DNA of 64,000 nucleotides from Nitrospira sp. CR1.3. GTDB taxonomy: Bacteria; Nitrospirota; Nitrospiria; Nitrospirales; Nitrospiraceae. The notes beneath the pieces were generated by a model that worked only from the letters and a program-made list of their open reading frames with translations, had not been told where the DNA came from and did no database searches. Below, piece by piece: positions 1 through 64,000 of this stretch. The first letter of the stretch is position 1, and the number at the start of each line of letters is the position of its first letter. The position numbers and the translations under genes were made by a program. The DNA lies in assembly GCA_014055525.1 (NCBI GenBank), contig WIAH01000005.1, positions 1 to 64,000 of the forward strand. Direction: 5' to 3'.

Positions 1-436
1 CCGGTACCCCTAGGCTGAGTGCGACCTCAGGAAACAGGTCCTGGATCCAATTGATCAATCTTGCACGGCGCAACCGAGCAACAACCGCCGCTACCACTGA
101 GATGAGCGGCGGGTCGGTCTTGGCGACGATGACATCTCCGGGCTTGAGTAAGCCGACCAGAGTCCATGCGGCGCTCGCATAGAATGTCAGATAGTCCAGC
201 GAGCGTCCCCACAAATTATGACGCCCGCACCGAGTCGTCCATACGCGAATCACGCGGACGTTTCGCACAACCTCCTCGCTCGGAAGAAGCGCCGACGGGT
301 CATCGTAGATCAGCCTGGTTGCGATGACGTCAACGGAGACGCCCATTCCAGAAAGGTGAAACGCAAGATCGGCTAGCAACTGACTCGTGGCGGAATGGTC
401 CGGCCAGAAGAAGCGATTGACCAGTACGATCTTCAT
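1..436 (-). CDS. GT4 glycosyltransferase, N-terminal part (runs off window)
   Basis: The reading frame opens at an ATG directly after the TGA of the preceding gene (TGAATG junction) and is still open at base 1. About 145 residues are visible, starting MKIVLVNRFFWPDHSATSQL. The N-terminal pattern, with a later NWIQDLFPEVALSLG stretch, resembles the donor-independent half of WbuB/GT4-type sugar transferases that act on lipid-linked O-antigen intermediates at the cytoplasmic membrane. It is the last visible gene of a polysaccharide operon read leftwards. The catalytic C-terminal half lies outside the window, so sugar specificity cannot be judged. Confidence 0.8.
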   Translation of the reverse strand, partial: MKIVLVNRFFWPDHSATSQLLADLAFHLSGMGVSVDVIATRLIYDDPSALLPSEEVVRNVRVIRVWTTRCGRHNLWGRSLDYLTFYASAAWTLVGLLKPGDVIVAKTDPPLISVVAAVVARLRRARLINWIQDLFPEVALSLGVP

Positions 437-1267
437 TCAGATGGGTAATCCCTGCTCCTTTCGCTCAAGCTCCTTCATCTTCAAGACAATCATGTGTTCA
501 TACATCGATTGGAGGATGCAATAATTGAGGCCTGGCCGTCCGTCGAGAAAGCCGCGCTTCATGACGTAAAGATAGAAAAACTTCAGGAGAGAGCGGAATG
601 GAAGACGAAAGGAGAGGTTTTTGAGCGCCTTGCGGCGAGCCGCCTGGTCACGAGCAAGCAGGGACTCTTCGGATCGAGCCGATCCCTTCAAGAGCTTCAC
701 GCCCTCCCGCGCCTCGAGATCGGAATACTTGTTGTGCTTCTCAAACCACTCGCTCAAACCCTTACTGAAGTTAAAGTGAAGGAAATAATTCGTGAGATAT
801 CCGTGCATCCCGCCGATCACAGGGGTGGGATTGACCAGACGCTCAAATCTGACAGCTCTGGGTCGAAATAGTCTCATGATCGTGCCTGGAGGCATGGCAT
901 GCTTGATCCATCTCCCCATGAAGAAGTTCTTCCTCCCGCAGTAATATGCGACTTCCTGCCTCTGCTCGTTACGGACGATCGAGAGGATCTCTTCTCGCAG
1001 CTCCTGGGTCATTCGCTCATCGGCGTCAAGATAAAATACCCATTCGTATTTGAATGGGATGTGTTCCATCGCCCAATTCTGATGAGCGGCCCAGTTGTCG
1101 AACTTTCGTTGAAGCACACGGGCGCCATTCGCGCGAGCGATTTCCACCGTGCGGTCCGTGCTGAATGAGTCGAGCACAACGATATCGTCACACCATTTCA
1201 CGGTTTCCAGACACGCGGGAAGATTACTCTCCTCGTTCAGCGTGAGGATCAGCACCGAAAGACTCAT
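437..1267 (-). CDS. GT2 family glycosyltransferase (WaaE/KdtX-like)
   Basis: This 276-residue protein has a GT-A fold opening (VLILTLNEESNLPACL) and a nucleotide-binding DSFSTDRT stretch near residues 33-40. A DADE motif at 81-84 matches the metal-binding DXD of GT2 enzymes. The overall length and the basic C-terminus resemble the WaaE/KdtX branch, which adds glucose-like sugars to lipopolysaccharide core, though the acceptor here is unknown. Its ATG overlaps the stop of the upstream fusion gene by four bases, and the next GT4 starts immediately after its stop, so it sits mid-operon. Family confidence is high; substrate is not assignable. Confidence 0.88.
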   Translation of the reverse strand: MSLSVLILTLNEESNLPACLETVKWCDDIVVLDSFSTDRTVEIARANGARVLQRKFDNWAAHQNWAMEHIPFKYEWVFYLDADERMTQELREEILSIVRNEQRQEVAYYCGRKNFFMGRWIKHAMPPGTIMRLFRPRAVRFERLVNPTPVIGGMHGYLTNYFLHFNFSKGLSEWFEKHNKYSDLEAREGVKLLKGSARSEESLLARDQAARRKALKNLSFRLPFRSLLKFFYLYVMKRGFLDGRPGLNYCILQSMYEHMIVLKMKELERKEQGLPI

Positions 1268-2580
1268 GACGTCTCCTTCCTGACCACGGCAATCATGGAC
1301 TTCCCCAGGGCGGGAATGCGGCCGACCCTCGACACTTGCTCAACTGTGAATCCGATTTCCTTCAACAGAGCGCTCAGACTTCGAATAGACCAGAACTTGA
1401 TATGTCCATGGTCCCAGAGAGCGGTAAAATGCTCGTCCATCCTCCCGGTCAATGCGAGAGCCAAGTTCTTGAGGTACCCATGGTACGGCGTCGAAATAAT
1501 GGCGACGCCTCCCGGAAGAAGGAGGTCATAGACCGTCGCAGCGAATTTTCGCGGGAAATAGAGATGCTCAATCACTTCGAGACTCACGACGATCGGAAAC
1601 TGACCGTAGAGGCTTGCAAGATCATCATAGGCAGAACCAAGCTTCAGCTTGAGCTCCGGGTGATGCAGATTGGCTTGGGTGATAGCCTGTTCAGATGCGT
1701 CGATCCCGGTCACATCATAACCAAGCATGGTCATGGCGGCCGCTACACTGCCGTTCCCACAACCCAGTTCAAAAACCCGCTTCATCGGAGCATCCAGCGA
1801 GTTCAGCATGGAAACAAGGGCCGGAAGCAGGTATTCGTGGGATTCATTCAGATTCCCGTCTGAATATTGATAACCAGAGACGGTCAACCGAACCGCGCGC
1901 TGCCTCTGAGTTGTTGTGCTCGCCGACCGCGCGCCACGCGCACGCGCCTTCAGGAATCGCGCTGGATTACCGACAACGATCGTCCACGGTTCGGCGTCGC
2001 TGAACACACTTGATCTGGCTCCGACGACGGCGCCCTCGCCCACGGTAACTCCCGGACCCACAAAGGCATCTGCGGCAATCCAGGCTCTATTTCCTATCAC
2101 GATGGGGGCCGTAACAAGTGGCATGGCTGGATCCGTGTAATCATGACTCGCGCTGCAGAGATAGCTGTACTGACTTATGGTGGCATACGACCCGATCGTA
2201 ATGTTTCCGACGCAGTAGCAATCAACATGGTCCCCCAAACAGCTATGATCTCCCATCTCCAGGTTCCAGGGGGCCCAGATTTTGGCAGTTGGATAGGGAT
2301 GCGCGTTCTTGCCTATTTTGCCGCCGAATATCCTCAGCAGGAAGCATCGCCAGCCATGCAGAACTCTTGGGCTTGGCCGATAGCACAACGCCCATACCGC
2401 AGTCCAAAGAGCTCGCTTCAGCCGATGCCATCTTGAATGCGGGCTGCGAAACTCGTCACGATTGGCTCGCATCTCCAGTCGTGAATGAGACAGGCGTCCG
2501 CGCCAGACTTTGAACACGTTGCGTGGTGCGGAGCTTGCTCCTCTCACCTTCATGAAATCTTGTCTGCTACCGAAGGTCAT
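1264..2580 (-). CDS. Fused hexapeptide acetyltransferase and SAM methyltransferase
   Basis: One uninterrupted frame encodes two enzymes. The first half is a WcaF-like left-handed beta-helix acetyltransferase with hexapeptide repeats, a SASHDYTDPAMPL active-site loop and the closing VVGNPARFLKAR. After a short basic linker, a class I methyltransferase follows with an SAM-binding FELGCGNGS motif and an acidic VTGID strand end. The frame extends upstream to 2646, but that would overlap the previous gene by 80 bases; the ATG at 2580 has GAGG 11 bases ahead and is preferred (438 residues). The two activities are usually separate proteins in O-antigen loci, so this is probably a bifunctional sugar acetylase/methylase. 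The sugar target is unknown. Confidence 0.82.
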   Translation of the reverse strand: MTFGSRQDFMKVRGASSAPRNVFKVWRGRLSHSRLEMRANRDEFRSPHSRWHRLKRALWTAVWALCYRPSPRVLHGWRCFLLRIFGGKIGKNAHPYPTAKIWAPWNLEMGDHSCLGDHVDCYCVGNITIGSYATISQYSYLCSASHDYTDPAMPLVTAPIVIGNRAWIAADAFVGPGVTVGEGAVVGARSSVFSDAEPWTIVVGNPARFLKARARGARSASTTTQRQRAVRLTVSGYQYSDGNLNESHEYLLPALVSMLNSLDAPMKRVFELGCGNGSVAAAMTMLGYDVTGIDASEQAITQANLHHPELKLKLGSAYDDLASLYGQFPIVVSLEVIEHLYFPRKFAATVYDLLLPGGVAIISTPYHGYLKNLALALTGRMDEHFTALWDHGHIKFWSIRSLSALLKEIGFTVEQVSRVGRIPALGKSMIAVVRKETS

Positions 2581-3139
2581 CGCAGTAATTGCCTCGTGTT
2601 GGCGGTTGGCCCAACATGCAGTCATGACTCGCGCGATCTCTGTCATTCATGAAACGATCGGAAAGCTTTCTCGCAGGAACTCCTCCGTGAATCTCATAAG
2701 GAGGTATATCCTTTGTGACAACCGCGCCGGCTGCCACGATGGCCCCGCGACCGATCCGTACCCCCGCGATGAGAATGGCGCCGCATCCGATCCACACATC
2801 CCGTTCGATTATGGTGGAATTGAGCGCCGGCCTACCTGCAAAAATGATGGGGACTCCGGGTTTGTCATACACATGATCCGACCCGACGATGGAGACGCGC
2901 GGACCGATCATCGAGTATGCCCCCAGTTCGACCCGAGGGCCGATCAAACAGTCCGGCCCGATGTAGCTATATTCATAGGCGACCAGGTCTGAACTTACCC
3001 GGCTACCTCCGGCCATATAGAAAGTCGGATGTACATGCGCCAGACTGTGCCGCGCGCGCCTACAGATCATGATGAGCTTCCGCGCCAACTCATGCGTCGA
3101 TGGATTCGCTCGGATCCTTCTGAGTATGGTTCCGGCCAC
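2567..3139 (-). CDS. Hexapeptide-repeat acyltransferase (LbH family)
   Basis: The 190-residue protein carries consecutive hexapeptide repeats (IGPDCLIGPRVELGAYSMIG, then VWIGCGAILIAGVRIGRGAI) and a VGSDHVYDKPG loop whose histidine is the expected catalytic base. It closes with VPARKLSDRF, typical of serine O-acetyltransferase-like or Vat-like sugar acetyltransferases. The start is a GTG that overlaps the TAG of the upstream glycosyltransferase by one base, indicating translational coupling. It is followed immediately by a second, fused acetyltransferase, so the polymer may receive two different acetylations. The acceptor sugar cannot be read from sequence. Confidence 0.85.
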   Translation of the reverse strand: MAGTILRRIRANPSTHELARKLIMICRRARHSLAHVHPTFYMAGGSRVSSDLVAYEYSYIGPDCLIGPRVELGAYSMIGPRVSIVGSDHVYDKPGVPIIFAGRPALNSTIIERDVWIGCGAILIAGVRIGRGAIVAAGAVVTKDIPPYEIHGGVPARKLSDRFMNDRDRASHDCMLGQPPTRGNYCDDLR

Positions 3140-4368
3140 TAGACGATCACCTCCGTCGCACCGGCCGGCTTATCCCCCAACGCCAACTCAATTACCTTCC
3201 GCTGGAAACCAGGGTTGTATCGCTTCTCGATGACGTCATAGCAAACCTCCCGCTCTCGCTCCGAGCGGATGTCTCCTGATCCGGTCCATTGCCGAATGAC
3301 GCGAGCAAGGTCCTCGCTGTCTTGGAAGCGAAAAAAGTCACCGGATTTGGCGGGAAGAATGGCTTCGAACTCCGGTCCCTGCGTGTCAAAGTTGTCGTGA
3401 GTGATCACGGGCGTTCCGTACGCGAGACTATGCATGCACGTGAGCCCCACCTTCCCCGGAGAAACCGTGACATTCGCGGCCATGATCATTCCGGCCAGCT
3501 CAGCTTCGTTGTAACAGGGGCCGTAGAAGCGAACAGGAAGGCGCTTGGCCCTCGCCAATGACTCCAGGCCGGTTTGTTCTGGCCCGTCTCCGATGAGCAG
3601 CGCATGCACGATGTGCCCCTCGCATCGCAGCATGTCCATCGCTTCAAGCAGCAGCGGAAACTGGCACGCCGCGGTAAGCCGAGCCGTACACACGATCAAC
3701 GGCGTCGCGGATTCGCCGAACAACGAGTTCCTGATCGCTTGAAGCTCTTCGCGTGAAATGCGGCGACGGATCCGGCGTTGCTGTTCGTAGTCCAGACTGT
3801 TGTACACCACGTACAGCTTATCGGCTGGGTATCCTTCCGAAACTCCAATCTGTTTTGCTCGATGCCCGTAAAGCAGGAGGCCATGAGCCAGCGCGTAGAA
3901 GAGATGTCTGATGATCGCCTTGCCTCCTCGTTCATTCTTGATCCACCCGTGGGTCCAAAAGAGGACCCGCTTCAGAGTCAGTCTGGCGAGCAGAGCCGCA
4001 ACCCATGTGCTGAGGAAGTTGGCATTCCCCAGGAAGATCATGGCGTCGAACTTCCGGCTGACAGCAAGACCTATCAGACCTCTTTGCCACAGAAGTGCGG
4101 AAGAGATCTTCGTACATCTTGTCGAAAGCAGTCTGTCCTCCGGGGGCTGCCACGGCTTGATCGAACGGTCCGGATCCGTGCGGTCGCCGACCAAGAGGTA
4201 GTCGATCTCATCGCAGTCGAGCAGTATCTGCATGACCGCAGCCCTGTAATGTGCGAAGAAATGGTAGACGATCGCCACTCTCGGCTTTCTTGCGGAGGCC
4301 TTCGGAGATTTCCCGCACGCAATTGTTCGGCGTACCATAGAAACCATTCGGGACGACCGTACGATCAC
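3139..4368 (-). CDS. GT4 family glycosyltransferase
   Basis: This is a 409-residue GT-B enzyme. The N-terminal domain begins after about 28 residues at VAIVYHFFAHYRAAVM. The C-terminal donor domain shows LIVCTARLTAACQFPLLLEAM and LIGDGPEQTGLESLA, with the acidic/glycine region LAYGTPVITHDNFDTQGPEFEA. These features match retaining GT4 enzymes using nucleotide sugars on the cytoplasmic face of the membrane. Its ATG overlaps the stop of the ligase gene by four bases. The N-terminal extension may mean translation really begins at a later methionine. Confidence 0.87.
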   Translation of the reverse strand: MIVRSSRMVSMVRRTIACGKSPKASARKPRVAIVYHFFAHYRAAVMQILLDCDEIDYLLVGDRTDPDRSIKPWQPPEDRLLSTRCTKISSALLWQRGLIGLAVSRKFDAMIFLGNANFLSTWVAALLARLTLKRVLFWTHGWIKNERGGKAIIRHLFYALAHGLLLYGHRAKQIGVSEGYPADKLYVVYNSLDYEQQRRIRRRISREELQAIRNSLFGESATPLIVCTARLTAACQFPLLLEAMDMLRCEGHIVHALLIGDGPEQTGLESLARAKRLPVRFYGPCYNEAELAGMIMAANVTVSPGKVGLTCMHSLAYGTPVITHDNFDTQGPEFEAILPAKSGDFFRFQDSEDLARVIRQWTGSGDIRSEREREVCYDVIEKRYNPGFQRKVIELALGDKPAGATEVIV

Positions 4369-5702
4369 GAGCGCTGCAGTTGATGGTCCTTGGATCGGAG
4401 ATCCAATCGGAAAGAAAGCTCCTGCTCTGTCGAGTCTTGTGAATATGCTCGGCGAAGCACATACTCGTACCGCCCCAGGATGATCGCTAGCATGAACGGC
4501 TCCAAATTGAGCAATAGACTGCCTTGCTTGAATGACAGCAGCAGTGTGAAGAGGCAGAGCCCTGTCAGGCCTCCCAAGAGCAGTCGTTCTCTCGATCGGT
4601 CGTCGATAAGACGAAGGGTTCGAACGGTGCCGGCAAGCACACAGCAGAGAATCAACAGATAGAGCAGGAAACCGATGAGTCCTTCTTCCGCCAGCACTTC
4701 GAGGGGTACGAAATGCGGGTAGATCCCGAGCAAACGAGGATCATAGGCCGCTGAATTTCCCAAGCCGAACAGCATCGTATCCGGAGAGCCAAAAGCCAGG
4801 CGCACAAGAAATATGGCGTTAGAGAGCCGACCCGAAATGTCTTCCTGCGCAGAGTGCTCGCTCCATCTACCTCCGCTGCCGCCATAGACTTGTTGCGAGG
4901 AGAATTCCTGCAGAGCCCAGCCGGTTGCCACGCCCAGGAAACAGACGATCGACCCCAAGACCGCGAACTGCCTCAGATTGGCCAATCGACGGCTGATCGG
5001 CCAGCAGGCGACGCAAACGACAAATGTAGCCAGCAACTGACCGCGCGTAGCGGACCGTACGATCAGAGCGAGGCATAGACCGACAAGGGCCCATTTGAAT
5101 GGAAACCACAATTTTGATTCCGGCCACGGGTCGGTAAGCACGGCGATGAGAACAATCATCCCTGCCATCGACGACACGGCAAGCGGATTGCCCAACTCGT
5201 GATCGAGCACGATTCTTCGATGATCCCATTTCACGAAGAAGAGGAGTAGCACGACCAACAGTCCTCCAATGACCAGTAAACCGATGTTGGAAGCTCGGAG
5301 GTCACGAGATTGATTGATGAGGAGGGGGCTGAGCACGATCATGCTGACGATGTATGGCCATCGAGCGTTCCAGAGGTCCAGGCTGATGCTCGGACGTGGA
5401 GCCCATTGAGTCGAGGCAAAGGCATAGAGAAACAATGCGAGGACCAGCCATCCGACGATGGGGTATCCCGAAAATAGGGAGAAGCCATGCTTCATTCCCT
5501 GCGTGATGAGCGCAAGGACAAGAATTCCTCCGATAAGATAATTCGTTGCCGTGTGGTGTTGTGCAAAAAATGTCGTCGTTGCCTGTCCCCATTGTTCCAA
5601 TCCAAACATGCAGAGAACGCCGGCCAACGCCACTCCGGGATACTTCCAGAGGGTGATAAGCAACCCACCCGCTACAACGGCATATGCGCCCAGCCCCATC
5701 AT
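4365..5702 (-). CDS. O-antigen ligase/polymerase family membrane protein
   Basis: The 445-residue protein is almost wholly hydrophobic with about 10-12 predicted membrane segments and one large periplasmic loop. That loop ends in IYPHFVPLEVLAEEGLIGF, the signature of the Wzy_C/O-antigen ligase family (PF04932). Members either ligate O-antigen to lipid A-core (WaaL) or polymerise repeat units (Wzy); sequence alone does not separate these here. The gene overlaps the flippase stop and the GT4 start, so export, polymerisation and assembly genes are co-translated. Confidence 0.85.
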   Translation of the reverse strand: MMGLGAYAVVAGGLLITLWKYPGVALAGVLCMFGLEQWGQATTTFFAQHHTATNYLIGGILVLALITQGMKHGFSLFSGYPIVGWLVLALFLYAFASTQWAPRPSISLDLWNARWPYIVSMIVLSPLLINQSRDLRASNIGLLVIGGLLVVLLLFFVKWDHRRIVLDHELGNPLAVSSMAGMIVLIAVLTDPWPESKLWFPFKWALVGLCLALIVRSATRGQLLATFVVCVACWPISRRLANLRQFAVLGSIVCFLGVATGWALQEFSSQQVYGGSGGRWSEHSAQEDISGRLSNAIFLVRLAFGSPDTMLFGLGNSAAYDPRLLGIYPHFVPLEVLAEEGLIGFLLYLLILCCVLAGTVRTLRLIDDRSRERLLLGGLTGLCLFTLLLSFKQGSLLLNLEPFMLAIILGRYEYVLRRAYSQDSTEQELSFRLDLRSKDHQLQRS

Positions 5703-7210
5703 GATGTCGCTCGACCCGGCACTCCGAAGCCGGTGATCTGGCGCCGGAGCACTTCAACAATCTCCCTCACGCTACCCTTCAGAAAGACTTGGGTCAGACC
5801 CAGGTAGATCCCGGAGTACATGATGACGAGCCCGAACGCCTGCCAAATGGTGAAATTTCTGACGTGGGTCAGGATCATCAGCGCTTCGGTGCCCACGAGC
5901 GAAAACCCCCCGATGGCGAACGTGAACACCATCGGTAGGAGCACGTCTCCCAATCGTCCACCGATGCGATTCGTGACAAACGCGCAGAACAACAGACCGG
6001 AGACGAGGTTATAGGCGCTGACTACTCCCGCGATGACGATCAGCCCGCCCGACCATGCCCCGGTCGCTCCGGCAATGATGGTGCCGACACCATCGGCCAG
6101 AAGCAGCCCTGCGACGAGTCGCCACTCGCCACGCCCCTCCATAAGCGTCCGGCAAAGCGGCATCACTAATTTGATCGGCATACTCAAAGCCAGCAACTGA
6201 ACCACCGGAATGGCGCTGTCCCATTTCCCGCTCCACAGTCCGTGAACAAGAGGATCGGCGACGAGTACCAGTGCAAAGCATGCTAGAGTCGTCCCCAGCG
6301 TGAGCATGCGGACAGATCTGAAGAACGCGCTTTTCTGCCGGTCTTTATCATGGTCCAACCGGGAAAACGCGGGCATCATGACTGCCTCGACTCCGTTCGT
6401 GAAGAGTGCGGCTAAGGAGAAGCTCAGTTGAAAACCAAAGAAGTAGAGGCCAAGAGATTCCTTATTCTGTAAGAGGCCGATGGCGAGGTAGTCTCCGTTC
6501 ATGACGAGAATGCCCGCGAATGATGTGAGCATGACCCAACGGCTGTCCTTCAGCACGCCGCTCATGGCCTGCCACGTGAGCCTGTGATTCGGCGGCCATC
6601 CCCCTACGGCATGCCATCCCGCCATTGTTTCGAAGCAGGCGATCACAATCAGCGGCAGGACGAAACTGAGCGCCCCGAAACCCGAGAGAGCAAACGCGGC
6701 CGTCGAGCCATGGCGCAGCAATGCCGACCATATGTTTATTCGCGCGAGTTTTCCAAAATTCAGATCGCACGAGAGCTTCGCTTGGAAAAGCAAGCCCGCG
6801 GTATTCAGTGGAAGCGAGAGAGCGATCGTCCAGATAATAGTCTTGAGAGATGCGCTCTCGTACAGATGCGCGAGCAAAGGAGCAGCAAGCGCGAGGATGA
6901 CAAAGCCGATCCCGTTGAAGAGCAGGGCGATCTTGAGGCAGATTGTGGCGTACGCGTCGTAGCCGCTTCCCTTCTGAATCAGAATCCTTTGCGTTCCGGC
7001 ATTTCTCAGAGCCAGGACGATCGTGGACCACGATATTGCGATGGCGTAGAGCGCAAAGTCTTCCGTGCTCAGCACCCATCCAAGCACCAATTGAGCGCCC
7101 AGACTCGCGAGTTTTCCGGCGACTGTTCCGACGGATGCCCACAGTATTCCGGTCGCGGCAAGTCCGCTCAAAGGAACCCGGCGTTCCGTTGTGGCCGCGC
7201 TTCTACTCAT
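5699..7210 (-). CDS. Wzx-type polysaccharide flippase
   Basis: This 503-residue protein has about 12-14 membrane segments. Its opening (SGLAATGILWASVGTVAGKLASLGAQLVLGWVLS) fits the MOP/PST flippase superfamily, which turns undecaprenol-linked oligosaccharide to the periplasmic face. The polar LYESASLKTI and FQAKLSCDLNFGKLARIN loops fit the family. It is adjacent to the ligase/polymerase gene, the usual pairing in Wzx/Wzy-dependent loci, and overlaps it by four bases. No translated signal other than the N-terminal anchor is seen. Confidence 0.88.
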   Translation of the reverse strand: MSRSAATTERRVPLSGLAATGILWASVGTVAGKLASLGAQLVLGWVLSTEDFALYAIAISWSTIVLALRNAGTQRILIQKGSGYDAYATICLKIALLFNGIGFVILALAAPLLAHLYESASLKTIIWTIALSLPLNTAGLLFQAKLSCDLNFGKLARINIWSALLRHGSTAAFALSGFGALSFVLPLIVIACFETMAGWHAVGGWPPNHRLTWQAMSGVLKDSRWVMLTSFAGILVMNGDYLAIGLLQNKESLGLYFFGFQLSFSLAALFTNGVEAVMMPAFSRLDHDKDRQKSAFFRSVRMLTLGTTLACFALVLVADPLVHGLWSGKWDSAIPVVQLLALSMPIKLVMPLCRTLMEGRGEWRLVAGLLLADGVGTIIAGATGAWSGGLIVIAGVVSAYNLVSGLLFCAFVTNRIGGRLGDVLLPMVFTFAIGGFSLVGTEALMILTHVRNFTIWQAFGLVIMYSGIYLGLTQVFLKGSVREIVEVLRRQITGFGVPGRATS

Positions 7211-7362
7211 TCTGGTTTCCCCTCGTTGAGCAGGCGACCGATCCTTCAGTCGGCATCTGTTCCAAGCCGGTATCGCCTGAACGAGACAGTGAGGTTTCAG
7301 CGACCGGAGAGCGACTCACCTGATTTGGGGGATGGAGCAGCCGGGATGTATCCTGGCCCTAC

Positions 7363-7926
7363 TTACTTTGTGTTCCGCAGCAGATCCTGCCAAACCCGCG
7401 AAGCCGGTTGCGTCCACAGACTGCCTCCACGGACTTGACGGCTGTTGACTGGCATCCGTCTCGTACTGAGAAATTCGATTCGTTCCGCCGCATCCCGGAA
7501 CTGACCATCTTCTCTCCGGAGCCATCGATAGGCTTCGAGCGCCTCCTCGATTCGTCCGAGCGATTCAAGGGTGCGACCGAGCACGTAGAGAATTTGCACC
7601 GTTTCCTTCGTCGAAGCCGCCGGTGATTTGAGGGCGTTCCGAAACGCGGTGACGGCTCCTTCATAGTTTCTTGAAGACTTGCAGCACAGCCCGATCTGCG
7701 CATAAGCTTTCAATGCATAATCGGAATCTGTGACGGCCTTCTCGAATTGCTCGATCGCCTGCCTGAACAGACCGGCTTTTCGCAACGTCAATCCGCGCTC
7801 ATACCACTCCGCTGCCTCAACAGGCTGGTCCTGGTGAGTTCCGGATGAGCGGCCATCGGATGGTTTGAACTCAAACATAGCGGCTGTAACCCCAAACGCG
7901 GGGAACAACAGCAAGACTCGGACCAC
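7363..7926 (-). CDS. TPR-repeat protein of the polysaccharide locus
   Basis: The 187-residue product begins with a GTG preceded by AAGGAG seven bases upstream. A hydrophobic N-terminus (VRVLLLFPAFGVTAAMF) suggests an exported or membrane-anchored protein. Residues of about 40-160 form three tetratricopeptide-like helical pairs (for example AEWYERGLTLRKAGLFRQAIEQFEKAV). TPR proteins often accompany polysaccharide export machinery as scaffolds. It lies 152 bases upstream of the flippase and on the same strand. A specific partner cannot be named. Confidence 0.72.
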   Translation of the reverse strand: MVRVLLLFPAFGVTAAMFEFKPSDGRSSGTHQDQPVEAAEWYERGLTLRKAGLFRQAIEQFEKAVTDSDYALKAYAQIGLCCKSSRNYEGAVTAFRNALKSPAASTKETVQILYVLGRTLESLGRIEEALEAYRWLRREDGQFRDAAERIEFLSTRRMPVNSRQVRGGSLWTQPASRVWQDLLRNTK

Positions 7927-8064
7927 GGGGCGGCTCCTTGATGGCGCGGAGAGTCAATGGGTTAGAAACTGGTACGCCGGTCGCGGTGCGCAATCGAAGG
8001 CCGGATCGTACAAATTCCGTGTTGCGCGGCTCCAGGCAGGAGGAGAACCAGGGGGATGAGGGGA

Positions 8065-9027
8065 CTAGAAGTGCACTTCCCGCAAGGCATGGCGATGGGC
8101 TTGGAACCACCCGATTGTCTTCTTGAGGCCTTCACGCAGATTGTGCCTGGCCTGAAAACCGAAGAGCTGTTTCGCGCGGCTCACATCGAGGCATCGGCGC
8201 GGTTGCCCGTTCGGCTTGGTCGTATCCCAATCAATCTGTCCTGAAAATCCGACCTCCGCTGCAATCATGTCGGCGAGGTTGCGAATCGTGACTTCCTCCC
8301 CGGTTCCCAGATTGACCGGAAGGTTTCCGTCGTACGATTCCGCGGCCTGCAGAATGCCCTCCGCCGCGTCTTCGACATACAGAAACTCTCGGCTTGGGGA
8401 TCCATCGCCCCAGAGAGTGAATGTGTTTTTCCCCGCCTCTTTCGCCTCCATACACTTGCGGATGAGCGCAGGGATGACATGCGAGGTCTGGAGATCGAAG
8501 TTATCGCGCGGTCCGTAGAGATTGACGGGAAACAACACGATCGAATTGAATCCGTACTGTTGCTGATAGGCCTGCGACTGCACCAGCATCATCTTCTTCG
8601 CCAATCCGTAGGGAGCGTTGGTTTCCTCGGGATAGCCGTTCCAGATGTCGTCCTCTCTAAAGGGGATGGGCGCGAATTTCGGATAGGCGCAAATCGTCCC
8701 GAGCGCGACGAACTTTCTCAAGCCCCGCTGGCGGCCGATTTCGATGAGTTGGGTGCCCATCATCAGATTGTCGTAGAAGAACCTCCCGGGATTGGCTTGA
8801 TTGGCGCCGATCCCGCCGACTCGCGCCGCCAGATGAATGACGATGTCCGGCTTCGCATCGGCATAGAGCTGTTGAACCGCCGACATCTGTACAAGATCGT
8901 ATTCGCTGCTGCGAGGAACCACGATGCTCGAGCAGCCTTGAGCTCGAAGCTGTTCGACGACGAACGACCCGAGAAAGCCGGCGCCTCCGGTGACGACGAC
9001 ACGAGTATTTGACCAAAAGGATGTCAT
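8065..9027 (-). CDS. fcl: GDP-L-fucose synthase
   Basis: This 320-residue extended-SDR enzyme converts GDP-4-keto-6-deoxymannose to GDP-L-fucose using NADPH. The Rossmann motif [12 protein letters not shown] is at residues 10-21. The family-specific segments [15 protein letters not shown] and [14 protein letters not shown] and the catalytic YGLAKK (YxxxK) are all present, as is the substrate-contact region [10 protein letters not shown]. It sits downstream of gmd, which supplies its substrate, separated by 219 bases of repeat-containing DNA. Length is normal for the family. Fucose or a fucose-derived residue is therefore a likely part of the polymer made by this locus. Confidence 0.96.
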
Positions 9028-9029
9028 AC

Positions 9030-9242
9030 GAAGGCTAAGGCTGAGCTTAAGGTTGAGCAGTCTCGCAAAGTGAACGGATCAATGCCTAGAGCTCTTTCCA
9101 GACCTCATCTGTCAATTTCATTGCAAGGTGGTATTCGCCCTCTTTGAGATATCCAACCTTCTGTCCATACTAATATAATGAACTAAACACCCTTTAGGCA
9201 CCTCAGTGAAAGGACCCGCGCTCAGCCTCAACCTTAACCTCT
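9030..9242. repeat. Hexamer-type inverted repeat between gmd and fcl
   Basis: The gap between gmd and fcl is bounded by a purine-rich arm at 9030-9058 (AAGGCTAAGGCTGAG followed by AAGGTTGAG) and a complementary arm at 9221-9242 (CTCAGCCTCAACCTTAACCT). The arms are built from degenerate AAGGYT/GAGGYT hexamers and could pair imperfectly around a loop of about 160 bases. The loop contains no recognisable gene. The same units recur in gaps at about 10.3, 11.3, 15.2 and 19.5 kb. Confidence 0.7.
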
Positions 9243-9246
9243 GACT

Positions 9247-10254
9247 TCATCCCCTCTTCCTCGTTCCATCCAGCTTCTCCCGTTCTGCCGCCAGGTCCGC
9301 ATCAACCATCATGGTCACCAACTCCTCGAATCTCACCTTCGGCTCCCACCCCAATTCCCGTCTGGCCTTGCCGGCATCACCGATCAGCAAATCCACTTCG
9401 GTAGGACGATAATACTTCTCGTCGATCTTGACGTGTTTCTTCCAATCCAGTTGAAGCCGACTGAACGCCAGCTCGAGCATTTCTCGCACCGTATGGGTCT
9501 CGCCGGTCGCGATCACATAATCTTCCGGAGTCTTGGCCTGCAACATCATCCACATCGCCTGGATATAGTCGCCGGCGAAGCCCCAGTCGCGCTTCGCATC
9601 GAGATTTCCGAGAAAGAGATCCTGCTGAACCCCCAGCTTGATGCGGGCGGCCGCCTTGGTGATTTTCCTCGTGACAAAAGTCTCTCCTCGTCTCGGGGAT
9701 TCATGGTTGAACAGAATACCGTTGCAGGCAAACAGACTGTAGGCTTCACGATAGTTCACGGTGATCCAATACGAATAGACTTTGGCCGCGCCGTACGGGC
9801 TGCGCGGATAAAACGGAGTCGTTTCCCGTTGCGGCACCTCAAGCACTTTCCCGAACATTTCACTCGACGACGCCTGATAGAACTTCGGCTTCAGCCCCGA
9901 TTCACGGATCGCCTCAAGAAGGCGGATCGTGCCAAGCCCCGTGATCTCTCCGGTATATTCGGGAATATCGAAGCTGACGCGCACGTGGCTCTGCGCCCCC
10001 AGATTATAGATCTCATCCGGCTGGACCGTCCGCAGGATTCGATTCAATGAGCTGGCGTCGTTCAAGTCTCCGTAGACAAGATGGAGGCGCCGATGCGGGA
10101 CGTGCGGATCTTCATAGATAGGGTCGATGCGGCCGGTATTGAAGGAACTGGAACGACGAATGATGCCGTAAACTTCATAGCCTTTTCCGAGCAAGAACTC
10201 AGAGAGATACGAGCCGTCCTGACCGGTAATACCGGTAATGAGCGCTTTCTTCAC
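9247..10254 (-). CDS. gmd: GDP-mannose 4,6-dehydratase
   Basis: This 335-residue SDR enzyme makes GDP-4-keto-6-deoxy-D-mannose, the first step towards GDP-fucose, rhamnose or perosamine. The NADP-binding [18 protein letters not shown] is at the N-terminus, followed by the diagnostic [11 protein letters not shown]. The catalytic pair ASSSEMFG and [15 protein letters not shown] provides the Ser/Glu and YxxxK residues. The C-terminal [23 protein letters not shown] is also family-typical. It is the first gene of the polysaccharide block in the direction of transcription and is followed by fcl. Confidence 0.97.
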
Positions 10255-10321
10255 GAGTGGACTCCTTGGTTATGGCGAATTATTAATCGAATAATTCCCA
10301 ATGTCCACTGATACTCAAAGA

Positions 10322-10402
10322 AAGGTTGAGGTTCAGGCTGAGGATGAGCGAAAAAAGGCTAGGCTGAGGTTCGTCTTTAACCTAAACCTCAGCCTCAACC
10401 TT
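10322..10402. repeat. Hexamer-type inverted repeat, zinc-ribbon/gmd gap
   Basis: A purine-rich arm at 10322-10370 (AAGGTTGAGGTTCAGGCTGAG, then AAGGCTAGGCTGAGGTT) faces a pyrimidine-rich arm at 10379-10402 (AACCTAAACCTCAGCCTCAACC). They are only about ten bases apart, so a long imperfect hairpin is possible. It lies just downstream of the zinc-ribbon gene and upstream of gmd, a place where it could end or process transcripts. Confidence 0.78.
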
Positions 10403-10413
10403 CTTTTGTGGCT

Positions 10414-11190
10414 TTAGACTGATTCGCCGACTTCGAGGGTGCTATCCTTGGCATTGTCAGTCGCAGACTTGCTCTCCGTTGCGGGTTCGCCTTCCCAGTA
10501 GAGCATCCGGTGGCAATAGGGACAGGTGTGAAGATCCTGCGAGCGTTTCACTTCGGCGATGAGCTGCGGCGGGATCTGCAACCGGCATCCCGAGCACATA
10601 CCGCCTTTGATGGCGGCCAACGCCTGATCCTTTCTGGATGATTTCAACTTGGTATAGCGTTCAAGCAGACCGCGCTCCACGCGCGAAGCCCGTTCGCGCT
10701 GCTGCGCTTCGAGCTCGGCCAATTCTCCCGCAAGTTTCCGATCGAGATCATCCAGCACCTGCTTTTCCTGCGTGAAAGTCTCTTCCACCGACTTAACCCG
10801 CTCCTGCGCCTCTTTCAGCGCGTGCTGAAGCTGGTCGATTTTCTCCATACAGGCCAGGACCTTGTCTTCGATCTCCGACTTTTTCTTGTTGGCCATTTGT
10901 AGTTCGAATAAATGAGCCTGGTACTCCTTGTTGGTCTTGATCTCCGACAGGCGGGCCCGCATCTTGTCGTTGTGCGCATCCTGCGCTTCGACGTCCCGCT
11001 CGTGCGAGCGGCGCTCTTTGACCAGGGCCTCCATGGATGCGTTGGTATCGTGCAGCTGTTGGCGCGCCTCGCGAAGAGGCGTCTCCATCTGGTGCAGTCG
11101 ATCGGGAATTTTCCGGCGCTGTTCGCTGATCTCCATGATCCGGAGATCCAGCTTCTGCAGTTCGATGAGGGGGGAAAGATTCTGCTTCAA
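10414..11190 (-). CDS. C4-type zinc-ribbon coiled-coil protein (HP0958/CdsZ-like)
   Basis: The 258-residue product is a long helical coiled coil (about residues 1-185, rich in Glu, Gln, Arg) followed by a C4 zinc ribbon: CSGCRLQIPP and CPYCHRM, with spacing matching the DUF164/C4-type zinc-ribbon family. Family members such as FlgZ/HP0958 and CdsZ are described as binding nucleic acid or secretion/flagellar partners. The precise role here is unknown. An acidic, low-complexity tail follows the ribbon. It is on the same strand as rpoD, with the tRNA between them. Confidence 0.85.
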   Translation of the reverse strand: MKQNLSPLIELQKLDLRIMEISEQRRKIPDRLHQMETPLREARQQLHDTNASMEALVKERRSHERDVEAQDAHNDKMRARLSEIKTNKEYQAHLFELQMANKKKSEIEDKVLACMEKIDQLQHALKEAQERVKSVEETFTQEKQVLDDLDRKLAGELAELEAQQRERASRVERGLLERYTKLKSSRKDQALAAIKGGMCSGCRLQIPPQLIAEVKRSQDLHTCPYCHRMLYWEGEPATESKSATDNAKDSTLEVGESV

Positions 11191-11249
11191 TGCACTCCTG
11201 AATTTCAGTAACGCGCGACGCCGCCCCGATTGCCGACCGCCGGTCCCGC

Positions 11250-11326
11250 TGGTGGGCCCACTAGGACTCGAACCTAGGACCAGCTGATTATGAGTCAGCC
11301 GCTCTAACCACCTGAGCTATGGGCCC
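11250..11326 (-). tRNA. tRNA with CAU anticodon (Met or Ile2)
   Basis: The minus strand folds as a complete cloverleaf. The acceptor stem GGGCCCA pairs with TGGGCCC, the D-arm is TAGCTCAGGTGGTTAGAGC-like, the anticodon loop is CTCATAA and the T-loop is GGTTCGAGTCC. The discriminator is A and CCA is encoded. The anticodon CAT lies at 11290-11292. A CAU anticodon with this loop occurs both in elongator tRNA-Met and in tRNA-Ile2 (whose C34 is changed to lysidine). The acceptor stem lacks the mismatch of initiator tRNA. The choice between Met and Ile2 is left open. Confidence 0.93.
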
Positions 11327-11334
11327 ATCAAAAC

Positions 11335-11400
11335 AGGTTGAGGCTCAGGTTAAGGTCGAGATTCGAAGCCAGCCTTAGCCTTGACCTTAACTTCGACCTT
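11335..11400. repeat. Hexamer-type inverted repeat, rpoD/tRNA gap
   Basis: An arm at 11335-11360 (AGGTTGAGGCTCAGGTTAAG) and a complementary arm at 11370-11400 (CAGCCTTAGCCTTGACCTTAA and on) flank a loop of about ten bases. It fills most of the space between rpoD's 3' end and the tRNA. It uses the same degenerate hexamer alphabet as the 10.3 kb repeat but a different exact order of units. Confidence 0.78.
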
Positions 11401-11455
11401 CTGATCGATTCTAGGCTGCGCGAACAACGGAGTCAAATATTCCGGCGGTCGCAGC

Positions 11456-13264
11456 CTAGAGACTCTCCACAAAGCTTCGCAGCTTCTTGCTTCGGCTGGG
11501 ATGGCGCAGCTTGCGCAACGCCTTGGCCTCGATCTGCCGGATTCGCTCTCTCGTCACCTCGAAGTCCTGACCCACCTCTTCAAGCGTGTGATCGGTGGCT
11601 TCACCGATGCCGAATCGTTTCCGCAGAACCTTCTCCTCGCGCGGCGTCAATGTCTCCAGCGCGCTGTTGATCTGGCGCTGCAGGTCGTAGCGAATGGCCG
11701 CCTCCAGCGGCGAAATCGCCTTCTTGTCCTCGATAAAGTCGCCCAGATGGCTGTCTTCTTCTTCGCCGATCGGCGTTTCGAGCGAGATCGGCTCGCGCGC
11801 GATCTTCAGAATTTTTCGGACTTTATCGAGCGGCAGATCCATCCGTTCGGCGATTTCCTCCGGCGTCGGTTCGCGTCCGAGCTTCTGCACCAGATGGCGC
11901 GACGTCCGGATGAGCTTATTGATGGTTTCGATCATGTGAACCGGAATACGGATCGTCCGCGCTTGGTCGGCAATGGCGCGCGTGATCGCCTGACGAATCC
12001 ACCAGGTGGCATAGGTGCTGAACTTGTAGCCCCGCTTGTATTCGAATTTATCCACCGCCTTCATCAGGCCAATGTTGCCTTCCTGGATGAGATCCAGAAA
12101 TTGCAGCCCGCGATTCGTGTATTTCTTGGCGATACTGACGACGAGTCGCAAGTTCGCTTCCACCAGCTCGGCCTTGCCGCGCTTGACCTTCTCCTCCGCC
12201 ACGTCCAAGTGCTTGACGGCATCCTTGATTTCCTCGCCCGATACCAGCGCTTCTTCGGTTTCCAACTGGCGAATCTTGGCTCTGGCGGCCTGATAGACCT
12301 TCTTGATGTCCTGAAGATTCTCTTCGGACACGCCGGTCCGGCGTTTCACCGCCAGCAGATCTTTGCGTTCCCGGCAGAGCTTCCGCAGCAACTCGGCGCC
12401 GGCCTCCCCGCCGACGCCCAATCGCCGCTGGCAACTGACGATCTCCCGCTCGGCAGTGCGAATCTGAATGGCCATTTCACGGACGCGCTGCACCATGCGA
12501 TCTTTGAGCACGCCGTGCAGATTCACCGCCTCCATCTTATCCACGACCTGTTCGCGAATGGCGTCGATCTGCTTCTTGATCTTTTTCAGCTTGCCGGGGT
12601 CCTTGGCCGCCTGACGCGATTTCTCGTAGAGCCCCTTCAAAGAAGTGGAGACTTTGCGGACCGAGTTCAGGCCCTCCAGCGTTTTGATGCGCAGCTCTTC
12701 GTAGTCCTTCTCGACTTCCTCTTCTTCAAAATCCTCTTCCGTTTCGACAATGGGCACGATTTCACGGACGTCGATCTTGCCGGTCTTGAGCTGTTCGCGA
12801 AGCGAGAGAATGAATTCAATCGTCATGGGCATGCCGTAGATGACGAAGGCGATGTCCCGCTTGCCCTCTTCGATCCGCTTCGCAATTTCGATCTCACCCT
12901 CGCGACTCAAGAGCGCGACGCTTCCCATCTCCTTCAAATACAGACGCACCGGATCATCCGTCCGGCTGAGCGCGCCGGGCGTCAGGTCGATTTCCTTTTC
13001 GTTCTCTTCCCCTCCGTCGGCCTCCTCGCTCTCGTCGCTCGACTCTTCGCGGTCCCGGTTCTTCTGTTGACGCTCGCTCCCTTCCGGCGCGTCCACGATC
13101 TCGATGTCCATTTCGCCGAACATGGTCATGATGCTGCCGAACTGTTCGGACGACACCACCTCAGCCGGCAACGTGCTGTTCAACTCGTCGTAGGTCAGGA
13201 AGCCCTTTTCCTTTCCGATCGAGATGAGCTTCTTGACTTCCACGAGCAATTCTTGTTTCGCCAT
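11456..13264 (-). CDS. rpoD: Primary RNA polymerase sigma factor (sigma-70)
   Basis: This 602-residue protein has the full architecture of a group 1 sigma factor. Region 1.1 is at the N-terminus, followed by an acidic linker. Region 1.2 includes [11 protein letters not shown], and a non-conserved insert follows. Region 2 has [20 protein letters not shown] and [14 protein letters not shown] for -10 recognition and melting. Region 3 is present, and region 4 ends [20 protein letters not shown] for -35 recognition. AAGGAG within the last codons of dnaG is its ribosome site, so dnaG and rpoD are coupled, as in the classical macromolecular-synthesis operon. Confidence 0.98.
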
Positions 13265-13266
13265 GC

Positions 13267-15081
13267 TTACTCCTTGACCAAAGACAATACCGGGGCGGCC
13301 GGTCGACCGGCCTTTTGGATCCGCAATTCGTTCACCTGGGCATTCAGCGTCCGCGCCTCTTCGAGCCGGCCGTCGCGTTCAGCGGCTTTGAGCTGCGCGA
13401 TCAGCTCGCGCAGGACCGCTTCGGCATGTTTGCGATCGAGCCGGTCGAGACAGCCTTGAAGGTGCGCGCGCGCATCATCGAAGTGTTCCTCTCGCATCGA
13501 CAGCTCCGTGGCCAGCTGACCGCAGTCCGGATCGTCCACGACCCTATCGAGCAGGTGCCGCAACCCGACACGGCCGTCCTGGCCGAGATGCGCCAACGCC
13601 TGTTCAACAAGCAGACGACAGGCTGCCACCGTAAAGGTCTCCGGCCTGAGCCGTCGGATATCGGCCGGCGTCAAGTGGCCGTGCAGCAATAGGTACACGA
13701 TATCGCGCTCTTCCGGCACAGCCTTGTTCACCGACGCAGCCTGGGCCTCCGGCTTTCGATTGATCGGACGGCGACCGTCCTGGGGCAAGAGTGCGGGATA
13801 CCGTTCGATCAACCGCTGCTGATTGATCCCCAACCGCTCCGCGACGATCCTGATCCGTTCTTCGCGTTCTATCGGATGTTCGCTTTTCTGCAATATGCGC
13901 AACACTTCATCCACGCTTCGGATTCGCCCTTCGACCGTGCTGCTCTCGGCCGACTGCAGACTCTGCTCCAGGGCAAAATCCAACAGGCTCGGCGACTGTT
14001 CTTCCAGCCGGGCAAAGACCTCCGGCCCTTCTTTTCGAACGAACGTGTCGGGATCCTCGCCGGCGGGCAGCGTGACCACCTTCACGCCGAGCCCGCTGTT
14101 CACGAACAGATCGAGCCCTCGCAGCGCGGCACGGACCCCGGCCGGATCGGGATCGAAGAGCAACACGACTTTCGAGGCGAACCGACGCAGAACATGAATG
14201 TGATCGGGCGTCAGCGCGGTGCCTAGAGTCGCCACGGTGTGGGTCAGCCCGGATTGATGGAGAGCGACGGCGTCGAAGTACCCCTCGACCACCACCACGG
14301 TTTTTGTCCGCGTGATCGCTTCCCGCGCCAGATCCAAGGCAAACAGCGTCTGGCCTTTCTTAAACAACGGCGTGTCCGGTGAATTCAGATACTTGGGGGT
14401 TCCCTCACCGAGCACGCGCCCGCCGAATCCCACCACGCGCTTGCGCAGATCTGAAATTGTAAACATCACGCGCGCGCGGAAGCGATCGTAAAATCCGGAC
14501 CCGCCTTCCCGCGCAATGATCAGTCCGGCCGCGGCCAGATCCGACTGTTGAAATCCCTGCCCGGTCAGCGCCTTGAGCAGGCCGTCCCATTCCGCAGGCG
14601 CCGTACCGATCCCGAACAGATCGATCGTGGCCTGATGAATCCCTCGACTCTCCAGATACTCGCGAGCTGCCGCGCCGAGGCGTTCCTCCTGCAGATTCTG
14701 TCGGAACCAGGCGGCAACCGCGCGATTGAGTTGTTCAAGCCGGCCGGCTTGCGCGGCTTGCGGCCCGGCGTTGACTGAGGAGTCCGGAATTTCTATGCCG
14801 ACTTTGCGTCCGAGGTCTCGAACTGTTTCAGGAAAACTGGCGCCGGTGATGCGCGTCAAGAACGTGAATACGTTTCCGCCGGCTCCGCAGCCGAAACAAT
14901 GGAAGATTTGCCTGGATGGACTGACCGTGAAGGAGGGAGATTTTTCCTGATGAAACGGACAGAGCCCTTTCAAATTCTGGCCGGCTCTGACCAGGCTCAC
15001 ATGCTGCCCGACAATCTCCGTGATGTCGATCCGGTCTCTGATCTGACTGATGATGTCCTCAGAAATCAGGCCTCGGCCCAC
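13267..15081 (-). CDS. dnaG: DNA primase
   Basis: The primase lays RNA primers at the replication fork. An N-terminal CHC2 zinc finger ([11 protein letters not shown] and [10 protein letters not shown]) is followed by the TOPRIM core with [13 protein letters not shown] and [11 protein letters not shown] acidic motifs, and a C-terminal helicase-binding region. The frame opens at a TTG at 15111, but the GTG at 15081 has AGGAG 11 bases upstream. It also gives the canonical beginning ([16 protein letters not shown]), so it is chosen (604 residues). The gene directly precedes rpoD with two bases between them. Length is normal. Confidence 0.96.
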
Positions 15082-15201
15082 GGGAGTCGCGGCTCCTGTT
15101 TCCCGCCTCAAACCGGCGGGGTCGGTAATCGTAAGTGATCGGAAAAATTGAAAGGTTAACCTAACAGACGGAAAGGAAATCTGTCAACGCCTCCGGGAGA
15201 G

Positions 15202-15266
15202 ATTAAGGTTAAGGCTTAGGTTGAGAGTGAGGTCTTGGCCTGAACCTGAACCTCAACCTCAACCTT
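15202..15266. repeat. Hexamer-type inverted repeat, HIT/dnaG gap
   Basis: A purine-rich arm (ATTAAGGTTAAGGCTTAGG, then TTGAGAGTGAGG) at 15202-15232 faces CCTGAACCTGAACCTCAACC and further units to 15266. It occupies the gap between the HIT gene and dnaG, and repeats the hexamer alphabet seen at 9.0, 10.3, 11.3 and 19.5 kb. Confidence 0.76.
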
Positions 15267-15281
15267 CCCGCGATCATCCGG

Positions 15282-15626
15282 TCATCCCGGAGGCCAGGTC
15301 ATATGCCTCCCCCCGAGGATATGAAAATGAAGGTGCGCCACCGTCTGGCCGCCATCTTTCCCAATATTGGTGACCAGCCGGTACCCGGCCTCACCGAGCC
15401 CTTTCAGTCTGGCGACTTTGGTACAACTCAACAGTATCTGTCCAAGCAGCGATTCGTCGCCTGTATCGAGTTCATGCACCGAGGCGACGTGTCGTTTCGG
15501 AATCACCAGCGTGTGGACCGGCGCCTGAGGATTGATATCGTCGAAGGCCAAGGTCTGATCGTCCTCATGAACAAGCTTTGCAGAGATCTTCTTGTCCGCG
15601 ATCTTACAAAAGAGACAGTCCCCCAT
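15282..15626 (-). CDS. HIT (histidine triad) family nucleotide hydrolase
   Basis: The 114-residue protein starts at an ATG seven bases after GGAGGG; a longer frame to 15677 has no ribosome site. It opens CLFCKIADKKISAKLVHEDD, as in HINT/PKCI-type proteins, and carries the triad near its end as HLHFHILGG. HINT enzymes hydrolyse AMP-linked amines and some phosphoramidates. It begins 20 bases after the hisIE stop and is probably on the same transcript. A link to histidine synthesis is positional only. Confidence 0.92.
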   Translation of the reverse strand: MGDCLFCKIADKKISAKLVHEDDQTLAFDDINPQAPVHTLVIPKRHVASVHELDTGDESLLGQILLSCTKVARLKGLGEAGYRLVTNIGKDGGQTVAHLHFHILGGRHMTWPPG

Positions 15627-15645
15627 GGTCGCCCTCCCTGTCCTC

Positions 15646-16308
15646 TTATTGTTCCTGTCGCAGCCCGGACTTCCCAAAACGCCTGCCCAATTCCTGATAG
15701 ATCTCCTGAAGCGTGACCTCGTGATAACCCAAGACCATCAAGGTATGAAAGAAGAGATCCGCGACCTCATAGATAATCTCATCTTTCTTGCCACCCTTCG
15801 CGGCAATGAGCACTTCGCCTGCTTCCTCCGCCACCTTCTTAAGGATCTTGTCGTGGCCACCTTCAAAGAGCTTCGTCGTATAGGAGCCGGATTGCGGACG
15901 GAGCCGCCGATCTCGAATGGTGTTCAACACTCCCTCCAAGATTCCTCCGAAAGCTTCCTGCGTCTTTTCTTGGCTTGCCCGTCCCTGTGCGTCCAGCTTC
16001 GCAAAGAAACAGGCTCGTTCGCCGGTGTGACACGTCGGACCGATCGGTTCGGCTTTCACCAGAATCGTATCCTGGTCGCAATCGATGAAGACCTCCTTCA
16101 CGACCAGCTTGTGGCCTGAAGTCTCCCCCTTTTCCCAGAGCTTTTTCCGTGACCGGCTCCAAAAGTGAACCGACTTGGTCGCCAACGTCTTGCCGATCGC
16201 TTCTTGATTCATATAGCCCAACATCAACACCGTGCCGTCCAGCCAATCTTGTATGATGGCGGGCAACAACCCCTGCTCGTCGAACGTGATACGGTTTGTT
16301 TCGTTCAT
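15646..16308 (-). CDS. hisI: Bifunctional PRA-CH/PRA-PH histidine enzyme
   Basis: This is a HisIE fusion catalysing steps two and three of histidine synthesis: PR-ATP pyrophosphohydrolysis and PR-AMP ring opening. The cyclohydrolase half has VLMLGYMNQEA, FWSRSRKKLWEKGETSGH, the metal-binding DCDQDTILVK and GPTCHTGERACF. The pyrophosphatase half has KILKKVAEEAGEVLIAAKGG and EVADLFFHTLMVL. The frame extends to a TTG at 16356, but the extra residues (NQVNKTNQTNQ) are translated intergenic repeat. The ATG at 16308 is preferred, although no clear ribosome site is visible. It is downstream of hisF. Confidence 0.95.
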   Translation of the reverse strand: MNETNRITFDEQGLLPAIIQDWLDGTVLMLGYMNQEAIGKTLATKSVHFWSRSRKKLWEKGETSGHKLVVKEVFIDCDQDTILVKAEPIGPTCHTGERACFFAKLDAQGRASQEKTQEAFGGILEGVLNTIRDRRLRPQSGSYTTKLFEGGHDKILKKVAEEAGEVLIAAKGGKKDEIIYEVADLFFHTLMVLGYHEVTLQEIYQELGRRFGKSGLRQEQ

Positions 16309-16382
16309 TTGGTTTGTTTGGTTTGTCTTGTTAACCTGGTTCCCGATCACAACCAAATAGACTAAACAGACAAAACAAACGT
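16306..16382. repeat. AAACCAAA-type inverted repeat at hisF/hisIE junction
   Basis: The sequence TTTGGTTTGTTTGGTTTGTC on the plus strand at about 16318-16337 is mirrored by AACCAAATAGACTAAACAGA and AAACAAAC at about 16354-16380. The two arms could pair imperfectly across about 20 bases. The motif alphabet differs from the AAGGTT family but has the same style. It overlaps the 5' end of hisIE. Confidence 0.6.
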
Positions 16383-16392
16383 TCTCCTTACC

Positions 16393-17169
16393 TCACCCTA
16401 CTTGCGGACAGTCCCGTATTGGGACGCCACGTTCGCGAAGATATGCTTTGGCCTGCGGAATCGTATGAGTCCGGAAGTGAAAAATCGAGGCAGCCAGCAC
16501 CGCATCCGCCTTACCCTTTACAAACCCTTCATACAAATGTTCGAGAGTGCCCACGCCGCCCGACGCGATCACGGGAATGGAAACCGATTCGGACACGGCC
16601 GCAGTCAGGCCAAGGTCATATCCGCTCTGCTGGCCGTCCTGGTCCATGCTGGTCAACAGAATCTCCCCTGCCCCATAGTCTTCCATCCGCTTGGCCCATT
16701 CAACCGCGTCGAGACCAGCTGGTGTGCGGCCCCCATGCGTAAAGACTTCCCATTGAGCCGGCGCGCCGCGGCGCTTCGCATCGATCGCCACCACAATACA
16801 CTGTGTGCCGAATCGTCGCGCCGCCTCCTTCACAAACTCGGGCCGTTGCACCGCCGCCGTATTGATGCTGACCTTGTCGGCGCCGGCATTCAGTAATGCG
16901 CGGATGTCGTCGAGCGTGCGCACACCCCCGCCGACCGTCACCGGCATGAATACTCGAGCGGCCGTCTGCTCCACCACATCGAGGAGCGTCTTTCGGTTCT
17001 CATGCGACGCGGTGATATCGAGAAAGCAGAGTTCGTCCGCACCCTCGCGATCATAGACTGCCGCCACCTCCACCGGATCTCCCGCATCGCGGAGATTCAC
17101 GAAACTCACGCCTTTGACGACTCGTCCGTCTTTCACGTCGAGACATGGGATGATCCGCTTGGTCAGCAT
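16393..17169 (-). CDS. hisF: Imidazole glycerol phosphate synthase, cyclase subunit
   Basis: HisF pairs with HisH to make imidazole glycerol phosphate and AICAR. The 258-residue (beta-alpha)8 barrel begins with [19 protein letters not shown], containing the catalytic first aspartate. The second catalytic aspartate is in [12 protein letters not shown]. The phosphate-binding loops [10 protein letters not shown] and [10 protein letters not shown] are intact, and [18 protein letters not shown] is family-specific. The C-terminus adds a short [13 protein letters not shown] segment. Length is normal. It is separated from hisA by a 120-base repeat-rich gap. Confidence 0.97.
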
Positions 17170-17285
17170 AGCCTAAATTAGGGGTAGAGAAGGGTTAAGG
17201 GTTAATTGGGATAAGGCGCAGGGAAGGGGAAGAATGAAGCGATACCCTGAGTCCGTTACCTCTATGTACCCCCATATCCGGCTGT
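17166..17285. repeat. AAGGGG-type repeats in the hisA/hisF gap
   Basis: The gap is low-complexity. Purine-rich stretches (AGGGGTAGAGAAGGGTTAAG and GGGAAGGGGAAG) lie on the left and complementary pyrimidine-rich stretches (CCGTTACCTCTATGTACCCC, then GTCCCCTTACCCC) on the right, running slightly into the hisA 3' end. Pairing is imperfect. It resembles the other intergenic inverted repeats in this block in style but uses AAGGGG/GGTTA-like units. Confidence 0.5.
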
Positions 17286-17289
17286 CCCC

Positions 17290-18030
17290 TTACCCCGTTG
17301 TCCCGTTACGCCGAGCGACGGCGGCGATCGCTTCGCGCAAATCCAGCTTGCCGTCGTACAAGGCCTTCCCGACGATCGCCCCTTCGATGCGCGGACCGAG
17401 CGCTTGAACGGCTCGAAGATCCTCGACCTTCGTAATTCCGCCCGAGGCAATGACGGGGAAGGACGAAAGCTCGACCACTTCCCGTAACGCCGGAATATTG
17501 GGCCCGCTCAGCATACCGTCCCGCGCAATGTCCGTGTAGATCACGGCGCCGATCTCGTGCCCGGCAAGCTCCTTCAACAAGTCCACTGCTCTCGTGTCGG
17601 ACAGAGAAGTCCAACCCTTGACCGCCACCTTCCCGCCTCTCGCATCGAGACCGAGGAGAATCCGGCGTGGAAATTCTTTGCAGGCCTGCTCCAGAAAGGC
17701 CCGATCCGTGAGCGCGGCAGTGCCGAGCACCACACGAGACACGCCGGCCGTCAGATACCGGCGTATGGTCTCAATGGTCCGGATACCGCCGCCGACCTGC
17801 ACCTTCATGCTGACACTCCGTATCACCATTTCGATCTGCGGGAGGTTTCGAGGTTCTCCCTCGACCGCGCCGTTGAGATCCACCACATGAATCATCGTCG
17901 CGCCCTGTTGCTGCCACTTCCGCGCCACTGAAGGGACATCCTCCGAATAGACCGTCTCAGCTGCCATGTCGCCCTGGCGGAGCCGGACGCAGCGGCCATT
18001 CTTCAAGTCGATTGCAGGAATAATGAGCAC
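17290..18030 (-). CDS. hisA: ProFAR isomerase
   Basis: The 246-residue (beta-alpha)8 barrel interconverts ProFAR and PRFAR in histidine synthesis. It opens MLIIPAIDLKNGRCVRLRQG with the catalytic aspartate and has LLGLDARGGKVAVKGW with the second. Phosphate loops VQVGGGIRT and FPVIASGGITK are intact. The IARDGMLSGPN segment distinguishes it from HisF. Its start is three bases after the lipoprotein stop, and hisF follows. Length and residues look fully functional. Confidence 0.97.
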   Translation of the reverse strand: MLIIPAIDLKNGRCVRLRQGDMAAETVYSEDVPSVARKWQQQGATMIHVVDLNGAVEGEPRNLPQIEMVIRSVSMKVQVGGGIRTIETIRRYLTAGVSRVVLGTAALTDRAFLEQACKEFPRRILLGLDARGGKVAVKGWTSLSDTRAVDLLKELAGHEIGAVIYTDIARDGMLSGPNIPALREVVELSSFPVIASGGITKVEDLRAVQALGPRIEGAIVGKALYDGKLDLREAIAAVARRNGTTG

Positions 18031-18033
18031 GCC

Positions 18034-18780
18034 TTACTCCTCCGTCGACCCGAAGGGAAAGGCCTTGAGGATTTCTTCCACACCGTAGTGCGAGAGCTCG
18101 TCGACGGTGACAAATCCCCAGCCGTGATGGATGAAACCGGAAAAATCCTCGGTCATCGGTTTCTGTCGCTCATAGTAATTGCCGACCCACAAGACCTGCC
18201 CGTCCGCAGCCACGGCTTTCACTTCGAATCCCACCGAAGCCGGAGGATTCGCCCCCAGCCTGCTGCCGACCCGTTCTTGATAGACGGACACTTGCCCCAT
18301 CAAGGCGGCGTCGGCGTGAAGTTTCCTGGCCAGCTCGGCCGCTGTCGATTCCGGGGTCGGCTGGTTTGAGCCTCCGGTGGAGGAGGCCTTGACCTTCGCC
18401 GCATCGGCCGGCGGCAACACGGTCACGCCCTTCAGATTTCGCAACCGTACCCAGAACAGTTGGGTCACTTTTTCGCCCGCATAGCCCGGCACCACCACGG
18501 TTTGGCGGAGATGCGGTTCGACATTCGTCTGCACTCCTACGGAAATGTCGGATGCTCGGGCTCCTCGCGGCGCCGACATGTAAGGATTCCCATCATCTCG
18601 AATTTGAGGAGTGCTCAGCGTGTCGAACGGCAGCAGCGCCAGGGTTCGGACCTGGTAACGAGGCAGGCCGCTCGAAGCCTGTGTGGTGACTTTCGAACCG
18701 CTGCAGCTGGTAGTCATTCCAACTGCCAAGACCAAGAGCACGACCGCCAGGGCGATATCTCTGTAACCGGATTCCCTCAC
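18034..18780 (-). CDS. Lipoprotein of unknown family inside the his cluster
   Basis: A type II signal peptide ends at the lipobox VGMTTSC, with Cys at residue 26, after a hydrophobic run. The mature part starts with a flexible Ser/Thr-rich segment, then RTLALLPFDTLSTPQ. A later ELARKLHADAALMGQVSVYQERVG resembles the alpha/beta fold of TolB-N or CsgG/GNA1162-like lipoproteins that count periplasmic factors. It overlaps hisH by four bases and is three bases from hisA, so it is co-transcribed with histidine genes although no role there is known. I do not recognise a precise family. Confidence 0.75.
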   Translation of the reverse strand: MRESGYRDIALAVVLLVLAVGMTTSCSGSKVTTQASSGLPRYQVRTLALLPFDTLSTPQIRDDGNPYMSAPRGARASDISVGVQTNVEPHLRQTVVVPGYAGEKVTQLFWVRLRNLKGVTVLPPADAAKVKASSTGGSNQPTPESTAAELARKLHADAALMGQVSVYQERVGSRLGANPPASVGFEVKAVAADGQVLWVGNYYERQKPMTEDFSGFIHHGWGFVTVDELSHYGVEEILKAFPFGSTEE

Positions 18781-19454
18781 TTCCAGACTCCGAAATTTTT
18801 GATCAAGCGCAGGCCGACCGACTGACTCTTTTCCGGGTGGAACTGGCAGGCCACGACGTTATCTCGCCAGATGCTTGACGCGAAGGGGATACCATAGCTC
18901 GTTGTAGCGGCAATCGTCGACCGATCGTCAGGATCGACGAAATAGGAATGCACAAAATACCAATCGGATCCGTCGGCAATGCCGTTGAACAGCGGACATC
19001 CACGCTGAAGATTCACCTGATTCCAACCCATATGAGGGACCTTGAGCTGAGGGACAGGCTCCGGCCCTGCTGGTGCCTGTCCCTGTGATCGAATGGGGAC
19101 AGGCACCCTGTCGGGAGCCTGTCCCCAGGGAAACTTCTTGACCTTGCCGGGAATAATGTCGAGTCCCTGGTGCCGGCCGAATTCTTCGCTCTCGGTGAAG
19201 AGCAGTTGCAGGCCCAAGCAGATACCGAGGAACGGTTTCCCCGACCGGATGCTCGATCGAATGGCCTCGACAAGACCGTAGCGCTCCAGATTCCCCATGC
19301 AATCGCCAAAGGCCCCGACGCCCGGCAGGACGACCCGGCTCGCATTCCCGATCACGACGGGATCGCGCGTCACAACCGCCTGATGCCCGACCGCCTCAAA
19401 GGCCTTGGAGACGCTGCGCAGATTCCCCATGCCGTAATCGATAATCGCAATCAT
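18777..19454 (-). CDS. hisH: Imidazole glycerol phosphate synthase, glutaminase subunit
   Basis: HisH releases ammonia from glutamine for HisF. The frame is 225 residues, about 20-25 longer than usual. The nucleophile elbow GICLGLQLLF and the later CQFHPEKS supply the Cys-His-Glu triad. The opening IAIIDYGMGNLRSV and the VPHMGWNQV segment are family-typical. Between KVKKFP and LKVPHMGW lies an extra Pro/Gln/Arg-rich stretch encoded by a double REP-like hairpin (19051-19126) that keeps the frame. The insertion falls in a surface loop region, so the enzyme may stay active. It is the first gene of this his cluster. Confidence 0.95.
   Translation of the reverse strand: MIAIIDYGMGNLRSVSKAFEAVGHQAVVTRDPVVIGNASRVVLPGVGAFGDCMGNLERYGLVEAIRSSIRSGKPFLGICLGLQLLFTESEEFGRHQGLDIIPGKVKKFPWGQAPDRVPVPIRSQGQAPAGPEPVPQLKVPHMGWNQVNLQRGCPLFNGIADGSDWYFVHSYFVDPDDRSTIAATTSYGIPFASSIWRDNVVACQFHPEKSQSVGLRLIKNFGVWK
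19051..19126. repeat. REP-like double hairpin inserted in hisH
   Basis: Two adjacent palindromes are present: GGGACAGGC (19051-19059) pairing with GCCTGTCCC (19075-19083), and GGGGACAGGC (19095-19104) pairing with GCCTGTCCCC (19117-19126). The paired arrangement and the conserved GGGGACAGGC head are typical of REP/BIME units mobilised by RAYT transposases. It lies within coding sequence and adds about 25-27 codons without shifting the frame. Confidence 0.85.
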
Positions 19455-19460
19455 GACTTA

Positions 19461-19495
19461 AGAAGGTTGAGGTTAAGGCTCAGGTTTAGATAAGG
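19461..19495. repeat. Hexamer-type repeat upstream of hisH
   Basis: A single purine-rich arm (AAGAAGGTTGAGGTTAAGGC, then TCAGGTTTAGATAAGG) lies between hisH and the divergent OmpA-family gene. No complementary arm is obvious, unlike the other members of the family. The 160-base divergent gap must also hold both promoters, but I could not place -35/-10 boxes with confidence. Confidence 0.65.
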
Positions 19496-19614
19496 TTTGT
19501 ACCATACCGCAATCGCTCCGGTCCTGCCACTGCCATAAAGCCAATACCCTGGCTGACTTGCTCCACCATAATATGGTACTGTCCTTCGTTACGTAAGCCA
19601 TAGGAGTGGCCACG

Positions 19615-20484
19615 ATGATCCGCGCGGCAATTGTAGGCGGAGGTGCGATCGCTCTTGTGCTCCTGGCGTTGGTCTGTATCCCCCGCCACTTGCCGCAACC
19701 AGCTTCTTCCGCACTGATTCCTGCTAACTTTCATGCACGATTGGAACAGGGCACACTGACCCTGAGGGGCTCACTTCCCAACAAGGCCAGTCGGGACAAG
19801 ATACTCCAAGGAACTCACGCCCGTTTCGACGAAGCGAAAGTCCAGATCGTCGATCAACTGACGGTGGACAGTCAGGTAGCGCCGGCCCCCTGGCTTGATC
19901 AGCTCCCCGGCATTCTACCGGCGTTGCATCACATGAACGGCCGCGGGTCCGTGATTATCGACGGCCGTTCCATTGTCCTCAGCGGGCGTGTCCCGACGGA
20001 GCAGGCCAAGGCTGCGCTTCTTCGCGCCATCGCGCCGATGACCGCGGCCGGCCTCGAATTGGAAGATCACGTTCTGGCCTCCGTGGCCACGGCCTCGACT
20101 CAGCCTCCCCGCGGGTCATTGCAGTCGCGAATGAATGCCGTCCTGGCGAAGAACAAGATCGAATTCGAGTCCAATAAAGCCAGCCTGACTCCCGCCGGGC
20201 GCGCGACATTGGACCTGCTCATCCCCCTATTGCGGGAGGCGCCGCAGGCCGCCATCGAGATCGGCGGACACACGGACGGGTATGGCGCGCCGGATTATAA
20301 TCTGGCCCTCAGCCAGCGGCGGGCCGAGGCAGTCCGGAACTATTTCGTCAAGCAGGGCTTATCCCAGCGCTTCACGGCAGTCGGATACGGATCGACGAAG
20401 CCGCGCTCCAACGAACAGACTCAGGCTGCCCTCCAACGCAACAGGAGAATCGAATTGCTCGTGAAAGGGAACGGTGACGCATGA
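19615..20484 (+). CDS. OmpA-family protein with N-terminal BON-like region
   Basis: The ATG at 19615 is eight bases after AGGAG; a GTG at 19606 lies inside that ribosome site and is rejected. The product (289 residues) has one N-terminal membrane/signal helix, two BON-like modules (LEQGTLTLRGSLPNKASRDK and GSVIIDGRSIVLSGRVPTEQ) and a C-terminal OmpA domain (IEFESNKASLTPAGRATLD, IEIGGHTDGYGAPDYNLALS, RAEAVRNYF). The OmpA domain is expected to bind peptidoglycan. This layout resembles the mycobacterial OmpATb/ArfA arrangement. Its stop overlaps the next gene's start by four bases, so the two are coupled. Confidence 0.87.
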   Translation: MIRAAIVGGGAIALVLLALVCIPRHLPQPASSALIPANFHARLEQGTLTLRGSLPNKASRDKILQGTHARFDEAKVQIVDQLTVDSQVAPAPWLDQLPGILPALHHMNGRGSVIIDGRSIVLSGRVPTEQAKAALLRAIAPMTAAGLELEDHVLASVATASTQPPRGSLQSRMNAVLAKNKIEFESNKASLTPAGRATLDLLIPLLREAPQAAIEIGGHTDGYGAPDYNLALSQRRAEAVRNYFVKQGLSQRFTAVGYGSTKPRSNEQTQAALQRNRRIELLVKGNGDA

Positions 20485-21776
20485 TCAAGCTCGTCAGCGA
20501 GATGGTGGGATGCCTGATCGTCGCGGCAGGAATCGGCGTACTCGTCGGATGGCTCCTGCGGCAACTCTCGGTCCGCACCCTCAATCAACATATTTACGAC
20601 ATCACCACCGCCCTGCAGACGAAGGAGCAAGCCTTGAATTCAGCCCAGCTCGAGCTCAAGGCCAAGGCTTCGACCATGCAGATCTACGAAAGCAAGATCA
20701 CCTCATCGGAAACCCTCCTGCAAATGACCCAGGATGAACTCGCGGCTCGCACTGAGCGCCTGACCCAGGTTCAAGCCGACCTTTCCGCCGCGATTCAACG
20801 GATCGCGACCATGGAGTCGGAGCACAGCGAATCGCTCCACCGGTTCACCAACAGCGATGCCATTATCGCCGCCTTTGAGCAGGAAGCCCGGCAAGCCAAC
20901 GCCGCCCGTACCGCTGCTCAGCAGGCCTTGAGTCTGAAAGAAGACGAATTGTTCGAGTTGCAGAATCGATTGGCGGAGGCGGAGACGACGATCAAAGAAA
21001 TGGAAGATCTCAAATCTCAGATCGGCGAATTGGAGCCGGCTCAAGGTCGAGTCCATTGGCTGGAAGTTCAACTCAGCGAAAAAGAGGCCCAGTTCCGAAC
21101 AGCGCTGCATGAGAGCGAGGAACAGCGCGCGAGTTTGGCGCGCCGCGTGAGCGAATTGGAGACCTTGGAAAAACAAATCACCGATCAGAAACAGGCGCTG
21201 CGCGAGTGGGAAGCCAAGCAGGGAAAGGCGCACAAGCAGCACGAATCGGATGCCAAGCTGATCGAAACGCAGCGCGGGGCGATTCAAGACCTCCAGGCGA
21301 CCTTGACGGAACGGGACCGCACGATCCACCAACAGACGGAGCAGATCGGCGCCCTTCAACGGCAGTTCGACGAACTGAGCCTCCTCCACAACACGATGAC
21401 GGAGAAATCGTCCGACCGTCCGAAACGGCCGGTCGAAGTCCGAACCCCTCTCAAGATCAAGGGAGAAGCGGATACGGTCGCGCGACGTCAGGACCCCAAA
21501 GGGGACGACCAGCTCAGATTAGAGATCGGGCGGGCCAAATCACCGGGCGAACAACAGAGAGACGACCTGACGAAGATCCGCGGCATTAATCCCGCGGTCG
21601 AAAAGGCCTTGAATAATCTGGGGACGCACACTTATATTCAGATTGCAAGATGGACCGCCGGCGATATGTCCCGTGTCGCGAAGCAGTTGGCGACCCCGCT
21701 TGATCGGATCAAGCGCGATAACTGGATCTCCGCGGCGAAGAAACAGCACAGAGAGAAATACGGCGAAAGTCTGTAA
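20481..21776 (+). CDS. Membrane-anchored coiled-coil protein with C-terminal HhH-like domain
   Basis: The 431-residue product has one N-terminal transmembrane helix (MVGCLIVAAGIGVLVGWLL). About 290 residues of heptad-rich Glu/Gln coiled coil follow, then a charged linker and a C-terminal domain DLTKIRGINPAVEKALNNLG and IARWTAGDMSRVAKQL. That tail matches the helix-hairpin-helix-like module often attached to coiled coils and to some NADH dehydrogenase subunits. It is translationally coupled to the upstream OmpA-family gene, so the two may form an envelope scaffold. The function is unknown. Confidence 0.75.
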   Translation: MIKLVSEMVGCLIVAAGIGVLVGWLLRQLSVRTLNQHIYDITTALQTKEQALNSAQLELKAKASTMQIYESKITSSETLLQMTQDELAARTERLTQVQADLSAAIQRIATMESEHSESLHRFTNSDAIIAAFEQEARQANAARTAAQQALSLKEDELFELQNRLAEAETTIKEMEDLKSQIGELEPAQGRVHWLEVQLSEKEAQFRTALHESEEQRASLARRVSELETLEKQITDQKQALREWEAKQGKAHKQHESDAKLIETQRGAIQDLQATLTERDRTIHQQTEQIGALQRQFDELSLLHNTMTEKSSDRPKRPVEVRTPLKIKGEADTVARRQDPKGDDQLRLEIGRAKSPGEQQRDDLTKIRGINPAVEKALNNLGTHTYIQIARWTAGDMSRVAKQLATPLDRIKRDNWISAAKKQHREKYGESL

Positions 21777-21839
21777 AGAGAACGGTTTCCCCTCTCAACC
21801 CAGGCCCAAACCTCACCCTCTCTGCGGAATTCCCTTACA

Positions 21840-21883
21840 TTCGTAGGGGTAGATCGCCTCCGAAGCATCCCGTATTATGGACC
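21840..21883 (+). promoter_or_regulatory. Shared upstream element of the Ig-repeat lipoprotein (copy 1)
   Basis: TTCGTAGGGG at 21840-21849 and GTATTATGGACC ending at 21883 recur, with nearly the same spacing, ahead of the paralogue at 25545-25590. Each lies about 40-100 bases before its start codon. Conservation in otherwise diverged upstream DNA suggests a promoter or regulator site, although recent duplication of the gene with its leader is the alternative. Confidence 0.4.
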
Positions 21884-21933
21884 TTCTAAACAACTGGGGC
21901 TGCCGGGTCCTGTAAACAGATCATTTTCATACA

Positions 21934-24273
21934 TTGAAACCTACTATGAAGCGTCATCCGGGTCTTGCAGCAAAGTGTTGTGGTGCTGGCGTCATCGCTG
22001 CCATCGCCCTAACCCTGTACGGCTGCAATGATGTCTCTTCGGTGTCGGCCCCTCCACCAGGGCCGACAGGCTTGGCGATCGCCTCCGGTTCACCGCTTCC
22101 GAGCGGCAGCATCGGAATACCCTACAGCACCACATTGGCGGCATCAGGCGGCAATCCAGGCTACACATGGAGTCTCGCAAGTGGTTCGCCCGCTTTGCCC
22201 AACGGCCTCAACTTGAGCCCGGCCGGCGTGATCAGCGGAACTCCGACGACGATACAAACCGTCACACCAAAATTCAGAGTGGTCGACACGTCGACACCGA
22301 CTCCGCAGGGTGCAGAAAAAGATCTGACAATCTCAATCAATGCTGTCCCCCAGCCGTCGATTTCATTGCCTGCGCTGCTCCCCAACGGCATCGTCGGCCA
22401 GGTCTATCCTTTGACCCAGTTGACGGCCACGGGAGGAACTCCGCCCTACACCACTTGGTCAGTGAATCCTGCCTTGCCGAACGGACTGACCTTCAGCACC
22501 GCCACTGGTACGATTAGCGGCACCCCTACGGTAAGCAGCAACCAGCCACACACCTTCTCGGTGACCGATTCCTTCTCACCAACGCCTCAAACCGGCACCA
22601 GATCATACACGCTGACGATCAGTCCTGCACCGCTGACGTTGACGATCACAACGAATTCGCTGCCGAACGGCACAGTCACTCAAGGCTACAGCGCCAATCT
22701 TGCAGCGACGGGCGGCACGCCGCCGCTGACTTGGAGCATTGTGAGTGGATCCTTGCCACCAGGGCTTCAGCTAAATGCCAACACCGGAGCGATCACAGGT
22801 ACACCATCAACTGCTGGAACATTTACCCCCACTTTCCGGGTACAGGACGTCGGGTCGCCTCAGCAGTCGAACCAAAAACCCCTTTCGATTACGATCAACC
22901 TTCCAGCTGCGCCGAATATTACGACTACTTCGCTTCCGAATGGGTCGTTTAACAACTCCTACAACCAGACTCTACAAGTGACGGGCGGGATTGCTCCTCT
23001 TACCTGGGGTGTCATCACTGGAGCCCTCCCACCTGGTTTGGGTCTGAATGCGTCGACTGGACAGATTTCAGGGACGGCTACCCAGACAGGCACATTCAAC
23101 TTCACGGTCCAGGTCACCGACGTGATACCGCAATCTGACTCTCAGGCCCTGTCTATCACGATTACAGCACCTTCTCCTCCACAAATCACGACCTCATCGC
23201 TACCTAACGGGACTGTCACGCAAGTTTATCCCAACACTACCTTGTTGGCATCAGGAGGTACTGCTCCTCTGACTTGGGATCCAGTGGTCAATCCTGCCTT
23301 GCCGAACGGATTATCTTGGAATGCAAGCACTCACACAATCAGCGGTACTCCCCTGAACGGGAGTCAAGGTACAACGTCACACACGTTCACCGTCAGAGAC
23401 TCCACTAATCCAGTTCAGACGGCAACCAGGACGCTGTCGCTGACAATCAATCTGCCTGCCCCACCGAATATCACGACAACTTCTGCGTCGCTTCTGCCCA
23501 ACGGAACAGTCACTCAGGCCTACAGCCGAACTCTGCAAGTCAGCGGAGGTACAGGACCATTTACGTGGAGCATCCAGACTGGGTCACTTCCTACTGGAGT
23601 AACCCTCGCTTCTTCAACTGGTGTGATTTCCGGAATACCTTCTGCAGCAGGCACGTTTAATTTCACACCGCAAGTTACGGACTCGCTGTCACAAACCGAC
23701 CCCACTCCGCCAGCTCTGTCAATTACCATCGGTCTCCCGGCCCCACCCAACATCACGACAACAACTCTGCCGAACGGGACAGTCGCATCAGCCTATAGCC
23801 AAACCGTGCAAGCCGCTGGAGGAACGGGTGCCATCACATGGACAATCAGCGCCGGAGCATTACCCCCACCCTTGACCATAAATCCGACCACGGGAGTGAT
23901 TTCTGGTATACCGACCACAGCAGGCCCGTTTAATTTCACTGTACGGGCCACGGATACCTTAACCCAATTTGACGACCAGTCTTTCTCAGTGACAATCAAT
24001 CTTCCCGCACCGCCAAATATTACGACCACTTCGCTCCCAAATGGGGTGGCAGGGCAAGCTTACAGCCAGCAGGTCCAGGCCACGGGAGGAATCGGAAACC
24101 TTACTTGGGGAATCAGCGCGGGGGCGCTACCGCCAGGCTTGAACATAGATCAGGCAACAGGGGTGATTTCGGGTACGCCAACCACGGCAGGCCCGTCCAA
24201 TTTTACTGTTCAAGTGACAGACACAATACCTCAATCAGACGCGGAGGCCCTCTCAATCACGATCGCACCATAG
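21934..24273 (+). CDS. Lipoprotein with eight tandem putative-Ig (He_PIG-like) repeats
   Basis: The 779-residue product has a lipoprotein signal with the lipobox LTLYGC followed by NDVSSVS. The rest is eight repeats of about 85-95 residues. Each has the pattern LPNGxVxQxY, then ATGGTxPLTWS, LPPGLxLxxxTGxISGTP and FTVxVTD, matching the putative immunoglobulin-like He_PIG (PF05345) family. Such proteins are usually surface-exposed adhesin-like or matrix proteins. The last repeat ends at the stop, with no anchor or autotransporter domain. Base composition is more even than in its neighbours. A paralogue with four repeats lies downstream beyond a RAYT element. The function is not established. Confidence 0.85.
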   Translation: MKPTMKRHPGLAAKCCGAGVIAAIALTLYGCNDVSSVSAPPPGPTGLAIASGSPLPSGSIGIPYSTTLAASGGNPGYTWSLASGSPALPNGLNLSPAGVISGTPTTIQTVTPKFRVVDTSTPTPQGAEKDLTISINAVPQPSISLPALLPNGIVGQVYPLTQLTATGGTPPYTTWSVNPALPNGLTFSTATGTISGTPTVSSNQPHTFSVTDSFSPTPQTGTRSYTLTISPAPLTLTITTNSLPNGTVTQGYSANLAATGGTPPLTWSIVSGSLPPGLQLNANTGAITGTPSTAGTFTPTFRVQDVGSPQQSNQKPLSITINLPAAPNITTTSLPNGSFNNSYNQTLQVTGGIAPLTWGVITGALPPGLGLNASTGQISGTATQTGTFNFTVQVTDVIPQSDSQALSITITAPSPPQITTSSLPNGTVTQVYPNTTLLASGGTAPLTWDPVVNPALPNGLSWNASTHTISGTPLNGSQGTTSHTFTVRDSTNPVQTATRTLSLTINLPAPPNITTTSASLLPNGTVTQAYSRTLQVSGGTGPFTWSIQTGSLPTGVTLASSTGVISGIPSAAGTFNFTPQVTDSLSQTDPTPPALSITIGLPAPPNITTTTLPNGTVASAYSQTVQAAGGTGAITWTISAGALPPPLTINPTTGVISGIPTTAGPFNFTVRATDTLTQFDDQSFSVTINLPAPPNITTTSLPNGVAGQAYSQQVQATGGIGNLTWGISAGALPPGLNIDQATGVISGTPTTAGPSNFTVQVTDTIPQSDAEALSITIAP

Positions 24274-24470
24274 CGTATCATTCTTGTCTTGCACTTGCAG
24301 AACTCCTCTTTCGTGTTCAACTATCTTTTCGCTTGATGAGCGGTGCTCAGCTCGGTTCTTTCTCCCTCAAAGCGAAATTCTCCTCGAGTGGCGTAAATGA
24401 CGGGAAGCATTGTTCGCCGGAACAAGACCCGCAAATCGCTGACGTTGTGTGGCCGGGTCAAACTGAGGAC

Positions 24471-25489
24471 GGGGTCAGGTCTTGACTTTGCCAATTCCGC
24501 GCGGTACCGTGCCGGCGGCATGGCACGGCCATTACGACTAGCCTTCGCCGGGGGCCTGTACCACGTCACGGCCCGGGGCAATGAGCGCAAGGCCATTGTC
24601 CGGCAGGATAACGATCGCGCCCGGTTCGTGGACACCCTCGCGACCATGGTGGATCGGTATCAGGTGCGCTGCCATGCCTGGGTCTTGATGGACAATCATT
24701 ATCATCTGCTGCTGGAAACGCCGTCGCCCAATCTGTCGCTCGCCCTCCGCCATCTCAATGGGGTCTACACCCAAGCCTTCAATCGACGGCATCGACGCGT
24801 AGGTCATCTGTTTCAAGGACGGTTCAAGGCCATCGTGGTGGAGAAGGAGGCCCACTTACTAGAGTTGTGCCGCTACGTCGTGCTGAACCCCGTAAGGGCA
24901 GGGATAGTGCCGCACCCAAAGGCCTACCCGTGGAGTAGCTATCGGGCGACGGCGGGAATGGCAACGGCGCCGGCCTGGTTGACGGTGGACTGGATCCTTG
25001 AGCAATTTGGTCAACGGAGAGGAGTCGCGCAAGACAAGTACCGGCAATTCGTGGCGGAGGGCATCCAGGAGCCGACGCGGCCCTGGGAGCACCTCGTGGG
25101 GCAGGTCTATCTCGGTAGCGACGCGTTTGTGCGCGACGTCCAACGATACGGAACCCGTCAGATGACGGAGACCGAAATCCCACGGGCGCAACGAGATCCA
25201 TACTGGCTATCCTCTGAGAAGGTCCTGGCTCGCGTGGCAGAGGAGTTTGGAGTGAGTCTCAACGAGTTGGTTCGACCCACCCGACGCCCGAGCGAAGCAC
25301 GGGAGGTGGCGTTCTATGGGCTCCGGCGGTGGGCTGGAGAGCGCTTGTCAGAGGTGGCGCGGCGGATGGGCGTGACCTACAGCGCGGTCAGCCGACGGGT
25401 AAGTGCTGTCGAACGGCGACTCGCAGAGGACCGGCGCTGGCGGGAACGGTTGGCAACATTCCTAGTTGTCAAACTCAAGACCTGACCCC
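24471..25489. mobile_element. RAYT element with terminal inverted repeats
   Basis: A 1019-base unit is bounded by GGGGTCAGGTCTTGACTTTG (starting 24471, extending to 24494) and its inverted partner at 25466-25489. The two 24-base ends differ at two positions. The transposase stop codon falls inside the right repeat. No target duplication is evident. REP-associated tyrosine transposases normally sit between such REP ends and are thought to move or maintain REP sequences. The element sits between two paralogous lipoprotein genes. Confidence 0.88.
24520..25485 (+). CDS. REP-associated tyrosine transposase with DnaA-like C-terminus
   Basis: The Y1 HUH transposase domain starts MARPLRLAFAGGLYHVTARG, with HUH-like HYHLLLETP following HAWVLMDN and a later VGHLFQGRFKAIVVEKEAHL segment. 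The catalytic tyrosine is expected in LLELCRYVVLNPVRAG. The frame runs upstream to 24397, but that stretch crosses the left repeat; the ATG at 24520 begins the conserved domain (321 residues). The C-terminal 90 residues (ARVAEEFGVSLNELVRP, RRMGVTYSAVSRRVSAVERR) resemble the DnaA domain IV helix-turn-helix found in extended RAYTs. Confidence 0.9.
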   Translation: MARPLRLAFAGGLYHVTARGNERKAIVRQDNDRARFVDTLATMVDRYQVRCHAWVLMDNHYHLLLETPSPNLSLALRHLNGVYTQAFNRRHRRVGHLFQGRFKAIVVEKEAHLLELCRYVVLNPVRAGIVPHPKAYPWSSYRATAGMATAPAWLTVDWILEQFGQRRGVAQDKYRQFVAEGIQEPTRPWEHLVGQVYLGSDAFVRDVQRYGTRQMTETEIPRAQRDPYWLSSEKVLARVAEEFGVSLNELVRPTRRPSEAREVAFYGLRRWAGERLSEVARRMGVTYSAVSRRVSAVERRLAEDRRWRERLATFLVVKLKT

Positions 25490-25544
25490 TTCTTCTCTTT
25501 CTTTGTAAGATGACTTTTCACTTGCCCGGTTTCCCCTCCATACC

Positions 25545-25590
25545 TTCGTAGGGGAAGACCTCGTGAGAAAGACTTCTGTAGTATGAGACC
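25545..25590 (+). promoter_or_regulatory. Shared upstream element of the Ig-repeat lipoprotein (copy 2)
   Basis: TTCGTAGGGG at 25545-25554 and GTAGTATGAGACC at 25578-25590 repeat the pair found ahead of the first paralogue, with a spacer two to three bases different. It lies after the right end of the RAYT element and about 45-90 bases before the start codon at 25633. See the copy at 21840. Confidence 0.4.
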
Positions 25591-25632
25591 GTTTAAGGCG
25601 AGACCTACTTGGCTGGCTATCGACTGAGAACC

Positions 25633-26832
25633 ATGCGAATTCGAGATTTGACCACAGGCCTCTGCTACGCGGTCCTGGCGCTGGGATTCTCCATTTTGGC
25701 CGGGTGCAACGACGTCTCATCGGTCTCGAATACCGCGCCAGCCGGACCTGGGGCACTGGCCATTGCTTCACTCTCCCTACCGGATGGCGTGGTTAATCAG
25801 CCCTACGCCACCACGGTCGGCGGGTCAGGAGGAATCTCGCCCTATAATTGGTCTGTTTCGCCGCCGCTGCCACCCAACCTCGACCTGGATCCTGCTACAG
25901 GAGCGATTAGCGGCATACCAATCGCTAGCGGTACCAGCACCCATACGTTCACCTTGCGGGATTCCTCGACGCCGACGCCGCAATCTACACAGGTTACTCT
26001 CACTCTTACGATTAATGCTGCTCCAGCCGTCCTTGCAATCACGACCACATCGCCGCTCCCCAGTGGCAATGTCGGTCAGGCCTATAGTCAGACCGTGCAG
26101 GCCACGGGTGGGACTGGGGCTCGAACGTGGAGCATCATCACGGGAACACTCCCCCAGAATTTGAGCTTGAATTCTGCGACCGGAACGATTTCCGGTACAC
26201 CGACTGCCACAGGAACGTCATCTTTCACGGTCAGGGTTGCCGACGCGGCGGGACAAGCGGACCAGCAGGCACTCTCAATCCTGATCAATCCCGCCGTCCC
26301 GCCGACTATCACCACCATGTCGCTGCCCGGGGGAACCGTGGGTCTGCCTTATAGTCAAACCTTGGCGGCTACCGGAGGCACAGGAACCCTGGCCTGGACC
26401 CGTTCTGCCGGATCGCTCCCGGCAAATCTTGCATTGAGTTCTGCTGGAATCATCTCGGGCACACCAACCAACACCGGCACTTCGAACTTCACGGTGAGGG
26501 TCACCGACGCCTTGTCACAGTCCGATACACAGGCCCTCTCGATCACCATCAGCGCCGCATTGACGATCACGACTACATCCCCCCTGCCAAACGCGAGGGT
26601 GGGCCGCTCCTACAACCAAACACTGCAGCGTTCCGGCGGCACTGCCCCCTTTACCTGGTCAGTTTCAGCTGCGCTCCCATCAGGGCTTCAATTGGCCGCT
26701 TCCACCGGAGTTATCTCCGGCACGCCGGCGAACGGCACACTTGGCACGCACACAAGAACGTACACCGTTCAAGACTCCTCGACCCCCAGACAGTCGTTCA
26801 GCAAGTCACTGGATCTGACGATTACGAACTAG
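25633..26832 (+). CDS. Lipoprotein with four tandem putative-Ig (He_PIG-like) repeats
   Basis: This is the shorter paralogue (399 residues from the ATG at 25633; the frame extends to a TTG at 25609). The lipobox FSILAGC is followed by NDVSSVS, identical to the larger paralogue. Four repeats of about 80-90 residues follow the pattern LPxGxVGxxY, ATGGTG, LPxxLxLxxATGxISGTPT and FTVRVTD. It is predicted to be lipid-anchored, with the repeats outside the cytoplasm. The shared signal, upstream element and repeat unit indicate duplication with loss or gain of repeats. Ligand and function are unknown. Confidence 0.82.
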   Translation: MRIRDLTTGLCYAVLALGFSILAGCNDVSSVSNTAPAGPGALAIASLSLPDGVVNQPYATTVGGSGGISPYNWSVSPPLPPNLDLDPATGAISGIPIASGTSTHTFTLRDSSTPTPQSTQVTLTLTINAAPAVLAITTTSPLPSGNVGQAYSQTVQATGGTGARTWSIITGTLPQNLSLNSATGTISGTPTATGTSSFTVRVADAAGQADQQALSILINPAVPPTITTMSLPGGTVGLPYSQTLAATGGTGTLAWTRSAGSLPANLALSSAGIISGTPTNTGTSNFTVRVTDALSQSDTQALSITISAALTITTTSPLPNARVGRSYNQTLQRSGGTAPFTWSVSAALPSGLQLAASTGVISGTPANGTLGTHTRTYTVQDSSTPRQSFSKSLDLTITN

Positions 26833-27047
26833 GACGCCCACCTCAAATCCAGTTTCTTTTGATGCAGCGCACAGTCACGCAGGTACAAGTTGATGAGATG
26901 CTGATATGGCATCTCAAGCTCGGCCGCAAGGCTCTTGAAGTAGGTAATGGTCGTCTTATCTAAACGAATCGTGATGGGCTGTTTCAATCGCGAGCGGTAG
27001 GGGTTGCGCACTCCTTTCATTTTTGAGAAGTCGTAATGCGATCGCAT
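26829..27047 (-). CDS. brnA: BrnA-type antitoxin
   Basis: The 72-residue product contains a ribbon-helix-helix-like core, QPITIRLDKTTITYFKSLA, and the segment MPYQHLINLYLRDCA, which fit the CopG/BrnA antitoxin group (PF14384 family as known). It starts four bases after the toxin-like gene, so the two are one operon. Such antitoxins bind the BrnT RNase and the operon's own promoter. Short length is normal. Whether the pair is active cannot be told. Confidence 0.8.
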   Translation of the reverse strand: MRSHYDFSKMKGVRNPYRSRLKQPITIRLDKTTITYFKSLAAELEMPYQHLINLYLRDCALHQKKLDLRWAS

Positions 27048-27051
27048 TGAG

Positions 27052-27336
27052 TCACCTCCGGTAGTGTGTTGATTCCTGTCGATTGGCTTTTCTCGCCGAA
27101 ATTATTCGAATCACCGAATCGCTTTCTCCATAGCAATGGCAGACGATGAGCACTCTGAGTTTGTGGCTGACGCCTAGCATGATGAATCGATCCTCGTCGT
27201 CCGAATAATCTGGGTCAAAGAATCGAATCGCATGATCATCAAAGAAAACAGTCTCGGCTTCTTCAAATGACACCCCGTGTTTTCGAACGTTCTGCCTGGA
27301 TTTTGCCTCATCCCATTCGAATCGAATGTCACTCAT
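27052..27336 (-). CDS. brnT: BrnT-type ribonuclease toxin
   Basis: The core of this protein (95 residues from the ATG at 27336) begins MSDIRFEWDEAKSRQNVRKHGVSFEEA, the hallmark of BrnT toxins. It continues with FFDPDYSDDEDRFIMLG, LRVLIVCHCY and ending IRIISARKANRQE. BrnT is an RNase-fold toxin neutralised by BrnA. The frame extends to 27408, but that N-terminus is absent from typical family members. No strong ribosome site is visible ahead of either start, so start choice is uncertain. The antitoxin follows four bases later, the usual toxin-first order for this family. Confidence 0.84.
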   Translation of the reverse strand: MSDIRFEWDEAKSRQNVRKHGVSFEEAETVFFDDHAIRFFDPDYSDDEDRFIMLGVSHKLRVLIVCHCYGESDSVIRIISARKANRQESTHYRR

Positions 27337-27574
27337 ATGCACATTGTACATACATAGAATGGCTCGTTCAATATCCTCTGGCTCCGGTATTGCCGGTACC
27401 TGTCTCAATGTGGAGCGGGTGAGAACTGCGCCCCGTTCGCCATGCCGCTAGCTGAAGTATCACTGCGAGGTGCATCGACCCCATCCAGTCCCAGCGGGGT
27501 TGTTCGCTGTGACGAGCCCTGTACTTCCTTCATCGGTTTGACTTCCCCTCCTCCGCCTCCTAGAATCCCAATCC

Positions 27575-30500
27575 ATGACTCAGTCCTTCGTGCATCTTCA
27601 CCTCCACACCCAGTTCAGTCTTCTCGACGGCGCCAATCAGATCACCCCGCTGGTCCAACAGATCAAAGCCTTCGGCCAACCGGCGGTCGCGATGACCGAC
27701 CACGGCAACATGTTCGGAGCGATCGAGTTCTATCGCAAAGCGAAAGAGGCGGGGGTGAAACCGATCATCGGCTGCGAGGCCTACATGGCTCCCGGCAGTC
27801 GACTCAACAAGGACAGCAGTCAACTCGCCCACAACGACTACTATCACCTCATCCTGCTGGCTCGAAACCTCACCGGCTACCAAAACCTGATCAAATTGGT
27901 CAGCAAAGCATACCTTGAAGGTTTCTACTATAAGCCACGAATGGATAAGGATATTCTGAAAGATCATCATGAGGGCCTGATTGCCCTCTCCGGCTGCCTC
28001 AGCGGTGAGATTCCCTATCTGATCGGCCAAAAGGATATGTCAGGGGCTATGGCTGTGGCGGGAGAATTTCAGGAGATCTTCGGGAAGGATCATTTCTACC
28101 TGGAAGTCCAGGCGAACGGGCTTGAGCACCAGCGTATCGCCAATGCCGGCCTGATCGAGATTCACAAGAAGCTCGGGATTCCGCTCGCCGGCACGAACGA
28201 CTGTCACTATCTCAAGAAAGAAGATTCGCGGCCGCACGATCTCATGCTCTGTCTCCAAACCGGCAAGACCATCAGCGACCCGAACCGAATGAAATTCGAC
28301 ACCGATCAACTCTATGTCAAATCGACGGAGGAAATCGCTCCCGCCTTCGCAGAATTCCCCGGCGCCGTCACCAATACCTGCCGCATCGCGGATCACTGCG
28401 ACCTGGAACTGGTCCTGAACAAGACACACCTGCCGCAGTACAAGGCGCCGGAAGGCTATACGCGCGAGTCCTACGTTGAGCACCTGGCGATCGAAGGGTT
28501 GAAGGCGCGACTGAAAGGACGGCCCGGCACGATCGCTCCCGCCTTGTATGAGCAGCGCCTGCGCGAAGAATTGATGGTCATTTGCTCGATGGGGTTCGCC
28601 GGGTACTTCCTGATCGTCTGGGACATCATTCGTTTCGCCCGTTCGCGGGGAATTCCCGTCGGACCAGGCCGGGGATCGGCCGCTGGCAGCCTTGTCGCGT
28701 ACGCCCTTCGCATCACGGATCTCGATCCGCTCGTCTACACGCTGCTCTTCGAGCGGTTCCTGAATCCCGAACGCGTGTCGCTTCCCGATATCGATATGGA
28801 CTTCTGCATGGACCGACGGGGCGAAGTCATCAATTATGTCGTGGAGAAGTACGGCTCCGACCATGTGGCGCAGATCATTACCTTCGGCACGCTCGGGGCC
28901 AAAGCGGCCATCCGCGATGTGGGCCGGGTGCTGGAGATGCCGTATGCGGAGGCGGATAAGGTCGCCAAATTAGTCCCCAACCAGTTGAATATCACGCTGC
29001 AGCAGGCGCTCGATACCGAGCCCAGGCTGCGCGATCTGGTCGAAACCGATCCGAAGGTCAAAGAGTTGATGAGCATCGCGCAATCGCTGGAAGGATTGGC
29101 GCGACACGCCTCAACCCATGCGGCCGGCGTCGTCATCTCGGAAGGCCCGCTCACGGATCATGTGCCGCTCTATAAGGGCGCGAACGACGAAATCATCACG
29201 CAATACTCGATGGGAGACGTCGAGAAGATCGGCCTGGTGAAATTCGATTTCCTTGGCCTGAAAACTCTGACCATGATCCGGCGCGCCGAAATGCTGATCA
29301 ATGAAAGCCGGGCTGGCCAACCGCCGCTGGCGGTCGATCAATTGCCGTTCGACGATCCCCAGACCTTTGCGCTGCTCTCGTCGGGCAAGACCACCGGGAT
29401 CTTTCAGCTGGAAAGCTCGGGCATGCGGGATCTCCTCACCGGCTTCAAACCGGACCGGTTCGAGGACATTATCGCCATTATCGCGCTCTATCGCCCCGGT
29501 CCGATGGACCTGATCCCGGATTTCATCAAGCGCAAACAGGGCAAGGTGCCGATCACGTACGAAACGCCCGAATTGGAGCCGATCCTGAAGGACACCTACG
29601 GCGTCATCGTCTATCAGGAACAGGTCATGGCGATCGCCAATATCATCGCCGGATTCTCGCTCGGGCAAGCCGACATTCTCCGCCGGGCGATGGGGAAGAA
29701 GAAACCTGAGGAAATGGAAAAGCTGCGCGTCAAATTTCTGGACGGCGCGAAGAAGAACAAGATTCCCGAGAAGAAAGCGGAGAAACTGTACGAGCTGATT
29801 CAGAAGTTCGCCGGGTACGGCTTCAACAAATCGCACGCGGCAGCCTATGCCGTGGTGTGCTATCACACCGGTTATTTGAAGGCCCACTACCCGACCGAGT
29901 TCATGGCGGCCCTCATGACCAGCGATATGGGCAACCAGGACAAGATCGTCGGGTATTTCACCGAATGCCGCGACCTCGGCATCAAGGTCCTGGGACCGGA
30001 CGTCAACGCGAGCCAGAAGAACTTTGCCGTCGCCGATGGCGCCATCCGGTTCGGTCTCGCGGCGATCAAGAATGTCGGCGAGGGCGCGGTCGAATCCGTT
30101 CTGGCGATCCGCGCGGAGAGCGGGCCGTTCAGATCGTTTTTCGACTTCTGCCGTCGCGTCGATCTCCGCAAGGTCAACAAGCGGATGCTCGAAGGACTGA
30201 TCAAGGCCGGCGCCTTCGACTTGACCGGAGCGAAGCGCTCACAGCTCATGGCGGTGATCGATCAGGCCGTCGATGACGGGGCAGCGGCCCAGCAGGAACG
30301 GGAGCTGGGTCAAACGAGCATCTTCGGCGAGGAATTGCACGGCCATAGCGCGGCTTCTCATCCGGCCGATCCGCCGCTCCCTTCGATCCCCGAATGGGAG
30401 CAAGCGCAGCGACTGAAGTACGAGCGGGAGCTGACCGGGTTCTATATCACCGCGCACCCTCTGACCCGTTATGAAGCGACGATCCATGCGCTGGCATCCG

Positions 30501-31036
30501 CCACCACGGCGGGTCTGACGGAACTGTCCGACGGAAAGGAAGTCAAGCTCTGCGGCATTATCGCCGCCGTCAAATCCATGCTGACGAAAAAGGGCGACCG
30601 TATGGCCTATGTCACGTTGGAGGACCTTCAGGGAACGGTCGAAGTCATTGCGTTTCCCGATCTGTTCAAATCGGCCGGTGAGTTGATCGCTCCGGAACGG
30701 CTGGTACGGATCACCGGAACAATCGATCGAGGCGACAAAGGCACGAAGATCCGCGGCAGCAAGATCGAACCGCTCGCCGAGGTTCAGACGCAGACCGTGA
30801 AAAAGGTCCACATTCGATTGACCGATCGACCTGACGTGCAGGAGCAGCTGCCGCGGTTGTTGGACGTCTTCAAACGACATCCCGGGGGAACGGCCATTTC
30901 GTTGACCTTCCGGACGGACGGGGCGTTGGAGGCCGAGACCGGTCCCCTTCCCAACCTGACCGTCACGGCCAGCGAGCACTTCGTGGCCGATGTTGAAGAA
31001 GTGCTAGGCAAAGGTGCCCTGTCTTTGGTATCGTAG
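27575..31036 (+). CDS. dnaE: DNA polymerase III alpha subunit
   Basis: This 1153-residue C-family polymerase is the replicative catalytic subunit. The N-terminal PHP domain opens FVHLHLHTQFSLLDGANQI. The active-site aspartates lie in LPDIDMDFCMDRRGEVINYV, with the GPGRGSAAGSLVAY nucleotide loop just before. The fingers/thumb contain GIFQLESSGMRDLL and YRPGPMDLIPDFI, followed by tandem helix-hairpin-helix and an OB domain (VKLCGIIAAVKSMLTKKGDR). It is preceded by a 166-base gap shared with the divergent toxin-antitoxin operon and followed 36 bases later by accA. Confidence 0.98.
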   Translation: MTQSFVHLHLHTQFSLLDGANQITPLVQQIKAFGQPAVAMTDHGNMFGAIEFYRKAKEAGVKPIIGCEAYMAPGSRLNKDSSQLAHNDYYHLILLARNLTGYQNLIKLVSKAYLEGFYYKPRMDKDILKDHHEGLIALSGCLSGEIPYLIGQKDMSGAMAVAGEFQEIFGKDHFYLEVQANGLEHQRIANAGLIEIHKKLGIPLAGTNDCHYLKKEDSRPHDLMLCLQTGKTISDPNRMKFDTDQLYVKSTEEIAPAFAEFPGAVTNTCRIADHCDLELVLNKTHLPQYKAPEGYTRESYVEHLAIEGLKARLKGRPGTIAPALYEQRLREELMVICSMGFAGYFLIVWDIIRFARSRGIPVGPGRGSAAGSLVAYALRITDLDPLVYTLLFERFLNPERVSLPDIDMDFCMDRRGEVINYVVEKYGSDHVAQIITFGTLGAKAAIRDVGRVLEMPYAEADKVAKLVPNQLNITLQQALDTEPRLRDLVETDPKVKELMSIAQSLEGLARHASTHAAGVVISEGPLTDHVPLYKGANDEIITQYSMGDVEKIGLVKFDFLGLKTLTMIRRAEMLINESRAGQPPLAVDQLPFDDPQTFALLSSGKTTGIFQLESSGMRDLLTGFKPDRFEDIIAIIALYRPGPMDLIPDFIKRKQGKVPITYETPELEPILKDTYGVIVYQEQVMAIANIIAGFSLGQADILRRAMGKKKPEEMEKLRVKFLDGAKKNKIPEKKAEKLYELIQKFAGYGFNKSHAAAYAVVCYHTGYLKAHYPTEFMAALMTSDMGNQDKIVGYFTECRDLGIKVLGPDVNASQKNFAVADGAIRFGLAAIKNVGEGAVESVLAIRAESGPFRSFFDFCRRVDLRKVNKRMLEGLIKAGAFDLTGAKRSQLMAVIDQAVDDGAAAQQERELGQTSIFGEELHGHSAASHPADPPLPSIPEWEQAQRLKYERELTGFYITAHPLTRYEATIHALASATTAGLTELSDGKEVKLCGIIAAVKSMLTKKGDRMAYVTLEDLQGTVEVIAFPDLFKSAGELIAPERLVRITGTIDRGDKGTKIRGSKIEPLAEVQTQTVKKVHIRLTDRPDVQEQLPRLLDVFKRHPGGTAISLTFRTDGALEAETGPLPNLTVTASEHFVADVEEVLGKGALSLVS

Positions 31037-31072
31037 CGGCGTCCAGGGTGTGGGAGGGAACGACGACGGTCT

Positions 31073-32041
31073 ATGCGCGATTACCTCGAATTTGAGAAGC
31101 CGCTTCGCGAGGTCGAAGAGAAGATCGAGAAACTTGCGGCGTCCGGCACCACCAAAACCGGCCATCAGGACGAGATCCGCAAGCTGCGGACGAAACTCGC
31201 CCACCTTGAACACGAACTCTATGGCCGCCTGACCCCCTGGCAACGCACACAACTGGCCAGGCACCCCCAGCGGCCCAGCACACTCGACTACATCAACGAT
31301 ATTTTCCGGGACTTTTTGGAGCTTCACGGGGACCGCTCCTTCGGCGATGATCGCGCGATTGTGGGAGGGTTCGCCCGCTTCAACGACCGCTCCGTGATGG
31401 TCATCGGCCATCAAAAGGGCAAGACGCTGAAAGAACGGATGCAACGGAATTTCGGGATGCCGAACCCGGAAGGATACCGCAAAGCCCTGCGCCTCATGAG
31501 GATGGCTGAGAAATTCAACCGGCCGATCATCACCTTCATCGACACCCCCGGCGCCTATCCCGGTATCGGAGCCGAGGAGCGCGGACAGGCCGAGGCGATC
31601 GCCAAAAACCTGCTCGTCATGTCTCGCCTGACTGTCCCCATCATTTCCGTCGTCATCGGCGAAGGCGGGAGCGGCGGAGCCCTGGCGCTCGGCGTCTCGG
31701 ACCGTGTCCTGATGTTGGAGCACGGGGTCTATTCGGTGATTTCACCGGAAGGCTGCGCCGCAATTCTTTGGGACGATCCGGCAAAAGTTCCTGATGCGGC
31801 CTCCGCGCTGAAGATGACGGCTCAGGATCTCTTGGACCTCGGAATCGTCGACGATGTGATTCCGGAACCGTTGGGAGGCGCGCATCGTGAGCCCAAAGCC
31901 GTCACCGACCGGGTCGCTAAATCGCTTACCAACCATCTGTTCCCGCTCACCGAATACGCAGTCCCTCAATTGCTCGCCGAACGCGAGCTGAAATACCGCC
32001 GCATCGGCTCGGTCAGCGGCCTCGGAACCACGCCCGCCTAG
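31073..32041 (+). CDS. accA: Acetyl-CoA carboxylase carboxyltransferase subunit alpha
   Basis: The 322-residue protein is the alpha half of the carboxyltransferase that makes malonyl-CoA for fatty-acid synthesis. It begins with the helical LEFEKPLREVEEKIEKLAAS. The crotonase-like core has IGHQKGKTLKERMQRNFGM, PIITFIDTPGAYPGIGAEERGQ and the oxyanion region GEGGSGGALALGVSDRVLMLE, with the C-terminal SPEGCAAILW. Length matches E. coli AccA. It lies just after dnaE, an arrangement also seen in other bacteria. accD is not in the window. Confidence 0.97.
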   Translation: MRDYLEFEKPLREVEEKIEKLAASGTTKTGHQDEIRKLRTKLAHLEHELYGRLTPWQRTQLARHPQRPSTLDYINDIFRDFLELHGDRSFGDDRAIVGGFARFNDRSVMVIGHQKGKTLKERMQRNFGMPNPEGYRKALRLMRMAEKFNRPIITFIDTPGAYPGIGAEERGQAEAIAKNLLVMSRLTVPIISVVIGEGGSGGALALGVSDRVLMLEHGVYSVISPEGCAAILWDDPAKVPDAASALKMTAQDLLDLGIVDDVIPEPLGGAHREPKAVTDRVAKSLTNHLFPLTEYAVPQLLAERELKYRRIGSVSGLGTTPA

Positions 32042-32145
32042 TCCTGTCGGGTCGAGGAATCCCTCGCTCTTCCAATTCTTCAACTTAGTTAGTACGCAAA
32101 ATAAACTTGCCGATGGGTCGGATCTTGTTATGCTGACGATCGGAT

Positions 32146-32484
32146 ATGCAGCAGCGGAAGTTCGAAAGATTTGCGGTCAACGGGAGCGTCGCTTTTCTCG
32201 GCGACAAGGCTCGCGGAGAAGGCCGGATCGAGAACCTGTCTCTAGGCGGCGCTGCGATCATCAGCGACGTCAAGGTTGCCAAAAGCGAATACCTGCGGCT
32301 GTCGATGACCTGGCCGAACCGGACCGACAGGATCGATGTCGACCTGGCGCCGGTTCGCTGGATTAAGGATGGCAGCTTCGGCGTCGAATTCATCCGCGTC
32401 AATCCGACCGCTCTTCAGATGCTGCGACGATTCATCGAACAGCTCGGGCTTGTGCCCGACGAGCCGGCATCGTCCAATCTCTAG
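32146..32484 (+). CDS. PilZ-domain protein
   Basis: The 112-residue product fits a single PilZ domain, the usual receptor for c-di-GMP. It starts RKFERFAVNG, close to the RxxxR-type binding arm, and contains the (D/N)xSxxG-type motif as NLSLGGA. The closing FGVEFIRVNP is typical. The first arginine pair is only loosely matched, so ligand binding is probable but not certain. It lies about 100 bases after accA; no functional partner is adjacent. Confidence 0.8.
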   Translation: MQQRKFERFAVNGSVAFLGDKARGEGRIENLSLGGAAIISDVKVAKSEYLRLSMTWPNRTDRIDVDLAPVRWIKDGSFGVEFIRVNPTALQMLRRFIEQLGLVPDEPASSNL

Positions 32485-32541
32485 TTTCTCCCGTCCGGTA
32501 CCGATCCTGCTTCAATGCTACCGCCGTTATCTCCATTACGG

Positions 32542-33678
32542 CTATCGAACGAGCGGAGCATAGCTGGCCAGCTCCATAACTGAATGATTCGGGCCCGCAT
32601 CGAGCGGACGCTGAATTACGGCGACGACCGCTTCCCGTAAGGCTGGGAGCAATGCCGCCGCTTGAAGGCGGTACCCGTTCATATTGGCATGCCCGTCGTA
32701 CGGCAAAAGGTAGAGATCTTCTTTTGTGAAACCGGATTGCAGGAACGCCGGGAGAATCTCGATGGTCTGTATCCCTTTCCGTCGAGCCAGCAGTTCCACC
32801 CGCTCCAACTGAGAAGAAAGATCACGATCCATCTCGGCAGCAGGTCCGATTCGCTGATGGGTGGGAAACGCATTGAAGAGCAATCGTACCTTACGATCAT
32901 TGAGATATTGACGCATGGCCTCCAATTGATCGGAATACCGTATCCACCAGGATTCGTGCGACTCGCGCTCGAGAAGAGGAGAAGGTTGCGCCGGTGCGGC
33001 CTGTGCCGCAGGAATCGAACGGGCTGCCCATGTGGCCCTGACCGTCAGAAAATAGTTGAACAGGGCCGTATCCCTGACAACGTCATAGAACGGCTTCAGG
33101 CCCGGTTGGGATTTCAATTGCCGGTTCCGCTCGAGCGCGAGGTACTGCGGGACCTCCGCGGCCAAGTCGGTGATATCGTTCTCGCTGAACGTCAGGATGA
33201 CGATATCCGGTTTGAGCACGATTCCACGCCGCAAGAATTCCATTTGATCCACGATCGTCGTACCGGGAACCCCGCCGTTGATCACCTCGACGGGAAAACC
33301 CTCCCGACGCAAGTTCTCCTCGAGAACAGAAGACAAGGTGTCGGGATCATTCACGAACTGGCCGAACGTGCCCGAGTCTCCAAGGCAGAGAATACGGACG
33401 ATGCCCGCCGGCTTTTCCCGGTCGATCTCGCGCCCGCGATAGCCGAGAGAATTGATCGAGACGTGGTAATGCAATCGAGGATGGGGTTTCTCGGTCACGT
33501 CCTGAAACGGCTCGAACATGCCAGGAATCCGGTCGTAATCGGCCTGTGACACCGTGTGCACGCTCGCGACCGGCACGTGCCCAGAGACTCGCAGCGCGAT
33601 CTCGGACGAGACGAGCGTGACAAGCCCGATCGCCGTGAGGAGTATGGTATAGAGGCCGACGGTCTTGACGCGCTTCAT
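32542..33678 (-). CDS. Membrane-anchored SGNH/GDSL-type hydrolase
   Basis: The 378-residue protein has an N-terminal membrane helix (VGLYTILLTAIGLVTLVSSE). Its SGNH fold has the nucleophile block ILCLGDSGTFG, the glycine block NGGVPGTTI, the asparagine block LTFSENDITD and a late DGHANMNGY holding the Asp-His pair. SGNH proteins with such anchors often deacetylate or acetylate surface polysaccharides such as alginate or O-antigen. The next genes on the same strand are a PhyH-type oxygenase and a glycosyltransferase, which supports a glycan role. The substrate is unknown. Confidence 0.83.
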   Translation of the reverse strand: MKRVKTVGLYTILLTAIGLVTLVSSEIALRVSGHVPVASVHTVSQADYDRIPGMFEPFQDVTEKPHPRLHYHVSINSLGYRGREIDREKPAGIVRILCLGDSGTFGQFVNDPDTLSSVLEENLRREGFPVEVINGGVPGTTIVDQMEFLRRGIVLKPDIVILTFSENDITDLAAEVPQYLALERNRQLKSQPGLKPFYDVVRDTALFNYFLTVRATWAARSIPAAQAAPAQPSPLLERESHESWWIRYSDQLEAMRQYLNDRKVRLLFNAFPTHQRIGPAAEMDRDLSSQLERVELLARRKGIQTIEILPAFLQSGFTKEDLYLLPYDGHANMNGYRLQAAALLPALREAVVAVIQRPLDAGPNHSVMELASYAPLVR

Positions 33679-33693
33679 GGCATCCAGTGATCG

Positions 33694-34593
33694 CTACACG
33701 AGCCCCAAAGCGGCCCGCATTTTCGACAGGGCTCGACGCGGATAGTACATGGCGTGATTGACCTGCATGGTCATTTCGACGAACGATCGGTTCATCGCCT
33801 CCAACGCCGGATGCCTCCGCCGTCTCACGAAGCCATGTTGATAATTCCTTTTGTCGCCGAAGCCCAGAATTCGCTCATCTTCCCTGGTGAGATTGCCGAG
33901 AAACGCGGCGTTGAGGAGCAGAGGATGATAGCGGTAATACTCGATGTCTTCGCGCTGCAAGGGAACGGCGGGATCGTGATAGTTGAGAAAGATCGCCTGG
34001 CGCGCCTCGAGTACCGGAGTGGACTGGCGGTGAATCCCCGATGTGTCGAACATGAACGCCGAGCCTGCGGGACCGGTCATATGGACGATGCTTTCCTCTG
34101 ACACACCGGTCAATTCCCGATCCGGTATGAGCCTCGGGTGCTGTTTGCCGTGACTGCCTTTGATGTAGGCAAATGATCCGGACGTGACATCAGTCAGATA
34201 GATTGCGAGCTTGATCTCACGTGGAATGTCACGATGTATGCTCTGGTCATACCACGCATCGCCGTGCCAGCCGTGAAAATCCTTCTTTGTGGGGAGCGAA
34301 CGCCACCCCTTGGCTTCGACGAGCTGAAAATGCGGTCCGAGGTATTCGTGCAAAACCTGCTTCACTAACGGGTGAAGCGCAACGTCGAGAAAACCCTGAT
34401 CGAGTACCAGCACGTCCTGAATCATGTGGCGGAACATTTCCGTCCGCTCGAAACCAGGAACATCGTTCCAGGCCATCCGCTGGAGCCTGGTTTGAAACGC
34501 TTCCTGCATGCCCCGTAATTGCGAAGCAGAAAGCAGGCTCGGCAGCCGAATGAGCCCGTCCCGTTCCAGGATCGTCGTCAATTCATGTGGCAT
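33694..34593 (-). CDS. Phytanoyl-CoA dioxygenase (PhyH) family protein
   Basis: The 299-residue protein has the double-stranded beta-helix pattern of Fe(II)/2-oxoglutarate oxygenases. HGWHGDAWYDQ gives a probable HxD iron pair and FMFDTSGIHRQSTP the distal histidine. A later RQAIFLNYHDP fits 2-oxoglutarate binding. The PhyH group hydroxylates diverse lipids and natural products, so a substrate cannot be assigned. It lies between an SGNH hydrolase and a GT4 on the same strand with short spacers, making a small cell-surface or natural-product modification cassette likely. Confidence 0.82.
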   Translation of the reverse strand: MPHELTTILERDGLIRLPSLLSASQLRGMQEAFQTRLQRMAWNDVPGFERTEMFRHMIQDVLVLDQGFLDVALHPLVKQVLHEYLGPHFQLVEAKGWRSLPTKKDFHGWHGDAWYDQSIHRDIPREIKLAIYLTDVTSGSFAYIKGSHGKQHPRLIPDRELTGVSEESIVHMTGPAGSAFMFDTSGIHRQSTPVLEARQAIFLNYHDPAVPLQREDIEYYRYHPLLLNAAFLGNLTREDERILGFGDKRNYQHGFVRRRRHPALEAMNRSFVEMTMQVNHAMYYPRRALSKMRAALGLV

Positions 34594-34604
34594 GGTCCGC
34601 CTCG

Positions 34605-35867
34605 CTAGGAAGATGGGTCATACAGGGATAGGGCAAGGGCCATGCGGGTCTTATGAGAGAAGTGTTCCTCCGCATGGGCTCTGGCCGACCTTGATGTATC
34701 GTTCAACAGCGTTTCAGAACCGCTCAGCGATTTCAGATGAGTGGCGACTGCAGCATGATCCCCGGCGGGGACCAAGAATCCGGTTTGGCCGGAGATGACG
34801 AACTCGGGGATGCCTCCGACGCGGCTCGCAACGACCGGAAGCCCGCAGGCCATGGCTTCGAGAATAACGAGACCAGCCGCCTCCTGCCATACCGAAGGAC
34901 AGACCAAACAGTCGGCTGCTTGCATATACTGGCACACGTCCGGACGCAGGCCTAGAAACGTCGTCCGATCTCCGACTCCCAGGGCCGCAGCCAAATGCTC
35001 GAGCTGGCTCCGTTCAGGCCCGTCTCCCGCAATCCAGAGCACAATTCGGGAAGGAAGTTCGGCAAGCGCGCGCAGAGCAATGTCCACTCCCTTTTCCGGA
35101 ATGAGATGGGCCACAACAAGGGCGACAAAACGATCGGTGCAGTCGAGGGCCGATCTCAGGGACGCTCTTGTCGAACCGTCTGGCTTGAAGCGCTCCGTAT
35201 TCACGAAATGGTGGTAGCGGCCGGGATTTCTCCAGATCGCCTGATTCTTGAGATCGGCCTGAACATAATTGCTGACCCCGAATACTCCTGAATATGCGGC
35301 AGCAAACCATTTTCTGCTCAGTCGTTTGAAGTAGCCGGATGAGCGGACAATTGACCGCGGGCGTGAATTGTGATCGGTCAGCACGTGCCTGACCTTCGGT
35401 CTCGTGAGGCGGAGGAGCGGGACATAGAAATTTACCGGCGGATAGAGGTTCCAATGAATGACCTGGATCCGATACCGATCGATGACCCGAATCAACTGCG
35501 CCAAAGAAGCCGCGCGGAATTTCCCCAGGAACAACGAGATGACCGGCAGGCCGGCGCTTTGATAACGCAGTCGCTGGCATTCGTCCATTTCTTGAGCGAA
35601 TACCGGAAGCAGCAGTCCTCCCCGGTCGGCGAGATCCACTGACAACAGGAAAATCTGCTCCTCCATCGATCCGAATTTCATCGAGGGATTGAGATTAACT
35701 ACGTACAATACCCTCGCCTGAGCATGAGCGGATTCGACCGCCCTGCGGCGAGCAGCATCTGTCTCGCATTTACTGCCCACCAGGCACCGCTCCAATAAAG
35801 GTAACGGGAGTCGCTCGGTCAAAACCCATAGGAAATCCTTCCCTTTCCGCAGGGTCTGCGCAACCAT
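34605..35867 (-). CDS. GT4 family glycosyltransferase
   Basis: This GT-B enzyme is 420 residues from the ATG at 35867, which has AAGAG upstream; a TTG at 35891 adds eight residues without a ribosome site. The donor domain shows VALVVAHLIPEKGVDIALRA and LWIAGDGPERSQLEHLA. VCPSVWQEAAGLVILEAMACGLPVVASRVGGIPE contains the conserved EX7E-type glutamate region of GT4 enzymes. It is 12 bases upstream of the PhyH gene in the same direction. The sugar and acceptor are not known. Confidence 0.88.
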   Translation of the reverse strand: MVAQTLRKGKDFLWVLTERLPLPLLERCLVGSKCETDAARRRAVESAHAQARVLYVVNLNPSMKFGSMEEQIFLLSVDLADRGGLLLPVFAQEMDECQRLRYQSAGLPVISLFLGKFRAASLAQLIRVIDRYRIQVIHWNLYPPVNFYVPLLRLTRPKVRHVLTDHNSRPRSIVRSSGYFKRLSRKWFAAAYSGVFGVSNYVQADLKNQAIWRNPGRYHHFVNTERFKPDGSTRASLRSALDCTDRFVALVVAHLIPEKGVDIALRALAELPSRIVLWIAGDGPERSQLEHLAAALGVGDRTTFLGLRPDVCQYMQAADCLVCPSVWQEAAGLVILEAMACGLPVVASRVGGIPEFVISGQTGFLVPAGDHAAVATHLKSLSGSETLLNDTSRSARAHAEEHFSHKTRMALALSLYDPSS

Positions 35868-36048
35868 AAAGCTCTTAGGTGACCGATTCAATCACCCTGG
35901 CGGGCGAGTTTCAACACAACAGAAGGGGGGTGTTCTTTCTGAAGCGGACGGAATTCCGTGATTTAGGACCTCTTCAATGCGAGGGTCTATCCAATGGAAA
36001 CAACAGGTTCGACGCCGGATGGTCTCGGAACGATGGGACCGGTCCGGC

Positions 36049-36453
36049 TCAATACGCACTCTCCTCTCCCAGCGCTTTTCGACATTTTTCCTCAAGCAAT
36101 TTGTAATCGATCGGTTTCGGCAGGTAGTCACGAGCTCCCGCGCGGACGGCATCGGCAAAGGCCTCTCGTTCCGAAGTCGCCGATATCATGATCACCGGTA
36201 TGGCAGGATACTTTTCATGCAACGCCCGGAGCACCGCCATGCCATCCATTCCCGGCATATTCAAATCAAGCAGGACAAGATCCAGCGGGGATCGACCAGA
36301 CTCGAGAGCGATCGTCGCCAAGGCCGAGCAGCCGTCGGTCATGACGATGGTTTCATATCCTGCAGCCTGAATTCGGTCCCGCAAGGCCTCGCCGATACAA
36401 CGATCGTCGTCGATGATCATGATGCGCCGAGGGCCCTTCACCTCAGGCTCCAC
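36049..36453 (-). CDS. Stand-alone response regulator receiver
   Basis: The 134-residue protein is only a CheY-like receiver. The acidic pair is in IMIIDDDRCIGEAL, the phospho-acceptor aspartate in LVLLDLNMPGMDGM, the switch Thr/Ser in PVIMISATSERE and the conserved lysine in DYLPKPIDYKLL. With no output domain it must signal through protein contacts. Its start overlaps the end of the preceding small gene by 11 bases. A response regulator/kinase pair lies about 1 kb further upstream in the same direction, but direct phosphotransfer is only a guess. Confidence 0.88.
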   Translation of the reverse strand: MEPEVKGPRRIMIIDDDRCIGEALRDRIQAAGYETIVMTDGCSALATIALESGRSPLDLVLLDLNMPGMDGMAVLRALHEKYPAIPVIMISATSEREAFADAVRAGARDYLPKPIDYKLLEEKCRKALGEESAY

Positions 36454-36691
36454 TCCCGGAAGTTCTTATTCGTTTGAGCGTGTAGGTAAACCCTTGACGT
36501 CGAAGTTCAACATCCCCGCGGCGACTGAGAATATCCATGGCCAGGAAGAGTTGCGCCCAGCTGAGCTCAGGCACCTGGCGGAGAACCTCTTCGACCGTGA
36601 ATCGCCGATCATCGCGAAGTCGATCGAGGATCAATTGTTCCGGAAGCGCCTTCGCATGCTTGCTTATCGGAGCTATCGTTGAGGTGTTCAT
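36443..36691 (-). CDS. Small putative winged-helix protein
   Basis: The 82-residue product starts at an ATG seven bases after GGGAGGA; a longer frame to 36808 overlaps the upstream gene and is rejected. LDRLRDDRRFTVEEVLRQVP and AQLFLAMDILSRRGDVELRRQGFTYTL form a helix-helix-wing pattern suggesting a DNA-binding domain. I do not recognise a named family. It overlaps the receiver gene by 11 bases, so the two are probably made together and might act as a split regulator. Confidence 0.62.
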   Translation of the reverse strand: MNTSTIAPISKHAKALPEQLILDRLRDDRRFTVEEVLRQVPELSWAQLFLAMDILSRRGDVELRRQGFTYTLKRIRTSGSGA

Positions 36692-36749
36692 GGCGGATTC
36701 CTCCCGATCAAGCACTCTCTTTACCCCGTGAACCGATCCCGGATTTCCC

Positions 36750-37169
36750 TCACTTGTCGGAACCAGGGAGGGATTCAACCGCGCCTCTCGCGCTCCGGGA
36801 TTCGACAACGACGAGAATCCCCCGCATCACCGGATGCAATTCACAGTGATAGGAATAGCGGCCAGGCGGTAACGGCGCGATGACAAAGCTGTTGTCCGGC
36901 GGTACGGCAATGGATTGAAAGACGCATGGCCCGTCATCTGTGAGACAACCGTCATGACGAATACTGTGCGGCGAGGCCGTGGAGTTGGACCACCGGACCG
37001 GAATGCCGGCCAAGACTACGGCCAGGGCAGGCTCGTAGTACGGTGCGGTAGCCTCAAACATTATTTCAGCGGTCGGCATATCATCATTCATCGCGGCATT
37101 GATGGCCGCGGATGGAAGGACGACCATGAGGACAACGAACAGCATCCTGATGCCTATCTGGTTATTCAT
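36750..37169 (-). CDS. Secreted cupredoxin (plastocyanin-like)
   Basis: Translation most likely begins at the ATG at 37169, with GGGAGGA upstream, giving 139 residues. A Sec signal peptide (MLFVVLMVVLPSAAINA) precedes the mature domain. The type 1 copper ligands are all visible: His in SPHSIRHDG and Cys, His and Met in YHCELHPVM. These predict a small periplasmic copper electron carrier or copper chaperone. The extra cysteines near DGCLTDDGPC could form a disulfide. It is next to two-component genes; no oxidase is adjacent, so its redox partner is unknown. Confidence 0.86.
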   Translation of the reverse strand: MNNQIGIRMLFVVLMVVLPSAAINAAMNDDMPTAEIMFEATAPYYEPALAVVLAGIPVRWSNSTASPHSIRHDGCLTDDGPCVFQSIAVPPDNSFVIAPLPPGRYSYHCELHPVMRGILVVVESRSARGAVESLPGSDK

Positions 37170-37297
37170 ATGTTGTCCTCCCCTCATAACATCCCGACGT
37201 GAGAATAGTGCATGCGGCATACGGTACCGCGAAAGTAGATAAAGTCTCGATTGGGGAATAGCCAGGAGCCCATAAAAATCACATAAAGATCGGGCTT

Positions 37298-38005
37298 TCA
37301 GGACGCGTGATCCCGGTCGGCGCAGAACCGATAGCCGACGCCGGGATCGGTGATGATAAAACTTGGCCGCGCGGGGGTTCTCTCAATCTTTCTTCTCAAT
37401 TGACCGATAAATACGCGAAGATACTGGGCCTGATCAACGTACGCCTCGCCCCATACCGCCTGAAGAATCATTCGATGGGTCAGAACTTTTCCGGCGTGTT
37501 CAATCAGATACTTCAGCAGATCGTACTCCGTCGGCGTGAGCTTGACCGGTTTGTCGTCGAGCGTCACCTCCCGCCGATCAAAATTCACGCACATCTTTCC
37601 TGCTACGAACACGGGCTGCGCGCTCTGCGCTCCGGCCGCTCGTCTGAGCAGCGAACGAATCCGAGCCAGGAGTTCTTCCATACCGAACGGCTTCGTCATA
37701 TAGTCGTCCGCCCCCGCCTCAAGCGCTTCCACCTTTCGGCGCTCATCGCCGATCGCTGAGAGCACGATGATCGGAACAGCCGACGATTCGCGGATGCGAT
37801 GCGTCACCTCCACACCATCGATGCCCGGCAAGAGCAGATCGACGATCATGACATCGGGCCGACGATTGAGAAATTCCGCGAGGCCGCGCTCTCCGGTTTC
37901 AGCCGTGTCGACCGCATACCCCTTACCCTCGAGATTGACCTGCAGTGACCGCCTGATTTGCGGCTCGTCATCTACAACCAGAATGCGGGCTCCCTGCATC
38001 GTCAT
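37298..38005 (-). CDS. OmpR/KdpE-family response regulator
   Basis: The 235-residue protein has a receiver domain (ILVVDDEPQIRRSLQ, acceptor aspartate in VMIVDLLLPGIDG, lysine in DYMTKPFGMEELL). A winged-helix DNA-binding domain follows (EVTLDDKPVKLTPTEYDLLKYL, and FIGQLRRKIERTP with ITDPGVGYRF). It resembles KdpE overall. The kinase gene lies 15 bases upstream in the same direction, with GGAGGG before the ATG. No potassium-transport genes are nearby, so the signal is unspecified. Confidence 0.93.
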   Translation of the reverse strand: MTMQGARILVVDDEPQIRRSLQVNLEGKGYAVDTAETGERGLAEFLNRRPDVMIVDLLLPGIDGVEVTHRIRESSAVPIIVLSAIGDERRKVEALEAGADDYMTKPFGMEELLARIRSLLRRAAGAQSAQPVFVAGKMCVNFDRREVTLDDKPVKLTPTEYDLLKYLIEHAGKVLTHRMILQAVWGEAYVDQAQYLRVFIGQLRRKIERTPARPSFIITDPGVGYRFCADRDHAS

Positions 38006-38020
38006 CCCTCCATTGCAGCG

Positions 38021-39427
38021 CTATGCCGTCACCGCCGCCCCTTCCTCGGACGGCATGCTGGTGGCCAGGGGCAACCTGAACAGAATCGTGGTGTCCTCTC
38101 CGGAGGCGGACCGGGCAATGACCAGGCCTCCATGGGCTTCCACAATGCCCTTACAAATGGCCAGACCGAGACCGGTTCCTGGCGTGATTGAAGCTCGGCC
38201 TGAACGGACCCGGTAGAAACGCTCAAAGATTCGGTCCAGTTGATCGGCCGGTATTCCCTCTCCCACGTTTGACACTCCCACTTCGACCATCCCTGCTGCC
38301 AGCGAAGCGTACAGCCGGATCGGAGTATGAGGAAAAGAAAATTTTGCGGCGTTATCCAAAAGATTCATGACAACCTGCTGGATCTGCACTCCATCGACGT
38401 AGACCGGGGGGAGATCGTTCGCGATCTCGACCTTTAGCGGGCGACCCTCAATGAAGGCGCCTATCCGCCGAATGGCTCCTTCGACCAATTCATCGAGCAC
38501 GTGCCACTCCCGTTGAGGCACCAGTGTCCCTGCCTCCAGCCTGGACATGTCCAGGAGGTTCCCGACGAGTCGATTCAGGTAATCCAGCTCCTGATCCATG
38601 CTCGCAAGAAACTCTTTTCGCACATGGCCAGGTTGGGAACCGGAGTCGTCCTGAAGGCCGAACAACATCGATTTGATCGCCGTCAACGGCGTCCGCAGCT
38701 CATGCGACACCGACGAAAGCAAGGCCGACTTCATCTCATCGCTCTGGCGCAGGGCCTCCACGGTCATCGCCTGACTCTGCTTCAATGCCTTTTCCGCCTG
38801 CAGAAACCGCCACGTTCCCAATGACGCGACCGTCACCACCAGCAACACCGCGACCGTTTCCCATCGGATCAGGGCGCGAGACCGGGCCTCCGAATAGCGC
38901 GCCAACAGTTCCACGGCATCATTGGCGGCTTCCAGGAGAATCGCATTGTCTTTGAGCAGTTCCTCGCGCTCTGCCGCATAGCCGGCAACGTTCGACGGAG
39001 TCCTCAGGAATCGATCGGATTTAACCTCAAAGGCGTCCAAGAGGCGCAGTTGCAGCAGCAGCTTCTCTTTGATCTCGACGGTCGGAGCGGCGGGAAGAAC
39101 CATGAGTTGCGGCGAATCGAAGCGGACAACGGTCGATCCGCCGTGAATCAGCGCTTCCAGTCGTTCCCTCAGGAGCGCGCGAGTCTGCTCGTGCCGGGTC
39201 TGCGTCCCCTGTGACGTGAGCAACAGCTCTTTCATGTGGCGTTCAAGCAGCATGCGCTGTCGACCGGCCATGTCGATGAGCAACGCGTCCGACTCACGGG
39301 TCTGTAAGAATGTGATTGTAAGGGGAACGACGGCGAGGATGGTGATGATCAGCAGACCGAAGATTCCCGCCAACGCCCGATTGGTCGCGCGGTGATGTCC
39401 GGCGCGGGGAAGCACGGCATCGGCCAT
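38021..39427 (-). CDS. Sensor histidine kinase with PilJ-like sensory domain
   Basis: The 468-residue kinase has two membrane helices (near residues 20-45 and 175-200). They flank a periplasmic domain with LLIDMAGRQRMLLERHMKEL, like the PilJ/type IV pili methyl-accepting (NarX-like) sensor fold. A HisKA domain follows with the phosphorylated His in SSVSHELRTPLTAIKS. The HATPase has N-box NLLDNAAKFSF, and G-boxes VGEGIPADQLDRIFERFYR and GTGLGLAICKGIVEAHGG. It precedes and should phosphorylate the OmpR-like regulator. The stimulus is unknown. Confidence 0.92.
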   Translation of the reverse strand: MADAVLPRAGHHRATNRALAGIFGLLIITILAVVPLTITFLQTRESDALLIDMAGRQRMLLERHMKELLLTSQGTQTRHEQTRALLRERLEALIHGGSTVVRFDSPQLMVLPAAPTVEIKEKLLLQLRLLDAFEVKSDRFLRTPSNVAGYAAEREELLKDNAILLEAANDAVELLARYSEARSRALIRWETVAVLLVVTVASLGTWRFLQAEKALKQSQAMTVEALRQSDEMKSALLSSVSHELRTPLTAIKSMLFGLQDDSGSQPGHVRKEFLASMDQELDYLNRLVGNLLDMSRLEAGTLVPQREWHVLDELVEGAIRRIGAFIEGRPLKVEIANDLPPVYVDGVQIQQVVMNLLDNAAKFSFPHTPIRLYASLAAGMVEVGVSNVGEGIPADQLDRIFERFYRVRSGRASITPGTGLGLAICKGIVEAHGGLVIARSASGEDTTILFRLPLATSMPSEEGAAVTA

Positions 39428-39644
39428 AGCAAGCTCCGGAATGGCTTATTCTATCAACGATTCGACCGGTTTCACCACCTGCGCCTGTGTCCCGCGGGAA
39501 CCCCGGCGCGCAAACAGGAGCGATTCATGCTGAGAAAGTGATGAGAATCAGGAACAGGAGTATACTAGCAGGACGTTGACAAACTACATGGTAACTGTCG
39601 CAAAGCAGGGCCGTAGTAGATCGGAGACAATTTCGGGATAGACC

Positions 39645-39770
39645 GCAGGCTGTTCAAAAAGGCCGTCCAGCAAGGCCACAGCGAGCGAAGAGGCGAATCG
39701 TACTCTGTTCCGTTCGTTGAGCCTCTGAGCGACGCGAGAACGAAGCTGGCGGACTTTTTCAACAGCCTGC
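39645..39770. repeat. MITE-like element with terminal inverted repeats
   Basis: GCAGGCTGTTCAAAAAGGCC (starting at 39645) is mirrored at 39745-39770 by the complement of GCAGGCTGTTGAAAAAGTCC, giving about 26-base ends with one substitution cluster and one indel. The 74-base centre has further partial complementarity, so the whole unit can fold. It has no coding capacity. It makes up much of the 363-base gap between the divergent kinase and saccharopine dehydrogenase genes; the rest of that gap shows nothing recognisable. Confidence 0.72.
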
Positions 39771-39790
39771 TAGCAATATACGAGGCCTCC

Positions 39791-40879
39791 ATGCATCGAG
39801 TCCTAGTACTCGGCGCCGGCAAGATCGGTTCGTTAGTCGCCTGCCTCCTTGCCGAGCGCGGCGGCTATGAGATCCATCTGGGCGATATCACGCTGGACGC
39901 GCCCAAGCACCTCGTGGAGGATCTTGGGCTCCTCCGGGTCACTCCTTGCATTCTTGACGTCCGCCATCCGGACGCAGTGCGCACGTATCTGTCGACTCAT
40001 CCGGTCGACGCGATCATTTCGAGCCTGCCGTATTTCTGCAACCCTACCGTCGCGGGACTCGCCCGCACACATCATCTGCACTACTTCGACCTCACGGAAG
40101 ATGTCGAGGTGACGAACCAGATCAAGGTGCTGAGCGCGGGAGCATCCCGGGCCTTCATGCCGCAATGCGGGCTCGCGCCGGGATTCATCAGCATCGTGAC
40201 CCACGACCTGATGACGCACTTTGAGACGTTGGACACGGTGAAAATGCGGGTCGGCGCCCTGCCGGTTCATCCCAGCAACGCGCTCAAGTATTCGCTCACC
40301 TGGTCGACCGACGGATTGATCAACGAATACGGCAATCTGTGCTACGGCATCGAAGAAGGCGAGAAAGTGCCTCTTCAACCGTTGGAAGGCTATGAAACCA
40401 TCGAGCTCGACGGATTGTTGTACGAAGCGTTCAATACGTCCGGGGGACTGGGAACCCTCGCGGACACCTACGCCGGCAGAGTGCGGACCATGAACTATAA
40501 GACGCTCCGCTATCCCGGCCACTGCGAGAAGATTCACCTCCTGATGAAAGACCTCAAGTTGAACGAAGATCGCGAGACGCTGAAGCGCGTGCTCGAACAT
40601 GCGATCCCGCAAACCCTTCAAGATGTCGTGCTCATCTATGCGTCGGTAACCGGAACCAAGAACGGAGGCTTCTTCGAGGAAAATTACGTCAAGAAGATCT
40701 ATCCTCAATGCATCAAGGGGAAGCTCTGGTCCGCGATTCAAGTGACGACGGCGTCCAGCGTCTGCTGTGTGGCAGACCTGGTATTGAGCCATCCGGCCGA
40801 GTACCGCGGATTTATCACGCAGGAATCCGTCCGATTGAACGACTTCCTCTCCAATGACTTCGGAGCCTGTTTTCGTTGA
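39791..40879 (+). CDS. Saccharopine dehydrogenase-family protein
   Basis: The 362-residue protein has an N-terminal Rossmann fold (HRVLVLGAGKIGSLVACLLA). A C-terminal saccharopine dehydrogenase domain follows with MPQCGLAPGFISIVTHDLM and VGALPVHPSNALKYSLTWST. This family includes glutamate-forming saccharopine dehydrogenase, which splits or makes saccharopine in lysine metabolism. GAGG lies four bases ahead of the ATG region. Its stop overlaps the start of an aldehyde dehydrogenase gene, supporting a lysine-to-aminoadipate route. The enzyme could act in the degradative direction; this is inference from context. Confidence 0.87.
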   Translation: MHRVLVLGAGKIGSLVACLLAERGGYEIHLGDITLDAPKHLVEDLGLLRVTPCILDVRHPDAVRTYLSTHPVDAIISSLPYFCNPTVAGLARTHHLHYFDLTEDVEVTNQIKVLSAGASRAFMPQCGLAPGFISIVTHDLMTHFETLDTVKMRVGALPVHPSNALKYSLTWSTDGLINEYGNLCYGIEEGEKVPLQPLEGYETIELDGLLYEAFNTSGGLGTLADTYAGRVRTMNYKTLRYPGHCEKIHLLMKDLKLNEDRETLKRVLEHAIPQTLQDVVLIYASVTGTKNGGFFEENYVKKIYPQCIKGKLWSAIQVTTASSVCCVADLVLSHPAEYRGFITQESVRLNDFLSNDFGACFR

Positions 40880-42405
40880 GTAACGCGCAGGACATACTCA
40901 GAGACCTGGGAATCAAGGGAACCAACCCCGGTGGAAGCACCGGCAGCGGATGGTGGTCCCGGCAGGGAGGGGCTCCGCTGCTTCAATCCTTGAATCCCGC
41001 CACCGGCGAGCCCGTTGCCGGCGTACATCCCTGTTCGTCTGATGACTACCAACGCATCGTCAAGGACTCACTCGACGCATTTCAACGATGGCGTCTGGTG
41101 CCGGCTCCGAAACGGGGCGAGATGGTCCGACTGATCGGACAGGCGTTGCGGGAGAAGAAAGATCCGCTGGGAACGCTTGTCTCGTTGGAGGTCGGCAAGA
41201 TCAAAGCGGAGGGAGACGGCGAGGTTCAGGAAATGATCGATATGGCCGACTTCGCAGTCGGTCAATCACGCATGCTGTACGGCGCGACGATGCAGTCCGA
41301 GCGGCCCGCGCATCGCATGGCCGAGCAATGGCATCCATTGGGACCGGTCGGCGTGATCACCGCATTCAATTTTCCCGTCGCCGTCTGGGCTTGGAATGCC
41401 TTCTTAGCGGCCATTGCCGGAGACACCGTCATTTGGAAACCGTCACCGAAGGCCCCGCTTTGCGCCGTCGCCGTGCAACAGATCTGCAATAGAGTCATGG
41501 AGCAACAGGGCCACCCCGGAATCTTCGCGCTCTTCATCAGCGATCAGGCGTCGCTCGCCGAGGCCATGGTGCAGGACCGTCGATTGCCGCTGATTTCCTT
41601 CACCGGCTCGGTTCCAGTCGGACGCCGTGTGGCGTCAGCCGTCGGCCAGCGTCTGGGAAGGGCTCTGCTTGAGCTGAGCGGCAACAACGCGGTCATCGTT
41701 GACGAACATGCCGACCTCGACATGGCGGTCCGCGCAATTTTGTTCGGAGCCGTGGGCACGGCAGGTCAACGTTGCACGACCACCAGGCGTCTGTTCGTGC
41801 ACGAGTCGCGCGCGGATGAACTGATCGGCAAGCTCGTAAAATCCTACGGCCAGGTTCACATCGGCAATCCCCTGGAGCCGTCCGTCCTGATGGGCCCTCT
41901 GATCGATCAGGCCGCTGTCGAGTCTTATCGTGCCGCAATTGATGAGATCAAAAAGGAGGGCGGCCAGATTCTGTGCGGTGGACAGGTCCTGAATCGGGCA
42001 GGTTACTTTGTCGAGCCCACCATTGCTCGAGCGCAAAATCACTGGCCGGTCGTCCAGCGGGAGACGTTTGCTCCCATTCTCTATGTGATGACCTTTGGGA
42101 CCGTCGATCAGGCGATTGAGATGCAAAACGACGTCCCCCAGGGTCTGTCCTCCGCCATGTTCACGAACGATCTGCGACACGGTGAGCGGTTTCTGTCGGC
42201 GGCGGGCAGCGATTGCGGAATCGCCAATATCAACATCGGCACGTCGGGGGCGGAAATCGGCGGGGCGTTCGGCGGCGAGAAGGAGACCGGCGGCGGGCGT
42301 GAGGCGGGATCCGACGCCTGGAAATCCTACATGCGCCGGCAAACCAACACCGTCAACTGGGGAACGGAGTTGCCGTTGGCGCAAGGCATCAAGTTCGGAT
42401 CATAA
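40876..42405 (+). CDS. Aldehyde dehydrogenase, probable aminoadipate-semialdehyde dehydrogenase
   Basis: This 509-residue NAD(P)-dependent aldehyde dehydrogenase resembles the ALDH7 (antiquitin) type. The catalytic cysteine is in GTAGQRCTTTRRLFVHE, the general-base glutamate in LLELSGNNAVIV, and cofactor binding in SFTGSVPVGRRVA. The later NINIGTSGAEIGGAFGGEKETGGGRE is characteristic. It begins with TTG overlapping the upstream TGA (TTGA), an uncommon start. Together with the saccharopine dehydrogenase-like partner, the expected reaction is aminoadipate semialdehyde to 2-aminoadipate. Confidence 0.9.
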   Translation: MSNAQDILRDLGIKGTNPGGSTGSGWWSRQGGAPLLQSLNPATGEPVAGVHPCSSDDYQRIVKDSLDAFQRWRLVPAPKRGEMVRLIGQALREKKDPLGTLVSLEVGKIKAEGDGEVQEMIDMADFAVGQSRMLYGATMQSERPAHRMAEQWHPLGPVGVITAFNFPVAVWAWNAFLAAIAGDTVIWKPSPKAPLCAVAVQQICNRVMEQQGHPGIFALFISDQASLAEAMVQDRRLPLISFTGSVPVGRRVASAVGQRLGRALLELSGNNAVIVDEHADLDMAVRAILFGAVGTAGQRCTTTRRLFVHESRADELIGKLVKSYGQVHIGNPLEPSVLMGPLIDQAAVESYRAAIDEIKKEGGQILCGGQVLNRAGYFVEPTIARAQNHWPVVQRETFAPILYVMTFGTVDQAIEMQNDVPQGLSSAMFTNDLRHGERFLSAAGSDCGIANINIGTSGAEIGGAFGGEKETGGGREAGSDAWKSYMRRQTNTVNWGTELPLAQGIKFGS

Positions 42406-42426
42406 CGGCTATCAGAGAGGTGAGAC

Positions 42427-43023
42427 ATGGACCGCACTGCTGAACTCGATCGCCTGATGGAGAAGATGGTCGGAGAATATCTTTCCCGCAACAGCGCGGC
42501 CATGGTTCTCAAGGAAATGCTCGACCGCACGGGAGTCGGCTTCACGCCGGTCATTGATCATGTCACATTGCGCACGAATAACATCGACCGGCGCGCTGAG
42601 CAGTTCGTCGCTCTCGGCTATGCCTATGACGAAACCCTTGAATTCGACGATTGGTACGCCAAAGTCTATCGCAGGACCGGATATCCGGCTCTTTTCGTCG
42701 ATCAGGCCTATCCGGACGACCGGGGCAAGACCAGCATCATCCCCGGCTGGGTCGACCGATTCGGGGATCAGGCGTTTCATCACATAGCCGTGCGGGTGGA
42801 GGACATCGAGCAGGCGATCGAACGACTGAAGAGCCACGGCGTGGTCTTTTCGGGAAAGATTGTCGGATCGCCCGGCGGCCAGTTACGCCAGATTTTCTCA
42901 GCGCCAGAAATGGTCGACGGCCAACCGTTTTCCGTGCTGGAATTGGCGGAACGTCACCGTGGCTACCAAGGGTTCCTCCCACCCCAGGCGGATAGCCTGA
43001 TGAGGTCCTCGGCGGGGCGCTAA
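42427..43023 (+). CDS. VOC-superfamily protein coupled to lysine catabolic genes
   Basis: The 198-residue protein begins after GAGAGGTGAG. A helical N-terminal segment precedes a VOC fold (PVIDHVTLRTNNIDRRAEQF, FGDQAFHHIAVRVEDIEQAI, RQIFSAPEM). The first histidine, the HH pair and a late glutamate (VLELAERH) are in place for a metal site. It follows the aldehyde dehydrogenase by 21 bases, which suggests a downstream step in aminoadipate breakdown. DUF1338 2-hydroxyglutarate synthases share a VOC-like fold, but this protein is less than half their size. No reaction can be stated from sequence. Confidence 0.8.
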   Translation: MDRTAELDRLMEKMVGEYLSRNSAAMVLKEMLDRTGVGFTPVIDHVTLRTNNIDRRAEQFVALGYAYDETLEFDDWYAKVYRRTGYPALFVDQAYPDDRGKTSIIPGWVDRFGDQAFHHIAVRVEDIEQAIERLKSHGVVFSGKIVGSPGGQLRQIFSAPEMVDGQPFSVLELAERHRGYQGFLPPQADSLMRSSAGR

Positions 43024-43526
43024 CGGTTCGGGTTACATACCCTCGAGCGGCTCTTCATCGAAACTCTCAAGTACCATTTGGGTTTCAGGCGGCCGAGGTC
43101 GGTGCGACAGTGGACTTTCAGCGACTGCTTCGAATCCAGCACAAGAGCCTGTCCGTTTTCTCTCGCAAACACGACCCAATGCCAGAAAGGGCGGCCCGCT
43201 TCGACATGCCACTTGACGGCCAGCAACGCGCAGGCAGGCAGCGACTTCCATGAGCGAAAGGGTTGAGGCGAAGCAGGCACATGCCTCCCGAACTGAGCAA
43301 GCAGTTGCCGGATATGGGCCGTGTCGGACCAGAGCCTCGGATCGTCCGCAAAAATCCCCAGCGCGCCCGCCACGGCATTCGCATGGGCATAGGTCACTCC
43401 CACGATGGCGGCGACAGCGGCAATGCCGCATCCAGTCGGCTCCTCTTGGATTACGGGCTTCACGCTAAGTCCACCTTCAACTTGCGTCCCCCGGAAACGC
43501 TGACGCCCCGGCGCGGTGGCAATCAC
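43020..43526 (-). CDS. C39-like cysteine-peptidase-fold protein
   Basis: The 168-residue product has a QEEPTGCGIAAVAAIVG segment with the Gln...Cys arrangement of papain-like/C39 peptidases. HWVVFARENGQALVLDSKQS gives the His and a following Asp. It lacks an ABC transporter domain. The start is a GTG overlapping the SigZ stop (GTGA); another GTG further in follows GAAGGTGG and could be the true start. It is co-oriented with sigZ. Whether it cleaves a substrate is unknown. Confidence 0.72.
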   Translation of the reverse strand: MIATAPGRQRFRGTQVEGGLSVKPVIQEEPTGCGIAAVAAIVGVTYAHANAVAGALGIFADDPRLWSDTAHIRQLLAQFGRHVPASPQPFRSWKSLPACALLAVKWHVEAGRPFWHWVVFARENGQALVLDSKQSLKVHCRTDLGRLKPKWYLRVSMKSRSRVCNPNR

Positions 43527-44119
43527 CTATTGTATGGTTTGCATGGATCACAACTTCCATCGCGCGCGGCGTAGTCCACCACCCCGCCGCGTCGGTCCAA
43601 TTCGATGGCGCAACACTCGTCCAGCATCCGTTTGAGCTGCCGGCGCCCCCGCTGCACGCGGGACTTCATGCCGGAGAGGGACAATCCCATGCGCGTCGCC
43701 GCTGCCTGTTGGGTGAGGCCTTCGAGTTCAACCAGAGCGACTGCCTCACGATAGTCGCGCGACATCCGGTCCAGCATCGGTCGGAGACAGTCGGCCAATT
43801 CGGTGCGGAGGCGGCCTGATGTATGATCGGACGGCGCGACGGCCGGGACGCCAATCTCGACATCAACCGCCAATCCGGCAGGGATTTCCTTTTGTCGCTC
43901 CGGCGAACGGTAGTAGTCGACGACGGCATTGCGGGCAATTTGATACAGCCAGGACGTGACTTTATCAGGATCCTTCAGGCTGTCGAGTCTCGCATGCATC
44001 CGCAGAAACACCTCCTGCAGGATATCGTCGGCCTCCGCCTCGTTCGCCACCCGCTTCCCGATAAACGTTCCAAGACCCCGGTGGACTTCCTTCCAAATCT
44101 GCTCCGTGTCGGGCCGCAT
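43523..44119 (-). CDS. sigZ: RNA polymerase sigma factor SigZ-like (ECF)
   Basis: The 198-residue ECF sigma has region 2 (NEAEADDILQEVFLRMHARL, SWLYQIARNAVVDYYRS) and region 4 (REAVALVELEGLTQQAAATR, MGLSLSGMKSRVQRGRRQLK). The C-terminal Cys-rich tail (DECCAIELDRRGG and CDPC) is characteristic of the SigZ group and may bind metal. GGAGG precedes the ATG. No anti-sigma gene is evident. A C39-like gene overlaps its stop, and an ArsI/CadI-like gene lies just upstream on the same strand. Confidence 0.92.
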   Translation of the reverse strand: MRPDTEQIWKEVHRGLGTFIGKRVANEAEADDILQEVFLRMHARLDSLKDPDKVTSWLYQIARNAVVDYYRSPERQKEIPAGLAVDVEIGVPAVAPSDHTSGRLRTELADCLRPMLDRMSRDYREAVALVELEGLTQQAAATRMGLSLSGMKSRVQRGRRQLKRMLDECCAIELDRRGGVVDYAARDGSCDPCKPYNR

Positions 44120-44158
44120 GGCCGAGCCTCCTGTCAGGTGTTCATACGGTACAGTCTC

Positions 44159-44602
44159 TTACGATGTCGCGCAAGTCACGGCCCCAGCCCCCTTGCCCTT
44201 CGGCACGCAGCAACCGGTATTGGCCAGAGGACCCGTCACCTCCAGTTGCTCGTGCACGGTAAACACCTCCCAGGCATTGCCGTCCGGATCTGCAAACCAG
44301 AGCTTGTCTTGCCGCGCAAAGCAGCAGGCGACGTTTTCTTCAACCTGTTGCAGAATGCCGCCAATCTGCAGCCGCTGCTTCCATTGGGCGATCTCATCCA
44401 CCGAGTCGACCTCGATCCCCAAGTGGTCCACCGAACTGATCCTGCCTGTGGTGGAAACCAGCGAAAGGTTCAGCGCCGGTTCGAACAGGTCGAACTTGGC
44501 ATAATCCTCTGTCTGTTTCTGCGGCGCGACACCGAACACCTTCTGATAGAACTCGACCGACGCCGGCACATTCCGTACATCAAGGGAAAGGTGAGGACGC
44601 AT
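44159..44602 (-). CDS. ArsI/CadI-like VOC metalloprotein
   Basis: The 147-residue protein follows AGGAGG. It shows the ArsI/CadI pattern: an N-terminal His (RPHLSLDV), a second His in SSVDHLGIEV, the vicinal cysteines in ENVACCFARQDKLW and the late glutamate in GNAWEVFTV. The vicinal Cys pair binds organoarsenicals in ArsI C-As lyases and cadmium in CadI. An extra Cys-containing tail (TGCCVPKG) may bind metal too. It is encoded just upstream of sigZ in the same direction. No other arsenic genes are in the window, so the actual metal is open. Confidence 0.85.
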   Translation of the reverse strand: MRPHLSLDVRNVPASVEFYQKVFGVAPQKQTEDYAKFDLFEPALNLSLVSTTGRISSVDHLGIEVDSVDEIAQWKQRLQIGGILQQVEENVACCFARQDKLWFADPDGNAWEVFTVHEQLEVTGPLANTGCCVPKGKGAGAVTCATS

Positions 44603-44718
44603 GGGAACCTCCTGACTGGTTCAGCGGCGGGTTATTCCGCCGTTCACCTTAATAGACGGACCACCCATGAAAAGGACGCATGGAGCCGGTTGTAGGCCGG
44701 CCCCAGGGACATGGCTGG

Positions 44719-45600
44719 TTACCCTTGCCCGACCGTCTCGATGAAGTGGAGGTCTTCAGGAGACAAGGTGAACTGATCAGAGGCAAGGTCTTCCCTCATA
44801 TGCGCCAAGCTGGTGGTTCCGGTGAGCGGCAGCATGCCGATTTGCATGGCAAACCGGAACACGAGTTGGGCCGGCCCCATGCCGTAGCGTCCCGCCATGG
44901 CCCGGAACTCCGGATCGACAAACACTTCTCGATTGGCCGTCAACAGAGAGAAGCCTTGATAGACGATGCCCTGGTCCCGGCAAATGTCACGCACAGCCCG
45001 ATCCCAACCGAATGCCGCATAACAGCGATTCTGTACGACCATCGGCTTGTGCTTCGCCTTCTCGCAAAGAAGCGCGAGCTGCTCGGCCGTCACATTGCTG
45101 ATACCGATCATCTTCGTATGCCTGGCTTCATAGAGCTGTTCCATCGCCTCCCACACTTCCCAATCTTCAGCTGACAGACCACGCCGATAATAGGGACCGT
45201 GCAACACATAGGAGTCGAGATAATCCGTGTGCAGATGGCTCAATGAGCTCTCGAAGGACTGCTTTACCTGTATCGTGATACTCGCGTTGATATCGTACGG
45301 CGTTCGATGGTCCTGGCCGTTGACGGGGGTGAACTTAGTCTGAAGAAACAGCTGGCCGCGCGCCACATCCTGCTTTGCCAGGTGGACGAGCGCGTCCCCG
45401 ACCCGGCCTTCATCATAGTGGATCAATTGATTGGCGGTATCGATCGCTCTGAAGCCGGCCTCAACGGCCTGCAGCACCAGCGACGTCGTGGCTTCTTTCT
45501 TCCATGCCGTGCCGTACATGAACGAGGGTATCGCTACGCCGTTATATGTTTTCACGATCGTCCCACGGGCTCCCGGTCGCCTCTGTCGTCGCACCTGCAT
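44719..45600 (-). CDS. Aldo/keto reductase family protein
   Basis: The 293-residue (beta-alpha)8 reductase has the substrate-barrel opening GVAIPSFMYGTAWKKEATT, the Asp in AGFRAIDTANQLIHYDEGRVG, and the catalytic Lys/His region LQTKFTPVNG and DSYVLHGPYYRRG. ISNVTAEQLALLCEKA and the tail fit NADPH binding. The usual active-site Tyr is not at the common DTANxY position (it reads NQLIHYDEG), so the tetrad may be shifted. The start is either this ATG or a GTG at 45555 preceded by GGGA. Substrate is unknown. Confidence 0.82.
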   Translation of the reverse strand: MQVRRQRRPGARGTIVKTYNGVAIPSFMYGTAWKKEATTSLVLQAVEAGFRAIDTANQLIHYDEGRVGDALVHLAKQDVARGQLFLQTKFTPVNGQDHRTPYDINASITIQVKQSFESSLSHLHTDYLDSYVLHGPYYRRGLSAEDWEVWEAMEQLYEARHTKMIGISNVTAEQLALLCEKAKHKPMVVQNRCYAAFGWDRAVRDICRDQGIVYQGFSLLTANREVFVDPEFRAMAGRYGMGPAQLVFRFAMQIGMLPLTGTTSLAHMREDLASDQFTLSPEDLHFIETVGQG

Positions 45601-45630
45601 ATGAACATGGATTGGATCCTGCGCTGTGCA

Positions 45631-45906
45631 TCACGGACGATCCAGCAAACCGGGGTCATCGGCGACCATCCTCTTGATCGTCATAAACCGGCTGATGCCG
45701 ACTGCTACGCACAAGACTCCGGCGGTCAAGGCCACGATCCCTAGGACGCGCATATAGGGCTGGTCCAGCCACCAAACAGACGGGACCCCCACGATGAAGA
45801 ACCCCAGCGCGGTTCTGACATAGGCCAAGAGCGTGCGCTCGTTGGCCATCTCGGTGCGCTGCCGGGCCAATTGATCCCGCACCTGTGTGTCCGGTCCAGT
45901 TGACAT
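45631..45906 (-). CDS. DUF202/YidH-family membrane protein
   Basis: The 91-residue product starts at ATG 45906; the longer frame to 45948 has no ribosome site. The motif RDQLARQRTEMANERTLLAYVRTALGFF is diagnostic for the DUF202/YidH family. It is followed by a second hydrophobic segment (VLGIVALTAGVLCVAVGI), giving two or three membrane helices. The family has no settled function. It lies between the aldo/keto reductase and prfC on the same strand. Confidence 0.85.
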   Translation of the reverse strand: MSTGPDTQVRDQLARQRTEMANERTLLAYVRTALGFFIVGVPSVWWLDQPYMRVLGIVALTAGVLCVAVGISRFMTIKRMVADDPGLLDRP

Positions 45907-45978
45907 TACTGATTCCCGTCCCAGATGCGCCTGATCAACATGACGCAAGTCATTCCAAATATCTGCTTCGAGTGGCTC

Positions 45979-47583
45979 TTATCCCATGTCGCGCAGAATG
46001 TGCTCGGGATTCCGATCCCGCGCGATGGTCTTCATGAGGTTATCCCCGAAGAGGACGACGACGCGATCCCGCCGGTCCTTCACCATCATCGACGCGGAGG
46101 GCGGCTTAAATGTGCTCAGATCGCCTTCCAACCAGGCGCTACAGGTATATGGCAGCTGATCAAGAACGGTCTCAACACGGTATTCATGGCGGAGCCGGTA
46201 TTGCAATACGTCGAATTGCAACCGTCCGACCGCCCCCACCAACGACTCCAAATCGTTGAGGCTCCTCATGATCTGCACTGTGCCCTCCTGCGCCATCTGC
46301 CACATGCCCTTGTCGAAGGCTTTGCGCTTGCCGACGTCCGTGGGACGGATGCGGGCGAAGATCTCCGGCTGAAACTGCGGCAGGGGTTTGAAATTGAATC
46401 CGCCCGCCGTTGAAATCGTATCACCGATGGCAAAGAGCCCGGGATTGATGATCCCGATGATGTCGCCGGGAAACGCCTCTTCCACCGTATTGCGTTCCTG
46501 CGCGACCATACTGTGGGGTCGCGAGAGCCGAACTTCCCGATTCAACCGATGATGCTTCACAACCATGTCCCGTTCGAACCTTCCCGAACAGACTCTGAGG
46601 AAGGCGGTGCTGTCCCGATGTTTCGGGTTCATGTTGGCTTGAAGCTTGAAAACATAGGCGCTGAACGGCGTCTCAATCGGGTCGACGGACATCTCGCTGC
46701 CGTCCTCACGATCCGCTTGGCGGGCACCGGGAGACGGCGCCAGATCGACGAATGCGTCCAGGAAGTTTTCAATTCCGAAATTCGTGAGCGCCGAAGCGAA
46801 AAATGCCGGCGTCACTTCGCCTTGAAGAAACCCCTCACGCGTAAATGGATTCCCGGCGATCTCGAGCAGCTCCAGATCGTGCTGCACATGCGCCAGCGCC
46901 TCATGCGAAACCCGTGCGCTCTTCGCGAGGTCACCCAGCGTCATCGTCGCGACCTCCACTTTCGTTGCGCCCCCCGGAGCCGTTCTGCTGAACAACTGCA
47001 CGCGGTTATCGGCCCGATTCACGATGCCGACGAATTCGCTGCCCGATCCGACGGGCCAATTGATCGCGCTGGCGTGAATACTGAGCGCCTGTTCGACCTC
47101 GGTCATCAGATCGAGCGGCGGGCGGCCCGGCAAATCCATTTTGTTGATCAACGTCAGCACCGGGATCCGCCGCATGCGGCAGACGGCGAACAGTTTTCTG
47201 GTCTGCGCCTCCACGCCTTTCGCGGCATCAATCACCATGATGGCGCTGTCCGCGGCGGTCAGAGTCCTATAGGTGTCTTCCGAGAAATCCTGGTGGCCCG
47301 GTGTGTCGAGCAGGTTGATGACGGCGTCTTTATAAGGAAACTGCATGGCCGAAGCCGTGATCGAAATCCCCCGTTCCTGCTCCATGCCCATCCAATCGGA
47401 CGCCGTGACCTTTCCTCCCTTGCGGCCGCGCACCATCCCGGCCGTACGAATCAAGCCCGAATACAACAACAGCTTCTCTGTCAGCGTCGTTTTACCGGCG
47501 TCCGGGTGGCTGATGATCGCGAACGTCCGCCGTTGGGCAATCGCGGCGGCCAAAGCATGTTGGAAGGTCGTTTCCATGGTCAT
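45979..47583 (-). CDS. prfC: Peptide chain release factor 3
   Basis: The product is a translational GTPase that recycles RF1/RF2 from terminated ribosomes. The P-loop ISHPDAGKTTLTEKLLLYSG is near the N-terminus. MEQERGISITASAMQF is the G2 region, LLDTPGHQDFSEDTYR the G3 and TLINKMDLPGRPPLDL the G4. The later YVFKLQANMNPKHRDSTAFLRVCSG fits domain II of RF3. Translation from the ATG at 47583 gives 534 residues, close to RF3; a frame to 47604 is possible. No termination-related partner gene is adjacent. Confidence 0.95.
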   Translation of the reverse strand: MTMETTFQHALAAAIAQRRTFAIISHPDAGKTTLTEKLLLYSGLIRTAGMVRGRKGGKVTASDWMGMEQERGISITASAMQFPYKDAVINLLDTPGHQDFSEDTYRTLTAADSAIMVIDAAKGVEAQTRKLFAVCRMRRIPVLTLINKMDLPGRPPLDLMTEVEQALSIHASAINWPVGSGSEFVGIVNRADNRVQLFSRTAPGGATKVEVATMTLGDLAKSARVSHEALAHVQHDLELLEIAGNPFTREGFLQGEVTPAFFASALTNFGIENFLDAFVDLAPSPGARQADREDGSEMSVDPIETPFSAYVFKLQANMNPKHRDSTAFLRVCSGRFERDMVVKHHRLNREVRLSRPHSMVAQERNTVEEAFPGDIIGIINPGLFAIGDTISTAGGFNFKPLPQFQPEIFARIRPTDVGKRKAFDKGMWQMAQEGTVQIMRSLNDLESLVGAVGRLQFDVLQYRLRHEYRVETVLDQLPYTCSAWLEGDLSTFKPPSASMMVKDRRDRVVVLFGDNLMKTIARDRNPEHILRDMG

Positions 47584-47683
47584 AACGGGTGCGCAGCATA
47601 CCATACCGCAACTGAATGCTGACAGCGGAAGATCACCCGGGCACTGAAATTTCAGACGCGTATCTCGCTCCGCGCAACAGGGA

Positions 47684-49090
47684 TCACTGCTCCAGGAAGG
47701 TCCGGATCATCGGTTCCTTTTGCGCGACGATCTTTCTGGCCGCAGTCACAACGAGATCGCGTTCGCAGGGGGAATCCAGCCACAGTCTCGTCACGATTTT
47801 GGCCAGCCGTTCGACCACTGCCCGCGAGGTCGTCAACGTGGGATCTTCCTCCCGGCAGCTCTGTGGAAGATCGCTAAGATCGTCGTTCCAATGGGCGTCG
47901 GTATGACTGATCCTCACGAGCAACAACTTCTCCATCCCCGGCAGCAGTCCTTCCCGTTGTGCTCCATTCAAGAACAGGGCTCGATAGGCCGCTGCGCGCT
48001 CCTCCATGATCGTCGGGATGCGGGAATAGTCATAGCTGAAGAGCGAGAATCCCTCGGCAAAACTGTTCAATCGCTCTCCGCCGACATCAAATGGAAAAGA
48101 ACTGTCCAGCGCAATGATCAATGCCCGTTTGGCCTTTCCCTCCTGAATCTTCTTCAGGAACATCATGGCCAGCGATTCGATACCGGTATTGTCGGTGAGC
48201 CCGCCATCCCCGGCGTGCCAGTACAAGTCCTGCCCTTCGACTCGAAAGGTGATCGGGCCGATGATCGGCGGGAACGACATGGATGCCGCAACCGCGGTCG
48301 CGACCTGGACCTCGCAGTGATTGAATTGCATGTCGTGAGGAGTCACCGACACGAGGGAGTCCCATCGCGCCCGTAAGGCATCATTGATGACGACTCCGTC
48401 CCTGCCGCTATCCGGCAACGGCAGCGCGTGAAAGAGATCATAGTGGGAGTCCTCAGGAGGCAGCGTCGACAGAATGAACCGGCGGCCGCTGTTGTAGAGC
48501 GTGGTATTGAGGATCAGGTGCGGGACGTCTCCCCGCGCTTCACGCTCTTTCAACTCTTGAAAAGTCGCCTCGCCAAGATAGTCCTCCCGGAGAATCTCAC
48601 CCAATGATCTTGCCGTCCAAGCCGGGTTAAACCATCGCAAGCGAAAAATCTGGCGGCGCAGGAGCGGACCTTCGAAATCCAGGCTCATCACCTTCTCAAA
48701 TTGGGTGAAGAATTGTTGATATTCCGGAGACAGCTCTCCATTCGGCGCCACGATCGATATCGCGCGTGGCGGTTTCTTCAACGTGAAGTAAGCGGACGCA
48801 AGGCTTCCTCCCGACACGCTGGAGACATAGGAGACCTGGTCGAGGAGCGAACGGCTGTCTGATCCGATACGGAACCGGGCCAAGGCCTCCATCCCGCCCG
48901 CCGCAAACAACGCGGCGCGACTACCTCCGCCGGAAACGGCAAGGCCGATCAATAGGGGAGTTTCAGGAGGCGACGACAGACAGGAACTTGCCGTCGTGAT
49001 TCGCGGGGCCGTATACACCGGCGACCCGAAGCATCCGCCCAGGAACAAGACCAGCGCGAAGGGCGCAACGGCTGGAGACCATCTCGTCAT
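47684..49090 (-). CDS. Patatin-like phospholipase lipoprotein
   Basis: The ATG at 49090 opens a lipoprotein signal peptide ending LFLGGC, so the protein (468 residues) is predicted to be lipid-anchored in the envelope. A frame to 49135 lacks this logic. The patatin fold shows the oxyanion loop VSGGGSRAALFAAGG, the nucleophile elbow YVSSVSGGSLASAYF, and the catalytic Asp in AGDGGLTDNTGIESLA. These predict a Ser-Asp lipid acyl hydrolase. It is a single gene, opposite to the flanking plus-strand unknown gene. Lipid specificity is unknown. Confidence 0.87.
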   Translation of the reverse strand: MTRWSPAVAPFALVLFLGGCFGSPVYTAPRITTASSCLSSPPETPLLIGLAVSGGGSRAALFAAGGMEALARFRIGSDSRSLLDQVSYVSSVSGGSLASAYFTLKKPPRAISIVAPNGELSPEYQQFFTQFEKVMSLDFEGPLLRRQIFRLRWFNPAWTARSLGEILREDYLGEATFQELKEREARGDVPHLILNTTLYNSGRRFILSTLPPEDSHYDLFHALPLPDSGRDGVVINDALRARWDSLVSVTPHDMQFNHCEVQVATAVAASMSFPPIIGPITFRVEGQDLYWHAGDGGLTDNTGIESLAMMFLKKIQEGKAKRALIIALDSSFPFDVGGERLNSFAEGFSLFSYDYSRIPTIMEERAAAYRALFLNGAQREGLLPGMEKLLLVRISHTDAHWNDDLSDLPQSCREEDPTLTTSRAVVERLAKIVTRLWLDSPCERDLVVTAARKIVAQKEPMIRTFLEQ

Positions 49091-49295
49091 TGTCACGGTT
49101 CGGACAAGGTGATGTCGGAGCTTGGATCGTCCCATCCGGCGCGCCTGACGGAACCTAAGGCGGGGGAACTATACTGACCTCCTTGCGACGGGTCAAGCCA
49201 CCGGACCCTCCGGGGAATTCCCTGAGCGCGCCGCGACCGCGAGGCGATTCACGCTTGATGAACCGAAAGTCACCTCGTTAGAATGCTCCACCGAA

Positions 49296-50537
49296 ATGAC
49301 CTCCGAGGAAGCCAGAGCACACTATAATTTTCTCCTGACGCTCTACATCAGGAAGGCCGAGACCTTCGGTCCCATGGCGTTTGCCTTTCTCAAAGACCAT
49401 AGCCTCGAGCAGACTGGTCTGACGCCCGAAGAACAATTCACGCTCTACACCGCGGTCGCAGAAGCCTTTGCCGACGAACCGAAGCGGTACACCCACAAGC
49501 TGGACTGCCTGCAAAAGGCCGCCGACATCCTGCCGCGCACGAGCTTTTTCGACCCCGGCCTTGCCCGGCAGATTCACCAAGACATCTTGCGACTCAAGAC
49601 CGAGCTCGACTTCTATACAGCCGCGATGCGGCCGGAGCGCGCCGGGATCAACCGGAGTGGCGAGGCGCAGCGGATCATTATCGAAACCGACATGCCAGAC
49701 TACTTTCTCGCGACGGCGCAACAGCGGGCGTCCGCGTATTATCAGACAAAGTACCGCCTCACAAAGGAATCAAAAATCGCGCAACATTTTTCCGGTCCTA
49801 CACGCCGCTTCGAGCCGGACACCACGGCGGTGCACAAGGAATTTCCGGGCGCCTGCGCTCCTTTTGTGTCGGCTCGCACCGGCGCATGGCACGTGATGCT
49901 GCCTTTCGACCTGAAGATCAGCCGCCTGCCCGATGATCCGTTGGATGCAGGCCTGCGGATCTGGTACGCAAAAATCGGTTACTCGTTTCCCCTCCGGTAC
50001 GAGATGGGTCGGCTCTGCAGCTATTACGACGATCAGGTGCTGGAGATCGCGATGAACGACCCTCACCTGTTGTTCGTTTCTGTCTCGCCGCTGAAGGAAC
50101 AGAACCTGGGAACGGTCGACCGCGCCGTCTCGCCGGATGTCCCCTTCGAAGTCGGCCTGCCGCGCGCGTTTCTGGATGCAACCAATACATTGGGTCCTTA
50201 CGTCCAGATCAGCTGCAATATTAAAGTGTGGTTTGATGCGGCCGCGGTGAATCTTCTCGTTCAAGGAGCTCCGGATATTCATGAATACGGATTGGAAGGG
50301 GGAGCGGGGCTTCTGACCAGGACCTACGCTTCGGAGAAAACGGCCGCTTATGCCGGTACCGGCAGCCGGCCCTGGCAGCAGGGGCTGAGTTTCAATTTCG
50401 TCAACATGCACCTGCAATTGCTGCCGGAGGTGACGACGTCGGTTATTCCTGCCAACACGCCCATCTTTTCCCTTTATCCCGTCGTGGCCCGAAACCAGTT
50501 CGAGCTGACCGACGCCCGCTCACTTGCCTCCGGGTAG
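49296..50537 (+). CDS. Protein of unknown family
   Basis: I do not recognise this 413-residue protein. Its N-terminal 120 residues look alpha-helical (ARAHYNFLLTLYIRKAETFG, QIHQDILRLKTELDFYTAAM). The remainder has beta-rich segments such as WHVMLPFDLKISRLPDDP, RIWYAKIGYSFPLRYE and VTTSVIPANTPIFSLYP. There is no signal peptide or membrane helix. The frame has good codon usage, and flanking genes are on both strands. Its ATG is 205 bases from the divergent patatin gene, so the two share an upstream region. The function is unknown. Confidence 0.75.
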   Translation: MTSEEARAHYNFLLTLYIRKAETFGPMAFAFLKDHSLEQTGLTPEEQFTLYTAVAEAFADEPKRYTHKLDCLQKAADILPRTSFFDPGLARQIHQDILRLKTELDFYTAAMRPERAGINRSGEAQRIIIETDMPDYFLATAQQRASAYYQTKYRLTKESKIAQHFSGPTRRFEPDTTAVHKEFPGACAPFVSARTGAWHVMLPFDLKISRLPDDPLDAGLRIWYAKIGYSFPLRYEMGRLCSYYDDQVLEIAMNDPHLLFVSVSPLKEQNLGTVDRAVSPDVPFEVGLPRAFLDATNTLGPYVQISCNIKVWFDAAAVNLLVQGAPDIHEYGLEGGAGLLTRTYASEKTAAYAGTGSRPWQQGLSFNFVNMHLQLLPEVTTSVIPANTPIFSLYPVVARNQFELTDARSLASG

Positions 50538-50578
50538 GCCCTCTCCGAATTCTCATTATTCTGTTTGCGCCTGCCGCG

Positions 50579-51043
50579 TCAGCTTCCTTGGCCGAATCCG
50601 GATTGCCGCCAGGCTTCATACAGCACGACCGCCACCGTATTGGAGAGATTGAGGCTCCGGCTTTGCGGCACCATCGGAAGGCGGATCCGGCGATGTTCGG
50701 GGAGGCTCTCCAGGATTTCAGCCGGCAATCCCCTGGTCTCGGATCCGAAGAGGAAGGCATCGCCGCCCGCATACTCCATCTGGTCGTAGCGTCGCGAGCC
50801 TTTCGTGGAGACGGCAAACAGACGACGTTCTGTGAAGCGCATCGCACATTCCTCCCAGTCCCCATGAACGGTGATTGAAGCGAATTCGTGATAGTCGAGC
50901 CCCGCCCGCAACAGTTGCTTGTCGCCCAGCGTAAAACCCAGCGGTTTCACCAGATGCAGCCGCGCACCGGTATTGGCGCATAACCGGATGATGTTGCCGG
51001 TGTTCGGAGGAATCTCAGGCTGATAGAGGATGATGTCGAACAT
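50579..51043 (-). CDS. trmL: tRNA (cytidine(34)-2'-O)-methyltransferase
   Basis: The 154-residue SPOUT protein begins FDIILYQPEIPPNTGNIIRL at ATG 51043; a frame to 51097 adds an unmatched N-terminus. Motifs include FLFGSETRGLP, RRIRLPMVPQSRSLNLSN and TVAVVLYEAWRQ, which are the knot and SAM-binding segments of TrmL. The enzyme methylates the wobble ribose of tRNA-Leu. It overlaps no neighbour and faces the preceding unknown gene convergently. Confidence 0.94.
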   Translation of the reverse strand: MFDIILYQPEIPPNTGNIIRLCANTGARLHLVKPLGFTLGDKQLLRAGLDYHEFASITVHGDWEECAMRFTERRLFAVSTKGSRRYDQMEYAGGDAFLFGSETRGLPAEILESLPEHRRIRLPMVPQSRSLNLSNTVAVVLYEAWRQSGFGQGS

Positions 51044-51210
51044 TGTCTGCGTCGCCGAACGGCCCACCCACCGAGTCACAGCGCAGTGTAGCACCATTCC
51101 CGCGAGTCGCGAACCGTTGTCAGGGAACCCCGCTCTGTGATTTGATCACCATTGCCGATATCCTGGCGCTGCGCATTGCGGTCACGGCACACCTTTTCAG
51201 GGAGGACGAC

Positions 51211-51603
51211 ATGTTCAGTCCGATCTCAATCCCCTTCGGAGCGAAGATGCTCTTTAATACCGTCAAGCTGAAACCGGGCGTCACCTTCGATGAAGTCGAG
51301 ATGGCGGTGGGAGAAATGTGCATGGTCGTCAAGGAAGCCTACGGCGGAGACAAAGGAGGCTTCCTCGCCGGGCAGGTCTTTAAGTTTTCCGGGTTTGTGT
51401 CAGAAGAAGGTTCTCTGACGGATTCCAAAGCGGCCGACGATCATTATGCGGTTGTGACCTACTGGCAGTCGTTTGCAGCTCACGAAAAGTCGCATGCCGA
51501 CCAGGTCTTCAACAGTAAGTTTGCGGCATTGCTCAGTATGTGTTCGGAAACCAAGGAACTCGGCTACGACATGTTGTGGCAGGGTGCCCCCGAAGGCCGA
51601 TAA
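51211..51603 (+). CDS. Small alpha-beta-barrel-like protein
   Basis: The 130-residue product starts at the ATG following GGGAGGAC; a longer frame from 51043 is not supported. TVKLKPGVTFDEVEMAVGEM and HYAVVTYWQSFAAHEKSHAD with FAALLSMCSE show the alternating pattern of dimeric alpha-beta-barrel (antibiotic biosynthesis monooxygenase-like) proteins. I cannot name a subfamily or reaction. It is transcribed away from trmL and lies about 190 bases before a TPR gene. Confidence 0.6.
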   Translation: MFSPISIPFGAKMLFNTVKLKPGVTFDEVEMAVGEMCMVVKEAYGGDKGGFLAGQVFKFSGFVSEEGSLTDSKAADDHYAVVTYWQSFAAHEKSHADQVFNSKFAALLSMCSETKELGYDMLWQGAPEGR

Positions 51604-51794
51604 TCGACTGATCATCCCTTCCGAGCAGCGGCATGACCCCCGGCTCTGGCTCGATGAATCCTTGCGACCATTCCTGCCTCTTACAGAGGCAGGACCGCAG
51701 CAGACCGGAAGGCTTCGCTGCTGAGCGCACGATTCGCAAACATCGCGTGGTTGGTTTCCCAGTCATTCGCCTTCCTGGTATTATGGAGAGACCG

Positions 51795-53579
51795 ATGAAT
51801 AGCCCCATGCGTACGAGCCGACATTGGTCATCCAATCAGGGTGAGCGCGAGCTCCTCCCAAAGTACCTTGGCATCGCAACGCGATGTACCTTTCTGGTCC
51901 TGTTGATGTCCACAACCGGTTCGATTGCCCTCGGGGAGCAACCTCAGGTCCTTTCAGAGGAGAAGATAGCCGAGCAGGTCAAAGTTGTCTGGGAAAGCGG
52001 CGCGATCATCCCCGCGCTGGACATGCTCGAACAGGAGATTCAAGAGAATCCCTCCGCCTTCACGCTCTACAAGCTTCGCGGCGATATTTTGGCAACGTCT
52101 CGAGGTCCGCAGGAAGCGATCGAAGCCTACAACTCTGTCCTCGCAAAAACGCCGAATGCGCTGGACGTCAGGTGGGCAAAGTGGGGAGTGTTGGCGCGCT
52201 CAGGACAGGGAGAGGAAGCCATTGCCGAGTTGCGCCATATTGCCGAGACCGATGTTCAGAACCCCGTGATTCACTTGCGGCTGGCGCTGGAGCTTAGAAA
52301 ACTCGACCGGCTTGAAGAATCGCTGAGATCGTACCAAAGGGCCGTTGCCCTTGTTCCCGAACTGCTCGGTTGGCGATTGGCCTTGGCCCGTGCCCGTTTT
52401 GATCTTCTGGATTATGAAGGCGCAGAGATCGATGTTCAGTATGTGCTGGACAGGGTGCCGCCTGGTTCTCCGCTGGAATCCCCTGCCAAGACGCTGCTCT
52501 TGCTCGTTCAGGGAACCTCCCAGGAGCGGGGCCGGCGATTCGACCTCGTGCTGGCTCCGAAGAATATTTCACCGGCCAGACAGAAGGAATGGGCCCTCAT
52601 TCGTGCGGACGCCTGGAGACTCTATATTGACGGTCGATATCAAGAGGCAGTCCCGATCTATCGAAAACTCTTGGAGCTGAACCCCAATGATCCCACCGCC
52701 AATCATCAACTTGGATTGAGCTTGATGCATCTTGGTCGGTGCCAGGAAGCGCTGCCCGTATTCGGAGCGATGCTCAACCTGGACCCCAGCGACGAAGACT
52801 ATACCGACACGGTCTATCGAATGGGCCAGTGTATGGTCGACTTGGAACAATGGGAACAGGCTTTCGTCCATTTTCAAACCCTCTATGATTCCGCGGTCCA
52901 ATTCGAGGAAAACAACAAGAATGTCGAACTCCCTCCGGGCACACGCGTGCTGGACAAGCAGAAAATCAACCGATGGTTGGACAAGGTTCGTCCCCACGTC
53001 CCCGAATTGGCGAAACTCAAGGCAGAGGAGGCCGCGACCCGCGTCCCGGCCGGCAAGCCTTCAGGCGTCTCCGTACAGTCGGAGGAAGAATTGTACGCGA
53101 AAGCCGCCGAACGGATGAAACCTCAGAAGCCGCTGGAGATTCGCGCATCGCTCGCGGGCCGGGATGCCGATTTCAGTTGGTTTCGATTTGTCATCCCGGC
53201 CGGCAAAGTCATGCGGGATGATTTTCCGACCGGGGCCCATGAATTCATTCCGCTGAACCCGGGGGACAGCTTTCCCGTCACCCAGCATGAGATCTATCTG
53301 GTATTCGGACTGGTGTCGGCGTCCTATGACGCCGTGCCTCTCGCCGCACGATGTTACCTGGAAATGTCGGAGATGGCCGGCGAGCCGCGCGCTTCTGCCC
53401 AGGATCAAGTCATGATGGCCATGAACGACCAGTCGGGCTACTTCAAACTGGTCCCTCCTGCGCCCGGATGGATTCCCGGACTCTACCGTTGCGGGCTGTT
53501 CGCCGGGGAGCGCACTTCCGCGGATACTCAGGTTGATGAAGTCCGGTTTCGCATCGTCGAACCGACCGGATTGTCGTAG
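51795..53579 (+). CDS. Secreted TPR-repeat protein
   Basis: From the ATG at 51795, with GGAGAG upstream, the product has 594 residues. A signal sequence (TRCTFLVLLMSTTGSIALG) leads into helical TPR-like repeats over about residues 45-390 (for example VIPALDMLEQEIQENPSAFT and PNDPTANHQLGLSLMHLG). A later domain with beta-rich segments (FRFVIPAGKVMRDDFPTGAH and PGLYRCGLFAGER) follows a charged linker. The function is unknown; TPRs probably scaffold an envelope complex. A frame to 51633 is open but its extra residues have no signal-sequence logic. Confidence 0.77.
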   Translation: MNSPMRTSRHWSSNQGERELLPKYLGIATRCTFLVLLMSTTGSIALGEQPQVLSEEKIAEQVKVVWESGAIIPALDMLEQEIQENPSAFTLYKLRGDILATSRGPQEAIEAYNSVLAKTPNALDVRWAKWGVLARSGQGEEAIAELRHIAETDVQNPVIHLRLALELRKLDRLEESLRSYQRAVALVPELLGWRLALARARFDLLDYEGAEIDVQYVLDRVPPGSPLESPAKTLLLLVQGTSQERGRRFDLVLAPKNISPARQKEWALIRADAWRLYIDGRYQEAVPIYRKLLELNPNDPTANHQLGLSLMHLGRCQEALPVFGAMLNLDPSDEDYTDTVYRMGQCMVDLEQWEQAFVHFQTLYDSAVQFEENNKNVELPPGTRVLDKQKINRWLDKVRPHVPELAKLKAEEAATRVPAGKPSGVSVQSEEELYAKAAERMKPQKPLEIRASLAGRDADFSWFRFVIPAGKVMRDDFPTGAHEFIPLNPGDSFPVTQHEIYLVFGLVSASYDAVPLAARCYLEMSEMAGEPRASAQDQVMMAMNDQSGYFKLVPPAPGWIPGLYRCGLFAGERTSADTQVDEVRFRIVEPTGLS

Positions 53580-53711
53580 CACGCGCGCGAATCCGCTGCG
53601 CCTCCCGATTGCCGGCCAGGCCCGCGGGCCTTCCGCTCCCAAGCCATTATTCCCGTTGAAGAATTCCCTCTCCGCCTTCTCTTGACCGCAGTATGGGCGT
53701 AAGATTAATGC

Positions 53712-54224
53712 ATGGTTACGGTTCGAACAAAAGAGCAGCAGGCCGAGGCAATCGCGCATATGCTCGACGACATGATCCGCCTGCCGGGCACGAGCATCAG
53801 AATGGGAGCAGACCCCTTGTTGGGATTGATTCCGGTCGTCGGCGACGCCATCGCCACCTTGCTGGGCTCGGCCGTCCTGGTGATCGCGCGGCAATTGAAC
53901 ATACCCTGGCGCTTGGTGGTTTCCATGGCTTTCAATCAATTGAAGAACGGGCTCGTCGGCGCCGTTCCTTTTATCGGAGACCTGTACTCGTTCCACCTGA
54001 AGAGTAATGCGGTGAACACCGCACTCCTGCTTCGCGCCGTCAAACGGGGAGAGGACGGTACATGCCCTCTCACGACCCACCGGCTGACGATCCTGGACAT
54101 GGCGGGACTCGCAGCGCTCTCGCTTCCGATTATTGCGCTGGTCTGCTTCGTCAGCTTGTGGTTCTGGAAACGCGACATCTCCTACGTCTCGCTGTTCTTC
54201 CCCACCCCTTACAACAGCCGCTGA
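53712..54224 (+). CDS. DUF4112-family membrane protein
   Basis: The 170-residue protein begins with a short charged helix (QQAEAIAHMLDDMIRLPGTS). The family signature DPLLGLIPVVGDAIATLLG and the repeated GLVGAVPFIGDLYSFHLKSN match DUF4112. Three or more hydrophobic helices are present (VLVIARQLNIPWRLVVSM, LIIALVCFVSLWFW). The family has no assigned function. It starts 132 bases after the TPR gene on the same strand. Confidence 0.87.
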   Translation: MVTVRTKEQQAEAIAHMLDDMIRLPGTSIRMGADPLLGLIPVVGDAIATLLGSAVLVIARQLNIPWRLVVSMAFNQLKNGLVGAVPFIGDLYSFHLKSNAVNTALLLRAVKRGEDGTCPLTTHRLTILDMAGLAALSLPIIALVCFVSLWFWKRDISYVSLFFPTPYNSR

Positions 54225-54295
54225 ATCGCCGTCTTCGCGCTGAATTTCACACCTCGGAATGTTCGTCTGTGGTAAGGACAGGGAGCGGGAACTGC

Positions 54296-55402
54296 CTACA
54301 CAACGGTGACGCTCGCGGGAGGTTGGATCGGCAGGGAGATGACGAACGTTGTGCCCTTTCCTTCTTGACTGTCAACCGTAATCCGTCCGGCATGCGCGTC
54401 GACGACATCCTTCACGATCTTCATACCCAACCCCGTCCCACCAGCCTTCCTGCTGACCGAGCGGCTCGTGAACAGTCCCTCTCGAACCTCTTTCGGCATC
54501 CCTCTTCCCGTATCCTCCACGGTAAGCAGAATGGACCGAGCCGCCGCGTCGTGGCTTCCACGGATCGTGATCGCGCCCTGCGGAGGCACTTCGGGAACGG
54601 CATTGTGAACCAGGTTGTACAGGAGAGAGTACAGCCGGTTGCCGTCGCCCTGCACAACCGGCAAGGAATCGAGGCCTTCGAGGTGCAGAGTGATCTGTTT
54701 CTGTTGCACCAGCACCCGCAGTGTCTTCGCGACGCTCTCGGCGATTTTCATTATCTGACAGGGTTCGAATTGCTGTGGTGTTCTGGTCACCGCTACGTAG
54801 TCCGCGATCTCTTTCATGCGATCCTGAATCCGCCGGGACGTGTTGCGCAGGAGTTGAAGAACCTCTTCGCATGTCTGGTGATGCGCCTCGGATCGGACAG
54901 ACTTGATTTCAGGCAGCGACTTGAACAGATCGTCGATCTCCTCCGCAAGGAGGTCCGTTCCCGTCACCATCGGCATCAGGAGATTTTTCACATCATGACT
55001 GATCTCCCCCAGCAACTGGGTCATTTCCCCCGTCTGCTCGCGACGCTCCAAGGCCATTGCCAGGGCTGAGTCAATTTGGCCCGGTTCAAAAGGCTTCGTG
55101 ACGAAATCGACGGCTCCTTCCTTCATGGCTTCGACGGCCCGCTGAATGGTGCCGTAGGCGGTCAACATGACCACCGGAAGATTCGGCCACCGCTTCCTGA
55201 TCCGTCGCAGCGCCTCCATACCGCCGAGCCTCGGCATCGACACATCGAGGAAGACAAGATCGACCGTGGTTGACTCCACTGCAGTCACGGCCGCTTGCCC
55301 GTCACCCGCCGTGATCACCTCATGCCCCATCCAGCGGAACCGTTCCGCCAACGTGAACAGAATATCGGGCTCGTCATCGGCGACAAGAATCCGGATCCCC
55401 AT
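54296..55402 (-). CDS. Receiver-histidine kinase hybrid (receiver first)
   Basis: The 368-residue protein begins with a receiver (ILVADDEPDILFTLAERF, acceptor Asp in LVFLDVSMPRLGG, lysine in DFVTKPFEPGQI). A HisKA-like helix with His in LLGEISHDVKNLLMPMVTG follows. The HATPase has SLLYNLVHNAVPEVP, the G1 box VEDTGRGMPKEV and the G2 box GTGLGMKIVKDVVDAHAG. There is no membrane segment, so it is cytoplasmic. The receiver-first order is less common than the kinase-first hybrid and suggests input by phosphotransfer. No cognate gene lies next to it. Confidence 0.88.
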   Translation of the reverse strand: MGIRILVADDEPDILFTLAERFRWMGHEVITAGDGQAAVTAVESTTVDLVFLDVSMPRLGGMEALRRIRKRWPNLPVVMLTAYGTIQRAVEAMKEGAVDFVTKPFEPGQIDSALAMALERREQTGEMTQLLGEISHDVKNLLMPMVTGTDLLAEEIDDLFKSLPEIKSVRSEAHHQTCEEVLQLLRNTSRRIQDRMKEIADYVAVTRTPQQFEPCQIMKIAESVAKTLRVLVQQKQITLHLEGLDSLPVVQGDGNRLYSLLYNLVHNAVPEVPPQGAITIRGSHDAAARSILLTVEDTGRGMPKEVREGLFTSRSVSRKAGGTGLGMKIVKDVVDAHAGRITVDSQEGKGTTFVISLPIQPPASVTVV

Positions 55403-55767
55403 ATCTGTCCTCCATTTGCTCCTACGTTATACTGGTCCGAAGTGGGCTCGACGTCTGTTTGTCACTAGAGAAAGCAAGAGGCACGCCACGATGGAGCGAA
55501 GGAATATCTCAGATTTCAGAAGGGAATTGCGCACGTGAGTTCGAACCCGGTGAATCCATTAAGATCTGAGCGGAATCACTTCTGATACAGCATCAGTTGT
55601 AACCAAGACTCCCTGCTATCGGAGCATCGCATCTCTGTCACTTTGAGCCGAGGCACTGGATTAATCGCGCAATGGAAGCAGGGTCCTTACCATGGGATAG
55701 AGGGGCTGGTGGCGGGCTGGATTGTCGGGAGATGCGCTCTAGTCTTTTTACTCGCTCCTGTCTTCAT
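55403..55767. other. 365-base gap without a recognisable gene
   Basis: Between the receiver-kinase hybrid gene and the NTF2-like gene, no supported ORF, tRNA or clear repeat was found. It is the region upstream of the kinase hybrid, so its promoter should lie here, but I could not place boxes with confidence. Confidence 0.5.
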
Positions 55768-56313
55768 TCAAAATAACGGATGAGGCGCGGTGCCGAATTG
55801 GCGGACGGCCTTATCACCCCCGAGGTTGCCGACGATGCGCCAGCCGCCTTTTCCCTTTACAAGGCGGTGCACTTCCTGATGCCAGCTATCGATCGGGATT
55901 CGCTGTTTCGTCTCCTTCGAGTTGGCCCAGACGGCGCCGGTGCAGGTGATTTCGGCGGTGCTATCCTTCCCCGTCTTCGTGACCTTGATCGTCGAAAACG
56001 TGTGGATGTTGGCAATCAAGTCGTATCGCGCGAACAAGTCAGCCCAAATCTTTCGAATGTCGTCCCGCCTCAGGCCGTGAAATTGATAGTTCTTGGCGTA
56101 CAACCCCATCAGGGAATCGATATCGCGCGCCCGGATGGCTTCCTGTGCCCGATCAAAGGTGCCGATGAGCTCCATGATGCTCTCCTGGTCGGCTTCGATT
56201 ACCGCCTCAGGAAGAATCTGAGTCAGCGCCAAAGCAAGTGGGGGAAAAGCAACCGGCATGGATACGATCAGGATGAGAACGGCGCGGGCGATGAGCGTGA
56301 CGATTGTCTTCAT
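55768..56313 (-). CDS. Secreted NTF2-like/SnoaL-like domain protein
   Basis: The 181-residue product has a hydrophobic N-terminal signal (TLIARAVLILIVSMPVAFPP). An NTF2-like alpha-beta domain follows: IMELIGTFDRAQEAIRARDI, MGLYAKNYQFHGLRRDDI, and a late SWHQEVHRLVKGKGGWRIVG. Such domains serve as enzymes or binding modules and sequence does not tell which. It is transcribed away from the efflux operon, with 313 bases between. No conserved catalytic residues stand out. Confidence 0.75.
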   Translation of the reverse strand: MKTIVTLIARAVLILIVSMPVAFPPLALALTQILPEAVIEADQESIMELIGTFDRAQEAIRARDIDSLMGLYAKNYQFHGLRRDDIRKIWADLFARYDLIANIHTFSTIKVTKTGKDSTAEITCTGAVWANSKETKQRIPIDSWHQEVHRLVKGKGGWRIVGNLGGDKAVRQFGTAPHPLF

Positions 56314-56626
56314 GATGCCCTCCTCGGCTAGACCAGGCTGCTACTCCTGCAGACGGCCTTTGACCCAGAGGACGTTTTCTCCAACAAAATACTGCTCCCC
56401 TCCACGAAAACTATCAAGTGGTAGGACAGTAGGAGGCAGACTTCCGTTGCTCTGGAGAAGTTCCAGGCGACTATGGAATTTCTCCCCGCCATATACCTTG
56501 CTATTCGCATCTCATAATTGTCTGTCATGTTGAAGTATTTACATCAAGTTATTGATATTACGAATATGTTATCTCTCTACCAAACCTTCACACAACCCGG
56601 CATGTTCCCTGCTCTCCTTCCATCCG
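56314..56626. other. 313-base divergent intergenic region
   Basis: No gene is supported between the NTF2-like gene and the receiver gene. A more AT-rich stretch at about 56540-56575 (near CAAGTTATTGATATTACG) probably contains the promoter of the efflux operon, but exact boxes are not assigned. Confidence 0.45.
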
Positions 56627-57067
56627 ATGTCCAACCGCTCATGCATCCTATTGATCGACGACAGCCCCGGCGAATGTGAGCTGTTCCGCCAGGCGCTTGC
56701 CAGAGCCGACCTCGATGTTGCGCTCTACGCTGAACACGATGCGGAGGCGGCGCTTCATTTTCTCTCCGATCGCGCGGGGCGTGAGCCCCTTCCCGCTGTG
56801 GTTCTGCTGGATTGGCGCCTCCGGAACGAGCGGGGCGACGGGTTTCTGAGAAAACTGCGGGCCGACCACCGTTTGGCTGTAATTCCGGTCGTTGTCTTCA
56901 GCACATCCGATGATGTTGCGGACCTTTCGGCCGCCTATGCCAACGGCACGAACAGCTACGTCGTGAAACCAGGCACATTCGATGAGCTCGTCCGATGCGT
57001 CAGAGTGATGTGCCGATTCTGGATCAATTGCAACGTGACGCCTCACATGGTTGAAAGCCGATGCTGA
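56627..57067 (+). CDS. Response regulator receiver leading the efflux operon
   Basis: The 146-residue receiver begins ILLIDDSPGECELFRQAL. Its acceptor Asp is in AVVLLDWRLRNERGDGF, the switch residues in VVVFSTSDDVADL and the Lys in SYVVKPGTFDELVRC, similar to phytochrome-partner (Rcp1-type) receivers. There is no output domain. The chosen ATG lacks a strong ribosome site; an upstream frame to 56552 is also open. Its 3' end overlaps the RND transporter start by seven bases, an unusual coupling of a bare receiver with a pump gene. Confidence 0.85.
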   Translation: MSNRSCILLIDDSPGECELFRQALARADLDVALYAEHDAEAALHFLSDRAGREPLPAVVLLDWRLRNERGDGFLRKLRADHRLAVIPVVVFSTSDDVADLSAAYANGTNSYVVKPGTFDELVRCVRVMCRFWINCNVTPHMVESRC

Positions 57068-60000
57068 CCCGCGCTGCCCTCAAGAACCCCTATGCCGTCT
57101 TTGCCGTCTGCATGATCGCGCTCGTGCTCGGCGCGGTCTCGTACAAGAAAATGCGCGTGGACATCTTTCCAGAAATCAAGATCCCCACCATCCTCGTCAC
57201 GACGTTCTACCGCGGCATGAGTCCCAGCGAGATGGAGGGCGCGATCACGTTGAAGATGGAGCAGCGCTTCGTCGAAGCCAGCTACGTCGAGCACATCGAG
57301 TCGCAATCGCTCGCGGGCATGAGCTACATCAAGGTCTTCTTCCAACCGGAATACGGCATTGACGCGGCGCAGTCGGAGTTGACCAGTCTGGCCTACAGCA
57401 TCATTCGCCTCTTGCCGCCCGGAGTCTATCCGCCGTCGGTCTACAAATTCGGCGTCGCGAGCCTGCCCGTCGGCCTGCTTTCTGTCAGCAGCGAGACGTT
57501 GGGACCGAAAGAGATCCGCGACCTGGCATACTTCACGGTTCGCCAGCAGATCGCGACGATCCCCGGCATCTCCTTCGGTCCTCCGCTTGGCGGGAAGGTC
57601 CGACAGATCACCGTGTTTCTCGATCAACAACGGATGCTGGCGCGGGGCGTTTCGCCCTCCGATGTCGTGAAGGCGATCAATGCCCAGAGCGCGATCATCC
57701 CGGCCGGCGACATCAAGATCGGCGATCTGGACTACTACGTGTACAGTAACAGTCTCGTCGGCGTCGTGGACAAGATCAACGACATCCCGATCAAAGTCGT
57801 GAACGGAACGCCCATCCTTGTCCGCGACATCGGCACCGCGGCCGACAGCGCTGCGATCCAGACATCGATCGTTCGGGTGAACGGCCGAGAAGCGACGTAC
57901 ATTCCGATTACGAGACAGGAGGGAGCCAACACGCTCGAAGTGACGGACGGTATCCGCGCCAAGCTGCCGAAGCTGACCGAGATCCCCGCCAATACATCGG
58001 TCAAATTCATCTACGATCAGTCGCTCTATATCCGGCAGGCGATCGCCAACCTGCAGAAGGAAGGATTGCTCGGAGCAGGACTGGCCGGCTTGATGATTTT
58101 TCTGTTCCTGCGAAGCATCAAAGCCGCGCTGGTTGTGGGGCTGGCCATTCCTCTCTCGTTGACCGCAGCCCTGGTCGCGCTTTACCTGACCGGGCAAAGT
58201 GTCAATATCATGACCTTGGGTGGACTTGCGCTGGTTATCGGAACGCTCCTGGACAACAACATCGTGGTGCAGGAGAACCTGCACCGCCACCTGGAGATGG
58301 GCAAGGACGGGCGTTCGGCCGCCGAAGACAGCGCGACCGAATTGACGCTGCCGATTTTCGTCGCGACGATCTGTATTCTCATCGTCTACCTGCCGATCAT
58401 CTTTTTCTCCGGCATCATCAAGTATCTCTTCGTGCCGCTGGCCATGACCGTCGCCTTTGCGATGCTGGCGGATTACGCCGTTTCGATGTCGGTGACGCCG
58501 GTGGTATTGGCCCGACTCTATTCCCGTGGTCATGGAAACGGATCGTCGGAAGAAGGATCCGCCTCAGAAGGCTGGTTCCGCTTCGTGCTCGCAATCTATC
58601 AGCCGCTCCTGCGCGCCGGCGTGCGTTTCAAAGGGATCGTGATGATCCTGGCGCTTCTCGCGCTGGTCGGTACGAGCGCTCTGCTCCTTCCTCGTCTGCA
58701 TACCGAGTTCTTCCCCAGGGTCGACGCCGGCAACTTTACGATGATCGTCAGCGCGCCTGAGGGCTCGCGCATCGAGAAGACGACGGCGATCGTCGCTGAA
58801 ATCGAACGACTGGTGCAGGACACGATCTCGAAGCCCGACCTGGAGGAAGTCATCTCGAACACCGGGCTCTACTTCGGCGATGCAGCCCGTTTCGCCCCTA
58901 ATACGGGCAACCACACGGCCTTTGTCCTCGTCAATCTGGTCACCGGCCATGAGGGCCGCACCGAGGACTATATCGCCACGCTGCGCTCGAAGCTTCGTCG
59001 ATCCCTTCCGGGTGTAGAGGTGAGCTTTCAGACCGGCGGAATCATCAGCGACGTGCTGAATTTCGGCCTGCGCGCGCCCATCGACATTCAGGTAAAAGGT
59101 CCGCGACTTGACATCATTCGTCCGGTCGCCGAGGAAATCAGAGAAAAAGTCGCGCAGGTGGATGACACGACCGATGTCCGCATCAAGCAAGGCAAGAGTT
59201 ATCCGGAGCTTCACGTCAACGTGGACCGGATGAAGGCCGCCTATTTCGGGCTGACCCAGGATCGCGTCATTGTGGACGTCATCACCGGTATCAGCTCGAA
59301 TCTGGCGTTGAGCCCCAACTTCTGGCTCGACCCGAAAACAGCCAACGGATACTTTCTGTTGGCGCAGTATCCGGAACAGTCTCTCACCAAGACGGAAGAC
59401 CTCTTGAACATCCCAATCATCGGCGCCCGCACTCCGTTGAACCCCACGTCTGCCCTGACCACGGCGGGGACGAGCGGCTCCACGATCGCGTTGCAGAATA
59501 CGCCGTTCGCCGGTCGCAATCTCGACCTGTCTGCCGGCTTTTATGCCGGTGATGAACGACGGGGACCGCCGGTCCTGCTGCGCGACGTCGCCTCGCTCGA
59601 GATGAAGACCGGTCCGGACAGCGTCGATCACTACGACCTTTCTCGTCTGATCGACGTCCTGGTGACTCCGATCGGCAACGATCTGGGACGCGTAGCCCGA
59701 GAGATCGAAAAAGTCCTGGCCACGGTTGAACTCCCGAAGGACGTAACGATCGATATCAAAGGCGAAGTGGCCAACATGCGCGGAGCCTTCGGCAACTTTG
59801 CGCTGGCGCTTCCGCTGGCCGTGCTCTTGATCTATCTGGTGATGGTCGGACTGTTCCGATCGATGGTGGATCCGTTAATCATTCTGGTCGCCGTGCCTCT
59901 CGGCTGGATCGGCACGGTCCTGATGCTGCACCTGACCAATACCTCCGCGAACGTGGAATCCATGATCGGCACACTCATGATGATGGGCATCGTGGTGTCG

Positions 60001-60327
60001 AACAGCATCCTGCTGGTCGATTTCGCGAACCGGATGGTCCGGGCCGGAGCGACGGCGGAACGGGCTGTGCTGGAGGCAGGCAGGCGGCGGATCAGGCCGA
60101 TTCTCATGACGGCACTGGCGACCATCCTCGGACTGTTGCCGCTGGCCTTGGGATTCGGCGAAGGAAATGAAACGATGGTACCGCTGGCCCGGGCGGTCGT
60201 CGGCGGCCTGGCCGTGTCCACAGTCATGACCTTACTGGTCGTGCCGGTGATACACGCGATGATTTTGAACCGACGTGTGCATGTCATCGAGTCCCAGACG
60301 CCGGTCGCCACCGGAGAGGAAATCTAA
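57061..60327 (+). CDS. RND efflux transporter, inner-membrane permease (AcrB-type)
   Basis: The 1088-residue permease is driven by proton motive force and exports drugs, metals or metabolites. It has the expected 12 membrane helices: one at the N-terminus (AVFAVCMIALVLGAVSYKKM), blocks near 330-550 and 870-1070, and two large periplasmic loops. The central PLSLTAALVALYLTGQSVNI and ALVIGTLLDNNIVVQENLHR parallel AcrB TM4. The late FANRMVRAGATAERAVLEAG also fits. The HlyD and TolC partners follow on the same strand. The DD pair of AcrB is replaced here by DNN, so the proton relay may differ. Substrate is unknown. Confidence 0.95.
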   Translation: MLTRAALKNPYAVFAVCMIALVLGAVSYKKMRVDIFPEIKIPTILVTTFYRGMSPSEMEGAITLKMEQRFVEASYVEHIESQSLAGMSYIKVFFQPEYGIDAAQSELTSLAYSIIRLLPPGVYPPSVYKFGVASLPVGLLSVSSETLGPKEIRDLAYFTVRQQIATIPGISFGPPLGGKVRQITVFLDQQRMLARGVSPSDVVKAINAQSAIIPAGDIKIGDLDYYVYSNSLVGVVDKINDIPIKVVNGTPILVRDIGTAADSAAIQTSIVRVNGREATYIPITRQEGANTLEVTDGIRAKLPKLTEIPANTSVKFIYDQSLYIRQAIANLQKEGLLGAGLAGLMIFLFLRSIKAALVVGLAIPLSLTAALVALYLTGQSVNIMTLGGLALVIGTLLDNNIVVQENLHRHLEMGKDGRSAAEDSATELTLPIFVATICILIVYLPIIFFSGIIKYLFVPLAMTVAFAMLADYAVSMSVTPVVLARLYSRGHGNGSSEEGSASEGWFRFVLAIYQPLLRAGVRFKGIVMILALLALVGTSALLLPRLHTEFFPRVDAGNFTMIVSAPEGSRIEKTTAIVAEIERLVQDTISKPDLEEVISNTGLYFGDAARFAPNTGNHTAFVLVNLVTGHEGRTEDYIATLRSKLRRSLPGVEVSFQTGGIISDVLNFGLRAPIDIQVKGPRLDIIRPVAEEIREKVAQVDDTTDVRIKQGKSYPELHVNVDRMKAAYFGLTQDRVIVDVITGISSNLALSPNFWLDPKTANGYFLLAQYPEQSLTKTEDLLNIPIIGARTPLNPTSALTTAGTSGSTIALQNTPFAGRNLDLSAGFYAGDERRGPPVLLRDVASLEMKTGPDSVDHYDLSRLIDVLVTPIGNDLGRVAREIEKVLATVELPKDVTIDIKGEVANMRGAFGNFALALPLAVLLIYLVMVGLFRSMVDPLIILVAVPLGWIGTVLMLHLTNTSANVESMIGTLMMMGIVVSNSILLVDFANRMVRAGATAERAVLEAGRRRIRPILMTALATILGLLPLALGFGEGNETMVPLARAVVGGLAVSTVMTLLVVPVIHAMILNRRVHVIESQTPVATGEEI

Positions 60328-60331
60328 GGTT

Positions 60332-61537
60332 ATGTCGAAACAATACCTGAAGGTCCTGCTCGTTCTTCTACTTATCGTCACCGGATGCGAGCGGGATGAG
60401 GCAGGCCAAAAAGCCAAACTCCCCGCCCAGGCTGCAGATAGGGCTGACGAAAACGGCGCCCCCCCGGCCGTCGACAACCAGCCCGTAGACGTACAAGTGA
60501 CGAAACCGGCCAGGCAGGACCTGATCTACACGATTACCCTGCCGGCGAACATCGCGCCGTTTTATCAGACGACGCTGTACGCGAAGGTATCAGGCTATCT
60601 GAAATGGATCGGCCCCGACAAGGGCGACACCGTCAAGAAGGATCAAGTGGTCGCCATTATCGATGCCCCCGAAGTCGAAGAGCAGTACCAACAGGCCGCC
60701 GCGGACTACAAGATCAAGAAGATCACGTACGAACGGCTGGGCAAGGTGTGGAAGGAGTCGCCGGACGTCATCGCCAAACAGGATGTCGACGTGGCCGAGG
60801 CGGCCTACGAAGGCGCGAAGAATCTCATGCAGCAGCGCGCGGTACTGCGCGACTATACGAAAGTCCGCGCGCCGTACGACGGCACGATCACCGCTCGCTT
60901 TGCCGACCCCGGCGCCCTGATTCAGGTCGCCACCTCGTCGGCGACGACTGCGATCCCGCTCTTCACTATCATGGACTTGAACACGGTCCGCGTCTACGCC
61001 AACGTCCCGCAGGACGATTCGCCGTGGATTGTGCCGGGCAAGTCAAAAGCGACTGTGACAGTGAAAGAACTGCCTGATCGTCCGTTCAACGGCACCATCA
61101 CCCGCTCGACCTTGGCGCTCGACCCCTCGACGCGCAGTCTCCTCGTCGAAGTGGATCTGCCGAATCCTGATCATACGCTTAAGCCTGGCACTTACGCCGA
61201 GCTGGCGATCGGCCTGCGTGAGATCCCCAATGCCCTGGTGCTGCCGCCGCAAGCGGTGATCAGCGGTCCCAAAGGCAAATCCGTCTTCATTATCGAGCAT
61301 GGCAAAGCGAAATCCGTTCCAGTGCAGACCGGTATCACGAACGGTGGGTACGTCGAAATCACCAATGGTCTGCAGGGCGATGAAGAGGTGGTGGTCGTCG
61401 GCAAACGCAAACTGCTGGACGGATCGGTCGTGGTGAGCTCGCCATTCAAGCTGCCGGACGCGAAGCCATCCCAGCAGAAGTTTGAACGGAAATCGGCCGG
61501 TTTGCCTACTGCTCCTTCCGCTGTACCCATCAAATGA
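60332..61537 (+). CDS. RND efflux periplasmic adaptor lipoprotein (HlyD/AcrA family)
   Basis: The ATG at 60332 (401 residues) gives a lipoprotein signal with lipobox LIVTGC. The body has the biotinyl-lipoyl-like opening LYAKVSGYLKWIGPDKGDTV, a helical hairpin, and the half-lipoyl VRAPYDGTITARFADPGALI, then beta-barrel segments ending VQTGITNGGYVEITNGLQGD. It links the inner-membrane pump to TolC. It starts four bases after the pump stop, so the three genes are an operon. Confidence 0.93.
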   Translation: MSKQYLKVLLVLLLIVTGCERDEAGQKAKLPAQAADRADENGAPPAVDNQPVDVQVTKPARQDLIYTITLPANIAPFYQTTLYAKVSGYLKWIGPDKGDTVKKDQVVAIIDAPEVEEQYQQAAADYKIKKITYERLGKVWKESPDVIAKQDVDVAEAAYEGAKNLMQQRAVLRDYTKVRAPYDGTITARFADPGALIQVATSSATTAIPLFTIMDLNTVRVYANVPQDDSPWIVPGKSKATVTVKELPDRPFNGTITRSTLALDPSTRSLLVEVDLPNPDHTLKPGTYAELAIGLREIPNALVLPPQAVISGPKGKSVFIIEHGKAKSVPVQTGITNGGYVEITNGLQGDEEVVVVGKRKLLDGSVVVSSPFKLPDAKPSQQKFERKSAGLPTAPSAVPIK

Positions 61538-61565
61538 CTGCCCTAACGACACATAAGGAGGCATC

Positions 61566-62927
61566 ATGAGAACCAGCTCCATTTGGAACGTCACATTCGT
61601 CCTTCTAGCTAGTCTGCTGGGCAGCCCCACAATAGGTTTCCCGCAGCCGCCCTCGGAGTCTTCTTCAAGGGGAAGTTTCCTCGGCATCCAGGAGGCAATC
61701 GACTTGGCATTGAAAAACCACCCGGCCGTCCAAGAAGCCAATGCGAATTTGAAAGCGTCGGAAGCAAGAACAGAACAGACGCGCTCTCTCTACTACCCTC
61801 AGATCTTCGCGAACGCCAATACTGTGGCCGGTGCCGGACGGACTAATCCCCGTTTCCTGATCGGAGGCGCCCTGCTCCAGGAGAATCAGACGACCTTTGC
61901 CGGAGGCGTGATTGCCAATCAGCGCATCTACGACTTCGGATTCACAAACAATTTGGTGGACTCCGTCAAGCTTGCAGAACGGGCCCAAAGTCAGGACGTC
62001 AACGCCAGGCGAGCGCTGGTCATCGTGACCACTCAGCGGAGTTATTTGAATAGCCTCAAACGCCAACGACTCGTCCGGATCGCCGAAGAACGAGTGAGGG
62101 AACGGGGCATCATCACCGGTCAGATCGAAACCCTGTACCGCCAACAGCTGAAATCCAAGCTGGATCTGGACCTGATGCGCGTGGAGCTCGTGAATGCTGA
62201 ATCGCTCTTGGTGCGCACTCGGAACGATCTTAAAGCCAGCTTTGCAGATCTGAATCGTTCCATGGGGGTCGCAGGACGCGAAGATTATGTCTTGGAAGAT
62301 CTGCCCATAAACGTGACGCCGACACGCCCTCTTGAATCATTGGTCGCCGATAGTCTGTCTCACCCCGAACTGCAGAGGCTTAAGGAGCAGACAGCCTCCG
62401 CGGAGGCGAAACTCGTCGCCACCAAACGGCAATACCTCCCAACCATCGCTGCAATCGGAAGCGGCGGAACTTTGGAACCCTTCGATCAGCGAGCTGAACA
62501 GCGAACCGGTGCGTGGTGGATGGCCGGTGCCCTCGTATCGATGCCGCTGTTTACGGGATTCCTGATTGAGAATCAGGTCGTAGAGGCCACTGCCCAAAAG
62601 GACGCCGCAGCAGCTGCCACCATCAACGTCGAGCAGGCCCTGACTCAGCAAGTGACAAACGCTTATCTGGATACCTTAACCTTCTCGCAGCATATCAAAC
62701 TCGGAGAAGAGCAGGTCAAGACTGCGCAGGAAGCCCTCCAATTGGCCAAGCAACGATATAAACTCGGTTTGGGCTCGGTCGTCGAGGTGACCCAGTCGGA
62801 AGTTGCGCTTACATCGGCGCAAACAAGACTCGCCGAGGCGCAATACGACTACAAGATCGCCGAAGTCACGCTGGCCTACGCTTCAGGAGGCAGCGCCCAG
62901 CTTCAGATAGATCCGACGATTCGATAG
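61566..62927 (+). CDS. TolC-family outer-membrane efflux protein
   Basis: The 453-residue channel protein has a signal sequence (NVTFVLLASLLGSPTIGFPQ). Two tandem TolC repeats of helical and beta segments follow, with LGIQEAIDLALKNHPAVQEANANLKASEAR at the start and LQLAKQRYKLGLGSVVEVTQSEVAL near the end, which are the family signatures. It forms the outer-membrane duct for the upstream pump. It begins 28 bases after the adaptor gene, preceded by AAGGAGG. Length is typical. Confidence 0.93.
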   Translation: MRTSSIWNVTFVLLASLLGSPTIGFPQPPSESSSRGSFLGIQEAIDLALKNHPAVQEANANLKASEARTEQTRSLYYPQIFANANTVAGAGRTNPRFLIGGALLQENQTTFAGGVIANQRIYDFGFTNNLVDSVKLAERAQSQDVNARRALVIVTTQRSYLNSLKRQRLVRIAEERVRERGIITGQIETLYRQQLKSKLDLDLMRVELVNAESLLVRTRNDLKASFADLNRSMGVAGREDYVLEDLPINVTPTRPLESLVADSLSHPELQRLKEQTASAEAKLVATKRQYLPTIAAIGSGGTLEPFDQRAEQRTGAWWMAGALVSMPLFTGFLIENQVVEATAQKDAAAAATINVEQALTQQVTNAYLDTLTFSQHIKLGEEQVKTAQEALQLAKQRYKLGLGSVVEVTQSEVALTSAQTRLAEAQYDYKIAEVTLAYASGGSAQLQIDPTIR

Positions 62928-62952
62928 GCGGCGCCGAGTCACGAAAATTGAA

Positions 62953-62980
62953 AAGGCCTGCCGCATTGACGGCAGGCCTT
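62953..62980 (-). terminator. Rho-independent terminator of the cold-shock gene
   Basis: An 11-base stem AAGGCCTGCCG/CGGCAGGCCTT with a six-base loop lies between the convergent tolC and cold-shock genes. On the minus strand it is followed by a T-rich run (TTTTCAATTTT), so it best ends the cold-shock transcript. It may act on both strands. Confidence 0.85.
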
Positions 62981-63013
62981 CATCGGGTGTGACTCGTATG
63001 ATCGTGAATGCGG

Positions 63014-63229
63014 CTAGGATGCCGCAATCATCTTGGCGACGTTGGCGGCTTGCGGTCCCTTCGCTCCCTGCACAATATCGAATTCGACGTTCTCTCCTTC
63101 TTTCAAGGTCTTGAATCCCTCTCCTTGAAGGGCGGAGTAATGGACAAATACATCCTCCCCGCTATCAAGACGGATAAAACCGAACCCCTTTCGATCGTTA
63201 AACCACTTCACCGTACCTTTTGTCTTCAC
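63014..63229 (-). CDS. Cold-shock protein (CspA family)
   Basis: The 71-residue OB-fold protein binds single-stranded RNA and DNA. It has RNP1 as KGFGFIR and RNP2 as VFVHYSAL. It is a single-gene unit converging on tolC with a shared terminator. A 330-base region before it contains the expected untranslated leader common for cold-shock genes, but no specific structure is assigned. The particular family letter is not determined. Confidence 0.96.
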
Positions 63230-63559
63230 AAAACCCTCCTTTCCTCAACGGCAACGTAGAGTTACGTCGCCGCGCCTGAACCAGGTTGATATCCCGCGCT
63301 GCATGATGAAAGATAAAAGATAGGATGAAGGATGGGAGGGACGGGCTCTTTGCAAAAAGAAGGAAAATCGCTCACGAGACCCATCTTGGTTACAAACCGC
63401 GCAGCATGTAACACAGGATTTTTGATCTTGTCAAGCCAATCTTTCCGTCAGTCTTGAACTCAGTCCTATCGACAGCGCTGGCTTCAGGACTGGCACCGGA
63501 TGGACAAGACCCACCCAGTCCCCTATAGTGTCGCGCTAATCTCGGAATGCGCTGAATCT
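63230..63559. other. Leader and promoter region between csp and lptF
   Basis: This 330-base divergent gap has no supported gene. It should contain the cold-shock gene's long 5' leader and promoter and that of lptF. A low-complexity patch (AAAGATAAAAGATAGGATGA, near 63309) lies inside it. Confidence 0.5.
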
Positions 63560-64000
63560 ATGGTGCTCCGCAAGCTGTTAGACCGCTATATCTTCACGGA
63601 ACTCCTGTCTCCTTTCCTGGTCAGCCTGGGCGCTCTCTGCTTCGTCATGCTGACGCGAGAACTGCTGCGTCTGGTGGAGTTGCTTGTCTCCAAAGGCGTC
63701 GGATTATTCGCAGTCCTAAAAGTATTTGCCAATCTACTCCCTTCTTTTCTGGTGCTGACGCTTCCGATCGCGGGCATCATCGCCTCAATCACCGCCTTCG
63801 GCCGCCTGTCGTTCGACAAGGAGCTGGTTGCCATGCGGGCCGCCGGCCTGAGCCTGCTCCGGCTGGCGCGGCCTGTCTTCCTGTTCGCGCTCTTGGTTTT
63901 CGCGCTCACCCTGTGGCTCGCCCAGTGGGGTCAGCCCTGGAGTTCCATGAATCTCAAGAAGGTGGCGCTCAACCTATTGCGCGATCAACTGGTACTCGCC
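63560..64000 (+). CDS. lptF: LptF/LptG-type lipopolysaccharide export permease, N-terminal part
   Basis: The ATG at 63560 opens 147 residues that continue past the window. It begins LRKLLDRYIFTELLSPFLVS and has membrane helices with VLTLPIAGIIASITAFGRLS and FDKELVAMRAAGLSLLRLAR, matching YjgP/YjgQ permeases of the Lpt complex. LptF and LptG with LptB2 drive lipopolysaccharide to the cell surface. LptF rather than LptG is only a likely assignment because the window ends before further evidence. The initial Tyr-Ile-Phe motif is common to both. Confidence 0.85.
   Translation, partial: MVLRKLLDRYIFTELLSPFLVSLGALCFVMLTRELLRLVELLVSKGVGLFAVLKVFANLLPSFLVLTLPIAGIIASITAFGRLSFDKELVAMRAAGLSLLRLARPVFLFALLVFALTLWLAQWGQPWSSMNLKKVALNLLRDQLVLA

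Follow-up and report, generated by a model that had tools for sequence, protein, structure and literature searches.

The window analysed here, the whole stretch of 64,000 nucleotides from Nitrospira sp. CR1.3, contains a complete Y1-transposase element located between two lipoprotein genes. The genes and features of the locus are the following.

18777-19454, minus strand: hisH, with a 23-aa in-frame insert at 19050-19126
21934..24273, plus strand: lipA, an Ig-repeat lipoprotein, 779 aa from the first possible start
24455..24460, plus strand: a further GGGTCA, 10 nt beyond the left end of the element
24471..25489, plus strand: the whole TIRtron element, 1019 bp, inverted ends 22/24, single copy in the genome
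24471..24494, plus strand: left terminal inverted repeat (TIR), GGGGTCAGGTCTTGACTTTGCCAA
24482..24487, plus strand: predicted -35 hexamer TTGACT, TIR positions 12-17
24505..24510, plus strand: predicted -10-like TACCGT, after a 17-bp spacer and followed by 9 nt and then ATG
24520..25485, plus strand: TIRYT transposase gene, 321 aa, intact; PF01797, Bac_DnaA_C; NF047646 over the cut-off
24559..24879, plus strand: HuH/Y1 catalytic domain, with H60-Y61-H62 and Y119 invariant
25216..25401, plus strand: DnaA-domain-IV-like helix-turn-helix domain (Pfam; fold match 3pvp and 1j1v, TMt about 0.8)
25466..25489, minus strand: right TIR, GGGGTCAGGTCTTGAGTTTGACAA in the minus-strand reading, holding the transposase stop
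25483-25485, plus strand: transposase stop TGA, inside the right TIR
25609..26832, plus strand: lipB, an Ig-repeat lipoprotein, 407 aa

The two 24-base ends of the element are identical at 22 of 24 positions, the mismatches being positions 16 and 21, while the best end match obtained with shuffled flanks is 13-16/24. Both ends carry GGGGTCAG, which fits the motif GGGGWSAS. The transposase frame is unbroken from the ATG at 24520 to the TGA at 25483-25485, within the right end. An earlier note on this DNA had described both the two differences between the ends and the presence of the stop in the right one, and these observations are borne out. Genome-wide repeats were counted by pattern searches; in the window genome (3.46 Mb in 35 contigs, about 93% complete) the exact end 14-mer GGGGTCAGGTCTTG occurs only at the two ends of the element. 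Two further Y1 genes of this genome, of 226-227 aa, have different inverted ends, GGGGACATTGTAC and GGGGTCGGGAGTCG. A solo end of another TIRtron class, GGGGTCAAGTCTTGCAATCATACA, lies at G000:C13:128711-128724 (L003) in the same genome and is probably the remnant of a lost element, and two ends GGGGTCAGTTCTTGAGTTTRC that are nearly identical and have similar flanking sequence, both near contig ends (G000:C22:40545, L004, and C31:358, L006), possibly represent an unassembled repeated TIRtron.

The transposase matches Pfam Y1_Tnp (4.3e-11) and Bac_DnaA_C (1.8e-6), the latter with 28.3 bits, slightly below the Pfam cut-off of 31.5. It also scores 90.7 bits with the NCBIfam model REP_Tyr_transpos NF047646 (REP-associated tyrosine transposase; cut-off 80). 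Two alignments both show H60-Y-H62 and Y119 to be invariant. A search of the PDB by sequence alone gave no match for the transposase, and a fold search with its AlphaFold model (mean pLDDT 77.5) returned the E. coli RAYT 4er8 first, followed by IS608 and ISDra2. DnaA domain IV (3pvp, 1j1v) is also found among the fold matches, and on the predicted model these are assigned to the C-terminal part of the protein.

Taken together, the element is a TIRYT or TIRtron of subclass 2.1 as defined by Quentin et al. 2018 (PMC6006769), having a RAYT-type Y1/HuH core, GGGGWSAS TIRs, a Bac_DnaA_C/HTH C-terminus and no adjacent REP-like hairpins. Di Nocera et al. 2013 (PMC3733652) gave the name TIRYT to RAYT-like genes placed between long terminal inverted repeats with the motif GGGGWSAS; the window element shares with that description the RAYT-like Y1 transposase, the TIR motif and the position of a TIR near or overlapping the gene, and differs from it in that its TIR is not amplified in the genome. 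Most TIRYTs fall into subclass 2.1, which was present in 14.9% of the strains surveyed and is characterised by Bac_DnaA_C or HTH extensions and the absence of REPs (PMC6006769). The window element resembles the TnpAY1 proteins of this subclass in its HuH/Y core, its C-terminal extension, the lack of a REP nearby and TIRs of the form GGGG[AT][CG]A[CG]. With the IS200/IS605 elements IS608 and ISDra2 it shares the Y1 HuH fold, mobility and defined ends; those elements, however, have subterminal hairpins with guide pairing and no C-terminal DnaA-like domain, whereas the window element has inverted terminal repeats, in whose arms no stable hairpin with a guide sequence was found.

The earlier note had called the locus a complete RAYT element. 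Completeness, defined ends and the protein family hold, and the ends are TIRs and not REPs; the name is unfit for the element, whose ends consist of linear inverted repeats and have no REP hairpins. A classical RAYT or REPtron would be a domesticated, host-maintained Y1 transposase whose flanking REP hairpins it has dispersed as REPs, a reading that draws on the NCBIfam score above the RAYT cut-off and on the HuH fold being nearest to 4er8. Indeed, the catalytic fold is that of the RAYT/TnpAREP enzymes of E. coli (4er8), Stenotrophomonas and Marinomonas (PMC8266576), and their cleavage at CT/CA matches the TCA^ site proposed below. Unlike in REPtrons, though, REP hairpins with a GTAG foot are missing at the ends of the window element, which start with GGGG, and single TIR arms fold like shuffled sequence (-1.19 against -1.30 kcal/mol). 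Moreover, the end has no dispersed copies in the genome, as searched with the exact 14-mer, and near-identical related copies sit at different sites as whole units. We consider a REPtron very improbable. A cryptic REP hairpin of the form GTCA-loop-TGAC within the TIR arm was also considered; it is present in the window, but among left arms only 14% retain it and among right arms only 13%, and it was rejected.

The hairpin that the earlier note had linked to the element through a related head lies in hisH, where the palindrome GGGGACAGG..CCTGTCCCC occupies 19095-19126. The 23-residue insert consists of two GGGACAGG-headed palindromes and is missing from hisH of G001, G003 and G006. The similarity of the heads (GGGG[T/A]CAG) is real; the hairpin itself belongs to a different, REP-like family. 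Hairpins of about 35 nt are found elsewhere in the same genome, for example GGGGACAGGCACC..GGTGCCAGTCCCC, at G000:C6:18053, C9:35441 and C29:167779, and GGGGACAGGCNC with at most one mismatch gives 129 matches there against 68 for reversed controls. No cognate transposase was found for this family: none of the 237 transposases collected has hisH-type palindromes on both sides. The hisH palindromes are thus ruled out as ends of the window transposase, forming a separate family of self-complementary hairpins of about 35 nt, and the insert, which is REP-like and lies within a biosynthetic gene, is separate from the TIRtron.

On either side of the element, lipA and lipB each encode a He_PIG-repeat protein whose lipobox is GCNDVS, and they have in common a short leader, TTCGTAGGGGNAGA / CCCTTACATTCGTAGGGGTAGA, at 21840-21853 and 25545-25558, confirming that the element separates two Ig-repeat lipoprotein paralogues. 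Rfam gave no match at the leader copies of the window or around the gene pair; CCCTTACATTCGTAGGGGTAGA is conserved upstream of the lipoprotein array in relatives (L098:6594, L099:9149, L100:4614). At L098, L099 and L100 this array lies upstream of dnaE and has 3-5 paralogues, the window genome having two. The element might have taken part in the duplication, one of the two possibilities raised in the earlier note, since it sits exactly between the paralogues. But three genomes of the same genus, G001, G003 and G006, hold 3-5 GCNDVS-type Ig-repeat lipoproteins at the same place, upstream of dnaE, without any transposase. In the tree, furthermore, lipA groups with copy 1 of G001/G006 (99/99) and lipB with their last copy (96/94), the identities being 78% and 77% in the first case and 71% and 68% in the second. 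As each gene has its own orthologues, the duplication predates the species split and the element came later, and a role in the original duplication is rejected. The other possibility is retained: from gene order and phylogeny we infer that the element inserted upstream of dnaE, between lipoprotein genes whose duplication was already complete, in this Nitrospira lineage. The congeners lack the element at this site, the intergenic DNA being too diverged for the junction to be aligned base-precisely. The middle lipoprotein copies of G001/G006 are missing from the window genome, and the element may have been involved in their later loss.

Homologues were sampled from 396 genomes of the phylum and by a scan of 84,980 species, giving 237 homologous genes. 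Among these, 151 distinct homologues have a TIR pair with at least 14/24 matches, nearly all beginning with [AG]GGGTCA; the invariance of positions 6-7 is partly imposed because the TIR alignment anchor demanded CA there. In 61 related genomes there are 54 occurrences of the 14-mer GGGGTCAGGTCTTG, compared with one of the reversed control. The stop codon falls in the outermost 30 nt of the right TIR in 113/127 well-placed elements, and in 46 the stop is the TGA of TGACCCC itself. Copies that are 97-99% identical and lie at different sites (L244/L248, L230/L062, L209/L210, L284/L294 and L231/L137) cease to match no more than about 10 nt from the ends of their TIRs. The locus of L248 is found without the element in two genomes, with a junction differing by about 60-70 bp; no clean empty site was found for L244, where the DNA on the right side belongs to a variable RHS/YD-repeat-like region.

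The TIRs themselves may show a relation to the protein. In their inner part the two arms of one element are 0.74 alike and the arms of nearest relatives 0.57, for elements pre-selected for matching arms. Variation of the inner TIR tracks the C-domain when the N-domain is controlled for (partial r 0.126, p 0.005), a small effect in which the right arm overlaps the coding C-terminus; the reverse test, inner TIR against N-domain given the C-domain, gives a partial r of 0.029 (p 0.16). Quentin et al. doubted that the C-domain takes part in recognising the ends (PMC6006769), whereas the weak correlation found here is a hint that the DnaA-like domain may read the inner TIR. We also considered that the window transposase could be a recent chimera, in which the N-domain of a Nitrospira class with short C-terminus was joined to a DnaA-like C-domain, with a hybrid TIR. 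Over residues 147-216 the protein shares 46-62% identity with the nearest short-class proteins and 21-47% with the long class, and the outer TIR resembles the short class while the inner TIR, ACTTTG, resembles the long one. The tree of the N-domain, on the contrary, places the window protein outside the short class, with the full-length L129 as best sister (56/83), and an AU test of its joining the short class gave p 0.38, by which that placement is neither established nor rejected. We regard the chimera as unlikely.

The left TIR also appears to serve in expression of the gene. In the window the predicted promoter has the layout TTGACT-17-TACCGT-9-ATG. Across the family the distance from the left TIR to the ATG falls into two classes, mostly 45-49 and 53-56 nt; the -35 box starts at TIR position 12 in 72/76 elements of the first and at position 19 in 40/51 elements of the second. 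The end of the -10 box lies 6-8 nt before the ATG in 106/127 elements, and the mean best promoter score is 8.43, against 2.80 for shuffles. This family-wide pattern suggests that the -35 box of the transposase promoter lies inside the left TIR, and the closeness of the -10 box to the ATG implies, but does not show, that the transposase mRNA is leaderless. We found no description of a TIR promoter or a leaderless mRNA in the open-access literature on such elements.

A further pattern is seen at the borders of the elements. We scanned 289 ends for perfect tandem duplications with a unit of 8-45 bp and compared their endpoints with the positional background, about 0.1 endpoints per position; this null was used because a flank-swapped one is inflated, the swapped flanks retaining their own head copies. 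The endpoints form two sharp peaks, at TIR positions 1-4 (23 ends) and 6-9 (25 ends). In the 6-9 group the peak is at TCA^G, and the units, mostly of 12-19 bp, are made up of the GGGGTCA head and 5-12 nt of flank; the group comprises 13 left and 12 right ends from several phyla, 16 of the 25 having zero microhomology. The 23 related ends of the 1-4 group have units mostly of 8-12 bp and often show microhomology of 1-2 G; these duplications may be due to slippage, and their endpoints are not accounted for by a single cut site. The 6-9 endpoints are consistent with cleavage by the transposase after CA. Since TnpAREP enzymes cleave at CT and, in Marinomonas, at CA (PMC8266576), the fixed side TCA^G would agree, by analogy, with their specificity. 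Replication slippage at G-rich ends, or errors of assembly, could instead have produced the duplications without any nicking, as the microhomology often seen at positions 1-4 and the draft-MAG origin of many of the sequences would suggest. Such causes fit poorly with the lack of microhomology in 16/25 duplications ending at positions 6-9, with the spread of these duplications over left and right ends and over several phyla, single-contig genomes included (L248 in G239), and with a background density about 50 times lower; we judge them rather unlikely. At the window element itself there is no clean end duplication; the extra GGGTCA at 24455..24460 is possibly an old remnant of an end event, yet without a clean duplication. 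Tandem end duplications of either group were not found described in the open-access literature on such elements, and the part of PMC3733652 available does not describe end duplications, a cleavage site, a TIR promoter or leaderless expression.

We therefore propose, with good though not full confidence, that a TIRtron, an autonomous mobile element consisting of a single HuH/Y1 transposase gene and TIRs headed by GGGGTCA, inserted between older paralogues and that it combines a leaderless promoter in the left TIR, DnaA-IV-like binding of the inner TIR, nicking at TCA^G, end scars and self-repression. The sequence-based part of this explanation consists of the intact gene, the exact ends, the element-free array in three congeners and the orthology of the paralogues. 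In the proposed mechanism the left TIR would supply the -35 box, giving a leaderless transposase mRNA, and the C-terminal DnaA-IV-like domain would bind the variable inner part of both TIRs as a duplex. The HuH/Tyr119 domain would nick after the CA of the GGGGTCA head. If the resulting end break is staggered and both overhangs are sometimes made double-stranded before rejoining, GGGGTCA together with 5-12 nt of flank would end up duplicated in tandem. Because promoter and binding site would coincide in the TIR, the transposase probably acts as its own repressor. For the more specific reading, in which the end duplications are transposase scars mapping cleavage to TCA^G and the TIR unites the binding site and the -35 promoter of a leaderless mRNA with built-in autoregulation, we see even chances. 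If the scars do map cleavage to this point of the GGGGTCA head, HuH enzymes of this kind would cut at TIRs and not at hairpins, a consequence to which the same even chances apply.

Taken by itself, the window element is an ordinary representative of a family that is known but poorly characterised, a single mobile element between older paralogues. The interest lies in the family-level patterns, drawn from sequence comparison only; TIRYTs are widespread. The end scars and the TIR promoter bear on the way in which a HuH nuclease, an enzyme of single strands, acts on terminal inverted repeats, and they offer a candidate cut site, a layout of binding sites and a model of regulation, all testable with a single purified protein plus short oligonucleotides.
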